Assembly (NCBI GenBank): GCA_029261655.1
Contig: JAJDAY010000005.1
Span: forward strand, 1 to 64,000
DNA: 64,000 nt
Origin: Nitrospinaceae bacterium
Lineage (GTDB): Bacteria > Nitrospinota > Nitrospinia > Nitrospinales > VA-1
Direction: 5' to 3'
The translations under genes were made by a program, and so were the position numbers. The notes below the pieces were generated by a model. The model made no database searches. It was given only the letters and a program-made list of their open reading frames with translations, and had not been told where the DNA came from. How positions within the stretch are numbered: position 1 is the stretch's first letter; each line of letters starts with the position of its first letter. This document shows positions 1 to 64,000 of the stretch, piece after piece.

Positions 1-1257
1 TTTTTGAGCCTTCGCATCGAAACCCCGCGTATATACGACAGCGTGAAGCACGCGCAATTGTCCGGTCTGTATATTTCCGCGGTCAGGGAGGGGTTGAATG
101 AAATTGTTTATCCGATTCAAATCGCGGGTCTGTCCTACAGCCTGGGTTCTGGAAAGAAAGGAATCACTCTTTCTTTTGGCGGGTATTCGGAAAGGGTGGG
201 GGACTTGCTCCGTCTTGTGACCCAAAATCTAAAGACCATAAAAATCGATGAGCAGAAATTTGAAAACCTCAAGGAGGCCACGGTTCGCGGCTTGCAAAAC
301 AGTAAACACGGCAAGGCCTATTCACGAGGCGGTTATTACAATCGGCTGATGTTGCTGGAGAAGCAGTTTGACGAAGAAGAAAGCCTCGCCGCGCTCAAGC
401 CTTTGACATTGGATGACGTTAAAACCTATGCGGATCAGCTTTATGAAAAAGTATTCATCACCGGAGCGGCATACGGTAACTGGACGGATGACAAGGTGAG
501 TGAAAGCGTTCGCGCTCTTTTGGACGAACTTCAAAGCAAGCCTTTGCCGAAAGCTGAGCGTTATCAGGAAGTGGTGGAGGTTCTGGCCCCTGCCGAAAAG
601 ATCCTGTTTTCCAGACAAATTCTGGACAATAACAATTCTCTGGCTTACGGACTGCAAATCGGCGAAAAAACGCTGGAACGTCAGGCCAAGGCGCAACTCC
701 TTGCGGCGATCATCGAAAGTGATTTCTACACGGAAATGCGGACCAAACAACAACTGGGCTATATTGTCTGGAGTTTTCAGCAGACCATGGAAGATCGTAT
801 GTTTTTGCGTTTCATTATTCAATCGGCGAATCACGATTCGTTTGAACTGAAACGCAGGGTTGACGCCTGGCTCAAGCATGCCGGAGATTTGCTGGGCAAA
901 CTGACCGATGAAGAGTTTGAGCGTCACCGGGCCAGCCGAATCGTGTCCCTTGAAAAAAAAGGCGAAAGCATCGCAGAAGTTCTGGGCGAAATCTACTACC
1001 TGGCGACAGAGGAAGATGAAGATTTTGATTATAAAAAGAAACTTGTGCAGATGATAAAAAAAGTGACCAAGGAAGATGTAATCAAAGCGGGCCGAAAGTG
1101 GTTGCTGGATAGCAATACCCCGCAATTGGTGCTTCTCATGCGATCTAAAGACAATAAAGAAACATTGCCGAAGGGTGTTATTTCTGATGTGAGTCAGTTT
1201 AAAAACCGGCGAGGGGCCGAAGCCCAAAGAATGGTTCCCGTAGAAAGCGGTTCATGA
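1..1257 (+). CDS. M16 family metallopeptidase (insulysin/pitrilysin type), C-terminal part
   Basis: This is the 3' portion of a zinc peptidase of the insulinase/pitrilysin family; the reading frame is open to the left edge, so the start and the N-terminal HxxEH zinc site lie outside the window. Around residues 235-265 the sequence has the family signature 'FYTEMRTKQQLGYIVWSF', typical of the inactive C-terminal half that closes the peptide-degrading chamber. The rest is mixed helix and strand ending in a charged tail. Its TGA overlaps the ATG of the following ABC1-kinase gene, suggesting co-transcription. In characterised relatives the enzyme degrades peptides in the periplasm or cytoplasm; the location here cannot be judged without the N-terminus. 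Confidence 0.85.
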   Translation, partial: FLSLRIETPRIYDSVKHAQLSGLYISAVREGLNEIVYPIQIAGLSYSLGSGKKGITLSFGGYSERVGDLLRLVTQNLKTIKIDEQKFENLKEATVRGLQNSKHGKAYSRGGYYNRLMLLEKQFDEEESLAALKPLTLDDVKTYADQLYEKVFITGAAYGNWTDDKVSESVRALLDELQSKPLPKAERYQEVVEVLAPAEKILFSRQILDNNNSLAYGLQIGEKTLERQAKAQLLAAIIESDFYTEMRTKQQLGYIVWSFQQTMEDRMFLRFIIQSANHDSFELKRRVDAWLKHAGDLLGKLTDEEFERHRASRIVSLEKKGESIAEVLGEIYYLATEEDEDFDYKKKLVQMIKKVTKEDVIKAGRKWLLDSNTPQLVLLMRSKDNKETLPKGVISDVSQFKNRRGAEAQRMVPVESGS

Positions 1258-2795
1258 AAATTGTTTCTTTATTGAAACGGGGAGCGAATCTGCTTAAAGT
1301 CGGCCGCGCCGTTCATTCCCTGAAAAACTCTGCCGATGAGGACAAACGTCAATGGGCAAAAAAATACCTGATTGAGGTTTTAGGACAGTCACGGGGCTTG
1401 CCTGCGAAAGCAGGCCAGTTCCTGATTTTCGGCGAAAAAGATCAAAGCCTCAAAGACACTCTTGATAGCGCCATCACGCCTCTGCCTTTCGAGCAGGTTG
1501 TTTCCCTCCTTGAAGAAAAATACCAGGCACCGCTGAATTCTGTTTTCCAGACCCTGGGTGAGGATTGCCGTCCGGCCTCTTTAGGCCAGGTTCATTTCGG
1601 AAAATTAAAGGATGGAACAAAAGTTGCGGTGAAGGTTCAGTACCCGGAGATCGCGGATAGCGTGGAAGCGGAAATGGACCTCATGGGTTTTCTGCCGAAA
1701 GTGGGGCCTGTCGCCAAGTGGGGGTTTCACATGGACGGGTACCGCGACGCGTTCTGGAATAATTTTAAGAAGGAATTGGATTATCGCCAGGAAATCGAGC
1801 ACCAGAAAAAATACGCGGAATTTGCGTCTCCTATAGAAAATATAATTGTCCCGAGGGTTTTCCCCGATCTATCCGGCACCACCGTGTTAGTTCAAAGCCT
1901 GGAAGAAGGTTTCGGTCTGGAAAAAGCCGAGAGTCTCGCTCCAAAGTCCCGTCAAGCCATGGGCCGGATCGTGATACAACATTATTTGCATATGCTGTTC
2001 CGGCACGGGTTTGTGCACGCCGATCCGCATCCGGGAAATTTCGCGTTTCGCCAAACCGGGCGGGAAAAATTCTCCCTGATTGTTTACGATTATGGCTGTG
2101 TTTTAGAGATTCCAGATGAAGTCCGTTTGGGCTTATTGCGCATCATACTGGCTTTGCAAAAGCACGAACCACTGGACCCGCTGGCCTGCCTCAGTCTGAT
2201 CGGGTTCGACCCTGATAAACTTCAGGATTTACGCGCGACTCTTCCCGCTCTTTTGCATGTATTGTTCGAACCCTTTCTCATAGAAGCGCCCTACGATATC
2301 AAGGACTGGCGTATGAGCGAGAGGTTTGACCAGATTGTTGGCGAAATGAAATGGTGGTTTAGGTCTTCGGCCCCGCCCGACCTGATTTTTCTAATGCGGA
2401 CCCTGCATGGTTTGACCACCATGCTCAGTCGTCTGGATGCTAAAATTTCCTGGCGGTTCATTCTGGATCAATTGTGTTCCGATTTATATCCTGACGCCGA
2501 GGCGGTGAGCCTTCCCGAAGTTTCTTGCGATAATGTGCTTCGACTGGACGGAATCGCAAAATATCTCAAAGTCAACGTTGCCAAACCCAATGGCAACAAA
2601 GTCAGGCTCACCATGCCGGCCAGGGTCGCCGACAATATCGAAGCGATCATCGACCCCCCGGTGATGGAGTCCATCCGTCGTCAGGAGATTGATCTCGTCG
2701 CCATCCAGAAACGCGTTCATGAAACCGGTTTTATACCCCAGACATTGTTCGACCTGAAAGATCCGGAGCGCGAAGTCCTCGTTTGGCTGGAGTAG
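1254..2795 (+). CDS. ABC1/UbiB (AarF) family atypical kinase-like protein
   Basis: A 513-residue member of the ABC1/UbiB atypical kinase family, known to support ubiquinone or other lipid metabolism through ATP binding or hydrolysis. Visible landmarks are the family KxGQ motif (KAGQ, residues 52-55), the Ala/Ser-rich loop 'PASLGQVHFGKL' near 108-118, the ATP-binding lysine in 'VAVKVQYPEI' (about 127), the catalytic-loop motif HADPHPGN (255-262) and the metal-binding Asp in DYG (279-281, DFG in most relatives). No long terminal transmembrane helices are obvious, unlike E. coli UbiB. The start codon overlaps the upstream peptidase stop (ATGA). The exact substrate is unknown; UbiB itself is one possibility but neighbouring genes do not make quinone biosynthesis certain. 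Confidence 0.85.
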   Translation: MKIVSLLKRGANLLKVGRAVHSLKNSADEDKRQWAKKYLIEVLGQSRGLPAKAGQFLIFGEKDQSLKDTLDSAITPLPFEQVVSLLEEKYQAPLNSVFQTLGEDCRPASLGQVHFGKLKDGTKVAVKVQYPEIADSVEAEMDLMGFLPKVGPVAKWGFHMDGYRDAFWNNFKKELDYRQEIEHQKKYAEFASPIENIIVPRVFPDLSGTTVLVQSLEEGFGLEKAESLAPKSRQAMGRIVIQHYLHMLFRHGFVHADPHPGNFAFRQTGREKFSLIVYDYGCVLEIPDEVRLGLLRIILALQKHEPLDPLACLSLIGFDPDKLQDLRATLPALLHVLFEPFLIEAPYDIKDWRMSERFDQIVGEMKWWFRSSAPPDLIFLMRTLHGLTTMLSRLDAKISWRFILDQLCSDLYPDAEAVSLPEVSCDNVLRLDGIAKYLKVNVAKPNGNKVRLTMPARVADNIEAIIDPPVMESIRRQEIDLVAIQKRVHETGFIPQTLFDLKDPEREVLVWLE

Positions 2796-2854
2796 CAAGG
2801 TCTGGTAAGATTGCCTGAATCAGATCGCAGGTCCATCCCAAAGGAGAATGCTTA

Positions 2855-3547
2855 ATGGCGTCGGAGTATGATTCAAACATTCCCTACCAATTTGAAATTC
2901 CGGTGGCGCCTTTGCCTTTGATAAGGCATTTTTCTTACCCCGTCACCCGCTGGCTGGTGCAGACGCCGCTTACCCCAAATCATATCACTGCGTTGTCCCT
3001 GGCGTTTGGTTTGGCTGGGGGAATCATTTGCCTGAAAGGAGATTATGCTTCGATATTGATCGGGGCCATCCTGTTTCTGATTGGCTATGTCCTTGATAAC
3101 TGCGATGGAGAGATTGCCCGTCTCAAAAACATGCGCAGTCGTTTCGGCATGCGCTTCGACACTTTTGTCGATTGGCTGGTGCACGCGGTTTTTTTTATTT
3201 GCGTGGGGTGGGGCGCAACCAACACCACCGGGCAGGCTTGGTGGTTCTGGCTGGGCGTCGCCGCCGCTGTGGGCGGCAGTATTAATTATGGTCTTGAACT
3301 TTACAAAAATAAAACGGAACCTCACTCGACTGAATTACCGCCTGAGGAATCCCGGCGTCAGGAAAACGACACCAATATGGACCGGTTTGTGCTGAATGCC
3401 CGGACCGTCCGCAGTGATTTTTGTTTCATTGTGCTGGTGCTGAGCCTAGGGGGAGTTTTGATGTATCTGCTTGCCCCCGCCGCTATTGGCGCGCAAGCCT
3501 ATTGGGGGTTGCAGTTTGCCAGTGCCGCCCGACGCTGGCACGTTTAG
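2855..3547 (+). CDS. CDP-alcohol phosphatidyltransferase family membrane enzyme
   Basis: An integral membrane enzyme of the CDP-alcohol phosphatidyltransferase family, which transfers a phosphatidyl-type group from a CDP-linked donor to an alcohol. The full signature DxxDGxxARx8GxxxDxxxD is present with Asp81, Asp84, Asp102 and Asp106, and several hydrophobic segments flank it. A good ribosome binding site (AAAGGAG) precedes the ATG by 7 bases. Substrate cannot be told; phospholipid head-group transferases and inositol-phosphate synthases share this motif. The C-terminus (after about residue 215) ends abruptly in 'ASAARRWHV' at a TAG; whether it is slightly shortened relative to relatives is unclear. 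The downstream arsenite-pump gene converges on it after 47 bases with no clear terminator hairpin. Confidence 0.85.
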   Translation: MASEYDSNIPYQFEIPVAPLPLIRHFSYPVTRWLVQTPLTPNHITALSLAFGLAGGIICLKGDYASILIGAILFLIGYVLDNCDGEIARLKNMRSRFGMRFDTFVDWLVHAVFFICVGWGATNTTGQAWWFWLGVAAAVGGSINYGLELYKNKTEPHSTELPPEESRRQENDTNMDRFVLNARTVRSDFCFIVLVLSLGGVLMYLLAPAAIGAQAYWGLQFASAARRWHV

Positions 3548-3594
3548 CCCCACTACAAACCCATCGAGCGTTATTATTGGGTCCAGCGTTCTGG

Positions 3595-4689
3595 CTACGC
3601 TTGCTTTGGTTTGAGGGGCATGGAGCTTTCATACCAACCGCGAGTGGAATTGACAATTCGCACCACCGACAGCATCACCGGAACCTCCACCAGCACGCCG
3701 ACCACCGTGGCCAACGCCGCTCCTGATTCAAACCCGAACAGACTGATCGCCGTCGCCACTGCCAGTTCAAAAAAATTGCTGGCGCCGATGAGGGCGGAAG
3801 GCCCCGCAACGCGATGGGGGACGCCGAACCTGCGGTTGAGCAGATACGCCAAACCGGAATTCAGGTACACCTGAATCAAAATGGGAATGGCGAGGAAGAA
3901 AATGACCATCGGCTGTTTGATGATTTGCTCCCCCTGAAAACCGAATAATAATATCAGGGTAGCGAGAAGCGCCAGCAACGACAGGGGGTGCAGAGTTTTC
4001 AAAGTTTTTTCAAGAACTGCTTCATGTTTGCTTTTTATCAGGCGGTTACGCCAGAAATGCGCCACAAGAACAGGGATCACGATATAAAGACTCACGGACA
4101 GGAGCAAGGTGTCCCAGGGGACGATGATTGAGGAGAGCCCCAGAAGTAGAGCCACAATGGGCGCGAAAGCGAAAATCATGATGACATCGTTCAAGGCTAC
4201 CTGGCTCAAGGTGAAGTTGGGTTCTCCGTCCGTGAGGTTGCTCCACACGAATACCATCGCCGTGCAAGGTGCCGCGGCAAGAATGATGAGCCCGGCAATG
4301 TAAGAGTCTATTTGACCTGCGGGAAGGTAATCCGCGAACAGATTGGAGATGAATAACCAGCCGAGCAGGGCCATGGAAAACGGCTTGACCGCCCAGTTGA
4401 TAAAAACGGTGACGCCGATGCCCTTCCAGTGGGAACGCACTTCGTGCAAAGCCCCGAAATCCACCTTCAGTAACATGGGAATGATCATGATCCAGATCAA
4501 GACCGCCACCGGGATGTTAACGTCAAACAATTGCGCCCGGCCAATGGCGTGAAACGGTTCCGGTGTAAAATGACCCAGTGCAATACCCACGACGATACAG
4601 AGAAATACCCAGAGGGTCAGATAACGCTCGAAAACGCCCATTCCGGCATTTTTATTTTGATGGCTGACTGTTTCACACGCCGCGCTCAT
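3595..4689 (-). CDS. acr3: ACR3 family arsenite efflux permease
   Basis: A 364-residue inner-membrane permease of the ACR3 group, which expels arsenite from the cytoplasm using the proton motive force. About ten hydrophobic helices are visible; the family's conserved helix-4 cysteine sits in 'AAAPCTAMVFVWS' (Cys142), followed by the equally typical 'LSQVALNDVIMIFAFAP'. It is the last gene of the arsR-arsI-arsC-acr3 operon; its ATG overlaps the arsC stop codon (ATGA), so translation is probably coupled. In the known pathway ArsC makes arsenite from arsenate and this pump removes it. Length and motifs match an intact, functional family member. Confidence 0.95.
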   Translation of the reverse strand: MSAACETVSHQNKNAGMGVFERYLTLWVFLCIVVGIALGHFTPEPFHAIGRAQLFDVNIPVAVLIWIMIIPMLLKVDFGALHEVRSHWKGIGVTVFINWAVKPFSMALLGWLFISNLFADYLPAGQIDSYIAGLIILAAAPCTAMVFVWSNLTDGEPNFTLSQVALNDVIMIFAFAPIVALLLGLSSIIVPWDTLLLSVSLYIVIPVLVAHFWRNRLIKSKHEAVLEKTLKTLHPLSLLALLATLILLFGFQGEQIIKQPMVIFFLAIPILIQVYLNSGLAYLLNRRFGVPHRVAGPSALIGASNFFELAVATAISLFGFESGAALATVVGVLVEVPVMLSVVRIVNSTRGWYESSMPLKPKQA

Positions 4690-5174
4690 TTTGCGATTTC
4701 CTCAAGACTTTTTTGCAATTGCGCTGGACTGAGCTTTTCTGGCGAAAGAGCTACGAGCCGTTCGACGTGTCGCTCGAATTGCCGGTAGACCTTCTCGAAA
4801 AAGCTCATTTTTTCGTGAAAGGGTCCTTTAAACGCTGCGGGGTCTTCGAGGCCCCAGTGAGCCGTGGCCGGGTTTCCCGGCCAGACCGGGCAAACCTCGC
4901 CCGCCGCGTTATCGCAAACCGTGATGACCGCGTCTATCGCCGGCGCGTTGGGAAGGGTGAACTCATCCCAGTTTTTGCTTCGGAGATGGTCCATGGGGTG
5001 GCCATACGCTGAAAGTAATTCGACGGCCACGGGATTGACCCGGCCGACGGGATGACTTCCCGCGCTGTAGGCTTTAAACCGTTTGCCGCCGTATTTATTG
5101 ATGAGCGCTTCCGCCATGATACTGCGCGCCGAATTGCCGGTGCAGAGGATGAGAATGGCTAATGGTTTGGCCAT
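4686..5174 (-). CDS. arsC: ArsC arsenate reductase, thioredoxin-coupled (LMW-PTP fold)
   Basis: Arsenate reductase of the low-molecular-weight phosphatase type: it reduces arsenate to arsenite using a relay of cysteines and thioredoxin. The P-loop CTGNSARS begins at Cys11 when the ATG at 5174 is used; later come the family's 'ITVCDNAAGEVCPVWPG' relay cysteines and 'HWGLEDPAAFKGP'. I chose the ATG that overlaps the upstream arsI stop codon (ATGA) rather than the in-frame GTG nine bases earlier, because the coupled overlap matches the next junction in this operon. About 162 residues, slightly longer than S. aureus ArsC, with a helical C-terminal extension. Product feeds the adjacent ACR3 pump. 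Confidence 0.95.
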   Translation of the reverse strand: MAKPLAILILCTGNSARSIMAEALINKYGGKRFKAYSAGSHPVGRVNPVAVELLSAYGHPMDHLRSKNWDEFTLPNAPAIDAVITVCDNAAGEVCPVWPGNPATAHWGLEDPAAFKGPFHEKMSFFEKVYRQFERHVERLVALSPEKLSPAQLQKSLEEIAK

Positions 5175-5617
5175 CAACAACACCCAGCCTGTTCTGGCTC
5201 TGGTGATTCAGGGGTGCAACACGCGGTTTCCTCCAAAGAGGTGTCACTGAAAATATCCGCGTCCTCCATCGTCCGGTACGTTTCCCAGGCAATGCCGCTT
5301 GGGTCTTCCACCCATGTTTTATCGGATTTCGCGTAGCAACAAGTGGTTTCGCCTTCTTCCAGAGGTTGGAGGTCCGCATTTTTCAAACGTTCGCGCATGA
5401 TGTCCAGTTCCTCGGCGTTCTCAGTTTGAAAGCCAAGATGATCGATGCCCGGCTTTGCTCCACGGGAGGAAATAGCGAAGTTTATTTTTGGATCGTCGAG
5501 CATCCATTTTGCGTAGTCCTCTTTTTGCTTTGTCGGTTCACAGCCAAACATTTTAGAATAAAAGCCGACGGATTTTTTTAAATCATCAATAGAAACGTGA
5601 ATATGAAATCGTTTCAT
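5174..5617 (-). CDS. arsI: ArsI/CadI family VOC dioxygenase (candidate C-As lyase)
   Basis: A vicinal-oxygen-chelate protein of the ArsI/CadI group. In characterised ArsI, an Fe(II)-dependent dioxygenase, two histidines and a glutamate bind iron and a vicinal cysteine pair binds trivalent organoarsenicals so that the carbon-arsenic bond is cleaved. The same pattern is readable here: N-terminal 'FHIHV' (His5/His7), 'IDHLGFQ' (His60), 'TTCCYAKSDK' (Cys93-Cys94) and 'AWETY' (Glu112). The C-terminal tail adds two further Cys-Cys pairs, as in known ArsI. It lies between arsR and arsC in the operon. CadI-type metal binding without lyase activity is the main alternative, so substrate is inference. 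Confidence 0.88.
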   Translation of the reverse strand: MKRFHIHVSIDDLKKSVGFYSKMFGCEPTKQKEDYAKWMLDDPKINFAISSRGAKPGIDHLGFQTENAEELDIMRERLKNADLQPLEEGETTCCYAKSDKTWVEDPSGIAWETYRTMEDADIFSDTSLEETACCTPESPEPEQAGCC

Positions 5618-5642
5618 GAGAGTTTCTCCTTGAAGGATGTGT

Positions 5643-5981
5643 TTATTTGCTTTTTTCGTCTGGAACGCATGCGCCAGACAAGTCGCAGTTTTCCGCCTGC
5701 CCCTGACAACAATTTTCTGTTAGGTACGCCATCAGGTCGTTCATGGAATCATAATTGGCGGAACAAAATAACGTCCGGCTTTCCCGGCGACATTCGATCA
5801 ACCCCGCCTGCTTCAACTGATTCAGATGAAAGGACAGGGTGGATGGCGGCAGGTCCAGCCGTTGGGCGATTGTTCCGGCAGGAACGCCATTCTTTCCGGC
5901 CTGCACCAGAAACCGGAAGATTTCGAGACGACTCTCCTGAGCGATGGCCGATAAAGCTGATACCGCGATTAATATTTCCAT
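5643..5981 (-). CDS. arsR: ArsR family winged-helix repressor
   Basis: A 112-residue ArsR/SmtB metalloregulator expected to repress the arsenic operon until arsenite binds cysteines. The winged helix is clear: 'QESRLEIFRFLVQAG' followed by the recognition helix 'LPPSTLSFHLNQLKQAGLIECRRESRTLFCSA'. Candidate arsenite ligands are the C-terminal Cys-Cys in 'TENCCQG' with further cysteines downstream ('ENCDLSGAC'), a layout resembling the ArsR subgroup with C-terminal ligands. First gene of the operon, 25 bases upstream of arsI. No ribosome binding site precedes the ATG, and a 16-bp palindrome overlaps it, so the mRNA may be leaderless and the repressor may cover its own start. Confidence 0.93.
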   Translation of the reverse strand: MEILIAVSALSAIAQESRLEIFRFLVQAGKNGVPAGTIAQRLDLPPSTLSFHLNQLKQAGLIECRRESRTLFCSANYDSMNDLMAYLTENCCQGQAENCDLSGACVPDEKSK

Positions 5982-5995
5982 ATTTCTAGAAATAT
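5980..5995. promoter_or_regulatory. candidate ArsR operator (perfect 16-bp palindrome)
   Basis: The sequence ATATTTCTAGAAATAT is a perfect palindrome that includes the first bases of the arsR start codon. On the minus strand a plausible promoter (TTTACA, 17-base spacer, TATTTC) places the -10 box inside the left half of the palindrome. Autorepression by the dimeric ArsR is the natural reading; binding itself is inference. Confidence 0.6.
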
Positions 5996-6319
5996 CAAAA
6001 TATTGGGGATTTGTAAAGGGTTTTTTTACGATGCTTTATTTGATGGCTGTTTTTAGGTTAATGGCTGATGGGGAGGGGCGGTTGCTACTGGTGAGAGGGA
6101 AATTAATAACTTGAACTAGTCTTTTCACCCTTCGACATACCCCGCAGGAGTATGTGATATTTGACCTTTGCCTTCATGCCCCGCAGGGGTACTCCCCAGA
6201 GGGGCGAGGGATTTTTATGGGTGGTTTCTCTGCGCTCTCTGCGCCTTTGCGGTAAAAATGGCTGGGATTTTTTCCTTAGCGCTTCTAATCCCCCCGTATT
6301 GTAGGGGGAACATGATTAT
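5996..6319. other. gene-less stretch between arsR and the aldolase gene
   Basis: No convincing gene. It contains the arsR promoter region at its left end, two similar short segments around 6141 and 6180 (both reading CCCCGCAGG followed by RGTA), and no T-tailed hairpin. Confidence 0.5.
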
Positions 6320-7720
6320 TTACTGGCAGGCGGATATCTCGTTTTCGAGGTTGGGTTTGACGGGAACGAGGGTCACGGTTTTTTCCACCATTTCGACGGT
6401 GTTTTGTACATTTAATTTCTGGAACAGGAAGTCGAATTCCTTTTCAAGTTCCCTGCCTATTTCAGTTTTGACTTCTTTGGGTAAACTCCAGAACCCGGCC
6501 TTGAATTCGCCGAACCCTTTTTTGCGGGTTTTGTAGATGAACTGCTCGTCGGTCATTCCGTCATTCATTTCATCGGCGAATTTGACCCGGAGATGCTTGT
6601 AGATTTTTTCTTTGAAGTCGGCGGGGAAATGTTTGCTGTCGTAGATCATGTTCTGGAAATTGGTCGCCAGATGAATTTCGCTGGTTTTCAATTCAGGGAA
6701 TTTATTGAACATTTCTTGCGGGAGGGTGGACGCGCCATGCTGGACCGCTCCGGAAAGGCCGTAGCTCTCGCGGGCAATTTGCGATAGTTTTTCCAGGGTG
6801 TCGAAGTCGAGAGTCACCTCGGCGACGGTTCCATCGGGAAGAGGCACGCCGCCGTGACTGGTTCCGGTCTGAATGGAAATTTTGCTGATGCCTTTGGCGT
6901 TTCCTTCCTTTTCCGCCAGTTTCGCGTTGAAATTATCGAGGTAGGCCCGCAGTTCCTCTTCGGTGCTGTTCTGCTTGCCCACTTCGCCGATTTCGCCGCC
7001 CACGGAAATAGTGATTCCTTCAGGTTCCAGTTGCCGGATGTAGCGGGTTAATTTCACGCCCACTTCAAAATTCAGCCGCTGTTCTTCCTTGACGTTGGGT
7101 TGGCTGAGGTCCACCAGCGTGGAGGTGTCGATATCAATGTTGTAAAAACCCGCGTCGATTCCCTGGCGGATGAGGTCTTTCAAACCGTTGATCTCTTTGT
7201 CGGGGTCGAGGGCGAAATTTTTTGGGTTGACCTGAAAATGGTCTCCCTGAATGAAGACGGGTCCTTTATGGTTTTCCTTGATGGCTGCCGCCAGAACCAC
7301 CGGAACGATTTCATGCGGCGGCTGGAAGGTGTAGCCGATTTCAGACTTGGCGATTTCAAAAATAAGGGCTCCGCAATTGGCTTTATGCGCTGACCGGAAA
7401 ATGGCCCGGCACATATCATAAGTCATCCCCCTGGTATTGAGAGCCGGCACGGTGAACCCGCCGTACTCCCCGCGCCCCATCGCTTCATAAAGTCCCTGTA
7501 TTGATGAAGACACGATCCCCATTTCAAGCGCGGTCTGTTTGATGAGGTATCTTGAAAACCCCTTGATTTCTTTGGACTCGTTAAATATGGAGTTCTCCAC
7601 AAGGATGTCGATGAGATCCCCGCGTAGTTTTTCGGTGTTCTCCAGAGTGACTGTGCCGTTGTTCTGTCCCAAAATCCCTTTTAGTTGATCGGTAACTTCT
7701 TCTTTACTGGCGAATAACAT
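6320..7720 (-). CDS. class II fructose-bisphosphate aldolase family protein
   Basis: A zinc-dependent class II aldolase family enzyme, expected to interconvert fructose 1,6-bisphosphate (or a related ketose bisphosphate) with triose phosphates in the cytoplasm. Metal and catalytic motifs are in order: QGDHFQ (Asp161, His162), 'VGGEIGEVG' (Glu244), 'GTSHGG' (His290) and 'VQHGAS' (His329). At about 466 residues it is over 100 residues longer than E. coli Fba, with an N-terminal helical extension of about 80 residues and a longer C-terminus; such long forms exist within the family. I prefer the ATG three bases inside the GTG-start frame because GGAGGG lies at the right distance. It stands alone. 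Tagatose-bisphosphate aldolase is the main alternative. Confidence 0.85.
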   Translation of the reverse strand: MLFASKEEVTDQLKGILGQNNGTVTLENTEKLRGDLIDILVENSIFNESKEIKGFSRYLIKQTALEMGIVSSSIQGLYEAMGRGEYGGFTVPALNTRGMTYDMCRAIFRSAHKANCGALIFEIAKSEIGYTFQPPHEIVPVVLAAAIKENHKGPVFIQGDHFQVNPKNFALDPDKEINGLKDLIRQGIDAGFYNIDIDTSTLVDLSQPNVKEEQRLNFEVGVKLTRYIRQLEPEGITISVGGEIGEVGKQNSTEEELRAYLDNFNAKLAEKEGNAKGISKISIQTGTSHGGVPLPDGTVAEVTLDFDTLEKLSQIARESYGLSGAVQHGASTLPQEMFNKFPELKTSEIHLATNFQNMIYDSKHFPADFKEKIYKHLRVKFADEMNDGMTDEQFIYKTRKKGFGEFKAGFWSLPKEVKTEIGRELEKEFDFLFQKLNVQNTVEMVEKTVTLVPVKPNLENEISACQ

Positions 7721-8293
7721 CACACCCTCCTCAGGGAATTTTGCAAAAGCGGGTTTAATTTGACGGGGAATTTAATCTGGATAAGCCTAAAGAACCTGAC
7801 TCGATTGTCTGAATGTGATCAAATTTTGTGTGCAGAGTTGTCGTTGGTTCAGGTACATGAGGCACCATAATATACGTATGTATATTAGCTAAAAAAACAT
7901 CAGCAGGCAAAGTATCTTTGATATTGTTCCGGGTAAAAATCATATGACACTAGTTTTCAAAGACTTTCCACCGCCTGACCGGGATGAAAGAAAATCATAA
8001 TATTTGAATATGTTGTAAAAAGTATTGAAAAATGAGAATAGATCCTGTGTCAGAGGGTTGTGGGGGATATTGGAAATGGCAGTAAAGGATTGGAAATACG
8101 GTCTTAACTCAAGGGCTTTTATCATTGACAGGGAGAGATAATTTGCTAAAATCCCTCCCAAGAAAGCCGTATTGATTTCCAACTTTATATTCTTTACTAA
8201 ATTAAAGAATTAATCGTATACCCGATAAAAACTTTTCGTAACTTGACGATCCAACTCCTTGTCAAGAGGAAGTTGTAGGGAGAAATAAAATCA
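7721..8293. other. long intergenic region between divergent genes
   Basis: No gene I can support. It must hold promoters for the leftward aldolase and the rightward stress-protein gene. Near the right end, CTTGAC at 8242-8247 is mirrored by GTCAAG at 8261-8266, and CAACT/AGTTG arms nest around it just before the ribosome binding site, so the 5' leader can fold. Confidence 0.4.
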
Positions 8294-10276
8294 ATGTTTA
8301 AAAATATTTATTTGCCCGTAGATAATTCAGACTTTTCCAATACCTGCATTGATCTTGCTCTGGAGTTCGCCAAAGCGGGCGGGACGACTGTTACCGCCAG
8401 CCATGTGTATGCGGCTAAAATGCACGATGTCCGCTTTCGGCAAATGGAGAGCGGTCTGCCTGAGGAGTATCAGGACGAACAGGAGCTTGAAAAGCAACGC
8501 AATATCCACGATCAGTTGATCACCAAGGGCATGGAGGTCATCACCGACTCTTATCTCGAAGTGCCTAAAGCCAGATGTAAGGAGGCTAACGTTCCTTTCG
8601 TCGGCAAATCTCTGGAAGGACGAAACTGGATCGAACTGGTTCGTGATATCAAGGAATCCGATTACGATTTAGTTATATTAGGTGCGTTGGGTCTGGGCGC
8701 TATCAGAGACAGTCAAATCGGAACGGTCTCCGAGCGGGTCATCCGCCGGATTCAAACCGATACCCTGGTGGTCAAGCATATTCCCGGCCTGCATGAGGAC
8801 AGACCGTCCAGCGGCAAAATCGTGGTCGCGGTCGATGGCAGTGGTTACGCCTATGGCGGATTGAAAACCGCCATCGAGATGGCTAAAAATCTCAACCGGC
8901 CTTTGGAAGTGATTTCAACTTTTGATCCCTATTTCCATTACGCCATGTTCAACAGTCTGACCGGCGTTCTGACAAAAGAAGCGGGAAAGGTCTTCAAGTT
9001 CGAGCAACAGGAAAAACTGCATGAAGACATCATCGACAAAGGTCTGGCGAAGATTTATCAGGCTCATTTAGAGATATCCCGGAAAATCGTCGAGGAAGAA
9101 GGGCTGGAATGTACCATCCGTCTCCTGGATGGAAAAGTTTTTGAAAAAGTATTGCAGTATGCCAGAGAAGAAAATCCCTTCCTGCTGATTCTGGGGCGGA
9201 TTGGCGTGCACAGCGCACCCGATATGGACATCGGCGGAAATACAGAAAACCTGCTCAGACTGGTGCCTTGCAATGTTTACCTGTCCAGTAAAGTGTTCAA
9301 GCCGCCGATTGAGTTGGAGGCTGAGGAGAGCATTGAATGGACGGCGGAAGCCAAAGAGCGGTTGAAAAAAATTCCGGGCTTTGTTCTGCCCATGGCAACA
9401 AGTGCCATCCTGCGTTATTCTCTGGAAAGAGGGCACAGCATGATCACTTCAAGTGTCATGACAGAAGCTGTGGAAAATATTCTTCCCGCCGGAGCCATGC
9501 AGGCCATGCGACAAATTGGCGAAAACATGCAAAAAGAAGGCATGAACCCGGACAGCCCGGAAGTTCTTGGAAAACTGAAAGAACAAATGATGGAAGCGCA
9601 CACGGGCAAGAGCGCGGAAGAAGTCACTCTCAAATGCACCAGCTGCGGTAGTATTTTGAAAGGCGATGTCGTTCGGTGCGGAGTTTGCGACGCGACCGCG
9701 GAGCGGTTCCTGCCGATTGATAAGGAAGAATTCAAGCCGGACGAAACAGAAGAAAAAGAAGTCACTACTTTTACGACCTTCGATGATGTCGAGGTCAGCT
9801 GGACCCAGGAAGCTCTGGATTTTCTCGAAGAATTTCCTGAAGGGCATGTGCGCCGAAGAGCCCAAGCGCGAATTGAAAAAAATGCCCGGATTCAAAAGAT
9901 AACCGCCATCTCAATAGCGTTCGCCAACAAAACGGTCAATGAAAAAGCCGTAAAGGAAAACGTGAATGGCAACGGGAAGAAAAACGGCAATCCAAAAACC
10001 ATTCAGGAAGTCATGGAGTTTGGTTCGTCATTCGACCGGGAGGATTTCAACTGGTCCAAGGAAGCTCTTGAGCGGTTGGAACGGGTTCCCAAAGGCTTCA
10101 TGCGTGACAACACAGAAGTTCGCGTTATGGGTTATGCCGGGGCCAACGACATCAAGGACATTTCCATTGAAGTCTGTGAAAAAGGCATTGCGGAATCTGT
10201 AAAACTAATGGAAGAAGCCATTGCCAACGGCGCTGGCCTGGACGATTTTCTGCCAAAAAAAGAGGTGGGAGCCTGA
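8294..10276 (+). CDS. tandem universal stress protein fused to PCP_red-like modules and a zinc ribbon
   Basis: A 660-residue multi-domain protein. Residues 1-165 and 173-332 are two Usp (UspA-type) domains, with the second starting 'KIVVAVDGSGYAYGGL'. Residues about 347-395 ('WTAEAKERLKKIPGF', then 'SAILRYSLERG') match the small PCP_red-type helical module otherwise found at the end of light-independent protochlorophyllide reductase subunit B. Cys448, Cys451, Cys462 and Cys465 form a CxxC-x10-CxxC zinc ribbon. Two further weaker copies of the helical module follow at about 501-548 ('VSWTQEALDFLEEFPEGHV') and 585-632 ('FNWSKEALERLERVPKGFM'). No membrane segment or signal peptide. GGGAG precedes the ATG and a strong terminator follows, so it is monocistronic. 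Function unknown; a stress- or redox-sensing role is inference. Confidence 0.85.
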   Translation: MFKNIYLPVDNSDFSNTCIDLALEFAKAGGTTVTASHVYAAKMHDVRFRQMESGLPEEYQDEQELEKQRNIHDQLITKGMEVITDSYLEVPKARCKEANVPFVGKSLEGRNWIELVRDIKESDYDLVILGALGLGAIRDSQIGTVSERVIRRIQTDTLVVKHIPGLHEDRPSSGKIVVAVDGSGYAYGGLKTAIEMAKNLNRPLEVISTFDPYFHYAMFNSLTGVLTKEAGKVFKFEQQEKLHEDIIDKGLAKIYQAHLEISRKIVEEEGLECTIRLLDGKVFEKVLQYAREENPFLLILGRIGVHSAPDMDIGGNTENLLRLVPCNVYLSSKVFKPPIELEAEESIEWTAEAKERLKKIPGFVLPMATSAILRYSLERGHSMITSSVMTEAVENILPAGAMQAMRQIGENMQKEGMNPDSPEVLGKLKEQMMEAHTGKSAEEVTLKCTSCGSILKGDVVRCGVCDATAERFLPIDKEEFKPDETEEKEVTTFTTFDDVEVSWTQEALDFLEEFPEGHVRRRAQARIEKNARIQKITAISIAFANKTVNEKAVKENVNGNGKKNGNPKTIQEVMEFGSSFDREDFNWSKEALERLERVPKGFMRDNTEVRVMGYAGANDIKDISIEVCEKGIAESVKLMEEAIANGAGLDDFLPKKEVGA

Positions 10277-10328
10277 AACTCCTAAACTCAACGTCTCCAC
10301 TTTACTGATTGCGTAGTAAAAATTTTAA

Positions 10329-10374
10329 AAAGCCCCTTGGCTGTTGATGAGAATCAACACGAGGGGCTTTTCTC
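10329..10374 (+). terminator. Rho-independent terminator after the Usp-fusion gene
   Basis: Arms AGCCCCT and AGGGGCT with an inner GTTGAT/ATCAAC stem enclose a short loop and are followed by TTTTCTCTTT. Confidence 0.85.
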
Positions 10375-10468
10375 TTTCACTTTTCTCCGAAAATAGAATA
10401 AAAGTAGATTTCCCGCTGGAAAAGCCTTAGAATAGAGTGTAACTAATTGTTAAATAAAGGTTATTTCT

Positions 10469-10714
10469 ATGCGGACTCTAATCACTCTACTGAGTTTTCC
10501 TGCTTTGGTATGGGCTTACTTCCGCTATCCCATGTTGGGCCAATTCAGCTGGAAATGGTTGATGGGGGCTTTCATTGTATATGGCTTCCTGTTACTCAAA
10601 ATTTGTGTCCGCATGCTGGAGTCGCCCGAAAAATATAGTTTTTTAAGTGGGGGCGTGGGAGGCGGTTCCTTCGATGGCGGCGGTGATTGTGGCGGGGGTG
10701 GAGGAGACTGCTGA
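10469..10714 (+). CDS. small membrane protein with Gly/Cys-rich tail
   Basis: An 81-residue protein I do not recognise by name. Residues 1-20 and about 30-50 are hydrophobic and probably span the membrane; the chain then becomes almost pure glycine with aspartate and ends in 'GGGDCGGGGGDC'. Two cysteines spaced by glycines at the extreme C-terminus could bind metal, form a disulfide or be modified; this is inference. A weak AAAGG precedes the ATG by 8 bases. It stands between a terminator and the lipid-exporter operon, and base usage matches its neighbours. Gly-rich tails of this kind are found at the ends of several unrelated small membrane proteins. Confidence 0.65.
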   Translation: MRTLITLLSFPALVWAYFRYPMLGQFSWKWLMGAFIVYGFLLLKICVRMLESPEKYSFLSGGVGGGSFDGGGDCGGGGGDC

Positions 10715-10824
10715 GAATTCCGGCCATTCAAAAAGTTGTCTCCTTTAAAATAGAGAAAAATAACTAGATTTTTCCCTCCTGATATTGAAATAATCTTTCC
10801 AACTGTAACTCTTGACTGGCCTTC

Positions 10825-12600
10825 ATGTCTTTTACGTTATACAAACGCCTGTTTCAGTATTTAAAGCCCTATCTTCCCAAGGTCATTCTGGCGATTATTT
10901 TTTCCATTATCGTTGGAGCCATTTCAACGTCTCCCATTCCAATCATCCAGAAAACCTTTGACAAAATTTTTGTCGAAAAAGATTTATTCATGCTGAAAGT
11001 GATTCCCCTGGCATTGATCGGGCTCTTTCTTGTCAAGGGTGTGTTAACTTATGCGCAAAACCTGATTATTTTTGGGATCTCCTGGGAACTTGTGGTTTCC
11101 GTTCGGGAAAAACTATTTGCCCACATCCATCGCCTGCCGTTCCTGTTTTTTGAAAATAACGAAACCGGTCATCTCATTTCCAGAATCATTAATGATGTGA
11201 ACATCATGCAATCCACCATCACGCGCCTGATGAAAGAATTCATGCAAAACAGCGCGATGGCGATCGGGTTGTTATTCTGGTTATTTTATTTGAAATGGAA
11301 ATGGGCCATCATCGCTATCATCGTTTTTCCCTTTATGGCGTTTCCCATTTCCAATATTTCCAGAAAGTTGAAAAAGTTCAGTCACAAAGGCCAGGAGATT
11401 CTGGCAAACGTGAACTCCACTATTCTGGAGTCCTTTTCAGGAATAAAAATTGTCCGGGCTTTTGGGCTGGAATCCGTAGAACGGGAAAAATTCGAAAGGC
11501 ACAGCGGAAATTTCCTGAAAGTGATGAAGAAAAATGTGAAGTACGTTGAAATCGTGTCTCCGCTGTTGGAATTTCTGGGGGTGGTGAGCGCGGGCGTTGT
11601 TCTTTGGTATGGAGGAAATCAGGTGTTGACGGGCGAGGTGAGCCAGGGAACGTTTATCGCCTTTGTGGTGGCCATGTTCATGCTTTATGGTCCGGTGAGG
11701 TTGCTATTTAAAATTTATGCGAATATTCAAATTTCCCTTGCCGGAGCCGAACGCGTTTTCGCCATTCTGGACCAGGAAGAAGAAAGAATGGATGAGGGGA
11801 AACAGGAACTCGTTCAGTTCAAGGATCAAATCGAGTTTCAGAAAGTGTCGTTTCGCTATCCATCGAGAGAAACAATGGTGTTGTCAGATATAGATGTGAC
11901 CGTCAAAAAGTCGGAGATCCTGGCCATCGTGGGAATGAGCGGAGCGGGCAAGACGACTTTTGTTGATTTGTTATTCCGTTATTTTAATGTCACTTCCGGA
12001 AAAATTTTAATCGACGGAAAAGATATTCGTGAATACCGTCTCGAGTCACTGCGGCGGAATATGGCTCTGGTCACGCAGGAAACATTTTTATTCAACGATA
12101 CCATTTGGAACAATATCGCGTTCGGGAAAACGGATGCCACGAAGGAAGAAATTTTGCAGGCGGCAAAAGCGGCGCATGTGGATTTTTTCGTAAAACATAT
12201 GGACGATGGATACGATACCATGATCGGCGAACGCGGTGTGAAGCTTTCCGGCGGACAGCGGCAGAGAGTCGCCATTGCCAGGGCCATCTTGAGAGACGCG
12301 CCAATTCTGGTGCTTGACGAGGCCACCTCCGCCCTGGATTCGGAGTCTGAAAAACTGGTTCAGGACGCGTTGCATCACCTGATGGAACATCGAACCACAT
12401 TTGTCATTGCGCATCGGCTGTCCACCATCCAAAATGCGGACCGCATCATTGTCCTGGAAAAAGGCCAAATCGTTGAGTCGGGAACGCATGAACATCTTCT
12501 ATCAAACAGTGGTTTGTACCAAAAATATTTTGAGATGCAGATGTTTAATGTCGATGAAAAAAGTGAGGACCTAAAGGAAATATCCAAAGATGCGATTTAG
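10825..12600 (+). CDS. MsbA-type lipid ABC exporter (fused permease and ATPase)
   Basis: A 591-residue half-transporter: six transmembrane helices in residues 1-310 and a nucleotide-binding domain behind them. Walker A 'GMSGAGKTT' (about 370), the signature 'LSGGQRQR' (about 474), Walker B 'ILVLDEATSALD' and the switch histidine in 'VIAHRLS' are all intact. The N-terminal half resembles MsbA, which flips lipid A-core across the inner membrane. The ATG of oleA lies inside its last codons, so it is translationally coupled to the OleA-OleB pair; that context raises the possibility that it exports another lipid, such as a long-chain olefin or beta-lactone-derived product. MsbA proper remains the conservative call. 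Confidence 0.85.
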   Translation: MSFTLYKRLFQYLKPYLPKVILAIIFSIIVGAISTSPIPIIQKTFDKIFVEKDLFMLKVIPLALIGLFLVKGVLTYAQNLIIFGISWELVVSVREKLFAHIHRLPFLFFENNETGHLISRIINDVNIMQSTITRLMKEFMQNSAMAIGLLFWLFYLKWKWAIIAIIVFPFMAFPISNISRKLKKFSHKGQEILANVNSTILESFSGIKIVRAFGLESVEREKFERHSGNFLKVMKKNVKYVEIVSPLLEFLGVVSAGVVLWYGGNQVLTGEVSQGTFIAFVVAMFMLYGPVRLLFKIYANIQISLAGAERVFAILDQEEERMDEGKQELVQFKDQIEFQKVSFRYPSRETMVLSDIDVTVKKSEILAIVGMSGAGKTTFVDLLFRYFNVTSGKILIDGKDIREYRLESLRRNMALVTQETFLFNDTIWNNIAFGKTDATKEEILQAAKAAHVDFFVKHMDDGYDTMIGERGVKLSGGQRQRVAIARAILRDAPILVLDEATSALDSESEKLVQDALHHLMEHRTTFVIAHRLSTIQNADRIIVLEKGQIVESGTHEHLLSNSGLYQKYFEMQMFNVDEKSEDLKEISKDAI

Positions 12601-13636
12601 CAATGTTTGCGTTGAAGCCGTGGCTCAGCATTTGCCCGACAACGTGGTCACGTCGGAAGATCTGGAAAATAGAATGCGGCCGTTGTACGAGCGGTTGAAA
12701 CTCCCGGTGGGCCGCCTGGAGTTGATGAGTGGGATAAGAGAGCGCAGGTTCTGGAACGAGGGCGTCGTGCCAAGCGAAGTCGGAGCGATCGCCGGAGAAA
12801 AGGTCCTTGAAAAAACCGGCTTTGACCGGTCGCGGATCGGGTGCCTGATCAGCGCTTCTGTCTGTAGAGATTTTTTAGAGCCCGCCACAGCTTCCGTGGT
12901 CCACAATAAGTTGCAGTTGCCAGGGAATGCGGAGGTGCTTGATATATCAAATGCCTGTTTGGGCGTTCTTAATGGAATGGTGCATGTCGCCAATATGATC
13001 GAATTGGGTCACATTGAGGCGGGTCTGGTGGTGGCTGGCGAAAACGGCGGTCCTCTGGTTCACCATACCATTGAAACTCTATTGTCCAAGCCAATGGTCA
13101 CCCGCAAGGAAATTAAATCTTCTTTTGCGTCTCTGACCATCGGGTCCGCTGCTGTGGGAGTGTTGCTGACCCATAAAAAAATTTCCAGAACAGGGCATCG
13201 ACTGTTGGGCGGAGTTTCCTTCGCCGCGAGTCAATTCAACGATCTTTGTCGGGGAAATGATGACAGTGAAAGCACATCCGGCTGGTCGCCCTTGATGGAA
13301 ACGGATGCTGAAACCCTGATGAGAGAAGGTTGCAGGCTTGCGGGGGACACCTGGAACGCTTTCAAGACTATTATGAACTGGAAAAACGAGGATATCGACC
13401 GGGTATTCTGCCATCAGGTGGGGTCCATGCATCGAAAGCTTCTCTATGAAACCATCGGCATGGGTCTTGACAAGGATTTCTCCACGCTGGAAATTCTTGG
13501 CAATACCGGGGCCGCATCTCTCCCCGTCACTTTGGCGATGGGAGAAGACAAAGGGTTTTTGCCGTCCGGCAGCAAAGCGGCTCTGCTTGGAATCGGCAGT
13601 GGACTCAACTGTCTCATGCTTGGCGTTGAGTGGTGA
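12590..13636 (+). CDS. oleA: OleA-like thiolase-superfamily acyl-CoA condensing enzyme
   Basis: A 348-residue condensing enzyme of the FabH/OleA group. OleA joins two fatty acyl-CoAs head to head to give a beta-keto acid, the first step of long-chain olefin synthesis. The active-site triad is Cys123 in 'DISNACLGVLNGM', His275 in 'VFCHQVG' and Asn305 in 'EILGNTGAAS'; Glu97 in 'RDFLEPAT' sits where OleA supplies its additional glutamate, a feature separating it from ordinary FabH. It overlaps the exporter gene by 11 bases and the next gene, an OleB-like hydrolase, by 7. The OleB neighbour is the main reason for preferring OleA over a generic ketoacyl synthase III. Confidence 0.85.
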   Translation: MRFSNVCVEAVAQHLPDNVVTSEDLENRMRPLYERLKLPVGRLELMSGIRERRFWNEGVVPSEVGAIAGEKVLEKTGFDRSRIGCLISASVCRDFLEPATASVVHNKLQLPGNAEVLDISNACLGVLNGMVHVANMIELGHIEAGLVVAGENGGPLVHHTIETLLSKPMVTRKEIKSSFASLTIGSAAVGVLLTHKKISRTGHRLLGGVSFAASQFNDLCRGNDDSESTSGWSPLMETDAETLMREGCRLAGDTWNAFKTIMNWKNEDIDRVFCHQVGSMHRKLLYETIGMGLDKDFSTLEILGNTGAASLPVTLAMGEDKGFLPSGSKAALLGIGSGLNCLMLGVEW

Positions 13637-14520
13637 TCCGTTTTCAGGAATTTGAAGAACTCTATCCTTACAAAGCCCGGTCTTTGGAGTTGGGGGCGCT
13701 GAGTTACAGTTTTCTGGACGAAGGGCAGGGCGAACCGCTGTTGATGCTTCACGGCAATCCTACCTGGTCTTTTTATTATCGTAATCTGGTTCTTGGGTTG
13801 AAAGATAAATACCGGTGCGTGGTCCCGGATCATATTGGTTGCGGGTTTTCTTCCAAACCGTTCAATTATAACTATACCCTGTCGCAACACATCGACAACC
13901 TGGAAGCCCTGGTCGAATCCCTCAACCTTAAAAATATCACGTTGGTTTTACACGATTGGGGCGGCGCCATCGGCATGGGATTCGCTGTCCGTCATCCTGA
14001 AAAAATTGCCCGAATTGTTGTTTTCAACACAGCCGCTTTTTTATCCGATCACATTCCCGCCAGCATCAATTTTTGCCGACGCCCCGTATTGGGTCCGATA
14101 GCCATTCTTCTGTTCAACGCATTTGTCCGTGGCGCTTTATGGAGAGCCTGCGCTCACCCCGAACGATTGACGAGAAAAGTCAGAGAAGGATATTTCGCTC
14201 CCTATAACACCTATGCAAATCGAATGGGAATTTTGCGGTTCATCCAGGACATTCCCATGCATTCCGGTGTGCCAAGTTATTCCGTTGTTAAAAAGATTGA
14301 AGAAAATTTGCAGACGTTTCGGGATCGTCCGATGATGATCGTCTGGGGCAAGCAGGATTTCTGCTTCAACGATCACTTTTTAAATCGTTGGAAAGAATAT
14401 TTTCCTGAAGCGGAAGTTCATGAAGTGGAGGACGCCGGACATTTTGTAGTGGAAGACGCCTACGAGAGAATCATTCCCTGGATGCGCGAGTTCTTGCAAA
14501 AACACCCTTTGACATATTAA
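13630..14520 (+). CDS. oleB: OleB-like alpha/beta hydrolase (beta-lactone decarboxylase / haloalkane dehalogenase fold)
   Basis: A 296-residue alpha/beta hydrolase of the haloalkane dehalogenase superfamily. The nucleophile is Asp109 in 'LVLHDWGGAIGMG', with HGNPTWSF forming the oxyanion region, a candidate acid in 'VWGKQDFCF' and the catalytic histidine in 'VEDAGHFVVEDA' near the C-terminus. In Ole pathways the enzyme of this family decarboxylates a beta-lactone to an alkene. Start is one of two adjacent GTG codons overlapping the oleA stop; tight coupling to oleA supports the OleB call. No oleC (lactone synthetase) or oleD (reductase) follows: the next gene is an unrelated exported protein. 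A dehalogenase-like role is the alternative. Confidence 0.82.
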   Translation: MVIRFQEFEELYPYKARSLELGALSYSFLDEGQGEPLLMLHGNPTWSFYYRNLVLGLKDKYRCVVPDHIGCGFSSKPFNYNYTLSQHIDNLEALVESLNLKNITLVLHDWGGAIGMGFAVRHPEKIARIVVFNTAAFLSDHIPASINFCRRPVLGPIAILLFNAFVRGALWRACAHPERLTRKVREGYFAPYNTYANRMGILRFIQDIPMHSGVPSYSVVKKIEENLQTFRDRPMMIVWGKQDFCFNDHFLNRWKEYFPEAEVHEVEDAGHFVVEDAYERIIPWMREFLQKHPLTY

Positions 14521-14543
14521 AACGGGCATTGTATGTTCATAGA

Positions 14544-14975
14544 ATGACTATCAAGACAAACTTTCTGAAGAGATTTGTTTTTCTTTTAGTGCTTCTCGGG
14601 TTTATCCTTCCCATTAAGGCTCCGGTTTCCTCTGCGAAAGCGAAATTGTGTTGCATGAACAAAGGTCACTGCATGATGGGCATGGAAGCCGAGACTAAAA
14701 TCTCGGTCATGGGGGCTTCAAAGAGCGCCGGGATGATTGCCTGTTGCGAGGATAATTGCGTCTCCTGTTCTGTGACCAGCATCCTTCATTCCAGGACAAA
14801 AATTTCCTCTCAAAATGTAGAGGTGCTTTCGACGCCGGCCCCATTTGCTTTCATCGTTGTGAGCAAAAGTTTATTTGATACCGGGCCACCCAACTTAAGC
14901 AGGCCAGAATTTCGATTAGTTTCCGGTACCCATTCTCCGCCCATCTTCCAGCTCAATTCCATTTTTCTCATTTAG
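14544..14975 (+). CDS. exported Cys-rich small protein, unknown function
   Basis: A 143-residue protein not recognised as a named family. After a short basic start comes a hydrophobic stretch ('FVFLLVLLGFILPIKAP') that reads as a signal peptide or anchor. The mature part has two cysteine groups, 'LCCMNKGHCMMGM' and 'ACCEDNCVSCS', with Met/His residues nearby, which suggests binding of a soft metal such as copper or mercury. The C-terminus 'PPIFQLNSIFLI' is hydrophobic. I use the ATG at 14544 rather than a TTG five codons earlier; neither has a strong ribosome binding site. It heads a run of four same-strand genes ending with an HMA protein and an NHL lipoprotein, so a metal-handling role is inferred from context. 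Confidence 0.6.
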   Translation: MTIKTNFLKRFVFLLVLLGFILPIKAPVSSAKAKLCCMNKGHCMMGMEAETKISVMGASKSAGMIACCEDNCVSCSVTSILHSRTKISSQNVEVLSTPAPFAFIVVSKSLFDTGPPNLSRPEFRLVSGTHSPPIFQLNSIFLI

Positions 14976-15071
14976 TAGCTTCCTTTTTATTTTCGTAAAT
15001 ATTGTTGCGTTCGTTTGCGCGCGTCAATCGATTCTATTCGAAATATTTTATTTAAAAAAGGAAGGTGTTTT

Positions 15072-15974
15072 ATGTCAAGCAATCGCTTGTGCCTTATTTT
15101 AATTTCTATATTAGCTCTATATGCCCTGAAGCCGCATTTCGTTCATGCGCTTCCTATCAACAGTGATGTGGGCCTGACTCCTCATAAAGGAGAGTTTATT
15201 TTCAGAACTCAGGCCAGGTACCTTAGAAAATCGGACGATCCATTAAATCAGGGACGAAGTGTGGATGAAGTGGTGGTTCCTTTTGTCGGGGTTTATGGAT
15301 TCACCGCAAAGTCCTCCGTTCTTGTTAAAGTGCCATTCATATATCGGGAATTGAAAACTGCAGGTGGAGCTTCCAGAAGCGACCACGGAACGGGAGATGT
15401 GAGCTTTCTTGGAAAACACCGGTTTTTTACCCACAATTTTAAAGGCGGTACATCCAGAGTGTCGGCAATCGCGGGTCTCGAGTTGCCCACAGGAGATGAT
15501 AACGCACGGGATTCTCTTGGGCTGTTGCCAAAAGGCATTCAACTGGGTTCAGGATCGGTGGATGTCATCGCGGGGGGGACCTATACCCTGCAAACGTTAG
15601 ATTATGAGTTCGACATGGACCTTCGCTATATTTTTAACAATGAAGCCAACAATTTTGAGTTCGGCGATGTTTTTAAATATAACCTGGCTTATCAAAAAAG
15701 GATATGGCCATCCATTTTGCCGGATAGGGGAATATACAACCAGTGGAATGCGGTGCTGGAACTCAATGGAGTGTATGAAGAAAAAAGTGAATCAGGCGGA
15801 AACGATGTTGCCAGTTCCGGCGGCAATACTGTCTACCTGTCTCCCGGGATTCAGTTTGTCACCAAGCGTGCGGTGGCTGAGTTTTCATTTTTGTATCCGG
15901 TCATCCAAGATTTAAACGGGAGCCAGCTGGAAACGGACTACTCTCTGGCTTTAAGCTTCCGTTACAACTTTTAA
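15072..15974 (+). CDS. outer-membrane beta-barrel protein (transporter-like), function unknown
   Basis: About 300 residues with a signal peptide ('MSSNRLCLILISILALYALKPHFVHALPI') followed by alternating amphipathic strands and a terminal 'YSLALSFRYNF', whose final phenylalanine is the usual Bam-recognition ending of an outer-membrane barrel. The sequence around 'SVLVKVPFIYRELKT' and 'GDVSFLGKHRFF' resembles transporter-like barrels often found beside metal resistance or aromatic degradation genes. The ATG was chosen because GGAAGG lies about 7 bases ahead and the signal peptide starts there; a frame extension 19 codons upstream has neither. It lies 48 bases upstream of the HMA protein gene, suggesting a shared operon and perhaps metal-related export. 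Confidence 0.72.
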   Translation: MSSNRLCLILISILALYALKPHFVHALPINSDVGLTPHKGEFIFRTQARYLRKSDDPLNQGRSVDEVVVPFVGVYGFTAKSSVLVKVPFIYRELKTAGGASRSDHGTGDVSFLGKHRFFTHNFKGGTSRVSAIAGLELPTGDDNARDSLGLLPKGIQLGSGSVDVIAGGTYTLQTLDYEFDMDLRYIFNNEANNFEFGDVFKYNLAYQKRIWPSILPDRGIYNQWNAVLELNGVYEEKSESGGNDVASSGGNTVYLSPGIQFVTKRAVAEFSFLYPVIQDLNGSQLETDYSLALSFRYNF

Positions 15975-16021
15975 AACATTCGGACATTTTTTAATGTCTT
16001 TAAAAATAAGGAATATTTATT

Positions 16022-16351
16022 ATGAATTTCAAAAGAAAATTGTTTGGTTGTTTTTTAATGGTGGCTTTTATAAGTTTATCCGCCTTCCCTCTGTTTGCGG
16101 AAAGTGACACCCAGAAAATAATGATAAAAGTGGAAGGCTTGTACTGCCCCTTTTGCGCTTATGGATTGGAAAAACAATTAAAAAAATTGGATGGATTTAA
16201 AAAGGTGGAGGTGAACCTGAAACATGGGGTCGCCGAATTGTATATTAAGCCTGGAGTGACTGTCACCGATGCGGTCATTCAAACGGCTGTTGAAGATGCA
16301 GGTTTTGATTCCGCAACCATTACGCGTAAGCAAAATGGGGATAATAAGTGA
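16022..16351 (+). CDS. periplasmic heavy-metal-associated (HMA/MerP-like) protein
   Basis: A 109-residue exported protein: signal peptide 'MNFKRKLFGCFLMVAFISLSAFPLFA', then one ferredoxin-like HMA domain. The metal-binding loop reads 'VEGLYCPFCAYGLEKQL', with a CxxC pair corresponding to MxCxxC of MerP and CopZ, and the end 'VEDAGFDSATITRK' is typical of the fold. It probably carries Cu(I), Hg(II) or a similar soft ion in the periplasm. The GTG of the following NHL lipoprotein overlaps its stop codon, so the two are translated together. Which metal is bound cannot be read from the sequence. Confidence 0.85.
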   Translation: MNFKRKLFGCFLMVAFISLSAFPLFAESDTQKIMIKVEGLYCPFCAYGLEKQLKKLDGFKKVEVNLKHGVAELYIKPGVTVTDAVIQTAVEDAGFDSATITRKQNGDNK

Positions 16352-17337
16352 AAAATAATTCCTCTTTAAAATTGTTTGTTATATGCGTTCTTGTTTTTTC
16401 TTTGAGTGCCTGTGGAGGCGTCGACCCTTATTCAAGGGTCGACGTTTACGGGCAAAAGGGGGAAAAGCCGGGAGAGTTTAACGAACCCTTTGCCATAGCA
16501 GTCGATCGATCAAACCATGTTTACGTGGCGGACGCTCGTAACAAACGGGTGCAAAAATTTTCTGCGAAGGGAAAGTTTCTCGAACAATTAGGTGGTGAAA
16601 TAAATGGTTCTGGCCAGTTTGAAAAACCTTCCGGGTTGGCCATTGACGGAACGGGAAATGTTTACGTCGCCGATTATGACCTGGATAGAATCCAGAAGTT
16701 CAATCCGAAAGGGATGCTTTTGCTGGAATGGGGAACCAGCGGAAAACTTCCCGGTCAGTTCAATTCCCCCTCCGGGTTGGCGATTGACTCTGAAGACAAT
16801 ATTTTTGTGGCGGATATGTACAACCACCGGGTGCAAAAATTTGACGCGCAAGGAAAATTCCTCACTTCTTGGGGGAGTTATCATCCCGTTTCGGTTTTAA
16901 AATCCGTTTTTAATTTTATTTTTTCGGAGGAAGGGGAGGGCCTGTTTAATTACCCGGCCCGAATTGCCGTGGATGGGGAGGACCGGGTTTATGTTTCGGA
17001 TTCCTACAACAATCGCGTGCAGGTTTTTTCCAATCAGGGGAAATTTCTTTTTAAGTTTGGCGGTGCCGGATTGTGGGGAGGGAAGTTCCGTGTTTCCTCA
17101 GGAATAACTGTTGGCAAAAATGGGCGAGTTTTTGTGGCCGATTTTTATAATAACCGGATACAGGAGTTTTCCAGAGACGGCTGTTTCATCGCTAAACGAG
17201 GGGGGGGAGGAAAAGAACCGGGTCAGTTCGATGGCCCGACCGATCTTGCTGTCGATAGCGAAGGTCGGGTCCATGTGGTCGATTGGGGCAACCACCGAAT
17301 TCAGGTATTCAAGCCGGAAGACCCCGTTAAAAAGTAA
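16348..17337 (+). CDS. NHL-repeat lipoprotein
   Basis: A 329-residue lipoprotein with a lipobox LSAC after 'FVICVLVFS', then a beta-propeller made of about six NHL repeats of the form 'FNEPFAIAVDRSNHVYVADA..NKRVQKF', repeated to the C-terminus. NHL propellers usually bind protein or ligand partners; a few have lyase activity. GTG start overlapping the HMA-protein stop (GTGA). The last gene before a strong bidirectional terminator. The coupling to an HMA protein suggests a role in metal handling at the envelope, but nothing in the propeller itself points to a substrate. Confidence 0.85.
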   Translation: MKNNSSLKLFVICVLVFSLSACGGVDPYSRVDVYGQKGEKPGEFNEPFAIAVDRSNHVYVADARNKRVQKFSAKGKFLEQLGGEINGSGQFEKPSGLAIDGTGNVYVADYDLDRIQKFNPKGMLLLEWGTSGKLPGQFNSPSGLAIDSEDNIFVADMYNHRVQKFDAQGKFLTSWGSYHPVSVLKSVFNFIFSEEGEGLFNYPARIAVDGEDRVYVSDSYNNRVQVFSNQGKFLFKFGGAGLWGGKFRVSSGITVGKNGRVFVADFYNNRIQEFSRDGCFIAKRGGGGKEPGQFDGPTDLAVDSEGRVHVVDWGNHRIQVFKPEDPVKK

Positions 17338-17356
17338 GAATGTTTATTTCAAAAAA

Positions 17357-17384
17357 AAACGGCGTCCCGAAGGACGCCGTTTTC
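17357..17384. terminator. bidirectional Rho-independent terminator
   Basis: A perfect stem ACGGCGTCC / GGACGCCGT with a CGAA tetraloop, flanked by an A-run on the left and TTTT on the right. It can end both the rightward NHL lipoprotein transcript and the leftward ahcY transcript. Confidence 0.9.
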
Positions 17385-17398
17385 ACATCGTATTAATA

Positions 17399-18706
17399 CT
17401 AGTAGCGATACATGTCCGGTTTGTAAGGACCCTCTACCGGGAGATTTAAATATTCCGCTTGATCTTTAGTCATGACGGTTAGTTTCACGCCCAATTTGTC
17501 AAGATGCAACCGGGCAACTTCTTCGTCCAGCTTCTTGGGCAGGGTGTAAACGCCGACTTCATATTTGTTTTTGTACAATTCCATTTGCGCCAGCACCTGA
17601 TTGGTGAAAGAGTTGGACATGACGAAAGAAGGATGCCCCGTCGCGCAACCCAGGTTGACCAGCCGACCTTCCGCCAGCAGGATAATGCTGTGTCCATCGG
17701 GAAACGTGTATTTGTCCACCTGGGGTTTGATTTCAATTTTTTTGATCCCGGGGAATTTGTTCAGTTGCTCGACCTGAATCTCAATATCGAAATGACCGAT
17801 GTTGCAGACAATGGCGTCGTCCTTCATCGCTTCCATGTGGCCAATGGTGATGATATCTTTGCATCCGGTGGTGGTGACGAAGATGTTGGCTTCTTTTAAG
17901 GATTCTTCCATCGTGGTGACTTCGTAACCTTCCATAGCGGCTTGCAGGGCGCAAATGGGGTCGATTTCTGTCACCAGAACACGGGCGCCCAGATCCCGCA
18001 TGGCTTTGGCGCAACCCTTGCCCACATCGCCATAACCTGCGATCACTACCACTTTTCCCGCGACCATGATGTCGGTCGCTCGCTTGATGCCATCGGCCAA
18101 AGACTCCCGGCAACCGTAAAGGTTGTCGAATTTGGATTTTGTGACCGAATCGTTGACGTTCATCGCCGGGAGTTTTAGAGAACCCTCCCTCAGCATTTTA
18201 TACAGGTTATGAACTCCTGTGGTGGTTTCCTCGGTCACTCCCTGGATTTCGTCGAGCAATTCCGGATGCTTGTCGTGAACGTAAAAGGTCAGGTCGCCGC
18301 CGTCATCCAGAATCATATTGGGTCCCTTGTCATTGTCAAAAAGCAGGGTTTGCCCGGTGCACCACCAATACTCTTCTTCCGTTTCACCTTTCCAGGCAAA
18401 CACAGGAATGCCCGCTTTGGCGATAGCCGCCGCCGCGTGGTCCTGAGTGGAGAAAATATTGCAGGACGCCCAGCGGATTTCCGCTCCCAGTTCGATCAGG
18501 GTTTCTATCAAGACCGCAGTTTGAATGGTCATGTGCAGAGAGCCTGCGATTCTGGCACCTTTAAGAGGTTTGGATTTGCCATGGATTTCGCGCAGGGACA
18601 TCAATCCGGGCATTTCCTTTTCAGCAAGAATCATTTCCTGCCGACCCCAGTCCGCGAGTGAGATATCTTTGATTTTAAATTTTTCAGCGGCAGTGGCTGT
18701 CGACAT
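17399..18706 (-). CDS. ahcY: S-adenosylhomocysteine hydrolase
   Basis: A 435-residue cytoplasmic enzyme that splits S-adenosylhomocysteine into adenosine and homocysteine, closing the methyl cycle. The NAD-binding segment '[23 protein letters not shown]' (quoted in part), the catalytic region '[19 protein letters not shown]', the family '[10 protein letters not shown]' and the C-terminal '[10 protein letters not shown]' are all present. An AGGAGAG ribosome binding site precedes the ATG. It is monocistronic, ending at the shared terminator. I looked upstream for an SAH riboswitch and did not find its conserved core. Confidence 0.97.
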
Positions 18707-19189
18707 TTTTCTCTCCTGATAATTTTGTTGATGGATTGAATTAATGAAATAATTGGTAGTCCAAAAAGTTTTGGGTGCGAATGTGACCAGGCAACCAATA
18801 TTGGACCAAATTAGCCTTTATTAAGCAATAATAACGGATATTCTCTTCGAAAAAGAGGCGGGAAACCTTCTCTATTCCGAACAGTTTAAATGTTTTTCCC
18901 GATTTCGTCCACAATAACTTGAAAAATAGATAAAACTCGTTTAATTATAATGTTATTTTAATTTAAATAGAAAGTAAAGGTATGATTAAAGGTTTTCAGT
19001 GATTCCTGGACCCTCGAATTTTATGATTTCTGGAAAAATTTACCCTCAATGCGTGCCGGATCAGCAAATTTTTCCAAACCAACCCCTCGGAAGAAGACAG
19101 GCGGTTTTGCGTGTTTCGACGGCCCGCAAGAAAATCGTTATATTTCAGGAAGATAAAAATTGAAAAAAATAGCGAATTTTCCGTGATTT
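18707..19189. other. AT-rich gene-less stretch between divergent ahcY and flgB
   Basis: No gene is supported. It must hold the ahcY promoter on the left. Its right end borders the sigma-54-like site. No repeats or riboswitch cores recognised. Confidence 0.4.
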
Positions 19190-19205
19190 TGGCGCATTAA
19201 TTGCT
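19190..19205 (+). promoter_or_regulatory. sigma-54-like promoter for flgB
   Basis: TGGCGC at 19190 and TTGCT at 19201 give GG-N10-GC, the defining spacing of a -24/-12 promoter. It lies 35-50 bases ahead of the flgB ATG, leaving room for a short leader and the GAGGG ribosome binding site. Sigma-54 control of rod genes is common in polar flagellar systems; control here is inferred from the motif alone. Confidence 0.55.
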
Positions 19206-19239
19206 TTTTAAAATAACAGAGTAATTATATGAGGGCGTC

Positions 19240-19665
19240 ATGCTGATCGACAAGCTATTATTCTCCGATACTGTTCCCATGATGATGAAGAAGAGCCTGG
19301 ATTTTAACTCCTCGCGCCATCTTCTGATTTCCAACAACATCGCTCAAATGGACACTCCCGGATACAAGGCCAATGATGTGGATTTTAAGAGCCAACTCCG
19401 GGACGCGGTCGGGGCAGGGTCCCATCTTAATTTAAAGACCACGCATAAAAATCATTTTGGACCGGGGATGATGGCGCTCAAGAAACTGGCGCCGCTTCCG
19501 CATGAAGAGGAACTTCAAGCCAAGTCCAATGGCAATAATGTGAACATTGATTACGAAATGGCAAAATTAGCCGAGAATCAAATCGACTTCAATGCCGTGA
19601 GCCAGATGATGATGAAAAGAGGTTCGACCGTCAAAGCCGCGGTGACCGAAGTGCCGCAACAATAA
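19240..19665 (+). CDS. flgB: flagellar basal-body rod protein FlgB
   Basis: A 141-residue proximal rod subunit of the flagellar basal body, exported through the flagellar type III apparatus. The conserved rod-protein N-terminal box reads 'HLLISNNIAQMDTPGYKAND', followed by 'VDFKSQLRDAV', and the C-terminus is the usual helical 'NIDYEMAKLAENQIDFNAVSQMM'. GAGGG precedes the ATG. The expected partner flgC does not follow; instead a 112-base gap leads to fliE. Confidence 0.93.
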   Translation: MLIDKLLFSDTVPMMMKKSLDFNSSRHLLISNNIAQMDTPGYKANDVDFKSQLRDAVGAGSHLNLKTTHKNHFGPGMMALKKLAPLPHEEELQAKSNGNNVNIDYEMAKLAENQIDFNAVSQMMMKRGSTVKAAVTEVPQQ

Positions 19666-19777
19666 TCACTGAATAATCAGCTAATCATATCGGGTGAAAA
19701 CTCCGCAATAGTAATAGATTGACAAAAACAACATTTAGCATTAACTTGGCAGTAACGTCATTATAAGGTTGGAAGCC

Positions 19778-20095
19778 ATGAAAGACATCACCATACAAAG
19801 CAATCTCAAAGCTCTGCAGGGGGCCATCCCGGCAGGCAAGATTGAGTTGCGGGAAGATTCCGGTGCTGACGGCGGCCCATCCTTTGCCGAGACTCTCTCG
19901 TCATCGCTGAACAAAGTGAACGATCTGCAAAAAGAAGCCGATGCGGCCATTCAGGACTTTGTTTCCGGCGAAACGCGAAATATCACCGAAACCATGATCG
20001 CCGTCAACAAAGCCGATCTGGCGTTTCGTTTGACCATGCAGGTGCGTAACAAAATCGTCGAAGCGTATCAGGAAGTTCTGCGTACCCAGATTTAA
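19778..20095 (+). CDS. fliE: flagellar hook-basal body protein FliE
   Basis: About 105 residues. FliE sits at the junction between the MS ring and the proximal rod. The diagnostic C-terminal half is intact: 'SFAETLSSSLNKVNDLQKEA' and 'KADLAFRLTMQVRNKIVEAY' (with 'QEVLRTQI' at the end). The ATG at 19778 is used because AAGG lies nine bases ahead; an in-frame TTG nine bases earlier is less likely. Directly followed by a terminator, so flgB-fliE forms a two-gene unit with flgC, fliF and the export genes elsewhere. Confidence 0.92.
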   Translation: MKDITIQSNLKALQGAIPAGKIELREDSGADGGPSFAETLSSSLNKVNDLQKEADAAIQDFVSGETRNITETMIAVNKADLAFRLTMQVRNKIVEAYQEVLRTQI

Positions 20096-20119
20096 ATAAA
20101 TCTTTACCAAACTGACCCC

Positions 20120-20155
20120 AAGCCTCTGGAGATTCTTCTCCCGGAGGCTTTTTTT
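20120..20155 (+). terminator. Rho-independent terminator after fliE
   Basis: AGCCTC...GAGGCT outer arms with an inner GGAGA/TCTCC stem, followed by seven T residues. Confidence 0.85.
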
Positions 20156-20302
20156 ATGTGTTTTGGGGGCATTATCTAAGGTATGAAATTAACCTCGAAT
20201 AAATCCTACGATAAAAGGCCAATTTGGGGTTAAAATGTCCCATAACCGGTTTTTTTGATTTGCCAAATTTATTCTATTTATAAAGGATTCAACGGAGGAA
20301 TT

Positions 20303-20689
20303 ATGAATCGATACCTAAAATATTGCTCAATCGGGTTTGTTGGCATGGTGTTATCACTTTCACTTGTTTCCAGCAGTTGGGCGCAGGCAGGAGGACACGC
20401 AAGCGTGGGCCTTGGGCATGGGGAGGAAGGCTATCTTCATCTTCAGGAGATGGTCAAACATCTGGAATTCAGCTTGAAAATGCCCGATGCCAGTGATGAA
20501 CTTAAAACCCATGCGGCGGTGTCCCTGAAACACGCCAAGGAAGCCCTGAAGCATTACGACGAAGCCCTCAAACACGCGTCCGAATCCCTTGGCCGGCCAA
20601 GAACCCCCATGATGAGCGGAGAAGGGTCCGGTGGTGAAGCACCCAGACAGGAAGGCTCCCCACACGAACACGAAGAGGGCTCGCATTAG
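20303..20689 (+). CDS. SmbP-like small metal-binding protein
   Basis: A 128-residue exported protein. After the signal peptide ('MNRYLKYCSIGFVGMVLSLS', cleaved after 'SWAQA') comes a His-rich helical segment with heptad-like repeats, 'LKHAKEALKHYDEALKHASE', resembling SmbP, the periplasmic copper-binding protein described in Nitrosomonas europaea. Additional histidines sit near the N-terminus of the mature chain and in the C-terminal 'HEHEEGSH' tail. The ATG was chosen for its strong CGGAGGAA site; an upstream in-frame codon adds 16 non-signal residues. It stands alone. Binding of copper or nickel is inferred from the family. Confidence 0.78.
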   Translation: MNRYLKYCSIGFVGMVLSLSLVSSSWAQAGGHASVGLGHGEEGYLHLQEMVKHLEFSLKMPDASDELKTHAAVSLKHAKEALKHYDEALKHASESLGRPRTPMMSGEGSGGEAPRQEGSPHEHEEGSH

Positions 20690-20715
20690 AACCCTTTTGG
20701 GGTCTGGTTATAGGA

Positions 20716-21057
20716 TCAGCTGACTAGTTTCAAATGTCCTGTGATTTGATCCACTTCTTTCTCTGGGGCTGGGCCTATGCCAACGCAAGTAATGGTTCCT
20801 GCCTTAATGACGGTTTTCCCGGCGTCTTTAATCAGTTTTCCCGGCAAATTGGAGGTCAATGCCTTTTGGTAACATTCGATAACTTCCTGTTCACTACTTG
20901 CAGACAGGACGACCTTTGGCATGCCAATGTCAAGCCAGGCTTGCTGATGTTTTGGGTTGGAAATCAGAAAACTGGCCACAGAGCCGTGAGCCACTTGTGC
21001 GGCAAGTTTTCCTGGTGGAAGCTTTAGTGGGCTATTAATGATTATCACTTGCTTCAT
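20716..21057 (-). CDS. peptidyl-tRNA hydrolase type 2 (Pth2) family protein
   Basis: A 113-residue protein of the Pth2 family, which is common in archaea and eukaryotes and sporadic in bacteria. The motif 'GKLAAQVAHGSVASFL' holds the family's conserved Gly-Lys and Gln-Ala-His residues, and the end 'CVGIGPAPEKEVDQITGHLKL' is typical. Pth2 releases peptides from stalled peptidyl-tRNA; some bacterial homologues of this short type have no proven activity (DUF2000-like relatives are a possible alternative). The gene starts inside the last codons of the quinone-oxidoreductase-like gene, so the two are co-transcribed. Confidence 0.75.
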   Translation of the reverse strand: MKQVIIINSPLKLPPGKLAAQVAHGSVASFLISNPKHQQAWLDIGMPKVVLSASSEQEVIECYQKALTSNLPGKLIKDAGKTVIKAGTITCVGIGPAPEKEVDQITGHLKLVS

Positions 21058-22027
21058 TTTGACCTATGGTAATAATTACACTTCCTTTTTTACGGCCGCT
21101 ATCGACATAACGGTGTGCCTCGACAATTTCATCTAAAGTTAATGTCTTATCGATGATGGGATTGAATTTTTTATCTGAGACTAATCCCGCTAATGTTTGC
21201 AGCATTTCAGCATTGGCTGAGGCAACTCCCGTGGTTACTTTTTTACCATTTTTACGTGATACAAAAAGACCTTGAAAAACACCCCATAGATCGCCTGCCA
21301 TTACCAATAAATGCCCTTTATCGGCAAGTGATGCTTTACTCATACCCCAAGCTGCCGTGCCGATACAGTCGACTATCAGGTCATATTTCTTGCCATTTTT
21401 TGTAAAATCTTCTTGCTTATAATCAATGACATTTTCTGCGCCGAGAGATTTAACCAATTCGTGGTTCGGTTTTGAGCAAACCGCAGTAACCTTTGCGCCA
21501 TGAATTTTGGCGATTTGAATAGATGCTAAACCAGCCGCGCCAGAAGCCCCTACGATAAGCACTTCATCACCCGCTTTTACCTTACCATTGTCGCGTAAAT
21601 AATGCAGTGCAGTCGCGCCACCAAAACTAATCGCTGCAGCTTGTTCAAAACTTAAACCATCTGGAATATGAGCAATTGCATCATCTTGCTTAATCGCCCG
21701 ATATTCGGCATGGCAGCGAAATTCGGGTGCTGCAAAAACCCGATCACCAACCTTAAACTTGGTAACATCTTTCCCGATGACTTCAACTTCGCCGGCCAAT
21801 TCCATGCCTAATATGGGATTTCTAGGCGCCGTAATGCCCATCGCCAAACGCACAATAAACCCAAAACCACGAGGAACATTTAAAGCCCGAATACGAACAT
21901 CACCAGAGTTTACAGAGGTGGCAAATATTTTGACCAAAACTTCATTTTCTTTGGGAACTGGTTTTTCAACTTCGCCTATTGAAACAACTTCTGGTCCTCC
22001 ATATTGTGTGTAAACTGCTGCTCGCAT
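21035..22027 (-). CDS. MDR superfamily NAD(P)-dependent oxidoreductase (quinone oxidoreductase-like)
   Basis: A 330-residue medium-chain dehydrogenase/reductase. The N-terminal GroES-like domain opens 'MRAAVYTQYGGPEVVSIGEV' and the Rossmann domain carries 'VLIVGASGAAGLASIQIAK'; the lack of the catalytic-zinc cysteine/histidine set places it with zinc-free quinone reductases and enoyl reductases. Overlaps the downstream pth2-like gene by 23 bases. Codons are visibly more A/T-ending than in neighbouring genes, so recent acquisition is possible. Substrate cannot be read. Confidence 0.82.
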   Translation of the reverse strand: MRAAVYTQYGGPEVVSIGEVEKPVPKENEVLVKIFATSVNSGDVRIRALNVPRGFGFIVRLAMGITAPRNPILGMELAGEVEVIGKDVTKFKVGDRVFAAPEFRCHAEYRAIKQDDAIAHIPDGLSFEQAAAISFGGATALHYLRDNGKVKAGDEVLIVGASGAAGLASIQIAKIHGAKVTAVCSKPNHELVKSLGAENVIDYKQEDFTKNGKKYDLIVDCIGTAAWGMSKASLADKGHLLVMAGDLWGVFQGLFVSRKNGKKVTTGVASANAEMLQTLAGLVSDKKFNPIIDKTLTLDEIVEAHRYVDSGRKKGSVIITIGQNEASDNH

Positions 22028-22157
22028 AATGTATCCAAATTATCTAATTGAATTTTGTGTTTTATTCTAAAGTCTGCTCGGCAACATACTCTTTTAGATC
22101 GTGAGATTCATAGCGTTGCGACAGATTCCAGCCTCCACCGTCCTTGAATTTGACCAG

Positions 22158-22469
22158 CTAACCCACTCTTACGCACACCTCATCCCCTTGTACCTCAACG
22201 GGGAAGACCTGGGTTTTTAAGGTGGGGTCTATGTTGCAGTCGCCGGTTTTCAGGTCGAAGCGGTAGCCGTGATTGGGGCATTTGATGCCGGTGCCGTCCA
22301 GCGTTCCCCGAATAAGGGGAGCTGTTTTTTTATGCGGGCAGGTGTCGAAGATGGCGTAGTAATGATCGTCGATATTGAAGATGCTGATTTTCTTGCCGTC
22401 GACCTCCACCCGTTTACGACTGTCCGGCGGAATGTCCGCCGCTTTGGCTACGGCAATCCACTCGCTCAT
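22158..22469 (-). CDS. Rieske [2Fe-2S] ferredoxin-like protein
   Basis: A 103-residue soluble Rieske protein with the two cluster boxes CPHKK (Cys44, His46) and CPNHGYRFD (Cys64, His67). Single-domain forms act as small electron carriers for oxygenases or as NirD-like subunits. It abuts the rhodanese gene: its ATG follows the rhodanese stop with no gap, so they form a transcription unit. A link to sulfur or nitrogen redox chemistry is inference from the neighbour. Confidence 0.88.
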   Translation of the reverse strand: MSEWIAVAKAADIPPDSRKRVEVDGKKISIFNIDDHYYAIFDTCPHKKTAPLIRGTLDGTGIKCPNHGYRFDLKTGDCNIDPTLKTQVFPVEVQGDEVCVRVG

Positions 22470-23381
22470 TCAGGAATTTCCTTCCACGGGCAATTTGGAG
22501 TCCAGGCTCCAGTCCCACCACGAGCCGTCATAATTGCGAACCGAAACTCCGAGGCTTCTGAAGGCGTAGTAGGCCATGCCCGAACGAACTCCTCCCGTGC
22601 AGTAGACGACGACCTCCTTGTCGGAGTCGATGCCATTTTTTTTCAGCAGGGCGTTTAATTCCGGTTTACTTTTTAACACACCGCTTTCCGTAAAAAATTG
22701 TTCCCAGGGGATATGAATCGCCTGTGGTATATGTCCTCCTCTGGGGGAACCATACGGAGTGGCGCCGTTGTATTCCTTTTCGGTGCGGTTATCAATGACG
22801 GCAAGCCGGTCCAGGTTTTTATGAATCCAGGAGCCTGTCGCCATCACATTGTCATCGAAGCGGATATCTTCAGGGGATAATTCGGAGGGAGAAACACTTT
22901 TCTGTTTTCCCCGTTCAATCTCGCCTCCCGATTCTTCCCATAACTCAAGTCCTCCGGTCAGGATACGAACCGACTCAAATCCGAACCGTTCAAACATCCA
23001 TAAAAACCGTCCATCCGTTCGCCAGCGGTCTGTCGGGTCTCCGTAGAGAACGATGGTTTTATTTCGATCAATTCCCAAAGGACGCAGTTTACTGACGATC
23101 AAACCCTTGTCTTCTATCAGCAGTCCTTTTACGCCGGCCCTTTGTTCGGTGAAATCCTGCCAATCGGCAAGATTGACGGATCCTCGAATATGGCTCACAA
23201 AGTATTTCCATCTGGACCGGGTGTCGATGATAACGATCTTTTCCGATGGGAAGGTGCGCAACTGCTCCACATTAATAGAAACAGGGGTTTCGAGGGGGTT
23301 TGCTATGGCGAGGCCGGGTTGGCCCGGAGCAAAATTAGCCAGAAAAAGGGCCAGAACGAAAGCCTTAATTTTTCTTGACAA
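22470..23381 (-). CDS. exported tandem-rhodanese sulfurtransferase
   Basis: Two rhodanese domains. The first has 'IIDTRSRWKYFVSHIRGSVN' but its active-site loop reads 'LYGDPTDRWRT', without cysteine, so it is probably inactive. The second keeps the catalytic loop 'VVYCTGGVRSGM', with Cys as the persulfide carrier. Upstream of domain 1 lies a clear signal peptide (basic 'SRKIKAF', then 'VLALFLANFAPGQPGLA'). I place the start at the TTG directly before this signal peptide; a TTG at 23414 and an ATG at 23555 are alternatives, and the open frame runs to 23702, where it would run into the divergent gene. Periplasmic thiosulfate or cyanide sulfurtransferase of the TST type is the likely role. Confidence 0.82.
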   Translation of the reverse strand: MSRKIKAFVLALFLANFAPGQPGLAIANPLETPVSINVEQLRTFPSEKIVIIDTRSRWKYFVSHIRGSVNLADWQDFTEQRAGVKGLLIEDKGLIVSKLRPLGIDRNKTIVLYGDPTDRWRTDGRFLWMFERFGFESVRILTGGLELWEESGGEIERGKQKSVSPSELSPEDIRFDDNVMATGSWIHKNLDRLAVIDNRTEKEYNGATPYGSPRGGHIPQAIHIPWEQFFTESGVLKSKPELNALLKKNGIDSDKEVVVYCTGGVRSGMAYYAFRSLGVSVRNYDGSWWDWSLDSKLPVEGNS

Positions 23382-23695
23382 ATCCCCGTTAACGTTAGTA
23401 ATATCTTTCTTCAAATTTAATACCCCGAGGTCAGTGCAATCGTATAAAAATCCGCTATTTATTGCGGTTGGGGTGTCTTTTTTGAAATTTTCAGGTTGTT
23501 GGACCCGGTTTTTAGAATGATGGATACAGGGCCAGAAATTTCTCAAATCACCCATTTGATGCTTATAATTGTGAACCAATCCACTCAGGAATTCAATCCC
23601 TTTACGTCCCGATGAATTTGGTTGCAACTTTCGACATAACTGTTTATTCAACTGAAATTTGAAGATTAAAATCAGTAATTGGTTTTGGAGGAGTA

Positions 23696-24619
23696 ATGAC
23701 AACGAGCGATAGCGATAAAGATAATGGAAGCGAGACTCCGAAAGAAGAAAAGCAAACGACGGCGGACCGGCTCGATGAAATTAAAAAAGAAGAACAAGAG
23801 GACGCTAGCTCCTACTACGCACAGGGTGATAAGGGGTCTACTATGAATACGAAAGAAGAGTTCGAAACGCCGGTTCCTCCAGTTGATAAATCCAAGGAAG
23901 ATTTAAATCTTTTGCGGGCCGTGGCATTTTTAGGGTTCGGCTTGGCCGCCCTGGCAATCGTCTTTATACTGTTTTTTATTCGCGACCTCGATGAGAGAAT
24001 GGGCGGCATGGGTTCCGCGGTTAAAAAAGTCGAAGAGGCTATCGAGCCGCTGAAAACAGAAGTTCAAGGCAGTATGGAAACCGTCCAGGCCATCGAAGAA
24101 AATTTGAAAACGGTGACTGCCACTGTCTCTAACTTGAAGGGGAAGTTTGGCAATTACGAAAAATCCATGGCGATCATGGAATTGAAACGCGCGCTGGCGA
24201 TGGTACAGGGCATTTCAATGGGATCTGATGCCAGCGTGCAATCCAAATCCACCGAAGTGGCGGCAAGTATTAATTCTCTCTTGAGTGAACTCGGAGGAGG
24301 GGCGGCGGCCTCAGATCAACCCGCCGGGGAAATTCAGGTAGAAGAAGCTACGGAAGAGCCAGCCGCTGAAGAATCTGCCGAGGAAGCCCCGGAGGAGCCT
24401 GCGGCTGAAGAATCCGCTGGTGAAGAGACCGAAGAAGCTGAAGAAACTGAAGAATCCGCTGGTGAAGCGACCGAAGAAGCTGAAGAAACCGAAGAATCCG
24501 CTAGTGAAGAGATCGAAGAACCTGAAGAAGAGGCATCTGAAGAACCCGAAGGGGATGGAGATGAGGCGGCAGGTGGTGATGAAGAGCTTCCTACCGTAGA
24601 AGAGCTTCTTAAAGAGTAA
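23696..24619 (+). CDS. single-pass membrane protein with coiled coil and Glu/Ala repeat tail
   Basis: A 307-residue protein of unknown function. A charged N-terminal 70 residues are followed by one transmembrane helix (about 73-95), a probable coiled coil (about 96-155) and a long acidic tail built from imperfect repeats such as 'EEPAAEESAEE' and 'AEETEESAGE'. The repeat DNA is itself periodic and is prone to length change. GGAGGAG precedes the ATG. The gene diverges from the rhodanese gene. The arrangement (anchor, rod, acidic extension) suggests a scaffold or cell-envelope spacer, but this is only inference. Confidence 0.75.
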   Translation: MTTSDSDKDNGSETPKEEKQTTADRLDEIKKEEQEDASSYYAQGDKGSTMNTKEEFETPVPPVDKSKEDLNLLRAVAFLGFGLAALAIVFILFFIRDLDERMGGMGSAVKKVEEAIEPLKTEVQGSMETVQAIEENLKTVTATVSNLKGKFGNYEKSMAIMELKRALAMVQGISMGSDASVQSKSTEVAASINSLLSELGGGAAASDQPAGEIQVEEATEEPAAEESAEEAPEEPAAEESAGEETEEAEETEESAGEATEEAEETEESASEEIEEPEEEASEEPEGDGDEAAGGDEELPTVEELLKE

Positions 24620-24739
24620 ACGCGTTTTTCGCTCTTAAATTTTCAGCGAGCAATTTGAACAAACCTCCAGGATGAGTCTGGAGGCGGGCGGGTTGCCGCC
24701 GTTTATATAGAACCCAACCTCAATCACCCGTCGCAATTT

Positions 24740-25066
24740 ATGTCAGTGATCAAATTCATCATTTCCATCCTTTTTCTGATCTTCATCGCGGCCTTCGCTG
24801 TGGTGAACCGGCATTCTGTTGAGGTTTTTTATTATGACCTCCATTTGGCAAAACAAATGATAGAAGCGCCCATGATCATTGTGGGCCTGATTCCATTTGT
24901 CTTGGGCTTTTTACTGGCATGGACCTTCACGCTTGCCAGTCAGGTTAAATCCAAAGCGGCCATTAGAAGAAGAAACCGAGCCATCGCAAGCCTGGAACAA
25001 GAATTGGCCCGATTGAAGCCCCCTGCCGATATTTTGAAAGCCCCTGTTGGCGTTGATAGAAGTTAG
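24740..25066 (+). CDS. LapA-like (DUF1049) inner-membrane protein
   Basis: A 108-residue protein with two transmembrane helices (about 4-22 and 43-67) and a basic, helical cytoplasmic tail, matching LapA/YciS of E. coli in length and layout. The 'FAVVNRHSVEVFYY' segment between helices is the typical LapA sequence. In E. coli LapA works with LapB to tune LPS synthesis through LpxC stability; no lapB is seen next to it here, so its role is inferred from the family. Confidence 0.82.
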   Translation: MSVIKFIISILFLIFIAAFAVVNRHSVEVFYYDLHLAKQMIEAPMIIVGLIPFVLGFLLAWTFTLASQVKSKAAIRRRNRAIASLEQELARLKPPADILKAPVGVDRS

Positions 25067-25237
25067 CGCCGAACCTCCTTCCTAAATACTATTAAATAAT
25101 TTTTCAAAAGAATTCCCCGCAATCTCTCGCTGAACATTATAATTATCCTTCAATGCGACGACTTGCGTTGATTGAAAACTCCTCTCCCTGTCAGCGAAAA
25201 GACGTTACACATGAATGAGGATTAAGGTGACGACTCA

Positions 25238-26524
25238 ATGGAATTATTTCCTGAATATGAAGGCGCCGTAAATGATACCGCACATTCGCCTCTTGCCAAC
25301 CGCATGCGGCCCACTTGCTGGGACGATTTTCTGGGGCAGGAGCACGTGGTGGGGGAGGGCTGTCCGCTTCGGCAATTGATCGAGAAAGACTCCGGGTTTT
25401 CCTTTATTTTGTGGGGCCCGCCCGGTTCCGGAAAAACCACCATTGCAAGGCTCGCCGCCCGTTTGACCGAAAGCGAATTTCATGAGATAAGCGCTGTCAA
25501 TGCTGGAGTGGCCGATATTCGTAAGGTCATCGCAAACGCTCAAAAACCCGGGAAAACGCGCCGCACTATTTTATTCATCGATGAAATCCACCGGTTCAAT
25601 AAAGCCCAGCAGGACGCGGTTCTTCCCTTTGTCGAGGATGGCACCATCCGGCTCATAGGATCGACAGCGGAAAATCCTTCTATTGAAGTGATTCCATCGT
25701 TACGATCGCGTTGTCAGATTTTTCGTCTGGATTATCTGCAGGAAAAGCACGTTCGGGCTATTTTAAAAAAAGCTTTTGGGGATAAGGAAAAAGGATTGGG
25801 CGATTCATTGGTGGCCTTGACGGACGACGCGATGGATTTTATCGTGAGTCAGGCCAACGGGGACGCGAGACGTGCCTTAAACGTACTGGAAGCGGCCATA
25901 GACAGCGCCCGCACTAAAGATGTTAAGGTTAAAGTCAGCCGGAAAGTGATTGAAGGGATCATTCAGCAGACAGCGACCCTATATGAGAAGGGGGGGACGG
26001 AGCATTACGATCACGCATCCGCCCTGCAAAAAAGTCTGCGCGGGTCCGATCCGGACGCGGCAATCTACTGGCTGGCTAAAATGATCGCCGGCGGCGAAGA
26101 TCCCAAATTCATCGTTCGGAGGATCATGGTCACGGCGGCGGAAGATGTCGGCCTGGCCGACCCCAGAGCGTTGGTCATCGCCAACCAGGCGGCCATCGCC
26201 GTGGATCGTTTGGGAATGCCGGAAGCCCGCATCGCGCTTTCAGAAGCGGTCATTTATATCGCCCGCGCGCCCAAGGACAACACCGCCATCAAAGCGATTG
26301 ACCGCGCACTGGATGATATTCAAAATAAAGGAAAATCCTATCCTGTTCCCGATCACCTTAAAGACGCGCATTATCAAGACGCGAAAAAATACGGTTACGG
26401 GGTGGATTATAAATACCCTCACGACTATCCGAATCACTTTGTCGAGCAGGAATATCTTCCCCAGGAGATGCGCGGTAAAAAATATGTTATTCCCGATAAC
26501 AAGAAATCCAAACCGGGGTTTTAA
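25238..26524 (+). CDS. rarA: RarA/MgsA replication-associated AAA ATPase
   Basis: A 428-residue AAA+ ATPase of the RarA (MgsA, WRNIP1) family that acts at stalled replication forks. The N-terminus 'LANRMRPTCWDDFLGQEHVV' is the family hallmark, followed by Walker A 'GPPGSGKTT', Walker B 'ILFIDEIHRFNKAQ' and the sensor region 'IGSTAENPS'. The C-terminal part 'GTEHYDHASALQKSLRGSDPDAAIYWLA' is the tetramerisation domain. Full length. Its gene is followed after 45 bases by a leucine-rich repeat protein. Confidence 0.95.
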   Translation: MELFPEYEGAVNDTAHSPLANRMRPTCWDDFLGQEHVVGEGCPLRQLIEKDSGFSFILWGPPGSGKTTIARLAARLTESEFHEISAVNAGVADIRKVIANAQKPGKTRRTILFIDEIHRFNKAQQDAVLPFVEDGTIRLIGSTAENPSIEVIPSLRSRCQIFRLDYLQEKHVRAILKKAFGDKEKGLGDSLVALTDDAMDFIVSQANGDARRALNVLEAAIDSARTKDVKVKVSRKVIEGIIQQTATLYEKGGTEHYDHASALQKSLRGSDPDAAIYWLAKMIAGGEDPKFIVRRIMVTAAEDVGLADPRALVIANQAAIAVDRLGMPEARIALSEAVIYIARAPKDNTAIKAIDRALDDIQNKGKSYPVPDHLKDAHYQDAKKYGYGVDYKYPHDYPNHFVEQEYLPQEMRGKKYVIPDNKKSKPGF

Positions 26525-26569
26525 AAGATTCCCATAGTCATGTTAAAAAACAAATGAAGGAAGCGAGTG

Positions 26570-27025
26570 ATGAGCAAAACGGTTAAATATGAAACAGTGG
26601 AAGATATTTTTAACGGCAGGTTGCGGGGCAACCAATTAATGCTCAGCGGCATACACATCGGCCCTGAAGAAGCGCGTCTGCTGTGGAATTCGCCCAGGTT
26701 GAAAGAGGTCAACTGGCTGGATCTGGATGACAACAACCTGGGCGACGAGGGCGTAAAAGATCTGGCGAAGTGCGAGTATTTGACCAATGTCCAGTATTTG
26801 AATCTCAATCAAAACGGAGTGGGCGACGAGGGCATCCGATTTCTTGCGCAATCAAAAAATCTCGCGAAATTAAAGCGACTGCATTTGAAAAATAATCCGA
26901 TAAAGGGAGAAGGGGTCGTCGCTTTGTTTGATTCCCAAATGCTTGAAAATCTTTCCACGTTCCAGGTCAACGATGGCTGGACGTGCAAAAAAAAGGAAGG
27001 ATGGCGGTACCGGCCACAGGGATAA
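26570..27025 (+). CDS. small leucine-rich-repeat protein (RNI-like)
   Basis: A 151-residue cytoplasmic protein with three or four LRRs of the ribonuclease-inhibitor type, spaced about 27 residues apart: 'LKEVNWLDLDDNNLGDEGVK', 'NVQYLNLNQNGVGDEGIR' and 'LKRLHLKNNPIKGEGVV'. No signal peptide. It probably forms a short curved binding surface; partner unknown. I use the ATG at 26570, three bases inside the GTG-start frame, because of the preceding AAGGAAG. It lies between rarA and serB. Confidence 0.78.
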   Translation: MSKTVKYETVEDIFNGRLRGNQLMLSGIHIGPEEARLLWNSPRLKEVNWLDLDDNNLGDEGVKDLAKCEYLTNVQYLNLNQNGVGDEGIRFLAQSKNLAKLKRLHLKNNPIKGEGVVALFDSQMLENLSTFQVNDGWTCKKKEGWRYRPQG

Positions 27026-27121
27026 ACCCCGCCCGTGAGTTTTATTTCCCCGTTACCTTTACGTCTTTTAATTAATAATTTTTGCCTGACACTCGTCTTT
27101 TTAGGGCGGGGTCGTTGATTT

Positions 27122-28366
27122 ATGGAATCGCTGGAAAAATCCAATCAACTGCATATCCATATTTCCGTGGAAGACCGGCCTGGAATTCTCGCGGAGACGT
27201 TGGAATCCATTGTTCGGTGTGAATGGAATATCGTGGACATCAAACAATTTGTGTTCAATGGATTGTTGAATCTTTCCATATTGTTGGACGGCAACGATTC
27301 TGACGGCGTCGAACCCTTAAGAAAAGCTCTGATGGAGTATGGAGAACGCTGTGGCTTGAAAATCGGGATCTATCCCTGGGAAAAGGGAAACCGGCCGGAC
27401 GCTCCCTATAAGCACCGGTCTGTCGTGACTCTTTTGGGAGCAAACATCGAATCGAACGGTTTGCTGGAACTCACCCGAACCCTCGCTATGACGGACATAA
27501 ACATCCTCCGCATCGAGCAGTTGGATTATGGCGATCAACATGTGATGGAGTTTGTCATCGGAACCAGGCAGACGCATTCGAGTGTGGATGTGCTGGACGC
27601 CTTGATACCCTTCAAGGAAAAATTTCAGGTCGATCTTGCGGTGCAGGACGACACTTTGTTCCGCCGTAACAAGCGGTTGATCGTTTTTGACGCGGACATG
27701 ACGTTTTTGCAATGCGAAGTCATTGATGAAATGGGTAAGCTCCAGGGGCAGGGCGCTCAAATGGCCGAGATCACCCGAAAGGCGATGGCCGGGGAGATGG
27801 ATTTTACCGAAGCGCTGGTACAAAGGGTGAAACTACTTCAGGGATTGCCCCGGGAAAAGCTCAATGAATTATTCGAGCGTGTTCCCCTGACGCCGGGTGC
27901 GACCGACCTGGTGACGATTTTGAAATACCTGGGTTATAAAATCGCGATCGTCAGCGGCGGGTTTCAGTTTTTTATCGAAAAGCTGAAACAGAAGTATGGC
28001 CTCGACTATGGTTTTGCCAACAACTTGAAAATAGAAAATGGTCGGGTGACTGGAGAACTGGAAGGAGAGATCGTCGATGCCGCCGCTAAGGAACGAATAT
28101 TGGTTTCCCTGGCGGAAAAGGAAGGCTTTACTTTAAAGCAGGTGGTGGCGGTGGGTGATGGGGCCAATGATATCCATATGCTGGCGCGGGCGGGCCTTGG
28201 GATTGCGTTCAACGCCAAGCCAATAGTACAGAAACACGCTCATGCCAGCATCAACCGGTCGAACCTGGAATTGATTCTTTATTTTCTGGGATATAATGGA
28301 AAGGATCTTCAGGAACTGCGTGAACTCGTCAAGCGGAAAGATAACCTGGGTTTTCCCGGCTCTTGA
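27122..28366 (+). CDS. serB: phosphoserine phosphatase with two N-terminal ACT domains
   Basis: A 414-residue SerB, catalysing the last step of serine synthesis. Residues about 10-85 ('ISVEDRPGILAETLESI') and 100-170 ('VTLLGANIESNGLLELTRTL') are ACT domains that may sense serine. The HAD domain has motif I 'VFDADMTF' (Asp190 and Asp192), motif II Ser in 'IVSGGFQFF' and motif III/IV 'VVAVGDGANDIHMLARAGLG'. The double-ACT architecture is known from mycobacteria and some other phyla. GTCGTTGATTT precedes the ATG with only a weak ribosome binding site. Confidence 0.93.
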   Translation: MESLEKSNQLHIHISVEDRPGILAETLESIVRCEWNIVDIKQFVFNGLLNLSILLDGNDSDGVEPLRKALMEYGERCGLKIGIYPWEKGNRPDAPYKHRSVVTLLGANIESNGLLELTRTLAMTDINILRIEQLDYGDQHVMEFVIGTRQTHSSVDVLDALIPFKEKFQVDLAVQDDTLFRRNKRLIVFDADMTFLQCEVIDEMGKLQGQGAQMAEITRKAMAGEMDFTEALVQRVKLLQGLPREKLNELFERVPLTPGATDLVTILKYLGYKIAIVSGGFQFFIEKLKQKYGLDYGFANNLKIENGRVTGELEGEIVDAAAKERILVSLAEKEGFTLKQVVAVGDGANDIHMLARAGLGIAFNAKPIVQKHAHASINRSNLELILYFLGYNGKDLQELRELVKRKDNLGFPGS

Positions 28367-28382
28367 GATGGCAGAGGCGTGC

Positions 28383-28745
28383 TCATCTGGAAAGCGCGGG
28401 GGTTAAATAAAATCTGGAAAATAACCAGGCGGATCCTACCCCGACTGAATTGAACACGATATCGATCACTTGAAACTCGCGGTTTTCCATGGTCCCCTGC
28501 AGACACTCCACAACGATTCCCAATAATATAAATAGTGCCGCAAAATGAGGGCGGTATTTAGCGGGATAAATTCGGGTATGCCAAAGCATCATGATGAAAT
28601 ACGCTGAAAAATGAGAGAGAATATCCTGCCGAGTAGGGTCATATTTGGCCAGAACGGCGTTGGGGTCCAGTGACATCGCGATAATGAACGCAACGTACAG
28701 TCCGCCAATGATCCTTTTGAACGAGCAGTGCTTTACGGTTTCCAT
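28383..28745 (-). CDS. VanZ-like family membrane protein
   Basis: A 120-residue protein with about four membrane segments. The VanZ-like pattern is visible: 'DILSHFSAYFIMML', then 'IVVECLQGTMENREFQVIDI' and 'VFNSVGVGSAWLF', i.e. the H..AY, E..Q and D...N..G positions of the family. The function of stand-alone VanZ-like proteins is poorly known. It converges with serB (16 bases apart) and diverges from the YdcF-like gene. Confidence 0.8.
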   Translation of the reverse strand: METVKHCSFKRIIGGLYVAFIIAMSLDPNAVLAKYDPTRQDILSHFSAYFIMMLWHTRIYPAKYRPHFAALFILLGIVVECLQGTMENREFQVIDIVFNSVGVGSAWLFSRFYLTPALSR

Positions 28746-28812
28746 GTTTTAAATTTCAATGCGGATGGTTCTATTTTCTGCAGAAACAGGATATTAAGGG
28801 AAACAGCAGTCA

Positions 28813-29631
28813 ATGGATACCTTTTTCTGGATACTATCTAAACTATTATGGAGTTTAGCGTCACCTGACAAGGTGGTGTTGATTTTGTTGTTTGCCGGAA
28901 CGGTTTTAATCTGGACCCGGAGGCAAAAACTGGGTCGATGGCTGGTTTCCATGAGTGCGGGGGTGTTTCTTGTCTTCACCCTTTTGCCGATCAATACTTT
29001 TCTTTTGAAACCTTTGGAAGAACGGTTTCCAGCCCTTACCGAGTTGCCGGCAAATATCAGCGGAATCATCGTCCTGAGCGGGGCGGAAAAACCGGTGATC
29101 TCATCGACCCGCGGACAACCTTCGTTAAATGAAAGCGCCGAACGTCTGACCGCCTTTGTCGATCTCGCCCGACACTACCCGGAAGCCCGCCTCATATACG
29201 CAGGGGGCGTCGGTGCGCTGTTAAATCAAGATTATAAATCCAACGAGACGGCGCGAAAGCTTTTCAAACAACTCGGATTGAATAGCGACCGCATTCAGTT
29301 TGACTCAAATGCCCGTAATACATTCGAAAACGCTGTCAACGGCTTTAATTTAAGGGGACCGGAAACCGTCGGCGACTGGATCCTGATAACGTCCGCTTTT
29401 CATATGCCGCGGTCGGTCGGCGTGTTCAGGAAAACAGGATGGAGCGTCATCCCCTATCCTGTGGATTACCAGACATCGGGGGAATGGAAATACGACTGGC
29501 ATTTTTTCAGGCTATACAATTTTCTTGAGTTTAGTAGAGGTTTGCACGAATGGCTGGGTCTGATCGCGTACCGGGTGACTGGTAAAACATCGGCGCTGTT
29601 TCCGAAACCTGGGGGTATTAATGTGCGATGA
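28813..29631 (+). CDS. YdcF/ElyC-like DUF218 membrane protein
   Basis: A 272-residue protein with two N-terminal transmembrane helices ('VVLILLFAGTVLIWT' and 'LVSMSAGVFLVFTLLPI') followed by a periplasmic DUF218 domain: 'GIIVLSGAEKP', 'LIYAGGVGALL', 'DSNARNTFENA' and 'LITSAFHMPRSVGVFRKTGW'. ElyC of E. coli has the same layout and affects peptidoglycan and lipid-carrier metabolism; SanA and YdcF are shorter relatives. Function here is inferred from the family only. Confidence 0.85.
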   Translation: MDTFFWILSKLLWSLASPDKVVLILLFAGTVLIWTRRQKLGRWLVSMSAGVFLVFTLLPINTFLLKPLEERFPALTELPANISGIIVLSGAEKPVISSTRGQPSLNESAERLTAFVDLARHYPEARLIYAGGVGALLNQDYKSNETARKLFKQLGLNSDRIQFDSNARNTFENAVNGFNLRGPETVGDWILITSAFHMPRSVGVFRKTGWSVIPYPVDYQTSGEWKYDWHFFRLYNFLEFSRGLHEWLGLIAYRVTGKTSALFPKPGGINVR

Positions 29632-29695
29632 GTTCCTGAATGAGTCGTGGTTATTTCTTGAACCAGACTCCAAAAAAATAGTTTTGAAATCCTGT

Positions 29696-30172
29696 TCAAT
29701 TTCCGTTCTGCCTGTCGATTTCTTCTAAAAACTCATTGACGGTTCGGACACTGTCGAGGTCTTTTATGGGAGATACCATGCCAAGGATGCTGATGCTCAG
29801 GCAAAAAGGTTCGCCAGGGTCGCGGCAAATGATGGCGCTGTTGATATGATTTTCCTTGTACCAGGGAAGTTTTGCAAGGTTCAGCGGGGTTTCAAATGCC
29901 TCAACATCCAGCGAGAAACCGTATCGCCGTTCCAGATAGCAACCCAACTCCTCCACTTCCGCCTCGGATAAAAAATTGTTGACGCGTTCGATGATCCATT
30001 TGATATTTTCCCCGGAATTGTTAAGTTCCACATAATTCTCTATCATTTTTTGGTAGGGCATTAAGGGGAAATCCCGCAAATAGCAGATCCAGTCTATCCT
30101 GATATCTTTTTCCTCATAGTCTTCATACAGCCTGGAAGAAGGGATCAAGGTAAAGGGACGGAACAGTTTCAT
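29696..30172 (-). CDS. hypothetical cytoplasmic protein
   Basis: About 158 residues; not recognised. The chain is acidic with mixed helices and strands ('ENIKWIIERVNNFLSEAEVEEL', quoted here only as a helical example; 'FCLSISILGMVSP') and no signal peptide or membrane helix. I start at the ATG giving 'MKLFRPFTLIPSS'; an upstream TTG would add 11 residues. It faces the YdcF-like gene and follows, on the minus strand, the saccharopine dehydrogenase-like gene's region. Codon use matches the surrounding chromosome, so it is probably a genuine lineage-specific gene. Confidence 0.55.
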   Translation of the reverse strand: MKLFRPFTLIPSSRLYEDYEEKDIRIDWICYLRDFPLMPYQKMIENYVELNNSGENIKWIIERVNNFLSEAEVEELGCYLERRYGFSLDVEAFETPLNLAKLPWYKENHINSAIICRDPGEPFCLSISILGMVSPIKDLDSVRTVNEFLEEIDRQNGN

Positions 30173-30249
30173 CGTCGCAAGGGCCTGGAAATAGGGAAGA
30201 AGCAAGTTTTACAGGAAGTATTTTAGCCGGTTGTATATGGAAAAGGAAA

Positions 30250-31422
30250 TCAAACCGGGGGTGTCAGGGCTTTTTTGAATTCCCATCCGCGAAGGGCGCC
30301 TTCTTTTGTCAGGGCTTCCGCTGTCAGTGCGGTTTCCACGGGAATGCCCCCTCTTGGGATTTCTCCCCGCGCGGCAAGGATGGCAACCATGGCGGCATGC
30401 CAGCCCGTGAGTTTTTCCATGGCGGTGAAGCCGGTGGCCTCATCCCAGGTTTCGACCAGCTCAAGCGTGCAGGACGATGGCTTGCCACCACTCGTCCCGT
30501 TGCACTGGGTCCTGATGACACAAATATCACGAATCTTATCTTCCGTGATTTTGGGTTCCAGAAGGGCATGAAACATTTCCCTGGGCGCTAAGGACGAACC
30601 ATTGACGGGAATGGGTTTTTCCTCGAACAACCCCAGTTGCTGGAAGGCCGTGAATTGTTGCCAGTGGCCTGGGTAGCGCAGAGTTTTATTTTCCAGTCGT
30701 TTTAACTTTCCTTCGAAAGTCCACGGCGCGGTGGACAACCCTCCTGAAGTCACTGCCGCCTCAAGACGGCCCAGGGGAGCCGGAAAATCCAGAATTTCTA
30801 TTTCATCCAGACAGGGGACCGGAGTGACTTTTCCGTCTCTGAGGAAAAGCGCGTCTCCAAAGTATTCGTTTGTGAATCCATTAATGTTGAAGGTCAGGGA
30901 GTAATTCCAGGGAGGCTGGGGATTTTGCGGAAGTCCTCCGTCCCAGATAAATACCTCCTCCGGGTCCTCAACAAATGACATCGCCAGAACAGCCATCGAA
31001 ATATTGAGCCCCGGCCCCATGCCGCAATCGGGAGTGATGGTGACGCCGGCTTTTTTCGCGGCGCTGTCCAGCGCAAGTTGGCCGCGCACGGTTTCCGTGT
31101 GTCCTCCTAAATCGCAAAGACTGGAACCGTTCTCGATAGCAATTTTCGTGATGAGGGGGTTTAAAGGATAGGGGACGGCGCTTAAAGTGGAATGAACCCC
31201 CAATAGCGCTTTTTGTAGTTGAGCGGGGTCGCTGGCATCGAGACCCTGTCCCTGGACAATGTTGGAGCCAAGAAGCGTGTTTATTCTGGCGGCTCCCGTT
31301 TTGGCAACCTGTGGGTCCACGTCATAGAGGAGAATCGTCTGGGTGTCTCCAAACCGGCCTATATCGTAGGCCGAGGATAACCCCTGGCGTCCGGCGCCGA
31401 TGATGGCATAGCGGTAACTCAT
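30250..31422 (-). CDS. saccharopine dehydrogenase-like / lysine 6-dehydrogenase-like oxidoreductase
   Basis: A 390-residue NAD(P)-dependent oxidoreductase. The N-terminal Rossmann fold reads 'YAIIGAGRQGLSSAYDIGRF', with 'LLYDVDPQVAKTGAARIN' as the next strand and helix, and the C-terminal domain has 'TPDCGMGPGLNISMAVLA' and 'WTFEGKLKRLENKTLRYPGHW', both typical of saccharopine and lysine dehydrogenase family proteins. The substrate is unknown; lysine catabolism, carboxynorspermidine synthesis and other reductive aminations use this fold. It stands alone between two hypothetical genes. Confidence 0.82.
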   Translation of the reverse strand: MSYRYAIIGAGRQGLSSAYDIGRFGDTQTILLYDVDPQVAKTGAARINTLLGSNIVQGQGLDASDPAQLQKALLGVHSTLSAVPYPLNPLITKIAIENGSSLCDLGGHTETVRGQLALDSAAKKAGVTITPDCGMGPGLNISMAVLAMSFVEDPEEVFIWDGGLPQNPQPPWNYSLTFNINGFTNEYFGDALFLRDGKVTPVPCLDEIEILDFPAPLGRLEAAVTSGGLSTAPWTFEGKLKRLENKTLRYPGHWQQFTAFQQLGLFEEKPIPVNGSSLAPREMFHALLEPKITEDKIRDICVIRTQCNGTSGGKPSSCTLELVETWDEATGFTAMEKLTGWHAAMVAILAARGEIPRGGIPVETALTAEALTKEGALRGWEFKKALTPPV

Positions 31423-31517
31423 GGGTATTTATTTGTGGGTCAGAGGGTGAAATAATTTGGACTACTATAAGAACTCTTCGGAAGAATTTTCCCTGTGATG
31501 AATGCCGGGATGAATTT

Positions 31518-32078
31518 TCAGTCCAGCAATACCATTCCGATATTTTGCATGTCCGCGCAGGCTTTGTTGGGGCTGATGTCTCCCCAGCCATTGATGAATG
31601 ATGTTCGCTGGACATCAATGCCGCACCCTTGCAACGTGGGACGGGCTTTTTCGGGATACTTGCAAAAAGTGTCTATGGTGCAGGTTTCGCACAGGTCACA
31701 GGCACGGGAACCCATCCCAAACGCTTTATAAAAACCTTTGGTCTTGAAGCTTGTTTCCAGTGATACCACGATTTCCCGCATATCCTGATTCGGTAACGCG
31801 TAAATCAACAAGGCTTTTTCGTAGTCGGCCAGAATCTCCGCCGTTTCGTCCGAGTTTGGCGAATGCGGGGGGCAGGTATGCAGTTTAGCGTAATGCTGGC
31901 AACCAAACTGACAATGCAACCTGTTCCAGGTTGCGACCGCAATATTTTTTGTCCAGATAATTTTCGCCCGGCTGGCCCCTTTGTTGAGGGCCTCCTGAAC
32001 CATTTCCTGGTTGGGCTTGATTTCCAGAGGCAGTTGTCTGATGTTAGATTTTAATGATTCCATGATATTATTTTCCAT
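31518..32078 (-). CDS. DUF2284 Cys-rich putative metal-binding protein
   Basis: A 186-residue protein with the cysteine pattern of DUF2284: 'CQFGCQHYAKLHTCPPHSP', then 'CDLCETCTIDTFCKYPEKAR' and 'LQGCGIDV'. The first group resembles a corrinoid- or Fe-S-binding arrangement and the second a ferredoxin-like cluster site. No signal peptide. The family is widespread in anaerobes and microaerophiles but has no assigned role. ATG at 32078, with a second ATG five codons in as an alternative start. Confidence 0.8.
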   Translation of the reverse strand: MENNIMESLKSNIRQLPLEIKPNQEMVQEALNKGASRAKIIWTKNIAVATWNRLHCQFGCQHYAKLHTCPPHSPNSDETAEILADYEKALLIYALPNQDMREIVVSLETSFKTKGFYKAFGMGSRACDLCETCTIDTFCKYPEKARPTLQGCGIDVQRTSFINGWGDISPNKACADMQNIGMVLLD

Positions 32079-32397
32079 TTCTTAAGTTGTTCCAGTTCCG
32101 GATTGGACGTGAGTTTTCCAAAACGAAGGAATGTCCTTTAAAAATCGAAATGGTTGCCAGCAAGGATTTGCTTATTTCTGAGTATCTACGGTAAGACTAT
32201 TATAAATGACAGAAACGGGTTTGGGGGAGACTTTCCTAAAATAAATCCATTTTTTGAGTTCGGAACCCATTTGTTTAATTGGGTTTGTGGGGATTTTAAG
32301 AGCTATCTCATTGAAATTTTTAAATTTGTGTTTGTTCCAGATTGTCTCATTTTGAGACTCGGGGCGGCAAATATTTCATAAATTAGAAAATTTACAG
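32079..32397. other. AT-rich spacer between divergent genes
   Basis: No gene or hairpin supported; must contain promoters for the DUF2284 gene (leftward) and the HAD/rsmE pair (rightward). Confidence 0.4.
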
Positions 32398-33126
32398 ATG
32401 AATTTAACCATAAAAGCGGTGATTTTTGACTGGGCCTGGACTCTTGTGGACCTGGGAGATGAAGATGACAGGCGGGCATTTTCAGGAATGTTCGAGTTTT
32501 TACGGCAAAAAGGCGTGATTTTGCCAGAGCATGACGATTGTTATCGAGTCTATCGGGCAATTTTCTACCAATTGATCGGCGAGTCAAAGCAAACACACCG
32601 GGAAGCTTGTTTTGACTCGGTGCTAAAATTTCTTCTGCTGAATTACTCCATCGACATCTCCGGCAAGACCACGATGGAAGAGATATTGAGAAACTATTAT
32701 CAAAATATTTATTCCACCCGCACCGTTTTTCCAGATGTGATGCCCGCTTTACATCGTTTGCAGTCCAGTGGTCTACCGCTCGCCATTATCTCGAACACCA
32801 CGAATCCTCCCTTCATGAAGGATTACGAACGGGAGTTGCTGGGGTTGGACCCATTTTTCGAGTTTTCCATTTATTCATCAGGAGTTCCTTACCGTAAACC
32901 GCATCCTTCAATATTCAAATTGGCCGCCAGTCGATTACAGCTCGACGCGCAAGAAATCCTTTATGTCGGAGACGATCCGGTGAATGATATAGCCGGAGCG
33001 CAAAAAGCCGGCATGCAGGCCGTGTGGATCAACCGGGAGGACGAAAAACTACCCGATGGCATCCAGCCTGAGTTTGAAATCAGCTCCTTGGACGAACTAT
33101 TAAAAATAAGCGGTATCAAAGTTTAG
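32398..33126 (+). CDS. HAD superfamily hydrolase with phosphonatase-like motif I
   Basis: A 242-residue HAD hydrolase. Motif I reads 'FDWAWTLVD': nucleophile Asp11 is present, but the usual second aspartate is Ala13, as in phosphonoacetaldehyde hydrolases (DWAGT). Motif II is 'LAIISNTTNPP', Lys comes in 'PYRKPHPSIF' and motif IV is 'ILYVGDDPVNDIAGAQKAGM'. A cap domain of about 90 residues lies between motifs I and II. Because the acid/base Asp is missing, ordinary phosphatase activity is doubtful. It overlaps no gene but is 9 bases ahead of rsmE. Confidence 0.82.
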   Translation: MNLTIKAVIFDWAWTLVDLGDEDDRRAFSGMFEFLRQKGVILPEHDDCYRVYRAIFYQLIGESKQTHREACFDSVLKFLLLNYSIDISGKTTMEEILRNYYQNIYSTRTVFPDVMPALHRLQSSGLPLAIISNTTNPPFMKDYERELLGLDPFFEFSIYSSGVPYRKPHPSIFKLAASRLQLDAQEILYVGDDPVNDIAGAQKAGMQAVWINREDEKLPDGIQPEFEISSLDELLKISGIKV

Positions 33127-33135
33127 CGGGTATCC

Positions 33136-33873
33136 ATGCACCGATTTTTTGTTAAACCGGAAAATATTTCTGGAGACGAGGTGGTTCTAAGCGGCTCCGA
33201 TGAGAACCATATCCGAACCGTTCTCCGGTTGCAGGAGGGAAGCAGGGTTCAGGTGGTGGATGGTCTTGGGAACCGCTATCGGGTTCAATTGACCTCAGTG
33301 AAGCCGGGAGAAATTCGCGGCAGGGTAGAGTCGAAAGAAGATTTTCAAACGGAATCCCCTTTGGCGATTCAAATGGGAATGGCGCTTCTCAAAGGGAATA
33401 AATTTGATCCTGTTCTTAGAAAGTCGGTGGAGCTTGGAGTGGGCCGTGTTTCCCCGTTGCAAACCAAACGGAGCATTGTTCGGGTTTCAGAGATCGAGGC
33501 GGAAAAAAAAACAGCCCGCTGGCAGAAGATAGCCAGAGAGGCCGCCCGGCAATCGGGCCGCAGTCATCTGCCCGAAGTTTCACCCACGATCCAGACAGTT
33601 GTGGAATTTTGTCAGGAAAACCGGACCGCCGAGATCAAACTGGTTTTTTGGGAGGAAGAAGACGCTTGCAGATTGAGAGATGTTTCCCTAACAAACCCGC
33701 CCAGAACCATCGCGTTTTTGAGCGGTCCCGAAGGCGGATTTTCCTTAGAGGAAATTGAGACCGCCTGGCAGTATGGGTTTCAATCCATCACCCTTGGTCC
33801 GCGCATCCTCAGAGCGGAAACCGCTCCCATCGTCATCCTGTCTCTTGTACAAAACCGCTGGGGAGATATGTGA
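33136..33873 (+). CDS. rsmE: 16S rRNA (uracil-1498-N3)-methyltransferase
   Basis: A 245-residue SPOUT methyltransferase modifying U1498 of 16S rRNA. The N-terminal PUA-like domain reads 'DEVVLSGSDENHIRTVLRL' and the knotted SAM-binding region carries 'IAFLSGPEGGFSLEEIETA' and 'LGPRILRAETAPIVILS', both diagnostic for RsmE. Full length. Probably co-transcribed with the upstream HAD gene. A dispersed repeat begins about 80 bases after its stop codon. Confidence 0.95.
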   Translation: MHRFFVKPENISGDEVVLSGSDENHIRTVLRLQEGSRVQVVDGLGNRYRVQLTSVKPGEIRGRVESKEDFQTESPLAIQMGMALLKGNKFDPVLRKSVELGVGRVSPLQTKRSIVRVSEIEAEKKTARWQKIAREAARQSGRSHLPEVSPTIQTVVEFCQENRTAEIKLVFWEEEDACRLRDVSLTNPPRTIAFLSGPEGGFSLEEIETAWQYGFQSITLGPRILRAETAPIVILSLVQNRWGDM

Positions 33874-33955
33874 CTCGCTCCCGCGAGGGGGAAGTCGATT
33901 TTGTTATATCTTGTCGAGCTATCATTTATAATAATCCAGACCTTGTAGACAGTGT

Positions 33956-33995
33956 CAGATCTCGAATGACCGGATTCGACCCAAAGCGGACATTG
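33956..33995 (+). repeat. dispersed repeat, copy A
   Basis: A 40-base segment with core ATGACCGGATTCGACC and AAAGCGGACATTG. It matches 63115-63155 except for one inserted C, and in inverted orientation it matches 34449-34488 at 31 of 40 positions by my alignment. Lies just downstream of rsmE. Confidence 0.8.
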
Positions 33996-34026
33996 GTGCG
34001 GACAGTAAAAATTGGCCTACTAAATA

Positions 34027-34365
34027 TTAAGCTTCCTTTAAATCATCTAAATCATCAACTTTTTCCAGAAGTAATAAATTGAAGAAATTAAAATAGGTAT
34101 AATATATCTTCATGAGAGGATTATTCATATTACCTGTGAAGCGACATTTAATTTGCAATTGTTCCCCTTCCGTAAGGGTAAAAGTTATTTTATTGCTACG
34201 ACACCAAGCTATTTTAATAAAAAGTTTATACTCCCCTGGATTTAAAGGTACTTCAACGGTTTCTCCATTTTTTAGTTTCCCTATATTTTCCCCATTGATT
34301 ATTATTTTATATTTGTTAAACCGGTAAACGGTATCGGATTTCCTCAATAGTTTTATGGAAGTCAT
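34027..34365 (-). CDS. hypothetical AT-rich small protein between inverted repeats
   Basis: A 112-residue protein I do not recognise. It is basic and rich in beta strands: 'YKIIINGENIGKLKNGETVE' followed by 'PLNPGEYKLFIKIAW' resembles PEGA-like or carrier-type beta modules, and the C-terminus is helical and hydrophobic ('YYTYFNFFNLLLLEKV'). The ATG at 34365 is used in place of a GTG two codons earlier. Base composition is clearly more AT-rich than rsmE and scpA on either side, and inverted repeat copies A and B bracket it, so transfer as a small cassette is plausible. Confidence 0.55.
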   Translation of the reverse strand: MTSIKLLRKSDTVYRFNKYKIIINGENIGKLKNGETVEVPLNPGEYKLFIKIAWCRSNKITFTLTEGEQLQIKCRFTGNMNNPLMKIYYTYFNFFNLLLLEKVDDLDDLKEA

Positions 34366-34448
34366 GGTCACAAATAAAACTTATAGAATTCTAAGTTGGT
34401 CAGTACCGCAAAATATACCATTTAAAGGTGAAATAAAGATACTTTCTT

Positions 34449-34488
34449 AACGTCCGCTTTTGGCCGAAAGCGGTCTCTCGGGATTTGA
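34449..34488 (-). repeat. dispersed repeat, copy B (inverted)
   Basis: Reverse complement begins CAAATCCCGAGAGACCGC and ends AAAAGCGGACGTT, aligning without gaps to copy A. Internally CCGCTTT and AAAGCGG can pair as a hairpin around TGGCCG. Confidence 0.7.
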
Positions 34489-34631
34489 GAATGTCTGAGA
34501 CCGTTTGTCAGGTTGGATGTCGACAAATACATTTGTAATAGCGCAAATTTTATCTGTTAAAAGGTTTCCTCTTTCTTTCTTTAATGCTAAATTTACAAAA
34601 GTTTTAATCATTCAAGGGAATATCATCAACG

Positions 34632-35408
34632 ATGACCTATCGATGTAACATAGAAGTTTTTGAAGGGCCGTTGGATCTGCTCCTGCATTTGATCAAAGAG
34701 CAGAAAATGGATATTCAGGATATTGCCATTGCCACGATCACCCGGCAATACATGGACTATATCGAACTCATGCAGGATTTGAATCTTGAAGTCGCTGGGG
34801 AATATCTGATCATGGCGGCGGAATTGACTAGAATCAAATCCAAAGTGCTCCTCCCGGTTCAGGAACAGGAACTGGAAGAAGGTGAAGAAGGGGAGGACCC
34901 AAGGGCGGAATTGATGCGCCGGTTGCAGGAGTACCAGCGTTACAAAGAAGCCGCGTTTGAGTTGCGGGTGCGGGAACACGACCGGCAACAGGTGTTTGTG
35001 CGCGGCGGAGATATTCTTTGGGATGAAGACAGCGGCGAGGAAATGATTCAGGAAGCATCCGCCTTTGATCTTCTCAACGCGTTTCAAAATATATTGAGAA
35101 GCAAAGAATTCAAGAAGGACTATGAAATTAAAGTTTCCGTTTTCTCTGTGTCCGACCGGTTGGCGCATATTCTGGAAATACTCAACGCCGCAAAAACCAT
35201 CACTTTCGATTCCCTGTTCACCGTACTAAATTCCAGGCAGGAACTGGTTGTGACTTTTCTGGCGCTTTTGGAAACCATGCGCCTGAAACTTGTCCGCATC
35301 CAGCAAGCCAAACAATTCGACCCCATCCGCCTCTACCTGTCTGCCGACCATGAAGCTCAAGCGCAAATCCTTGAGCAGTACCACGCTGCTACGGAAATCG
35401 AAAAATAG
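34632..35408 (+). CDS. scpA: segregation and condensation protein A
   Basis: A 258-residue kleisin that bridges SMC heads in bacterial condensin. The N-terminus 'FEGPLDLLLHLIKEQKMDIQ' with 'ITRQYMDYIELMQDLNLEVA' and 'AAELTRIKSKVLLP' is the ScpA signature; the C-terminal winged helix contains 'TFDSLFTVLNSRQELVVTFL'. Expected partner scpB is not adjacent. A TTG-start SGNH gene follows 21 bases later. Confidence 0.95.
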   Translation: MTYRCNIEVFEGPLDLLLHLIKEQKMDIQDIAIATITRQYMDYIELMQDLNLEVAGEYLIMAAELTRIKSKVLLPVQEQELEEGEEGEDPRAELMRRLQEYQRYKEAAFELRVREHDRQQVFVRGGDILWDEDSGEEMIQEASAFDLLNAFQNILRSKEFKKDYEIKVSVFSVSDRLAHILEILNAAKTITFDSLFTVLNSRQELVVTFLALLETMRLKLVRIQQAKQFDPIRLYLSADHEAQAQILEQYHAATEIEK

Positions 35409-35429
35409 CCCCAGATTCCAGAGAATAAA

Positions 35430-36686
35430 TTGAAAAAAAAACTGAAATCTTTTTTGGTTAATATTTCGATTTCGATTGGCAGTGTGGCCGTTTTTATTCT
35501 TGTTCTGGAACTGATTTTTCCTCATCTCCTGCACAAAGTTCCCTTGCCGGTCTATGTCGGTCTCGATGACGGATACAAGGTGCTGGGTCAATCCACAAAA
35601 AAAACGGTGGTCCCGAAAGACTATATCGCGATTGTGGGTGATTCTCATGCCTTGGGAACAGGAGACTGGTTCAAAGAAACGGTCCGAAAGCATAAGTTTT
35701 CCCAGGGGGACTACCATTCCGCCCACGTTTTATACAACCGAATCGGGCGGGATATAATTTCCTATGGCGCTCTGGGTTCGGGCAGTCTGCGTGGACTGGT
35801 GTCTCAGCCCATCGCTCATTTTAAGCATATCAACTCATTGCGGGCTTTTGAGCTGGAACAACCCAAAATGATTCTGGTGTATTTTTTTGAAGGCAATGAC
35901 CTGAATGACAATGTCATTGACCTGCAAGGGCGGTACAAAGACTTTTTTGAAACTAACGCCCTTTATGACACCGCCCTGTTTGAAGATTTTATCCAGAAAC
36001 AGGTTTTAGAAAAGGAGCCGCTGTATCATGCGGACGGCCCGTTGAAAAACTTCCTTTTCACCCGCTTTCTTATAGAGAGCGTGGGCGACAATGTGGTCAA
36101 CGAAGTCAAGAGGGGTCTTAAGAAAATCAAAAAATTTTTCGGCAAAAAGGTCGAAAAACAGGATGATACAAGCCAGCCGCCCGCACCCAGCCATAACGAT
36201 ATGGCGATGATCGGCGGGAAGGAATTTCCTGTTCCTTTAAACAGCCAGCATCCAGCGATGACCTTGACAGACGAGGAAACGAGGCAGGCCATTTATGTGT
36301 TTGAGCAGTCCCTGCTGTTTTTGGCAAAATATTTTCATGAGTCCGCCATCGCCGTCGTTTATATTCCCTCCCCGCTGTCTTCCTACCAATGGGCATCGCC
36401 CACCGTGACCATTCAAACAGGCAAACAAGGTCTGGTTAAATTTGAGTCTTCCGCCATTCATGAAAGAAGCCAGGAACTCTGTCTGAAAATTGAAACCATT
36501 GCACGAAATCACCAGTTTGATTTTGCCGACACGAGAAAATTTTTCAGGTCCGCCGCACTGAAAGATCCCATTCACGGTCCTCAGGATTGGTTGCATCCCA
36601 ACGAGAAGGGATACCGGGCTTTGGCTCAAGGGGTCCTGACCGCTTTTTTTGACACGGAAAAACGGTTTCCTGGGTGCGTGCCGTAA
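35430..36686 (+). CDS. membrane-anchored SGNH hydrolase-like protein
   Basis: A 418-residue protein with one N-terminal transmembrane helix (about 8-30) and an SGNH-type domain facing outwards. Block I is 'YIAIVGDSHALGTGDW' (Ser72 as nucleophile) and the catalytic Asp/His pair is in 'DWLHPNEKGYRAL' near residue 391. An inserted basic helical stretch at about 225-255 ('GLKKIKKFFGKKVEKQDD') is unusual. Starts with TTG; no strong ribosome binding site. It may de-acetylate or acylate an envelope polysaccharide, as do related anchored SGNH proteins, but no polysaccharide gene is adjacent. Confidence 0.78.
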   Translation: MKKKLKSFLVNISISIGSVAVFILVLELIFPHLLHKVPLPVYVGLDDGYKVLGQSTKKTVVPKDYIAIVGDSHALGTGDWFKETVRKHKFSQGDYHSAHVLYNRIGRDIISYGALGSGSLRGLVSQPIAHFKHINSLRAFELEQPKMILVYFFEGNDLNDNVIDLQGRYKDFFETNALYDTALFEDFIQKQVLEKEPLYHADGPLKNFLFTRFLIESVGDNVVNEVKRGLKKIKKFFGKKVEKQDDTSQPPAPSHNDMAMIGGKEFPVPLNSQHPAMTLTDEETRQAIYVFEQSLLFLAKYFHESAIAVVYIPSPLSSYQWASPTVTIQTGKQGLVKFESSAIHERSQELCLKIETIARNHQFDFADTRKFFRSAALKDPIHGPQDWLHPNEKGYRALAQGVLTAFFDTEKRFPGCVP

Positions 36687-36818
36687 AATTTTTGGGATAA
36701 AATAAGATTAAAACTACTTGCAATTTTATGGAGAAGTTTATATGTTTATATTGAGGTTGGTTTTAATCGGAATTCCTGTTGGAATGAGAAAACATCCTTA
36801 GTAGAGAGGTGGTAGCAA

Positions 36819-37208
36819 GTGTTATTAAGAACGTTATTATTATCAGGAGTGGCGTTGATTTTTTCTGGTTGCGCTAATCAGTCTGGCTGGACACCAACGG
36901 TGGACCCGTATGGAGATCCCAATGTAGCGAATATTGCGCGGGATCAAATCGACTGTCGTGTACTGGCCAAACAGGCGGCGGGCAACCCCGCTACAGAAAT
37001 TGCCAAAGGCACATTGATCGGGGGAGCAACGGGTGCGGCAGGAGGCGCGGCAGTGGGTGCGGTCACGGGTTCTCCCGGTGTCGGCGCGGCGGTTGGAGCG
37101 GCGGCGGGCGGCATTGGCGGTTTGATCGAGCAAAGCTTTGGTGTAAACAATCAATATAAACAAGCCTTTATAAATTGTATGCGGGGCCGGGGGCATAATG
37201 TGCTTTAA
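36819..37208 (+). CDS. glycine-zipper lipoprotein, paralogue 1
   Basis: A 129-residue lipoprotein: lipobox after 'LLSGVALIFSGC', a conserved spacer 'PTVDPYGDPNVANIARDQ', a glycine-zipper helix pair ('GGATGAAGGAAVGAVTGSPG', then 'GAAVGAAAGGIGG') and the C-terminal 'KQAFINCMRGRGHNV'. Two cysteines outside the lipobox (in 'DCRVLAK' and 'INCMRG') could form a disulfide. Glycine zippers embed in membranes; such lipoproteins usually sit in the outer membrane. GTG start with GAGAGGTGG ahead. A close paralogue follows 68 bases later. Confidence 0.85.
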   Translation: MLLRTLLLSGVALIFSGCANQSGWTPTVDPYGDPNVANIARDQIDCRVLAKQAAGNPATEIAKGTLIGGATGAAGGAAVGAVTGSPGVGAAVGAAAGGIGGLIEQSFGVNNQYKQAFINCMRGRGHNVL

Positions 37209-37276
37209 AAGATTTTTTTTTGAGAATATTCCATCAACTCTGGGTCATTAATTAATAGCTGTGAAGGAGTAAAGAC

Positions 37277-37666
37277 ATGTTTAAGACAATTTCAGCGATG
37301 GTGATAAGTGCGATGGTCATGACAGGATGCGCCAGTCAGGGATGGTCGCCGACCGTTGACCCCTATGGCGACCCCAATGCCGCGAATATCGAACGCGATA
37401 AAGTGGAATGTCGGCAACTGGCAAAAAATGCCGGGGGTGATACCGCTACCGAAACCGGTAAGGGAGCCTTGGTGGGTGGCGCTGTTGGAGCCGCTGCAGG
37501 TGCCGCCCTGGGTGCCGTTGTTGGATCTCCCGGAAGTGGAGCCGCCGCTGGAGCCGCCATTGGCGGGATTGGTGGAGGGGCAAGGCAGGGATTCGGCTCT
37601 GAAGGTAACTTCAAGCAGGCTTTTATCAATTGTATGCGGGGCCGGGGCCACAATGTGATCAACTGA
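37277..37666 (+). CDS. glycine-zipper lipoprotein, paralogue 2
   Basis: Same length and layout as its upstream neighbour: lipobox 'VMTGC', 'PTVDPYGDPNAANIERDK', glycine zipper 'GGAVGAAAGAALGAVVGSPG', and 'KQAFINCMRGRGHNVIN' at the end. The pair clearly arose by tandem duplication; the ends are the most alike and the signal peptides the least. GAAGGAG ahead of the ATG is a better ribosome binding site than that of paralogue 1. A terminator follows. Confidence 0.87.
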   Translation: MFKTISAMVISAMVMTGCASQGWSPTVDPYGDPNAANIERDKVECRQLAKNAGGDTATETGKGALVGGAVGAAAGAALGAVVGSPGSGAAAGAAIGGIGGGARQGFGSEGNFKQAFINCMRGRGHNVIN

Positions 37667-37726
37667 AGGTCTTATCCCTTTACGGTAAGAAAAAACGGTG
37701 GGTGAAAATTTGATCCTGGCAAACGG

Positions 37727-37758
37727 GAGGCGGTCATTTCCATGATCGCCTCTTTTTT
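37727..37758 (+). terminator. Rho-independent terminator after the glycine-zipper pair
   Basis: GAGGCGGTCAT and ATGATCGCCTC pair around a TTCC loop and are followed by six T residues. Confidence 0.88.
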
Positions 37759-37844
37759 GGTTTGCATGGTGTTTGCGGTTTGAAAGTCAGTACTATATGA
37801 TATGATTTACAATAAGTTACTCCCCTGCACGCTGTGTTTGAGAC

Positions 37845-38540
37845 ATGATGCTAAATCAGATTAAAGAAGATGTTCAGGTGGCCCTGGAAAAAGACCCTGC
37901 CTCCAGAAATTTACTGGAAGTCATTGTTTGTTATCCCGGAGTTCACGCTCTCGTCGCCCACAGGATTTCACATTGGTTATGGAATCATGAGTGGAAGTTT
38001 TCCGGGCGGGTTTTATCTTATTTCTTCCGTTGGTTGACGGGAATTGAAATCCATCCTGCCGCCCAGATCGGACGCCGGTTTTTCATAGATCACGGGATGG
38101 GAGTGGTGATCGGTGAAACATCGGTCATTGGCGACAATGTTTTTATTTATCATGGGGTCACCCTTGGAGGCCTGAGCACCAAAAGCGGAAAGCGGCATCC
38201 GACCATTGGAGATAATGTGGTCATCGGCGCGGGAGCTCAGGTATTGGGACCGGTGACCGTCGGCAGAAATACTAAAATCGGATCGGGTTCGGTGGTGCTT
38301 CAGGAAGTGCCGGAATATTCCACCGTCATCGGGGTTCCTGGTCGGGTGGTGTTTTCCGGAATTTCATCGGAACTCGAGCAGATAACCGGAGAAGAATCCT
38401 TCCCGGACCCGGTTGCGAAAGCCATCGAATGCATGCTGGACAGACTGCCAAAAATGGAAAAGGAAATCCGTTCTTTAAGAGAAGCTATTAATGAGCAAAA
38501 GGAATCACACCCTGTTCCTACAAAAAATCAGGAAGAATAA
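37845..38540 (+). CDS. cysE: serine O-acetyltransferase
   Basis: A 231-residue acetyltransferase that makes O-acetylserine for cysteine synthesis. A helical N-terminus with 'GVHALVAHRISHWLW' leads into the left-handed beta-helix: 'EIHPAAQIGRRFFIDHGMGV', 'VIGETSVIGDNVFIYHGVTL' and 'GAGAQVLGPVTVGRN'. This short form (SAT of the EpsC/NifP type) has a helical C-terminal tail. It lies 75 bases upstream of a cysteine desulfurase gene, linking cysteine supply with Fe-S cluster building. Confidence 0.93.
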   Translation: MMLNQIKEDVQVALEKDPASRNLLEVIVCYPGVHALVAHRISHWLWNHEWKFSGRVLSYFFRWLTGIEIHPAAQIGRRFFIDHGMGVVIGETSVIGDNVFIYHGVTLGGLSTKSGKRHPTIGDNVVIGAGAQVLGPVTVGRNTKIGSGSVVLQEVPEYSTVIGVPGRVVFSGISSELEQITGEESFPDPVAKAIECMLDRLPKMEKEIRSLREAINEQKESHPVPTKNQEE

Positions 38541-38615
38541 TCAGCTTTTTATTCCCCGGCTGAGTTTTTCTGTGTTCATCTATAGCTACGAATAACCTCC
38601 TACTCCGGTTTCATT

Positions 38616-39779
38616 TTGCGGAAAATTTATCTGGATCACAACGCCACCACGCCCTTGCACCCGGAAGTGCTTGAGGCCATGCTCCCCGTCCTGGGGGAAT
38701 TTTATGGCAATCCTTCGAGCGTTCATTCCGAAGGACGTAAAGCCAGGGTTTTTCTTGATGAAGCCAGAGAGAAAGTGGCGGACCTTATCGGAGCCAATTC
38801 GGGAGAAATTATTTTTACCAGCGGCGGGACGGAATCAAATAATATGGCCATTTTGGGCGTTGCCCTCAGCCGGGAGAAGAAAGACGCGCGCATCATCACC
38901 TCGACCGTCGAACATCCTTCGGTATTGAACCCCTGCAAACAACTGGAACAATTCGGAATAACCATTGACCGTCTGCCGGTGAATCCAAAAGGCAGAATCG
39001 ACCTCGATCAACTGAAGGACGCCATTTCTGATTCCACCGTCCTGATTTCCCTGCAACAAGCAAATAGCGAAGTGGGTACTTTGCAGGATATTGAAAAGAT
39101 CGGAGAACTGGCGCGGGAACACTCGGTTTGTTTTCATACGGACGCTGTGCAAAGCGTGGGAAAGATTGCCGTCGATGTGAAAAAAATTCCCGTGGACTTT
39201 CTCTCAATGTCATCGCACAAACTGAACGGTCCCAAAGGCGCCGGCGCTTTGTATATGAAACGAGGACTCCCCGTTTTGTTTCCTACCATGAGCGGGGGCA
39301 ATCAGGAAAAGAAAAGGCGGGGTGGAACCGAGAATGTCGCCGGAATCGTCGGCTTTGGAAAAGCCTGTGAGCTGGCGAAAACGCGGTTGCAATCTGGAGG
39401 AATGATTTCTTTGGCAAACCTGCGGGATTATTTTTTCGAGCAGATAGAAAGTTTGGTTTCCGGGGTGGAGCTTTTAGGTGACAAAGAATATCGGCTTCCC
39501 AATACACTCAACCTTTCCATTGAGGGGGCGGATGGAGAAACCCTGTTGATCGGTCTCGATGTGGAAGGAATTTCCGTGTCCACAGGTTCGGCCTGCAGTT
39601 CCGGTTCCTCTTTGCCGTCCCATGTTCTGACTGCCATGCAGGTCCCGGCACGGCGGATAAACGCTTCTCTTCGGTTCAGCCTGGGGGTCGATAACACACG
39701 AGATGAAATTGATCACGTTGTAAAAACCCTCGCCCGGCTTGTTTCGTTGAATCGGAAAAACTCATTTGCTCTTGGGTGA
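38616..39779 (+). CDS. cysteine desulfurase (IscS/NifS family)
   Basis: A 387-residue PLP enzyme that removes sulfur from cysteine as a persulfide. The N-terminus 'IYLDHNATTPLHPEVLEAML' and 'IIFTSGGTESNNMAILG' are diagnostic; the PLP lysine is about Lys202 in 'SMSSHKLNGPKGAGAL', and the persulfide cysteine is about Cys327 in 'STGSACSSGSSLPSHVL'. Starts at TTG; no ATG exists near the conserved start. It follows cysE, the arrangement seen in nif- and isc-like clusters, but no scaffold protein gene follows. Confidence 0.93.
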   Translation: MRKIYLDHNATTPLHPEVLEAMLPVLGEFYGNPSSVHSEGRKARVFLDEAREKVADLIGANSGEIIFTSGGTESNNMAILGVALSREKKDARIITSTVEHPSVLNPCKQLEQFGITIDRLPVNPKGRIDLDQLKDAISDSTVLISLQQANSEVGTLQDIEKIGELAREHSVCFHTDAVQSVGKIAVDVKKIPVDFLSMSSHKLNGPKGAGALYMKRGLPVLFPTMSGGNQEKKRRGGTENVAGIVGFGKACELAKTRLQSGGMISLANLRDYFFEQIESLVSGVELLGDKEYRLPNTLNLSIEGADGETLLIGLDVEGISVSTGSACSSGSSLPSHVLTAMQVPARRINASLRFSLGVDNTRDEIDHVVKTLARLVSLNRKNSFALG

Positions 39780-39837
39780 CTGGAACACTTTTAGATTGTG
39801 ATTTTAATCTCATAAAAAAAGCTTTCTTTTTTTTGTG

Positions 39838-39867
39838 TTGACATAAAAAACTAGCGTATAATACAAT
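39838..39867 (+). promoter_or_regulatory. candidate sigma-70 promoter of the CpoB-like gene
   Basis: TTGACA at 39838 followed after 18 bases by TACAAT at 39862; an overlapping TATAAT at 39857 is at too short a distance (13 bases) to pair with the same -35 box. About 55 bases ahead of the chosen ATG. Confidence 0.5.
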
Positions 39868-39921
39868 CCATTGATAAGTAAGGGTTATTCAATCCTTTTC
39901 TCTATTATTACGGAGCCCAGC

Positions 39922-40848
39922 ATGTCCCAGAAAAATTACCTTTTTCGTCTTTTCGGAGTTTTCTTATTGGTCACACCTTTGGTCCTTGGTGGGTGTAGTT
40001 ATCTACCGTGGGTTGGGGATGACGATGAAGAAGACCTCGCTTTCGAAGAGGATTTTCCTTTTGAAGACGAACAAACCGCAAAGAGCGCTAAAGGTTCCGG
40101 GGCAGAGGATGATTTTTTCGCAGACGAAGGGGCGTTGATTGAAGGCGGCGGCGGTGATTTTTCCAGTCTTCAACAAGGGGCGGATTCCAGCGTTTTAAAA
40201 GGGGATGTTGAAAGCCTGCAAAGCCAGCAGGAAGCGTTGATCTCCAAAGTCAGGGAACTGGAGGAAATTCTTGTCACCCTGGAACCCAAGGTGAGTGCGA
40301 CCCAGGAGCGATTGGAAGGAAGTCTGGCTGCGGCCTCAGGTCAGTCACAATTTCTTGAACCCGAAGTGGAAGAGCTTAAATTAAAAGTCAGTCAGTTGAA
40401 TGAAGAAATCGCCCGGATGAAAATGGGCAAAGGCGGAGGCACGCCGGTCATGCCCAGCCCTGTCAGGCAAAGTAGTGGAACCCCGGCCCAATACAATACG
40501 GCTCTAAGCGCTTATCAGGTGGGCAATTATGATGAGTCTATACTGTTGTTTCAAAATTTCGCGTTGAGCAACCCCCCGGGACATTTAAAAGATAATATTT
40601 TGTTCTGGATCGGCAGTAATTACGTCAAGCTGGAAATGTACGATAATGCCATCAAACAATTCGACACAGTGCTCAATCAATTCCCCAGAAGTAACAAGGC
40701 CCACGATTCGAGATTAATGCTGGGTGTCAGTTACTATAAAAAGGGTGAAGCCAGCCGGGCGATAGAAGTTTTGGAAACCGCCTTGAAATATAATCCTCCC
40801 TCCGATGTTAAAGGAAAGATCATGGCTCAATTGAGTGAGATTCAATAG
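39922..40848 (+). CDS. CpoB/YbgF-like lipoprotein with coiled coil and TPR
   Basis: About 308 residues. Lipobox 'LVLGGC', then a very acidic stretch ('DDDEEDLAFEEDFPFEDE'), a coiled coil and a C-terminal TPR domain: 'YNTALSAYQVGNYDESILLF', 'LKDNILFWIGSNYVKLEMYD' and 'SNKAHDSRLMLGVSYYKKGE'. The coiled-coil plus TPR order is that of CpoB/YbgF of the Tol-Pal system, though CpoB is not normally lipidated. The ATG is chosen for its CGGAG site and signal peptide; a longer in-frame start adds 17 residues. The last 18 bases, including the stop codon, form part of the direct repeat marking the left border of the 12-kb island. Confidence 0.83.
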   Translation: MSQKNYLFRLFGVFLLVTPLVLGGCSYLPWVGDDDEEDLAFEEDFPFEDEQTAKSAKGSGAEDDFFADEGALIEGGGGDFSSLQQGADSSVLKGDVESLQSQQEALISKVRELEEILVTLEPKVSATQERLEGSLAAASGQSQFLEPEVEELKLKVSQLNEEIARMKMGKGGGTPVMPSPVRQSSGTPAQYNTALSAYQVGNYDESILLFQNFALSNPPGHLKDNILFWIGSNYVKLEMYDNAIKQFDTVLNQFPRSNKAHDSRLMLGVSYYKKGEASRAIEVLETALKYNPPSDVKGKIMAQLSEIQ

Positions 40849-40861
40849 CCTGCGCCTTTCT
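40831..40861 (+). repeat. attL-like direct repeat (31 bp)
   Basis: Starts TTGAGTGAGATTCAATAG (end of the CpoB-like gene) and ends CCTGCGCCTTTCT. The identical 31 bases occur at 52929-52959, and similarity stops at the next base on both sides. Confidence 0.85.
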
Positions 40862-41013
40862 TGACTTCCCTATATACTCCAAGTAGCCTTAATCAAGGCT
40901 TTCCCGACTCCTGAACCTTCCCATATTATCCCGTAGAAATGGGACTGGGGCGGGATTCAACAATCCTATACGAAATCCGTGGGACTATATTGGGATCCGG
41001 ATGGGAGTGGAGA

Positions 41014-41499
41014 ATGGCGAAATGGCAGAAAACAAAATTCCCTGGAGTTCGAGTACGAGAATCAGATAGCAGGCGTTATCAAGGAAAGCCTGATAAATAT
41101 TTTACAATCCGGTTTGCCGACAACGGCCTGTTTGCAGACAAGCCCAGAATAAAATATATTGTTTATCTTTCCAGCAAAATTTATCCCACTCCGCTTTTTT
41201 TTGCAATTACAACAACCGACAAAAGCAGAAAAATCCCAACGTTAAATAAAGCACGCCAAATGGATATAATAGTTATCCCTCCTGGTGATTTAGATTTTTT
41301 CCAAGATCCAGATCACACTTTTATTGATTTAAATAATTCGCGGGATATAGAATTTGCAAACTTTGAACAGGATTATGACAATGATTTAGTGGTTTACGTC
41401 GGATCACTTTCAAACCAACATATTTGTCATTTGCTGGATAAAACTAAAAATTCAAAAATTTTACGCCCTGAGCATAAAAGAAGAATCTTGGGGTATTAA
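41014..41499 (+). CDS. chimeric protein: integrase arm-domain start fused to unknown sequence
   Basis: About 161 residues. Residues 1-34 ('MAKWQKTKFPGVRVRESDSR', then 'PDKYFTIRF') match the start of phage-type tyrosine integrases, where an arm-site DNA-binding domain begins 'KWTKTKFPGVRYRE'. From residue 35 the sequence is unrelated to integrases: beta strands 'IKYIVYLSSKIYPTPLFFAI', then 'HTFIDLNNSRDIEFANFEQD' and 'RPEHKRRIL'. This second part may be a small phage or toxin-antitoxin type protein, but I cannot name it. Start ATG has GGAG ahead. It reads as an integrase whose body was replaced, close to attL where an integrase gene would be expected. Confidence 0.55.
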   Translation: MAKWQKTKFPGVRVRESDSRRYQGKPDKYFTIRFADNGLFADKPRIKYIVYLSSKIYPTPLFFAITTTDKSRKIPTLNKARQMDIIVIPPGDLDFFQDPDHTFIDLNNSRDIEFANFEQDYDNDLVVYVGSLSNQHICHLLDKTKNSKILRPEHKRRILGY

Positions 41500-41643
41500 C
41501 CTCACCCCACCCATCATCCCAGATAGAACGTGTCCGGTCGATAATTTTCCTCCCACAAATTTCTATCCTAAAGTGTTGCCTCAAAAACTACGCTAATACA
41601 ATTGAGTTAGCGAACAAATCTTATACTTCTAGTTGAGGCTACT

Positions 41644-42516
41644 ATGAATCCGTTAAAAATCATTTTCTGTATGGTCTTCGCCCTATTGCTTATTTGGACT
41701 CCACCGGGATTTTCCAATAGCAACCACCACGAAAATCATCGGCATGATGATCAACGACACAACCACAATCATAAATCTCCCCTAATCACCTATGCCACTA
41801 TCGGCGAGATGGATGGGATGAAGTTCATCGATATTAATGGGAAAAGACTGCATCGCAGAGACAAGTATCCTAAGGTAACACTAGGCGGTATGATTCGCCT
41901 TGAAGTAGTGGAAATGGATTCGGAAGGAAAGCAAATTATCGTTAAAGGATTGCCCGATGATCTAATGGATGGGAATCACTTACTAAAGTTAAAAAATAAA
42001 TGGGGAGAAACAACCTTTGTGCTTACCGTGGGGTCATTAGGCTCTGCGGGTCCTGAAGGTCCTCCAGGATTGCAAGGAGAACCTGGTCCTCAAGGTGATC
42101 AGGGTGTTCAAGGAGAACCTGGTCTGCCCGGTCAGCAAGGTGACCCCGGACCGCAAGGACCTTTTGGACCAGTTGGTCAGCGTGGTGCAGAAGGCCCTCC
42201 GGGACCACAGGGCATTCAAGGCCAACAAGGCATTCCTGGACCGCCTGGACCAAGTGGGTCTTCTGGTGTTACTGGATATGAAACGGTATTTGGACCAGCC
42301 CAAAATGTGGGTGCAGGGGCTTTTGCAACTTCTATCGCTGTTTGCCCCATTGGGAAAGTGGCTATTTCAGGGGGATTGGAATCAGGAACAGGATTTCTTA
42401 GAATACAAAGGTCTCGCCCAGATACCATCAGTTCATGGGTAGTGAGGGTAAAGAACGACGCCACCGCCGCCAGAACTTTTAGTGCTGTTGCAGTATGCGT
42501 CGATCTTAATAATTAG
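41644..42516 (+). CDS. secreted collagen-like protein with His-rich N-terminus
   Basis: A 290-residue exported protein. Signal peptide '[20 protein letters not shown]', then a histidine-rich segment '[17 protein letters not shown]', a beta-rich module (about 45-130, '[20 protein letters not shown]') reminiscent of an IPT-like fold, about 25 Gly-X-Y triplets ('[16 protein letters not shown]', onwards to residue 209), and a C-terminal module with two cysteines ('[17 protein letters not shown]'; 'VAVCVDLNN'). The collagen stretch should trimerise; the C-terminal module resembles those capping other bacterial collagen-like proteins. His cluster suggests metal binding. AGTTGAGG ahead of the ATG. 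Confidence 0.82.
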
Positions 42517-42832
42517 AAATTGATTTCCTGGTGGGAGGGATAACTATGAAAGACAACGGACCGATGCGACTAAAATAATGCAACCTACCAGCGCGTTGGT
42601 GCGACTGAACCAACCAACCCGTCCAGCTTGTCATGCTGATTCTGTAGCGTGCCTAACATGGCATGATTCTGGTTAAATCACCTCACCCCAACCAAGCAGC
42701 CCAAATAAAGTGTTTGAGGAATGGGCATTCAAGGTCTTACGTCTATGCAGGTATTCCTGATTGACCTCGTGTGTGTAATTACCATACAATTAATTCATCC
42801 ATTCTATACCCTACATTTAACAGGAGTTTTCC
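42517..42832. other. gene-less stretch inside the island
   Basis: No gene supported. A CAGGAG ribosome binding site for the following GTG-start gene lies at its right end; no terminator hairpin with a T-run follows the collagen-like gene. Confidence 0.4.
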
Positions 42833-43420
42833 GTGAAAAAGGATAAGAGCCAATTATCTCGAAGAAGATTTTTGCATTTTATTTTTGCCAGCGGTCTTAT
42901 TTTATTTTTTCTCTCCTTTTATAATTTCCTCTGGGCGCAGTCTATTAGTTCATCATCAGGGCCATCCTTTTCTGGATCAAGAGGCTCGAATGATGTTCAA
43001 ATCCTGCAAGACAAGATCAGTGGGTTGATAGAAGATATATCGCATTTGCAAAGCCAACTGAAATCAGAAATAGATATTCTTAAAGAGTTAAAGGATGAGT
43101 TGAAAAATGCGCCGAATAATTCCGCAAAAAAGAAGATTCAGGAAAAAATCCAAAAAGTTCAAAATAATATAAATGGATTGAATCAAAAAATTAATGGACT
43201 TCATTCAAAGATCAACAAGACTAAAAATAAATTACCTGCCGCGCAAGCAAAGGACCAAGCTCGAAATCAGGCTAAGTTGCGGCAAGCGAAGGAAAGATTG
43301 CAGAGTCAGATAGAAAGCCATGATTCCGGAACCATGAAAAATGCCTCCAGCTCTCAAAAAAGGGAACTGCTTAAAAGGGAAAAACCGCGAAAACCGGAAC
43401 CTAGTAGAGGCAGGAGATAA
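42833..43420 (+). CDS. exported coiled-coil protein with Tat-type signal
   Basis: A 195-residue protein of unknown function. The N-terminus has a twin-arginine motif 'LSRRRFLHF' before a hydrophobic stretch ('IFASGLILFFLSFYNFLWAQ'), which fits Tat export. The rest is a long, charged, probably continuous coiled coil ('LQDKISGLIEDISHLQSQLK'; 'INGLNQKINGLHSKINKTKN') with a basic C-terminus. No cofactor-binding site is visible, so the use of Tat would have to reflect folding before export or a partner. GTG start with CAGGAG ahead. Confidence 0.65.
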   Translation: MKKDKSQLSRRRFLHFIFASGLILFFLSFYNFLWAQSISSSSGPSFSGSRGSNDVQILQDKISGLIEDISHLQSQLKSEIDILKELKDELKNAPNNSAKKKIQEKIQKVQNNINGLNQKINGLHSKINKTKNKLPAAQAKDQARNQAKLRQAKERLQSQIESHDSGTMKNASSSQKRELLKREKPRKPEPSRGRR

Positions 43421-43440
43421 GGTCCCCAATAGACCTTTTG
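43419..43440 (+). terminator. weak terminator after the coiled-coil gene
   Basis: AAGGTC and GACCTT pair over a 7-base loop, followed by TTGCCCTTTT; short stem, broken T-run. Confidence 0.35.
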
Positions 43441-43476
43441 CCCTTTTGTCCATAAAGTCCGGGAATGTTGGAATAG

Positions 43477-43501
43477 AACTGTCCGATAATACCGGACGGT
43501 T
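43477..43501. repeat. hairpin repeat, copy 1
   Basis: AACTGTCCG and CGGACGGTT pair as a 9-bp stem around ATAATAC. A related segment outside the island at 55445 matches about 22 of 26 bases. It lies between the terminator and the osmC gene. Confidence 0.5.
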
Positions 43502-43576
43502 GAAGGATCACAAATTTTGACAGGTTGGTTTTTCTGCGAATATAATTTATAGGCTCCCACTGTGGAAAGGATAAAA

Positions 43577-44026
43577 ATGTCTGAGCATCGAGTAAAAGTG
43601 AAATGGGATCGTAGTACGGATGATTTCACCTATGAATCTTATAATCGCGATCATGCATTAACCTATGAGGGCGGCATCAAAATTAAAGCCTCAGCGGCTC
43701 CGGGGTTTCAGGGGAATCCCGACTATGTTGACCCTGAGGAATCGTTTGTCGGGGCGCTATCCAGCTGTCATATGCTGACTTTTTTGGCGATTTCCGCTAA
43801 AAAACGCCTGATAGTAGACTGCTATGAGGATGAGGCTGTGGGATTCCTGGAAAAGAATACGAACGGTAAGCTGGCTGTCACTCGCGCAACGCTTCGGCCA
43901 AAGGTGGTTTGGGGAGGTCATAAAACACCTACGATTGAAGAGATTGAAAAGATGCATGAGCATGCACACCATGCGTGTTTTATCGCCAATTCAGTATTGA
44001 CTGAGGTTTCTATCGAAATCAGATAG
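43577..44026 (+). CDS. OsmC/Ohr family peroxide-reductase-like protein
   Basis: A 149-residue OsmC-type protein. The two redox cysteines are visible in 'FVGALSSCHMLTFLAIS' and 'HAHHACFIANSVLTEVSI', with the family's 'YVDPEESFVGALSSC' run. OsmC proteins reduce organic hydroperoxides; this subgroup (about 150 residues, with 'HALTYEGGIKIKASAAPGF') is often annotated as OsmC family peroxiredoxin. ATG at 43577 follows AAGG at good spacing; an upstream GTG adds five residues. It is an unusual metabolic gene within the island's envelope and toxin cargo. Confidence 0.88.
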   Translation: MSEHRVKVKWDRSTDDFTYESYNRDHALTYEGGIKIKASAAPGFQGNPDYVDPEESFVGALSSCHMLTFLAISAKKRLIVDCYEDEAVGFLEKNTNGKLAVTRATLRPKVVWGGHKTPTIEEIEKMHEHAHHACFIANSVLTEVSIEIR

Positions 44027-44067
44027 TTATCTAACCCGCCCCAAGCAACCCAACTAGTGCGTTTGAC

Positions 44068-44125
44068 GCAGAACACAATTCTGTAACTTTGATCACAATA
44101 GAATGTGATGTCTTTCATTAGTGAA
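44068..44125 (+). promoter_or_regulatory. regulator promoter repeat with operator-like palindrome, copy 1
   Basis: Lies ahead of the Cro/CI-type regulator gene. It contains TCACAATAGAATGTGA (44093-44108), an inverted repeat of the TCACA/TGTGA type. About 58 bases of this region recur, diverged, at 53081-53139 outside the island. Autoregulation by the downstream HTH protein is the simplest inference. Confidence 0.5.
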
Positions 44126-44183
44126 AAGCAATTGGCTTGATATCCTTTGTCCGATATCATGTTATCTCTGGGAAATTCAGCTA

Positions 44184-44621
44184 ATGAGACCTACATCTAA
44201 TAAAAGCAATGGCTCGCAAGAAAATATCATAATTACGACAGTTGGAATGCGGTTAAAAATTTGGCGTAAGCATTCAAAGCTTAAACTGGTGCAGTTGTCT
44301 CAAAAAATTTGTATTTCCCAAGGTTCTCTTTCTGATCTTGAAAACAACAAATCATTACCTTCCGCCACGACCCTCGCCAATTTATGTAATTTCTCCAATC
44401 TAAATTTAAATTGGTTACTCACTGGGCGCGGTCAAATGATCCGCCAGGAACGGGACCTCGGCAATGAAGTAAATTTTCCACGAGAATATGCGAAGTTGAT
44501 GAGTGATCGAATTTTAAAAGAATTGATTGAAAAAGTCGTTCGTGTCTATCGAAGGGGTGACGCAGGCAAGCGGGCACATTTGGAAGGATTTTTGGTGGGA
44601 GCTGATCCTGATAATTCCTGA
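44184..44621 (+). CDS. XRE/Cro-CI family transcriptional regulator
   Basis: A 145-residue DNA-binding protein. The helix-turn-helix is in 'VGMRLKIWRKHSKLKLVQLS' and 'QKICISQGSLSDLENNKSLP', followed by 'NLNLNWLLTGRGQMI', the standard end of many phage-type repressor HTH domains. A short helical C-terminal part may dimerise. I use the ATG at 44184; the open frame extends 21 codons upstream without a signal. A palindrome lies about 80 bases ahead. It probably controls itself and perhaps island genes. Confidence 0.82.
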   Translation: MRPTSNKSNGSQENIIITTVGMRLKIWRKHSKLKLVQLSQKICISQGSLSDLENNKSLPSATTLANLCNFSNLNLNWLLTGRGQMIRQERDLGNEVNFPREYAKLMSDRILKELIEKVVRVYRRGDAGKRAHLEGFLVGADPDNS

Positions 44622-45147
44622 GTTGAGGACCATTGATTTTTCCTCCCACCATTCCTACTAACACCTGACAAACTTTCCTCACGCGTTTTGCACACTGAAA
44701 AATTCCTCACTAAATTATCCCTCGACATAACCACCTGAATTTTAAAGCTAACATAATTCTAATTTGACATCCCTTTGCCGATAGAATATTTTCGACATGC
44801 CAATATCTGTTTTATGACATAAATTTTCTACAAGGCAACTTTAATTTCCCTAAATCACGGGTTGCCGTTTTCAAGAACCCATCCTTCATCAAATTGCTTT
44901 CCGGGTTCTGGTTTTTCTTGAAGAAGTTCACAACTGAATATTTTCAGTTAATTTACTTTCCACCTTTGTTGCAGGGTTGAGGATGAACCGTTGCCGCGCC
45001 TTCCTGCCCACGCAATACACTACAGGGCAATCCCTGTGGCGAGTGCCCATGAATCATTTTTCCACCTAAGATAAGAGTTGGGCACGGCATCTGGCAGAAG
45101 ATTTTTAATCTGGATAATCTCTCTAACTAATCCTATTTCTAAGGCTG
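44622..45147. other. gene-less stretch before the NHL-RHS gene
   Basis: No gene supported. AT-rich; presumably holds the promoter of the toxin locus. A short inverted pair (AAGAACCC near 44873 and GGGTTCTGG near 44905) is the only structure noticed. Confidence 0.4.
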
Positions 45148-46941
45148 ATGAAAATGAAATTATTTCAAATTGCACTTCTTGCTTTGGTTCTTTTTTATTC
45201 AACACCCACCAAAGTTTCTGCCGATATTGGCACTTGGACGGAGGCCGTTGACTGCCCTGGTCGGTATTGGACCTCTGGAAATATAACCTGGGAGTCAATG
45301 CTTAAAAATTTAACTTGGTATTCCCTTGTCATGACGGGCGGACAGAATCCTAGACCACCAACGGCAATTTATTCCTCTGGATGGGACGCTGCAGGGTATC
45401 CCCACATGTGCCTTTATATGCCCAGTCAACCAACAAACAAGGCACATATTTGGTGTGGTATTGGTTGTCAAACCGCACATCCTTACGATCATACGACTGT
45501 TGAACCCGACCCTGATGCCGATTCGCAGGCTATGGCTTTCCGGTTTGCTGATGGTTCTCAAATTGATCCAGCGACAGGGAATACTATTCCGTACAACACC
45601 TTTGCGGAAACCCCGCCTTTTAAGAACGACGAAGTGAAAAATGGTGAAGCTGCAGAGTGCCCAGGATGTATTATCCATGTGGAAACGCAGGTTTTGGGCG
45701 AGCGGATTCCGGTTGTGGGGACACCTTTTAGTCTGAACTATGTATCCGAACGGATTTTCGATTTCCGGGCAAATTCCACTGTCAACATTCCTGTCACCGG
45801 ACCCACGGTTCCCGTCAATGTCATAAATTCGAAAGTAACGATTGAGGTTGTGGGCCAAATATTCGAGTTTGAACAACTGCCCGCTCCCAATATTACGTTA
45901 CCCTTCACCTGGGATGGATTGGATGCTCAGGGCTATCCGGTAGTTGGGCCAGTAGAGGCCGTTATCAAAATTGAAATGGAGTTTGACACCAACTTCGTGG
46001 CCGCTAGGGAATACGAGGTGGAATTCAATAGTTCCGATTTCAGAGGCATGGGGCTGGGCGGCTGGACTTTGGATCAACATCATTATTACAATCCCATGGA
46101 AAAAATACTGTATTTAGGCAATGGCGATCGCAGAAGCGATGAAAACATGAACTCGATCATCACCACCGCGATAGGCGGTGGAGGTTCTAATCCATCAAGT
46201 ATCGAGCAGCAGGGCCCTTTGGGCGTATCTTTTATTTATCCCGAAGGAGTCGTGGCCGACGATGCGGGAAATGTGTATGCGTCCGGTACATATCAATCCA
46301 TTATAGTGAGGTTGAATGCAGATGGCTCTGGAGAGCGAATTACCTCTGCTGGGGGTGGTTTTACTGGAGACGGTGGACCAGCAACTAATGCGAAGGTGAA
46401 TAACCCTAAAGGTTTGGCTCTGGATTCTCAGGGAAACCTCTATATTGCGGATACCTACAACCAGCGAGTTCGTAAGATCGACACCAACGGTATCATTTCT
46501 ACGATCGCGGGCAGTGGCCTCGCTATTTCGTGGGCGGGGGCTTTCGCTGGAGATGGTGGCCCTGCCACTAGCGCAAGGCTGAACAATCCTACTGATGTGG
46601 CCGTTGATTCAGCTGGCAACCTTTATATTTTAGACACTAATAATTACCGAATCCGCATGGTGGATACCAACGGTATCATTTCTACGGTAGCGGGAGACGG
46701 AACTTATCCTAGTAGTTCAATCTATGGAGAGGGTGGCCCGGCGGTCGATGCAAAAATAAGTCCCCAAGCCATTACCATTGATCCAAATGACAATCTGATC
46801 ATAGGTGGAGGATATTGGATTTTGAAAGTGGACAATGCCGGGATCATTTCTACATTGGCGGGAACCGGGCCAGATGACCGCACAACAGGTCCTTATGGCG
46901 ACGGAATCCTTGCCACGGATTCTGTCTTGAGTCCACTGTGA
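45148..46941 (+). CDS. NHL-RHS polymorphic toxin, N-terminal part (ends at an in-frame TGA)
   Basis: 597 residues ending at a TGA that lies inside an NHL repeat. Signal peptide 'MKMKLFQIALLALVLFYSTP', then a unique region with three nearby cysteines, an RHS-associated beta module ('CIIHVETQVLGERIPVVGTP' and 'GLGGWTLDQHHYYNP'), and a propeller of NHL repeats such as 'NNPKGLALDSQGNLYIADTY' and 'NNPTDVAVDSAGNLYILDTN'. The reading frame continues directly after the stop with 'MVFDENGNLFIAD', the expected continuation of the repeat 'SPL?MVFDENG', where glycine (GGA) would be usual. So this and the next entry are one gene of about 1,694 codons interrupted by a single base change. N-terminal export signals fit a secreted or surface RHS protein. 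Confidence 0.85.
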   Translation: MKMKLFQIALLALVLFYSTPTKVSADIGTWTEAVDCPGRYWTSGNITWESMLKNLTWYSLVMTGGQNPRPPTAIYSSGWDAAGYPHMCLYMPSQPTNKAHIWCGIGCQTAHPYDHTTVEPDPDADSQAMAFRFADGSQIDPATGNTIPYNTFAETPPFKNDEVKNGEAAECPGCIIHVETQVLGERIPVVGTPFSLNYVSERIFDFRANSTVNIPVTGPTVPVNVINSKVTIEVVGQIFEFEQLPAPNITLPFTWDGLDAQGYPVVGPVEAVIKIEMEFDTNFVAAREYEVEFNSSDFRGMGLGGWTLDQHHYYNPMEKILYLGNGDRRSDENMNSIITTAIGGGGSNPSSIEQQGPLGVSFIYPEGVVADDAGNVYASGTYQSIIVRLNADGSGERITSAGGGFTGDGGPATNAKVNNPKGLALDSQGNLYIADTYNQRVRKIDTNGIISTIAGSGLAISWAGAFAGDGGPATSARLNNPTDVAVDSAGNLYILDTNNYRIRMVDTNGIISTVAGDGTYPSSSIYGEGGPAVDAKISPQAITIDPNDNLIIGGGYWILKVDNAGIISTLAGTGPDDRTTGPYGDGILATDSVLSPL

Positions 46942-49900
46942 ATGGTTTTTGATGAAAATGGCAACCTGTTTATTGCCGACTCTATTTATGTTGGAGGGAT
47001 TACTCGAGATAGGATTCGTGTTATCGATTCAACAGGCATTGTCAACACCGTAGGTGGTTCAACCCGTGGGGGGAGTGGTGTAGGAGACAACGGCCCTCCA
47101 GCAAACGCCCAATTTAACTTTCCGAACAAAATTACGCTTGATACCGAAGGCAACCTGTTTATTGCCGAAAAGCAAAGTAGCAGGATTCGTAGAATCGTGA
47201 ATCCTCTTTCAGGGTTTTCCGGTGCCGATGTCGTTCTTGCCTCTGAAGACGGCACCGAGCTGTACCTGTTTGACCCTAATGGAAGACATCTCAAAACAAT
47301 CAACTCCTCTACTGGTGCAGATGTCTGGGTGCATGCTTACGACACGGAGGGTCTTTTAACAACCATCACGGATGGTGATGGCGACGTGACCACCTTCCAA
47401 CGGGATGTGAATGGCAACCCCACGGGAATAACTTCCGCAGACGGTCAAACCACGGTGCTTGCACTCGATGTAAATGGGTATCTGAACGGCATCACCAACC
47501 CGGCAAACGAAACCAATTTGTTCGAGTACACAGCCTATGGTCTGATGACCAAACGTACCGATCCGAGACTCAACGATTCCATTTACACCTATAGCTCTGA
47601 GGGCAAGTTGACCCAGGATCTTGATCCTGCAGGTGGCACGCAAACACTGGCACGTACCGGGACTAACGACAACTACACCGTCACCAACACCACAGCCATG
47701 GGGCGCGTGTCAAGCTTTGGAGTGGACAACGACATTGTGGGCGCCGAGAACCTGCGCACCACCACCGATCCCAGTGGGTTTTCTACCACAACATTATTGG
47801 GCACCGATCAAAGCCAAGCCATCACCACACCCGATGGCACCCAAACGCTAATCACCACCAACCCCGATCCGCGCTTCGGCATGCAGGCCCCCATCAGTAA
47901 CCTAACCGTTACTACACCCGGCGGTCTTATCTCAACTCTCACCACCACGCGAAATGTGACCCTCGCCGACCCTGTCGATCCGCTCAGCCTTCTCACACAG
48001 ACCGACACGCTCAATCTGAATGGACGTGCATTCACCAGTGTGTTTGATAAGAACCTGCTCAAGGTCACGGATATAACGCCAGTGGGGCGGACGACCACAG
48101 CATTTGTGGACAGTCAAGGTCGTATTCTGACGCAACAGGTTCCAAATCTGGATGACACTCTATTTGGTTACGATACGCGGGGTCGTTTGAACACGGTCAC
48201 ACAAAGTACGGGACCGACCGAGCGGGCAAGTTCGATTGCCTACAATACGGCAGGTTTTATTGATAGCATCATTGACCCTGAATCACGGGTTGTGAGCTTT
48301 CAATATGATCTTACGGGCCGGGTCACCAAACAGATTCTGCCCGACTTGCGCGAGATCAATTTCACTTACGATGCTAATGGCAATGTTGGGTCGATCACAC
48401 CTCCCGGTAGACCTACTCACGTGTTTAATTACACGGCTGTGAATCTGGAATCCGACTACACTCCGCCGGTGGTTACAGGTTCCGGCACCAACGCCACCGT
48501 TTTCACATATAACTTGGACAAGCAACTCACGTTGATCACACGGCCCGATGCCCAGACTGTCGCCTTGAATTACGACACGGGCGGACGGCTCAGCAATGTG
48601 GTCATCCCTCGTGGCACGACCAACTATTCTTATTTTCCGACCACAGGTAACCTTTCCTCCATCACAGCACCCGATGCAGGCACGTTGACGTTTGCTTATG
48701 ACGGGTCCTTACTGAATAGTTCGACATGGACAGGTACGGTAGCAGGTAGCGTGACTCGTACTTATGACAACGATTTCCGCGTGACATCAAGAAGCGTCAA
48801 CGGAGGAAATACGATTGCCTTCGGTTATGACAATGACAGTTTGTTGACCGTAGCCGGGGCAGAAACGTTGGCTTATGATCCGACCAACGGTCTTCTTACA
48901 GGGACTACCTTGGGCATAGTGACGGATTCTTTGACTTACAACGGCTTTGCGGAAGTGAATAGTTACACCGCCAACGTCAGTGGTTCTCCCGTATTCTCAA
49001 ACTCTTTTGTGCGGGATAAACTGGGACGGATTTCTCAGAAAACTGAAACCGTTCAAGGTGTGACGCATGTGTTCGACTACACCTACGACACCGCAGGGCG
49101 GTTGACTGATGTGGATAGAGACAGCCTGCCGTTTGCGTCCTACACCTATGACAGCAACGGAAACCGCTTGAACAACGGTGCCGTATATGACGATCAGGAT
49201 CGCCTGCTATCTCAAGGGACAGCCACCTACACCTACACGGCCAATGGTGAACTCCTGACCAAGACGGATGCCTCAGGAACCACGACTTACAGCTATGATG
49301 TACTCGGCAACTTGATTTCGGTAATTTTGCCATCAGGCACAACCATTGAATATGTGGTCGATGGGAGAAATCGTCGGATCGGTAAAAAAGTTAATGGTAC
49401 ACTGGAACGTAGCTGGCTTTACAAAGATGGTTTAAACCCCGTCGCCGAGTTGGATGGCAGCGGCGCAGTTGTATCTCGGTTTGTGTATGCTACTAGATCG
49501 AATGTTCCAGACTTCATTATTAAGGGAGGAAATACTTATAGGGTTGTAAGCGATCATCTTGGCAGTCCACACTTGGTGGTCGATACAACTACTGGAACTG
49601 TCATTCAATCTATGGATTTTGACGAGTTTGGCCAAGTTACTGGTGATACCAATCCTGAGTTTCAGCCCTTTGGATTTGTAGGTGGGCTATATGATGCTGA
49701 CACCAAACTGGTCCGTTTTGGCGCACGAGATTATGATGCAGAAACAGGTCGATGGACCAATAAAGATCCGATTCGATTTGCTGGTGACGGCCCAAATCTA
49801 TATGGCTATACGTTGAATAACCCCGTTAACTTTATTGATCCAAGCGGATTGGCTACAGGAGATTGGTGGGATGTGCCAGCAAACTATGACAGAGCCAAAG

Positions 49901-50232
49901 AAATTGGACAAGAGGAATTAGCAAAAAGACCTCTTTCACGCAATGATATGGGGGATGCAAAGAGACATTCTGAGTGGATGAGGAGAACAGCTGAAGAGAC
50001 TAATACCTTTACAGCTTGGGCTGCAGGTACAGGCTATGAAATAAAAGGCCTATTCAAGGGACAACCGTTGAATGAAATGCGCATGGATTTACATAATAAC
50101 TCGGTTGGTAGAGAGGCTGGAAGAAATGGAACATCTGTTAATTCAAATGATTTGAAAACTATCAATTCATTTAATTCAATCTATGATTCGTATTTAAAAT
50201 TTAGCAACTTCTTTTCGGTGTGTGAAAAATGA
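46942..50232 (+). CDS. RHS-repeat polymorphic toxin, C-terminal part with variable tip
   Basis: 1,096 residues in the same frame as the preceding entry. The last two NHL repeats are followed by more than 20 YD repeats ('FEYTAYGLMTKRTDPRLND'; 'YDTAGRLTDVDRDSLPFAS'), which wrap into an RHS cocoon, then the RHS core end '[20 protein letters not shown]' and 'NPVNFIDPSGL' (about residue 966). The last 125 residues are the variable tip, with 'MGDAKRHSEWMRRTAEET' and 'MRMDLHNNSVGREAGRNG'; the RHxxW...MDLHNN pattern resembles a tip domain found in other polymorphic toxins (DUF6973-like, recalled, not searched) and could be a hydrolase. No start signal is expected at the ATG after the stop; it may be expressed only by readthrough or reinitiation. 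Its stop overlaps the next gene. Confidence 0.85.
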   Translation: MVFDENGNLFIADSIYVGGITRDRIRVIDSTGIVNTVGGSTRGGSGVGDNGPPANAQFNFPNKITLDTEGNLFIAEKQSSRIRRIVNPLSGFSGADVVLASEDGTELYLFDPNGRHLKTINSSTGADVWVHAYDTEGLLTTITDGDGDVTTFQRDVNGNPTGITSADGQTTVLALDVNGYLNGITNPANETNLFEYTAYGLMTKRTDPRLNDSIYTYSSEGKLTQDLDPAGGTQTLARTGTNDNYTVTNTTAMGRVSSFGVDNDIVGAENLRTTTDPSGFSTTTLLGTDQSQAITTPDGTQTLITTNPDPRFGMQAPISNLTVTTPGGLISTLTTTRNVTLADPVDPLSLLTQTDTLNLNGRAFTSVFDKNLLKVTDITPVGRTTTAFVDSQGRILTQQVPNLDDTLFGYDTRGRLNTVTQSTGPTERASSIAYNTAGFIDSIIDPESRVVSFQYDLTGRVTKQILPDLREINFTYDANGNVGSITPPGRPTHVFNYTAVNLESDYTPPVVTGSGTNATVFTYNLDKQLTLITRPDAQTVALNYDTGGRLSNVVIPRGTTNYSYFPTTGNLSSITAPDAGTLTFAYDGSLLNSSTWTGTVAGSVTRTYDNDFRVTSRSVNGGNTIAFGYDNDSLLTVAGAETLAYDPTNGLLTGTTLGIVTDSLTYNGFAEVNSYTANVSGSPVFSNSFVRDKLGRISQKTETVQGVTHVFDYTYDTAGRLTDVDRDSLPFASYTYDSNGNRLNNGAVYDDQDRLLSQGTATYTYTANGELLTKTDASGTTTYSYDVLGNLISVILPSGTTIEYVVDGRNRRIGKKVNGTLERSWLYKDGLNPVAELDGSGAVVSRFVYATRSNVPDFIIKGGNTYRVVSDHLGSPHLVVDTTTGTVIQSMDFDEFGQVTGDTNPEFQPFGFVGGLYDADTKLVRFGARDYDAETGRWTNKDPIRFAGDGPNLYGYTLNNPVNFIDPSGLATGDWWDVPANYDRAKEIGQEELAKRPLSRNDMGDAKRHSEWMRRTAEETNTFTAWAAGTGYEIKGLFKGQPLNEMRMDLHNNSVGREAGRNGTSVNSNDLKTINSFNSIYDSYLKFSNFFSVCEK

Positions 50233-50579
50233 AGCAAAATTTTATTACTAATTGTTTCATTGGGTTTCTAGGAATCCTCCTTGCCTGCACTCAATATAAA
50301 GGCGAGATTGAGCTAATTAATAATGCTGAACAATTGATTTCTCATGCGGAGATAAAAGTTTGTAATCAAACTTTGGTATTCGAAAATATTGAGCCGAATC
50401 AGAGGGTCGTGGGGCAATTTAAAATTTCTTCTGATTGCTATTACGAAGTTAAAATTCAGTTTTCTGGAGGAGGCTCCTTAAGTGAGGAGATTGGTTATGT
50501 TGCGGATGGTTTTAATATAAGCAATAGAATCCTCATTGAGAAATCAAAAATTAGTATCGAGTTAATTAAAATTGAATAA
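50229..50579 (+). CDS. lipoprotein, candidate immunity protein for the RHS tip
   Basis: A 116-residue lipoprotein (lipobox 'GILLAC') whose ATG overlaps the RHS stop codon (ATGA). The mature part is a small beta-rich domain with two further cysteines ('IKVCNQTLVFENIEPNQ' and 'SSDCYYEVKIQF'). In polymorphic-toxin loci the gene directly after the toxin commonly encodes immunity, and a lipid-anchored protein would act in the periplasm, which suggests the tip attacks a periplasmic or envelope target. Not similar to an immunity family I recognise. Composition is AT-rich compared with the RHS core but similar to the tip. Confidence 0.68.
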   Translation: MKQNFITNCFIGFLGILLACTQYKGEIELINNAEQLISHAEIKVCNQTLVFENIEPNQRVVGQFKISSDCYYEVKIQFSGGGSLSEEIGYVADGFNISNRILIEKSKISIELIKIE

Positions 50580-50673
50580 ATACACAGTTACGGTATTCAC
50601 CTGACCGTTTTCCTTCAAAAGCAAAATTGTTTCCCGTAGCTATAATTTTTTTTGCCCCTTCCAAATAAGAAAT

Positions 50674-51657
50674 CTACCGTTCGCATCCTACACCTACACA
50701 GCAAATGGTGAGCTACTGACCAAGGCAAATGGCTCAGGAACCACCACATACAACTATGATGTACTTGGCAACCTGATTTCGGTGATTTTGCCCTCCGGCA
50801 CAACCATTGAATATTTGGTTGATGGGAGAAATCGTCGGATCGGTAAAAAAGTAAATGGTACACTGGAAAGAGCGTGGCTGTACAAGGATGGCCTTAACCC
50901 CGTTGCTGAGCTGGATGGTGAGGGGACAGTGATTTCTCGTTTCGTCTACGCCACTCGCGCCAACGTGCCGGACTTCATCACCAAGGGAGGAAATACATAT
51001 CGAATAATTTCAGATCATTTAGGAAGTCCAAGACTAGTTGTTGACACTACTACTGGAACCGTTGCCCAGGTGATGGATTACGACGAATGGGGTGATGTTA
51101 TTGCGGATACCAACCCTGAATTTCAGCCTTTCGGTTTTGCTGGTGGTCTATTTGATTCTGACACACAATTAGTTCGCTTTGGTGCAAGGGATTATGACGC
51201 TGAGATTGGAAGATGGATAAGTAAAGATCCGATTCGGTTTTCGGGAGGAGATACAAATCTATTTGGTTACGTGTTTAATGATCCAATTAATTTTTTCGAT
51301 CCAATTGGGCTAATAGGATTTGATGCTTTCGGACATAACGTAGATTTCAAGTTAAGTTTTACCTTTTTACCAATTAACATTGAAATCGACCTTGATGAAG
51401 ATGGTTTAGATTTCACTTTTAATGGAGTATTTCCTCCGGTTTCTGCTGGGGCTGGTTTGAGTATTAATATTGACCCACCTGACAAATGCGAGGGGTTCTA
51501 TCCAATATTTTTTGGAAGAGGAAAGGAGAATAGTTTTGGAACAAATGTGAAATTTGATCTAGAGACAGGAAAAATAGATGTACAAGGTTTAAGTATTTCT
51601 GTTGGACATTCTATTGGAATCCCTTTTGGTATTATTATTCCGAATATTTTTAATTGA
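50674..51657 (+). pseudogene. orphan RHS tip cassette (no start codon region)
   Basis: 328 codons open from the point where similarity to the main RHS gene begins ('[17 protein letters not shown]'). The sequence runs parallel to residues of the main gene ('[20 protein letters not shown]'; '[20 protein letters not shown]') up to '[11 protein letters not shown]', then diverges completely into a 120-residue tip of beta-rich sequence ('[20 protein letters not shown]'; '[18 protein letters not shown]'). The join skips about 90 bases between two YTY-coding repeats in the main gene. No promoter or ribosome binding site precedes it. Such orphan tips serve as reservoirs that can replace the active tip by recombination across the shared core; activity of the new tip is unknown. 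Confidence 0.75.
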
Positions 51658-51690
51658 AATTAGGGTAATTCAATTTTTTGAGATTTAACT

Positions 51691-51933
51691 ATGAGAGTAT
51701 TATTTGAAAGTTTGGTTTGTATATTAATTATATTTTTGGGGATAATTGAAATATATGGGACAAATAAAAAATGGCCGATGCTCGTCGATCCACCTAAAAA
51801 ATTTTCTCATGTATATTCTCATTCACTGTTAAAAAAATATTTCGGACAAAAATTTCTTATTTTTTACAATTATTTTTTAGGGTTTTCTTTCATATCTTTT
51901 GGATGCTACGGACTCTGGCTTGTAATAAATTAA
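51691..51933 (+). CDS. small two-helix membrane protein, candidate cognate immunity of the orphan tip
   Basis: An 80-residue protein with hydrophobic segments at about 3-23 and 56-77 and a short basic loop between them ('PKKFSHVYSHSLLKKYFGQK'). It starts 33 bases after the orphan tip. Position right after a tip and small size fit an immunity gene, and a membrane location would fit a toxin acting at the inner membrane. Nothing else supports the role. AT-rich composition like the tip. ATG with GAG ahead; weak ribosome binding site. Confidence 0.55.
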   Translation: MRVLFESLVCILIIFLGIIEIYGTNKKWPMLVDPPKKFSHVYSHSLLKKYFGQKFLIFYNYFLGFSFISFGCYGLWLVIN

Positions 51934-52001
51934 GGTTTTGACACATTTTTCAGTGCGATATTTCCCCCATTTCATTGCAGGCTTTCTCGTTTTTTCCTGA
52001 T

Positions 52002-52222
52002 TTAAAATGCCCCCGGTTTGCAATTGTTTGAATAACGCCGGTTAATCTCTATTTGGAGTTTTTCTAGAGAAGCTAAAGAATTACATCTTTGCGCCGTATC
52101 AGGATCGCTTTGAACCAATTCGTTAAAATCCTCCCTAAATTGAATTTATCTTCGTAAGAGGCCAGTTGAGAAATCAGTCTGGCCGCAAGATGACTGCGCA
52201 AAAAAGTTCCGTCCAAATTCAT
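52002..52222 (-). pseudogene. possible frameshifted small gene
   Basis: One frame reads 'MNLDGTFLRSHLAARLISQL' and 'ASYEDKFN'; the sequence then continues sensibly only after a one-base shift near 52130 as 'FREDFNELVQSDPDTAQRCN' and 'LEKLQIEINRRYSNNCKPGA', ending at a TAA. Neither half alone looks like a complete protein. Function unknown. Evidence is codon sense only. Confidence 0.25.
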
Positions 52223-52239
52223 GAGAGTATTCTTCTTCT

Positions 52240-52401
52240 TTAGTTTGTATGGCGGTTTTCGTTCTTTTCTGGTTTGGAAAGGATATCTGCTAAGATAAAT
52301 CCTCCAACACCAAAAACTGATATAGCGTAAATCCAAATCCAAAAATCACCCCATGTTTTTTTATTTGGTAAATCTATTCGGAGTAATTCAAGAGTCAGCA
52401 A
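52240..52401 (-). CDS. tiny membrane protein ORF
   Basis: A 53-residue frame 'MLTLELLRIDLPNKKTWGDF', a hydrophobic helix 'WIWIYAISVFGVGGFILADI' and a charged end. Start would be TTG with no clear ribosome binding site. The sharp hydrophobic-to-basic layout suggests a real single-pass protein, possibly another immunity-type gene or a remnant. Unrecognised. Confidence 0.35.
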   Translation of the reverse strand: MLTLELLRIDLPNKKTWGDFWIWIYAISVFGVGGFILADILSKPEKNENRHTN

Positions 52402-52538
52402 AGACGCCGGTCATTCGTGGTCGGGTTTATTATTTTTCGCTATTACCAAAAGAGGGGTAGAAGCTCTGAATGAACTGGAAGTGATTGTGGCAACCAAGGG
52501 GGAGGGTAATTGAGGGTCCGGGACATTACCCCGCCTTC

Positions 52539-52700
52539 TCACAGGAGAGAAAATGAGATAATGAAGAATGCTATTACCCCCATAACTGAGATAAGTAATA
52601 ACCAATCGGTAAATGAACGTATCTCAGCTTCAAAATTCTGCCTCTCTTTGACCTTTTTGTCGTATCGAAATCCGTGGTGGGTGAAATATTGTGTAGTCAT
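52539..52700 (-). CDS. tiny membrane protein ORF with good ribosome binding site
   Basis: A 53-residue frame: a charged N-terminus 'MTTQYFTHHGFRYDKKVKER' followed by 'SFTDWLLLISVMGVIAFFII' as one C-terminal transmembrane helix. GAGG lies about 7 bases before the ATG. It is on the opposite strand to the toxin genes, at the right end of the island. Unrecognised; could be an immunity protein, a toxic small peptide, or a fragment. Confidence 0.42.
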   Translation of the reverse strand: MTTQYFTHHGFRYDKKVKERQNFEAEIRSFTDWLLLISVMGVIAFFIISFSLL

Positions 52701-52928
52701 GATAACCTCGTTGAACTGCTCAGGTTAATCACCTTTTACCTTACCCAGACAATATAGGTTGTCAGTTTCAAAACCGCAATGCCTCCTATCGACAATCCTA
52801 GGGGAAACCCTGCAAAAGTGGGACTATACTGGGACAGAGAGAATATTTAAAAAAATATTTCAGCTTTGATACCTATATAAATTATTGTAAATAAACAACT
52901 AATATAGTTTTTGTGGCCAAAATGTGCC

Positions 52929-52959
52929 TTGAGTGAGATTCAATAGCCTGCGCCTTTCT
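52929..52959 (+). repeat. attR-like direct repeat (31 bp)
   Basis: Exact copy of 40831-40861, i.e. the last 18 bases of the CpoB-like gene plus 13 bases. Here it is not attached to any gene body, so it is the copy created on the far side of the inserted DNA. Confidence 0.85.
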
Positions 52960-53080
52960 AAGAATAAAATGTTTTTTTGATGGGACAATTCCCAAGCCAC
53001 CTCTGAAAAACATTTTTTATTGCCACTGTTTTTTTTTGACTGACCGCGCGCGTCCTCACTCCCTCAATAAAGCATCTGAT

Positions 53081-53139
53081 GCAGAATTCAACTTTGTAAT
53101 TCCGGTCACAATGGATTGTGATGTCTTCCATTAGTGAAT
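53081..53139 (+). repeat. regulator promoter repeat, copy 2 (outside the island)
   Basis: Diverged copy of 44068-44125. Its palindrome is more regular: TCACAATGGATTGTGA at 53107-53122. No HTH gene follows this copy. Confidence 0.55.
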
Positions 53140-53352
53140 AAGATCGATGATGATATCCTTCCCCCAATAGGAATTCGTCTAAGGATAATTATTATGAAAA
53201 ATAAAATTATTGGGGATTGGCTCTCAGAAGAAACAGTTAGGATTAATAGGGAAATCTCAGGACAAATGTATTTTACCAGGCCAACAAAGCTCCTGGAGTT
53301 AAAACGAACCCGAAAGCAAACCACCAAAAAAAGTGGGTTAAAAGTAAAGCAA

Positions 53353-53502
53353 ATGATGATGTTTGCAATGGTGTTGGCATTCGTCGCGCCGCTGGCATTG
53401 GGCGGTTGTTCAAGCACACAGAATTCAAAATCCTCATCTTATGAAAAATCAAAATCGGGTTCCGAAAAAGGGCGTGCAAGTTCCACGGGTGGGTATTATT
53501 AG
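53353..53502 (+). CDS. possible very small lipoprotein
   Basis: A 49-residue frame 'MMMFAMVLAFVAPLALGGCS' with a lipobox, followed by a Ser/Lys-rich tail ('KSSSYEKSKSGSEKGRASST'). The start is uncertain: three ATG codons in a row with no ribosome binding site, while a longer frame from an ATG at 53194 (AAGG ahead) reads through basic sequence first. Small Ser/Lys lipoproteins of this type are common near envelope loci, but the gene could be a truncated chimera. Confidence 0.4.
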   Translation: MMMFAMVLAFVAPLALGGCSSTQNSKSSSYEKSKSGSEKGRASSTGGYY

Positions 53503-53786
53503 CCCAGGCTGTGACTCTATTTTAAAAATGCTAATCCATTCCAGGGTGATTCAGCTCGTAGTATTGAGCAAAAGGGTGTTAATAAAATGAGGAAGGGTGG
53601 TGCTAAAAGAGGGCCAGGTATTACATCCACTCATCAAGGAAGTGGAATCTCGGTTGTAGATTAGCTCCCACCCTGGGGTTCCTGACGCGATAACCAGGGA
53701 AAAAACAAGGTGATTCGGCTATAACATATTGATAGCTAAAGGTTTGATTCGAATTTTACGATGAGTAAGGTGAGAAGAATGGTGAA

Positions 53787-53829
53787 GGGGGGTGTTTGAT
53801 GCAGGATGCGTCAGCACCCCTCTTTTTTT
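53787..53829 (+). terminator. Rho-independent terminator
   Basis: GGGGTG pairs with CACCCC and an inner GATGC/GCGTC stem closes a 5-base loop; TCTTTTTTT follows. It would end transcripts from the small ORFs on its left. Confidence 0.75.
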
Positions 53830-53929
53830 GTTGTAAATAGCATGAGAAAATGATTCCCGTCGCAAAATCATTCCTTTTGGTGAGATCTTTGCCTTAGAAC
53901 ATCGAGGTCGCCCTGGGATCATCGTGGAA

Positions 53930-54012
53930 CGAGTGGGTTTGGCGGAAACCACTCGCTGGAGAGGGCCTTTGGGGGAGGTTTTTACCCTGTATTGCGATAA
54001 GTGGTTTCCGCC
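53930..54012 (+). other. RNA element with mutually exclusive stems
   Basis: Three segments: CGAGTGGGTTT (53930-53940), GGCGGAAACCACTCG (53941-53955) and AGTGGTTTCCGCC (54000-54012). The middle one can pair with the first (10 bp, one bulge) or perfectly with the last (13 bp). This is a switch-like or relic-transposon structure; no gene with a clear link follows within 600 bases. Confidence 0.45.
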
Positions 54013-54639
54013 TGAATTTAAATCCCGCCAGGGGCTTTTATTTCTGCCCTCTCGCGGTGGGATGGTTCTTTCATTTTTTCGCATCCTTCGTTTCACAGGA
54101 TGCCATTATTTTGTTAACGTTCGGTTAAGGGATAGTCAGGGTTTTCTCACAATTGACGCGATATTTTATGACAGGAGCGGGCAGGGTTTGAGGTCAGGTG
54201 AATGATCCTCAATGCTTGGGATATGCGAATTTGGACCTTGTAAAAATGAGATGCTCAGTACTTTTTCTGTCCTGAGCTTGTTTAAAGATTTTCTGTGTGA
54301 CGGTGACATAGCCGCAAAGTATCCTTTCAACAACCTCACAATGCCAAAATTTCTTCCATAGACCGGGAATGATTTCCGCCTTCACTTTATCCACTTTCCC
54401 GGAAACCGCTAAAACCTGAATGTTATGAATGACTCTTCCCAGGAACTTGTGATTCTATTTATTGTTACTTACATTAGTTGACTTTTATCAGAAAATTCCT
54501 ACAATGAGTCGTTCCCATCAGACAGAATAATATTGAATGGATTCTTTTTTGCGCAGGAGCTATTCAGAATAATAAAAATTCTGCTCAAATGACGGGAGAA
54601 GTACAAATTTTTTTCACCTATACCTTGAGGAGGTGCCGT

Positions 54640-55365
54640 GTGATTAAAAAGTACAGTGTATTTCTGGTTTTGTTTACGTTTATATTTGGTATCGGAAGTG
54701 TATCGTCATGGGCAAGTGAGGATGAAGCGACCGCCAAGGAATTAACAATTTTGCTCAAAGCATCGCGTGCGGTTCTGGTTCAAAACAAGCCGCTCATCAA
54801 AAACCCTACGGGAGCCGGAATTGGCGTTGATCAGTTCATGGAATTCACAATGGCCAACTATGAAAAAATGGTCGGAAGCAAATTTAGTATGGCAGATGGC
54901 GCTAAAGGTCAGGCCCAAAAAATACTGATCGATGCCATTAAGGGAGTGGTGGGGGATGTTGTTAGCGGTAAAGATACCAAACTTGATCCGAACGGGCGTT
55001 TTCTTCCGGCGATCTTCGCAAGAAAAGCCGCCAGCCGGTTTGGTGAAGAGTCCGGCGGGAAAATGTATTTAAAGCTGACCACTCAGGATAAATATCTGGT
55101 CAACGCATCCAACAAGGCGGACGCGTGGGAAAAGGGTGTTATTGACGGCAAGTTCCTCAATGCGGATTGGAAAAAAGGATCCACGCATTCGGAAATGGCG
55201 ACTCATGATGGTAAGAAGGCCTTCCGCCTGATATTGCCGGAATACTATAAGGCAGGCTGTATGGGCTGTCACGGCGGTGCAAAAGGCGCTGGCATTCATG
55301 CCGGAAAAACGGCAGGGAAAGTGGGCGAATTGGGCGGCGCGATCAGCGTGGCGATTTATAAATAA
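54640..55365 (+). CDS. exported c-type heme protein with DUF3365 (Tll0287-like) domain
   Basis: About 241 residues: signal peptide 'MIKKYSVFLVLFTFIFGIGS' cleaved after 'SSWA', then a helical domain of the DUF3365/Tll0287-like type and one heme c attachment site CMGCH near residue 205 ('YYKAGCMGCHGGAKG'). GTG start with AGGAGG six bases ahead. Family members are heme-based sensors or electron carriers in the periplasm. Not part of an operon; a terminator follows at once. Role in redox sensing or respiration is inference. Confidence 0.83.
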   Translation: MIKKYSVFLVLFTFIFGIGSVSSWASEDEATAKELTILLKASRAVLVQNKPLIKNPTGAGIGVDQFMEFTMANYEKMVGSKFSMADGAKGQAQKILIDAIKGVVGDVVSGKDTKLDPNGRFLPAIFARKAASRFGEESGGKMYLKLTTQDKYLVNASNKADAWEKGVIDGKFLNADWKKGSTHSEMATHDGKKAFRLILPEYYKAGCMGCHGGAKGAGIHAGKTAGKVGELGGAISVAIYK

Positions 55366-55390
55366 GCTCGATCACAGATTAAAAATTCTG

Positions 55391-55420
55391 AAGCCGGGTC
55401 CTTCGGGGCCTGGCTTTTTA
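55391..55420 (+). terminator. Rho-independent terminator after the heme protein
   Basis: AAGCCGGGTCC / GGGCCTGGCTT with a TTCG loop and TTTTTA tail. Confidence 0.88.
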
Positions 55421-55444
55421 ATTTCCGGGTTGGCCGGAAAATCG

Positions 55445-55469
55445 AACTGTCCGGGAATACCGAAAGGTT
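55445..55469. repeat. hairpin repeat, copy 2
   Basis: AACTGTCCGGGAATACCGAA, related to 43477-43501 but with a weaker right arm (GAAAGGTT). A second small palindrome, TTTCCGG/CCGGAAA, lies just before it at 55422-55440. Confidence 0.4.
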
Positions 55470-55590
55470 GGGCATAGTATTGATTCCCCTCTGAAAAACG
55501 ATTACAATCCTCTTTTTTGCCTCACGATAAATACTCTGGAAAATTCTTAATCCCGTAAAGGTGGCCGATCGATTGCCAGTTGTTTCATAA

Positions 55591-56754
55591 ATGAAGATTG
55601 CGATCATTCATGATTGGTTGACAGGAATGCGGGGCGGAGAGAAATGCCTCGAAGTTTTCTGTCACCTTTATCCTGAAGCGGATTTGTTCACCCTCCTGCA
55701 TATTCCAGGCAGTGTTTCTCCTGTTATTGAAAACCGGAAAATTCACACTTCGTTTTTACAGTCCCTTCCCCTTATCGAAAAAAAATACCGCCATTTTCTG
55801 CCGCTGATGCCCTGGGCAATAACAAGGTTTGATTTGACGGGGTACGATCTGGTTTTAAGTAGCAGTCATTGCGTTGCCAAGGGCGTCATCCCGGAAAAAG
55901 ACGCTTTGCATATCGCCTATTGTTACACCCCCATGCGGTATATATGGGATCAGTACGAACAGTATTTCAACCGCGCGGATAGCGGAATTATAACCTCAAC
56001 GGCCATGAGCCTCATCGCGCCTTTTCTCAGGCGTTGGGATGTGCGTTCCAGCAAGAGGGTGGATGAGTTTATCGCCATTTCCCGCCATGTGCAAAAACGG
56101 ATCAAAAAATATTACCAGAGAGAATCCGCCCTGATCTATCCTCCTGTGGACAGCGGTTTTTATTCGCCGACAGCAGAAAAGGGAGAAAATTTCTTCTTAA
56201 TCGTATCTGCCTTCGCTCCCTACAAACGGTTGGATTTAGCGGTTGAAGCTTTTACTGAATTAGGCTATCCTCTTGTCATTATTGGCGAAGGGCAAAGTGC
56301 CGGGTATTTACGGAGCATTGCCGGTCCCAATATTCAGTTCAAAGGCTGGCTTTCCAACGAGGAAATTAGATCCCATTACGCACGTTGTCGGGGGTTTGTG
56401 TTTTGCGGGGAGGAAGATTTCGGCATCACTCCACTTGAGGCTCAGTGCATGGGAAAGCCCGTTATAGGTTTCGCAAAAGGCGGCTTGCTGGAAACTGTGA
56501 TTCCTGAACGCCAAACCTGGACAGCGGAAACGGGAATCAGTGAAGAAAAAACAGGTCAACCGACCGGGGTATTTTTTCATCAACAAACGTCGGCTGCACT
56601 TATTTCCGCTATCAGGCATTTTGAAAAAGTAGAGGGTTTGTTTGATGCTGAAACGATAAGAACCCATGCGCTTCAGTTTGAATTGAATATTTTTTCCGAC
56701 CACATACGGGAATTTATTGAAGACCGGTATCGACTAAGAAAACATCAATGCTGA
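55591..56754 (+). CDS. glycosyltransferase family 4 protein
   Basis: A 387-residue GT-B glycosyltransferase. The N-terminus 'MKIAIIHDWLTGMRGGEKCL' and the donor-binding half with 'FFLIVSAFAPYKRLDLAVEA', 'VIIGEGQSAGYLRSIAGPN' and the E-x7-E motif 'EEDFGITPLEAQCMGKPVIG' are typical of GT4. It overlaps the following sugar-phosphate transferase gene by 7 bases, so it probably adds a sugar to the lipid-linked unit that enzyme starts. Sugar unknown. Confidence 0.9.
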   Translation: MKIAIIHDWLTGMRGGEKCLEVFCHLYPEADLFTLLHIPGSVSPVIENRKIHTSFLQSLPLIEKKYRHFLPLMPWAITRFDLTGYDLVLSSSHCVAKGVIPEKDALHIAYCYTPMRYIWDQYEQYFNRADSGIITSTAMSLIAPFLRRWDVRSSKRVDEFIAISRHVQKRIKKYYQRESALIYPPVDSGFYSPTAEKGENFFLIVSAFAPYKRLDLAVEAFTELGYPLVIIGEGQSAGYLRSIAGPNIQFKGWLSNEEIRSHYARCRGFVFCGEEDFGITPLEAQCMGKPVIGFAKGGLLETVIPERQTWTAETGISEEKTGQPTGVFFHQQTSAALISAIRHFEKVEGLFDAETIRTHALQFELNIFSDHIREFIEDRYRLRKHQC

Positions 56755-58151
56755 AGAAGCACGGCCAACTTTTCCTTTCCGCCCTTTTTATTTCTGACAG
56801 TCTAGCCATCTTTTCTTCCTGGTTGTTGGCCTACAGCATCCGCTTTCAACTCCAGTTTGTTCCAGTGACATTGGGGGTTCCTCCATTAGAGCGATACATC
56901 GAAGCCATTGTTCCGATCTGGATCGTTTTCTGGATAAATATGAAAATGTTCGGATTGTACCGGCCTCTGCGGGGCAAACCGGGTTCCAGTGAATTTTTTC
57001 TTATCCTTAAAGTCACCTCTTTTTCCGTTCTGATATTGGCCGCGGTCACGTTCTTTTTCAGGGAGTTCAGTTATTCGCGAATCGTGGCGGTTTATTTCTG
57101 GGGCATAGCCACTGTTTTGATAATGGTTTCCCACGGGTTGATGAGAAAAATTCTGGAAATGGTGCGCGGAAAAGGCTGGAATTTGCAGAAGGTATTGGTG
57201 GTCGGCGCGGGGGATCTTGGACAACTGGTTGTCGAGAAACTGCACCTGCATCCTGAAATCGGATTTCAAGTGGTTGGGTATTTGACCCGGCATCCTGAAA
57301 AAATTGGTAAGAGCTTTAAGGATTGTAAAGTTCTGGGAGAATATCAGGATGTTTCAAAGGTGATTCGGGAGTTTAATGTAGATCAATTGTTTGTCGCCCT
57401 CCCTCTGCAGGCCAACGACCGGTTGGAACAAATTCTGGATAACCTGGGGGAAGAGACCGTCGACATCAAAGTGGTCCCTGATCTTATGAATTACATGAAT
57501 ATTCAATCGGGGGTGGAAGAGTTGGATGGACTGCCCATCGTGAATCTCGCAGAGTCTCCGCTTTATGGCTGGAATGTTGTTGTCAAACGAACGTCGGATA
57601 TTATCTTGTCGAGTTTTGCTCTTTTGATTTCGGCGCCCCTCATGTTTCTGATCGCGCTCCTGATTAAAATGGAATCCCGTGGGGCCGTATTTTATCGGCA
57701 GGAGAGGGTGGGGCTGGACCGGCAGGTTTTTTCAATGCTCAAGTTTCGCTCGATGAAAGAAGAGGCGGAGAGCTCAACCGGGCCTGTTTGGGCTAAAGAA
57801 AATGATGAAAGAAGAACCAGGATCGGTGAAATTTTGAGAAAAACCAGTCTGGATGAACTGCCGCAATTATTCAATGTATTGAAAGGTGAGATGAGTCTGG
57901 TCGGCCCGCGTCCGGAAAGGTCGGTCTTTATTGAGGATTTCAAACAGTCGATTCCGCATTATATGTTGCGGTTAAAGATGAAAGCGGGTTTGACCGGGTG
58001 GGCACAAGTGAATGGCTGGCGGGGAAACACGTCGTTAGAGAAAAGAATTGAATGCGACTTGTTTTACATAAAAAACTGGTCGCTGTGGTTTGACCTCAAG
58101 ATCATATTGATGACTTTCTGGAGAGGTTTTGTAAATCGGCATGCCTACTGA
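56748..58151 (+). CDS. undecaprenyl-phosphate sugar-1-phosphate transferase (WcaJ/EpsE-like)
   Basis: A 467-residue polyprenyl-phosphate hexose-1-phosphate transferase. Four N-terminal membrane helices, a CoA-binding-like Rossmann domain ('VLVVGAGDLGQLVVEKLHLH'), another helix and the C-terminal catalytic domain: 'KRTSDIILSSFALLISAPLM', 'GAVFYRQERVGLDRQVFSML' with 'KFRSM', and 'LPQLFNVLKGEMSLVGPRPE'. It loads the first sugar phosphate, usually glucose or galactose, on the lipid carrier for exopolysaccharide or O-antigen assembly. Overlaps both neighbours in the operon. Confidence 0.92.
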   Translation: MLKKHGQLFLSALFISDSLAIFSSWLLAYSIRFQLQFVPVTLGVPPLERYIEAIVPIWIVFWINMKMFGLYRPLRGKPGSSEFFLILKVTSFSVLILAAVTFFFREFSYSRIVAVYFWGIATVLIMVSHGLMRKILEMVRGKGWNLQKVLVVGAGDLGQLVVEKLHLHPEIGFQVVGYLTRHPEKIGKSFKDCKVLGEYQDVSKVIREFNVDQLFVALPLQANDRLEQILDNLGEETVDIKVVPDLMNYMNIQSGVEELDGLPIVNLAESPLYGWNVVVKRTSDIILSSFALLISAPLMFLIALLIKMESRGAVFYRQERVGLDRQVFSMLKFRSMKEEAESSTGPVWAKENDERRTRIGEILRKTSLDELPQLFNVLKGEMSLVGPRPERSVFIEDFKQSIPHYMLRLKMKAGLTGWAQVNGWRGNTSLEKRIECDLFYIKNWSLWFDLKIILMTFWRGFVNRHAY

Positions 58152-58929
58152 CCCCAAAGTCATTGCTGTCATTCCGGCCCGATGGGCATCCACCAGGTTT
58201 CCCGGAAAGCCTCTGGCGATCATTCGCGGCAAACCCATGATACAGTGGGTGGTTGAGCAGGCGGGAAAGGCGCGTTCCGTGTCGGCAGTGATCGTCGCGA
58301 CGGATGACGACCGTATCGCGGAGGCTGTGCGGGGTTTTGGCGGGTCGGCGGTGATGACCTCCCTCGATCATTTATCGGGAACAGACCGGGTGGCGGAGGT
58401 GGTGGAATCCAGGGACTGTGAGATTGTCGTCAACGTGCAGGGAGATGAACCTTTAATACCTCCCGAAAATATCGACCTGATCGTCGCTCCTTTGGCAAAC
58501 GATGAGACTGTTCAGGTTTCCACCTTGATGAAGAAGATTGATTCGGTGGAGGCTCTGGTCGATCCGAATATCTGCAAGGTTGTGGTGGACCATCGTGGCA
58601 ACGCGCTTTATTTTTCCAGGGCGCCGGTTCCGTTTGACCGCGATGGCTGGACGCGCGATCTAAAAGATGGAGAGGGTGTGTGGCCAAGGGACATGAAAGT
58701 GAAGGCCTATAAGCATATCGGTTTGTATGCCTACCGGAAATCCTTTCTGTCGGGTTTTCCACACTTGATGCCATCTAAGTTGGAAAGTATTGAGAAGCTG
58801 GAGCAATTGCGTATTTTGGAAAACGGGTTTTCGATCCGGGTGGTGGAAACAGAAATGGATTCCATTGGTGTGGACCGCGTCGAGGATCTGACGGCGGTGG
58901 AAAAGTTTTTAGGAAAAACAATGTCTTGA
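58141..58929 (+). CDS. kdsB: 3-deoxy-manno-octulosonate cytidylyltransferase
   Basis: A 262-residue CMP-Kdo synthetase, which activates Kdo for LPS inner core assembly. The N-terminal 'VIPARWASTRFPGKPL' is the cytidylyltransferase signature, followed by 'VATDDDRIAEAVRGFGG', 'VVNVQGDEPLIPPENI' and 'KHIGLYAYRKSFL'. It overlaps the upstream transferase by 11 bases and precedes pyrG, whose CTP product is its substrate; a kdsB-pyrG pairing is a common arrangement. Confidence 0.95.
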   Translation: MPTDPKVIAVIPARWASTRFPGKPLAIIRGKPMIQWVVEQAGKARSVSAVIVATDDDRIAEAVRGFGGSAVMTSLDHLSGTDRVAEVVESRDCEIVVNVQGDEPLIPPENIDLIVAPLANDETVQVSTLMKKIDSVEALVDPNICKVVVDHRGNALYFSRAPVPFDRDGWTRDLKDGEGVWPRDMKVKAYKHIGLYAYRKSFLSGFPHLMPSKLESIEKLEQLRILENGFSIRVVETEMDSIGVDRVEDLTAVEKFLGKTMS

Positions 58930-58979
58930 TAATTCCGCCTGAAGGTGGGAGAAAAATATTTTATAAAATAATTTTATAG

Positions 58980-60632
<1,653 letters not shown>

Positions 60633-60641
60633 AAAGTCGTT

Positions 60642-61088
60642 TCAGGCCATTCCCCGGATCAGGTCCAGCTTGCCGATGACCCCGACCAGTTTATCGCCAT
60701 CCATGACAGGCAGGGTGTGAACGTCCTTCTCCGCCATGATCGTGGCGATCTCGTTGATTTCGGTGTCGACGTTGACGGTGATGGGGTCGGGAGTGTAAAT
60801 ATCGGACACTTTATTTCCAGTGAGTTTTTTAACGTCCGATTCAAACTTTTTTTCACTATCAAGAAAAAGGACGGCGTCGAACAGGGTGATGACTGTGGGA
60901 ATGTGCAGGTTTTTATTTTGTTCGATCAAATTGCCCTGAGTCACGATCCCGATCACCTTTTTATCGTCATTTAAAACGGGAATGCCGTTTATATTGTATT
61001 CGATGAACAGGTCCGACAATTCACTGATGGGAGTGTTTTCTTCTACGGTGATGACGGTTTTACACATGATGTCTTTGGCAGTCTGCAT
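60642..61088 (-). CDS. tandem CBS-domain protein
   Basis: A 148-residue protein made of two CBS domains: 'AKDIMCKTVITVEENTPISE', 'IPVLNDDKKVIGIVTQGNLI' and 'ISDIYTPDPITVNV'-like second repeat ending 'TLPVMDGDKLVGVIGKLDLI'. Such pairs bind adenine nucleotides and regulate partner proteins. GGAGTGAG lies ahead of the ATG. It converges on pyrG with only 9 bases between stops, where a CCTGAAA/TTTCAGG hairpin overlaps the region. Confidence 0.9.
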   Translation of the reverse strand: MQTAKDIMCKTVITVEENTPISELSDLFIEYNINGIPVLNDDKKVIGIVTQGNLIEQNKNLHIPTVITLFDAVLFLDSEKKFESDVKKLTGNKVSDIYTPDPITVNVDTEINEIATIMAEKDVHTLPVMDGDKLVGVIGKLDLIRGMA

Positions 61089-61313
61089 ACCTCACTCCTT
61101 GTTGTATCTAATGCTTTTAGGTCGATTCCCCATTCCTACTTCCGATTCGCTCGATTATAGCTCACTTTATGGGCGGTTCGGGGTTTCATTCAAAAAACTT
61201 TTCTTTTTTATGAAATAATTATAGTATTTGTTCGGACCGGGAAGCCCAGTTAGTTTTTTTGGGAAAGCTCTATCCCGGCTTCATTGAAATTCACTTTTCC
61301 TCCTCTGGGTTTT

Positions 61314-62198
61314 ATGTCTGGAAATACAATTGCCCCTGAACCCCGAAAAAGAAGGCTCCCCGACTGGGTGAAGGCTCCTCTTCCCAAGGGAGATAATTTT
61401 TTTCGCTTGAAGTCGCTGGTCCGCAAACATTCTTTGAACACGGTTTGTGAGTCGGCGTCCTGTCCCAATATTGGCGAATGCTGGTCCGCTGGAACTTTGA
61501 CGGTCATGATTCTGGGCGATACCTGTTCCAGGGCCTGCCGGTTCTGCGATGTCCCGACGGGGAATCTGCAATTGCCGGGTCGGGAAGAACCGGAAGAGGT
61601 CGCCGATATGTTATCCAAACTGGGCCTTGGCTATGTCGTCATCACTTCGGTTGACCGCGACGACCTCTCCGATGGCGGCGCTTCCCACTGGGCCGAAACA
61701 TTGAGGCAGGTGAAAAATAAATGCCCCGACATGAAAGTGGAAGCGTTGATCCCTGATTTTAAGGGGGAAACGGTTGACATAGAAAAAGTATGCCGGGCAA
61801 AGCCCGATGTTTTGGCGCATAACCTTGAAACCGTTCCTTCGCTCCAGGCAAAAGTTCGTCCTCAGTGTCGGTATCAGTGGTCGCTGGATACCCTCAATGT
61901 GGCCCGCCGGGAATTCGGGCTTGTCACCAAAAGCAGTTTGATGCTGGGGCTGGGTGAGAAAAAACACGAGGTGATCGAAACCATGCGCGATCTGGTGGCT
62001 ATTGGATGCGATTTTCTGGCCATCGGTCAGTATTTACAGCCTTCATTGCGGCATCTTGAAGTTGTGGAGTATCTTCCCCCGGAAGTGTTTGCTGAATACA
62101 AGGAAATCGGAGAAGCTTTGGGGCTGAGTCATGTTGAGGCAGGACCTATGGTGCGGAGTTCGTACCGCGCCGAAAAGCAGATCGGCCTGCTAAAATAA
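61314..62198 (+). CDS. lipA: lipoyl synthase
   Basis: A radical-SAM enzyme inserting two sulfurs into octanoyl-protein. The auxiliary cluster ligands are in 'CESASCPNIGEC' (Cys45, Cys50, Cys56 from this start), the radical SAM triad in 'CSRACRFCD' (Cys71, Cys75, Cys78), and the C-terminal serine ligand in 'MVRSSYRAEKQ'. About 294 residues. I use the ATG rather than an in-frame TTG ten codons earlier; neither has a strong ribosome binding site. lipB is not adjacent. Confidence 0.95.
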   Translation: MSGNTIAPEPRKRRLPDWVKAPLPKGDNFFRLKSLVRKHSLNTVCESASCPNIGECWSAGTLTVMILGDTCSRACRFCDVPTGNLQLPGREEPEEVADMLSKLGLGYVVITSVDRDDLSDGGASHWAETLRQVKNKCPDMKVEALIPDFKGETVDIEKVCRAKPDVLAHNLETVPSLQAKVRPQCRYQWSLDTLNVARREFGLVTKSSLMLGLGEKKHEVIETMRDLVAIGCDFLAIGQYLQPSLRHLEVVEYLPPEVFAEYKEIGEALGLSHVEAGPMVRSSYRAEKQIGLLK

Positions 62199-62282
62199 TT
62201 TATTCGCTATTGGGTTTTAGGCATCGTATTTGCTCATTAATAAATTGCTAACAGGTAGTGTCAAAGTTTTAACGGTCCTCAT

Positions 62283-63110
62283 ATGGTCGATATCAGTTCC
62301 ATCAGCGCCGAGGGTTATGAACGGATCGGGGGAAGAGCGTCCCAGGGAGGGGGTCCCGAAGGACGGGACGCTTCTACTTTCCGGTCCATCCTGCTTGAAG
62401 CCCAGATGCAAAGACTCTCGGTCTGGAGTCAGCTCGGTCAGAGTTCGCCTGCGCCGGTCAATCTGTTCAACGAGTATCGAATCATACTGGACCAGGCAAG
62501 ACGTCAGAATGATGTAAACAGTAATTCCTCATCAGTTCCTCAAAAAACTCTCAATCCCCAGCTCATTGCCCGACACTATGAAGTTGAATCCAGCCGGGCC
62601 TTTTTGGATGCCGACAGCCAGGGCGCCGAAAGTCCGCAATCATTGTCATTGTCCGATTTAGCCGCTCTTGCCGGGGGTGTTCGGGGCATTCCAGGATCCC
62701 AGTTTCAACAATTGATCCAAAATGAATCCGGTTTTGACCCCAATGCCATCGGCCCTCAGGGAGGTCTGGGTCTTGGGCAGTTATTGCCCGAAACGGCAAA
62801 TAAATTGGGGTTGCGCACCGATGCGGACCGGGAAGAAGGATCGGTCTGGCATCCGGCATCCAATCTGGACGCGACCGCCCGTTTACTTCAGTCGTATCAA
62901 AATCAATTTTCCGAGCGGGGAGCTTCTGATATAGAAGCCTGGCGTTTTGCAGCAGGCGCTTTTAATTCGGGATTGGAAAATATACAGGAAGCCCTGGATT
63001 TGCTGAAAGGCGAAGACCGCCCGGAGTGGGATCAACTCGCAAAAGAACTCCATCGTGTCACGGGCCCATCGGCTAAAGAGACGATTGAATATGTCAATCG
63101 CTTGAAGTAG
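62283..63110 (+). CDS. lytic transglycosylase (SLT) domain protein
   Basis: A 275-residue protein with a disordered N-terminal 90 residues and a C-terminal SLT-type lysozyme-like domain. The catalytic glutamate is Glu148 in 'LIQNESGFDPNAIGPQGGLG', followed by 'GLGQLLPETANKLGL' and 'WRFAAGAFNSGLENI'. No signal peptide; cytoplasmic-start transglycosylases of this type are often exported by the flagellar or another type III system, like FlgJ-type or rod-associated muramidases. With flgB-fliE distant in the window, a flagellar role is possible but unproven. A dispersed repeat begins 5 bases after its stop. Confidence 0.8.
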   Translation: MVDISSISAEGYERIGGRASQGGGPEGRDASTFRSILLEAQMQRLSVWSQLGQSSPAPVNLFNEYRIILDQARRQNDVNSNSSSVPQKTLNPQLIARHYEVESSRAFLDADSQGAESPQSLSLSDLAALAGGVRGIPGSQFQQLIQNESGFDPNAIGPQGGLGLGQLLPETANKLGLRTDADREEGSVWHPASNLDATARLLQSYQNQFSERGASDIEAWRFAAGAFNSGLENIQEALDLLKGEDRPEWDQLAKELHRVTGPSAKETIEYVNRLK

Positions 63111-63114
63111 GTGG

Positions 63115-63155
63115 CAGATCTCGAATGACCGGATTCGACCCCAAAGCGGACATTG
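63115..63155 (+). repeat. dispersed repeat, copy C
   Basis: Matches copy A (33956-33995) with one extra C. It lies at the junction between the lytic transglycosylase gene and the AT-rich patch that runs to the window's end. Confidence 0.8.
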
Positions 63156-63280
63156 AAGAGTGATAGGGCAAAATATGAAAAAAGAACTATTATCAACTTT
63201 ACTAAAATTTGATTATCACAAAAATTAGAAATTTGTCGTATGTTATCTGAATATCTAGTTAGACATAAAGATGTGAGCAC

Positions 63281-63682
63281 ATGATTCCATTCGAATTCAC
63301 TATCAAAGGTCCGCCTATTTCACTCCAAGCAAAAGGTGCATCTCGTCGAAAATGGAAAGCCAAAGTAGCGGCAGCAGCGAACGCAAAAGTAATACCTGGT
63401 AACGCATCTACAACTGACGATGTTGCAATAAGAATAACGTATTATTATGAAGGAGATACGCCTGATGTTGACAATATTATTAAGCCTATTCAGGATGCCC
63501 TAATTGGTATTGTGTATGATGATGACTCACAGGTAGTAAAAACCACTTCAGAAAAAGTCCGGATAGATGGGTCATTTACAATAAGAGGCGCATCTGCTGT
63601 ATTACTATTAGCATTTTCAAATCGGGATGCATTTGTGCATATACAAGTAACAACCCCGCCAGATATGAGTGTGCTCCTATGA
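63281..63682 (+). CDS. RusA family Holliday junction resolvase-like protein
   Basis: A 133-residue protein of the RusA family, the phage-type Holliday junction endonucleases. The acidic metal site is visible in 'GDTPDVDNIIKPIQDALIGI' (Asp62, Asp64, Asp72) with 'VYDDDSQV' behind it, matching the family 'PDxDNxxKxxxDAL' core. AT-rich, unlike the genes to its left, so probably acquired. The next gene starts inside its stop codon. Confidence 0.85.
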   Translation: MIPFEFTIKGPPISLQAKGASRRKWKAKVAAAANAKVIPGNASTTDDVAIRITYYYEGDTPDVDNIIKPIQDALIGIVYDDDSQVVKTTSEKVRIDGSFTIRGASAVLLLAFSNRDAFVHIQVTTPPDMSVLL

Positions 63683-64000
63683 CAAAAACTAATACACAAC
63701 GAGAGATCAAAAAAACTAGAGAGCTTGCACGTGAATATGAGAAAAAAGGCTTCACAGTTTCAATTGAACCTAAAGGGAAAGCAATACCGGCCTTTATAAG
63801 AGATCTTAATTTTACTCCAGATTTGATTGCTAAATCGCAAGAAGAATCATATGTAATTGAAGTGTCATCTAGGGATTCATTGGAAAGCCTTAGAAAGCTT
63901 TCAAGTATTGTTGATGCGATCGAGAAAAAGCGTGGATGGCATTTTATTTTGGTTATGACCAACCCTAGAGATTCATCAGCCGCATCTGCTCAACTGCCAA
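63679..64000 (+). CDS. putative restriction-endonuclease-like protein, 3' end outside window
   Basis: The ATG overlaps the rusA stop (ATGA) and the frame stays open to the window edge (107 codons). After a basic helix ('REIKKTRELAREYEKKGFTV') comes 'IPAFIRDLNFTPDLIAKSQE' and 'SYVIEVSSRDSLESLRKL', a PD-x(n)-ExS/K-like arrangement recalling PD-(D/E)xK nucleases such as AHJR-like restriction-associated domains. The usual lysine is replaced by serine in 'EVSSR', so activity is uncertain. The coupling to RusA suggests a phage-derived or defence gene pair. Family assignment is tentative. Confidence 0.5.
   Translation, partial: MTKTNTQREIKKTRELAREYEKKGFTVSIEPKGKAIPAFIRDLNFTPDLIAKSQEESYVIEVSSRDSLESLRKLSSIVDAIEKKRGWHFILVMTNPRDSSAASAQLP

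Follow-up and report, generated by a model that had tools for sequence, protein, structure and literature searches.

The Usp-Usp-PCP_red protein described here is a fusion of two universal stress protein (Usp) domains with three copies of PCP_red, a small helical module, and a four-cysteine knuckle. It is encoded in the window, the whole stretch of 64,000 nucleotides from a Nitrospinaceae bacterium that was analysed. We propose, with roughly even confidence, that it is a nucleotide-responsive scaffold or regulator of PCP_red-tagged heme synthesis, which would probably act at coproheme decarboxylation. We infer the link to heme from domain composition and gene order, and consider it well supported. 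If the proposal is right, it provides a function for a domain hitherto known chiefly from chlorophyll synthesis, and it gives a specialised tandem universal stress protein a definite task, the control of heme synthesis. To our knowledge, the function of tandem universal stress proteins is rarely known.

Domain architecture

The open reading frame and Pfam matches confirm the fusion that the sequence-only reading had described at this locus. Its features, all on the forward strand, are as follows.

8294..10276, + strand: Usp-Usp-PCP_red-ribbon-PCP_red-PCP_red protein, 660 aa (open reading frame with ATG start; Pfam; orthologs across the phylum)
8294..8776, + strand: Usp domain 1, aa 1-161, with a long conserved helical insert at aa 41-97 (Pfam PF00582; AlphaFold2)
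8681..8725, + strand: Usp1 ATP-binding motif G-x2-G-x9-G-T, GALGLGAIRDSQIGT (read from the sequence; alignment of relatives)
8816..9286, + strand: Usp domain 2, about aa 175-331, with a conserved helical insert at aa 214-268 (Pfam; alignment; AlphaFold2)
9194..9238, + strand: Usp2 ATP-type motif, GRIGVHSAPDMDIGG (alignment)
9338..9469, + strand: PCP_red module 1, aa 349-392 (Pfam, over cut-off)
9635..9688, + strand: CxxC-x10-CxxC rubredoxin/zinc-ribbon knuckle, C448, C451, C462 and C465 (weak RUBY_RBDX match; conserved cysteines)
9800..9919, + strand: PCP_red module 2, aa 503-542, P-x-G-H-V-R subtype (Pfam; ortholog score)
10052..10180, + strand: PCP_red module 3, aa 587-629, P-x-G-F-M-R subtype (Pfam; ortholog score)
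10331..10377, + strand: probable intrinsic terminator, AGCCCCT...AGGGGCT with a T-rich tail (by eye; the loop exceeds the length limit of the scan)

The protein is a member of the Usp family, two stretches of it matching PF00582 (E 1.9e-30, 106.7 bits against a cut-off of 24). The motif of the first Usp domain is present in 118 of 120 full-length relatives and that of the second, with G, S or T as its last residue, in 116 of the 120. In the alignment this last residue is G in the window copy and S in deep lineages. The inserts of the two domains (window 8414-8584 and 8933-9097; HDxRFRQMESGLP...ITDSYL and FDPYFHY...HEDIIDKGLAKIYQAHL) are strikingly conserved across phyla, which suggests a dedicated binding or dimer surface.

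PCP_red (PF08369) is matched three times (E 9.7e-26), the whole protein scoring 90 bits against a cut-off of 32.5. Taken as separate segments, module 1 scores 45.2 bits and is over the cut-off; module 2 (about 26.0-26.1 bits, E 9.7e-6) and module 3 (about 26.9-27.3 bits, E 5e-6) fall about 6 bits under it. The corresponding modules of the Nitrospira defluvii ortholog score 41.8 and 37.1 bits, both over the cut-off, therefore the three-module reading is sound and the protein carries true PCP_red modules. Chance similarity or low complexity was ruled out for modules 2 and 3, as they are conserved in order-level orthologs and exceed the cut-off in Nitrospira.

Between modules 1 and 2, where a zinc ribbon had been reported, the four cysteines of the CxxC..CxxC knuckle are conserved across the window's order. 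The match to RUBY_RBDX is weak in the window copy (0.029) and reaches 8.7e-6 in N. defluvii (25.5 bits against a cut-off of 26.5), and the knuckle probably resembles rubredoxin more than a generic zinc ribbon.

AlphaFold2 models were obtained for the full protein (pLDDT 75, pTM 0.50) and for a form of ancestral length (pLDDT 81, pTM 0.72). The Usp domains are well predicted, with helices at residues 41-54 and 62-97 in the insert of the first. The PCP_red modules form three separate bundles on disordered linkers, and each bundle has three helices. The top Foldseek matches are the tandem Usps Rv2623 (3CIS), UspE (4R2J/5CB0) and ATP-bound TTHA0350 (3AB8); no match extended beyond the Usp part, and the PCP_red part is assigned by sequence.

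Distribution and tail length

Proteins combining Usp and PCP_red were found in Nitrospinota, Nitrospirota and beyond. PCP_red is present in 73 of the 77 Nitrospinota genomes of the phylum survey, nearly all of which have the Usp-Usp-PCP_red protein. Nearly every well-assembled relative has a closely similar protein, whose presence is therefore not due to chance. Families f7 and f8 lack both this protein and PCP_red in the same survey. The length of the tail differs between groups: one PCP_red module in the f9 group (a protein of about 401 aa), two in f6, three with the knuckle in the window's order, and five with a rubredoxin knuckle in f5 (773 aa).

When named genomes were scanned for the Usp-Usp-PCP_red core, 419 relatives were found. 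The best 80 of these 419, a sample biased to close relatives and consisting mostly of Nitrospira, were analysed; they include Nitrospinota, Nitrospirota (N. defluvii, N. moscoviensis), a Thermodesulfovibrionia genome, a Chloroflexi MAG and others. All 80 carry PCP_red (three modules in 68, two in 3 and one in 9), therefore this type of Usp and PCP_red go together. A tree of modules of about 50 aa is weak and was used for nearest-neighbour grouping only; in this grouping the modules mostly associate by partner and position, not by genome, and they are therefore old and specialised.

In the Chloroflexi MAG a further domain with an FSAHLPV motif, to which Pfam gave no match, is fused to the N-terminus of the Usp-PCP_red protein (L113:5281-7194). 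A separate small protein with the same motif adjoins the Usp-PCP_red operon in Thermodesulfovibrionia (L117:8901-9554).

Enzymes associated with PCP_red

A profile search of the whole genome from which the window derives found nine PCP_red modules in five genes. The four further genes (on C9, C5, C19 and C24; L039-L042) encode, in this order, a zinc ribbon-PCP_red protein, a PCP_red-HemQ fusion, a triple PCP_red protein and a radical SAM/SPASM-PCP_red fusion with NirJ2 and AhbD as its closest families. These genome-wide and phylum-wide surveys rule out a lone reuse of the module. The window had been described as free of photosynthesis genes, which is right and extends to the genome: no match to PF00148 (BchN/BchB/nitrogenase) was found by profile search in the protein or in the whole genome, which rules out a remnant photosynthesis gene.

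The only Chlor_dismutase (PF06778)/HemQ gene of the genome is the PCP_red fusion. Its sequence contains the stretch WY.L....R..IM..H, which we take to hold the proximal histidine. The fusion is present in most genomes of the window's order, and the phylum survey did not find it in deeper Nitrospinota lineages. Ferrochelatase (PF00762) is also present, so that the genome has both markers of the coproporphyrin-dependent heme pathway, ferrochelatase and HemQ/ChdC. The genome's only close AhbD-type radical SAM protein is likewise a PCP_red fusion (309 bits, against 68 for the next protein). The siroheme decarboxylase AhbA/AhbB (PF17805) is absent from this genome by profile search and from 11 others; it is present in 3 of the 15 genomes tested.

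In the phylum of genome G080, PCP_red is fused to NIR_SIR proteins with the CX5C..CX3C ligands of a siroheme cluster. In L229, L232, L241 and L247 the module lies at the N-terminus of a small NIR_SIR and ferredoxin-type protein. These proteins resemble sulfite reductase subunit C and score under its cut-off; the fusion is apparently undescribed.

PCP_red is thus found on four enzyme families: BchB, HemQ, AhbD-like radical SAM proteins and NIR_SIR. Judged by family assignment, all four are tetrapyrrole enzymes. Fe-S is present in the other three families but not in HemQ, so that tetrapyrrole is more likely than Fe-S to be what they have in common.

Gene neighbourhoods

Outside the window's order the Usp-PCP_red gene keeps company with heme genes. 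Among the best 80 of the 419 relatives, all in genomes other than that of the window, it is immediately followed by a radical SAM gene at 64 of the 71 loci with enough downstream sequence, at a median distance of 9.5 bp. Where complete, this radical SAM protein ends in PCP_red. It is closest to NirJ2 and to the heme b synthase AhbD, with scores of up to 457 bits; against the AhbD model TIGR04545 the range is 309-457 bits, under the equivalog cut-off of 500, and the scores are also under the NirJ2 cut-off of 500. We therefore describe the partner as AhbD-like and do not assign it as AhbD. The same gene order occurs in deep (f9) Nitrospinota, where a CheY-like gene precedes the pair, in Thermodesulfovibrionia and in the phylum of G080.

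Other neighbours are more varied. In G086 the radical SAM-PCP_red gene adjoins protoporphyrinogen oxidase (TIGR00562, 271 bits against a cut-off of 98) and the Usp-PCP_red gene lies near CcmH. In G080 the Usp-PCP_red gene is downstream of a gene like the heme b subunit of type II DMSO reductases. In Nitrospira, a B12-binding-type radical SAM protein and a CopD/DUF4149-like membrane protein flank the operon (L110:4183-5838 and 9587-10102), and both are recurrent.

In the window the gene looks monocistronic. The neighbours conserved across the window's order comprise an FBP-aldolase-like gene and a group of MsbA-like, OleA-like and hydrolase genes. Heme genes were looked for beside the Usp-PCP_red gene in this order and were not found, the order-wide synteny being unrelated to heme.

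A possible role in heme synthesis

Coproheme becomes heme by an O2- or peroxide-dependent route with HemQ and by an O2-independent route with AhbD, and in Haloferax these serve aerobic and anaerobic growth (PMC5746218). We propose that PCP_red would be a small module of helices at which tetrapyrrole enzymes, or the substrates of these enzymes, are docked or handed over. The tail of three modules may gather PCP_red-tagged enzymes, probably at the decarboxylation of coproheme to heme, where the O2- or peroxide-dependent HemQ and the O2-independent AhbD-like radical SAM protein would share one substrate. The choice of the engaged enzyme, or its activity, might then be set by the Usp pair, which would bind ATP or some other nucleotide, and by the metal or redox state of the rubredoxin-like knuckle.

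The respiratory chains of nitrite oxidisers demand much heme, and the habitats of these bacteria span oxygen gradients. A protein addressing both enzymes by one tag would suit such organisms, and a role in heme control, if right, would matter for nitrite oxidisers. More tentatively, and at somewhat less than even confidence, the AhbD-like radical SAM-PCP_red protein and the Usp-PCP_red array may represent an unrecognised O2-independent system of coproheme decarboxylation in nitrite oxidisers and related organisms, one that dispenses with AhbA/AhbB and is under the control of adenine nucleotide and redox state; PCP_red would then be a general docking or hand-over module of tetrapyrrole enzymes, not a chlorophyll module.

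Against a role in heme synthesis, no heme genes adjoin the gene in the window's order, and the radical SAM protein scores under the curated cut-offs. The linkage to Mrp and the Fe-S clusters in three of the four enzyme families are likewise compatible with a role in iron-sulfur metabolism. PCP_red might dock SIMIBI P-loop iron-sulfur ATPases (BchL in the case of BchB, Mrp/ApbC here), the protein then organising Fe-S transfer to radical SAM and reductase clients instead of handling tetrapyrroles. NifH-like BchL works with BchB (PMC7948495), and both the AhbD-like and the NIR_SIR partners have Fe-S clusters. In the window's own genome the zinc ribbon-PCP_red gene directly follows an Mrp/ApbC-type iron-sulfur carrier ATPase, and such an ATPase directly adjoins ribbon-PCP_red in Nitrospinota, Nitrospira and Chloroflexi. 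The Chloroflexi MAG has Usp-Usp-PCP_red, an Mrp-like ATPase, ribbon-PCP_red and radical SAM-PCP_red in one run, without HemQ; in a Nitrospinota genome assembled in one contig, HemQ-PCP_red lies within 3.6 kb of the ribbon-PCP_red/Mrp pair. We nevertheless regard an iron-sulfur role as unlikely: HemQ, an enzyme without an Fe-S cluster, bears PCP_red in most genomes of the window's order, and Usp-PCP_red is paired with the radical SAM protein far more often than with Mrp.

The sequence-only reading had suggested a reuse of PCP_red in stress or redox sensing. A sensing function of the Usp pair or of the knuckle is possible, as a means of regulating heme synthesis; the suggestion is too narrow in that PCP_red tags tetrapyrrole enzymes and Usp-PCP_red is operonic with an AhbD-like enzyme in several phyla. 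In its strict form the protein would be a stress or redox sensor working on its own, with PCP_red as a generic helical module for protein-protein contacts and no tetrapyrrole link; we consider this quite improbable, given that same operon partner and the membership of all four PCP_red enzyme families among tetrapyrrole enzymes. The two ATP-type Usp domains, the CxxC knuckle and the monocistronic gene in the window would agree with such a sensor, as would, if any of them is Usp-PCP_red, four UspA-family proteins of Nitrospira marina that are up at low O2 beside co-induced clusters (PMC8115632).

About equally improbable is a maturation or assembly factor for respiratory membrane complexes that contain heme b and Fe-S (nitrite oxidoreductase and further type II DMSO reductases, cytochrome bd-like oxidases). 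The abundance of Usp-PCP_red in nitrite oxidisers points to such a factor, as do some of the neighbours: upstream of the gene, L117/L204 have the beta subunit of a type II DMSO reductase together with bd-like subunits, and L200 has a heme b gamma-like subunit; a cytochrome bd-like gene is found in L113, and L203 has CcmH and cytochromes. But such neighbours vary by lineage while the radical SAM gene is nearly constant, and the HemQ fusion points to heme synthesis itself. A role in respiratory complexes may be a downstream consequence of the role in heme synthesis.

Other genes in the window

Three further groups of genes were noted in the window. Positions 3595-5981, read by eye, encode an ACR3-like permease, an arsenate reductase, a glyoxalase-fold ArsI-like protein with a Cys-rich tail and an ArsR-like regulator, which together look like an arsenic resistance cluster. 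At 12590-14520 an OleA-like ketoacyl synthase and an alpha/beta hydrolase, named by eye, lie behind an MsbA-like ABC transporter in an order-conserved synteny; they are possible genes for olefin or long-chain hydrocarbon synthesis. An NHL-propeller gene (45148-46941) precedes a gene for a large Rhs/teneurin-like YD-shell protein with DUF6973 at its end (46942-50232), and the pair looks like a Rhs-type polymorphic toxin arrangement.

Comparison with known systems

The PCP_red domains of BchB/ChlB (excised domain 2KRU; 3AEK, 2YNM) and of Nostoc Asr4154 (2L09) share with the modules described here the three-helix W..EA..L...P-F-R pattern and the profile family, and a profile built from our modules finds the known PCP_red structures at 7e-15 to 2e-8. 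The protein is not BchB, as the Oxidored_nitro catalytic body is missing; NCBIfam BchB models match the PCP_red tail only, far under cut-off. Unlike the BchB system, this genome has no BchN, BchB or nitrogenase-like partner, and in the proteins described here PCP_red occurs in up to five copies and in fusions with Usp, HemQ, radical SAM and zinc ribbon domains. In the literature searched, no paper deals with PCP_red outside phototrophs or with this protein. One published pre-screen of genomes for chlorophototrophy includes PF08369 in its set of Pfam families (PMC12815261), and non-phototrophic nitrite oxidisers, with their many PF08369 copies, would trip it.

With Rv2623, UspE and TTHA0350 the protein has in common two Usp folds with ATP-type motifs. 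At the level of fold it differs from them in its long conserved helical inserts and in the C-terminal tail of PCP_red modules and knuckle.

The operon partner shares the CX3CX2C motif and the auxiliary cysteine motifs of the radical SAM-SPASM proteins AhbD and NirJ2. It differs from these in an added C-terminal PCP_red, and AhbA/AhbB are absent from most genomes tested.

HemQ/ChdC is the coproheme decarboxylase of the Chlor_dismutase family, and the version in the window's genome bears PCP_red. Haloarchaeal PitA is an example of a fused HemQ, with a monooxygenase-like domain at its C-terminus (PMC5746218); the fusion described here instead has PCP_red at the N-terminus of HemQ.
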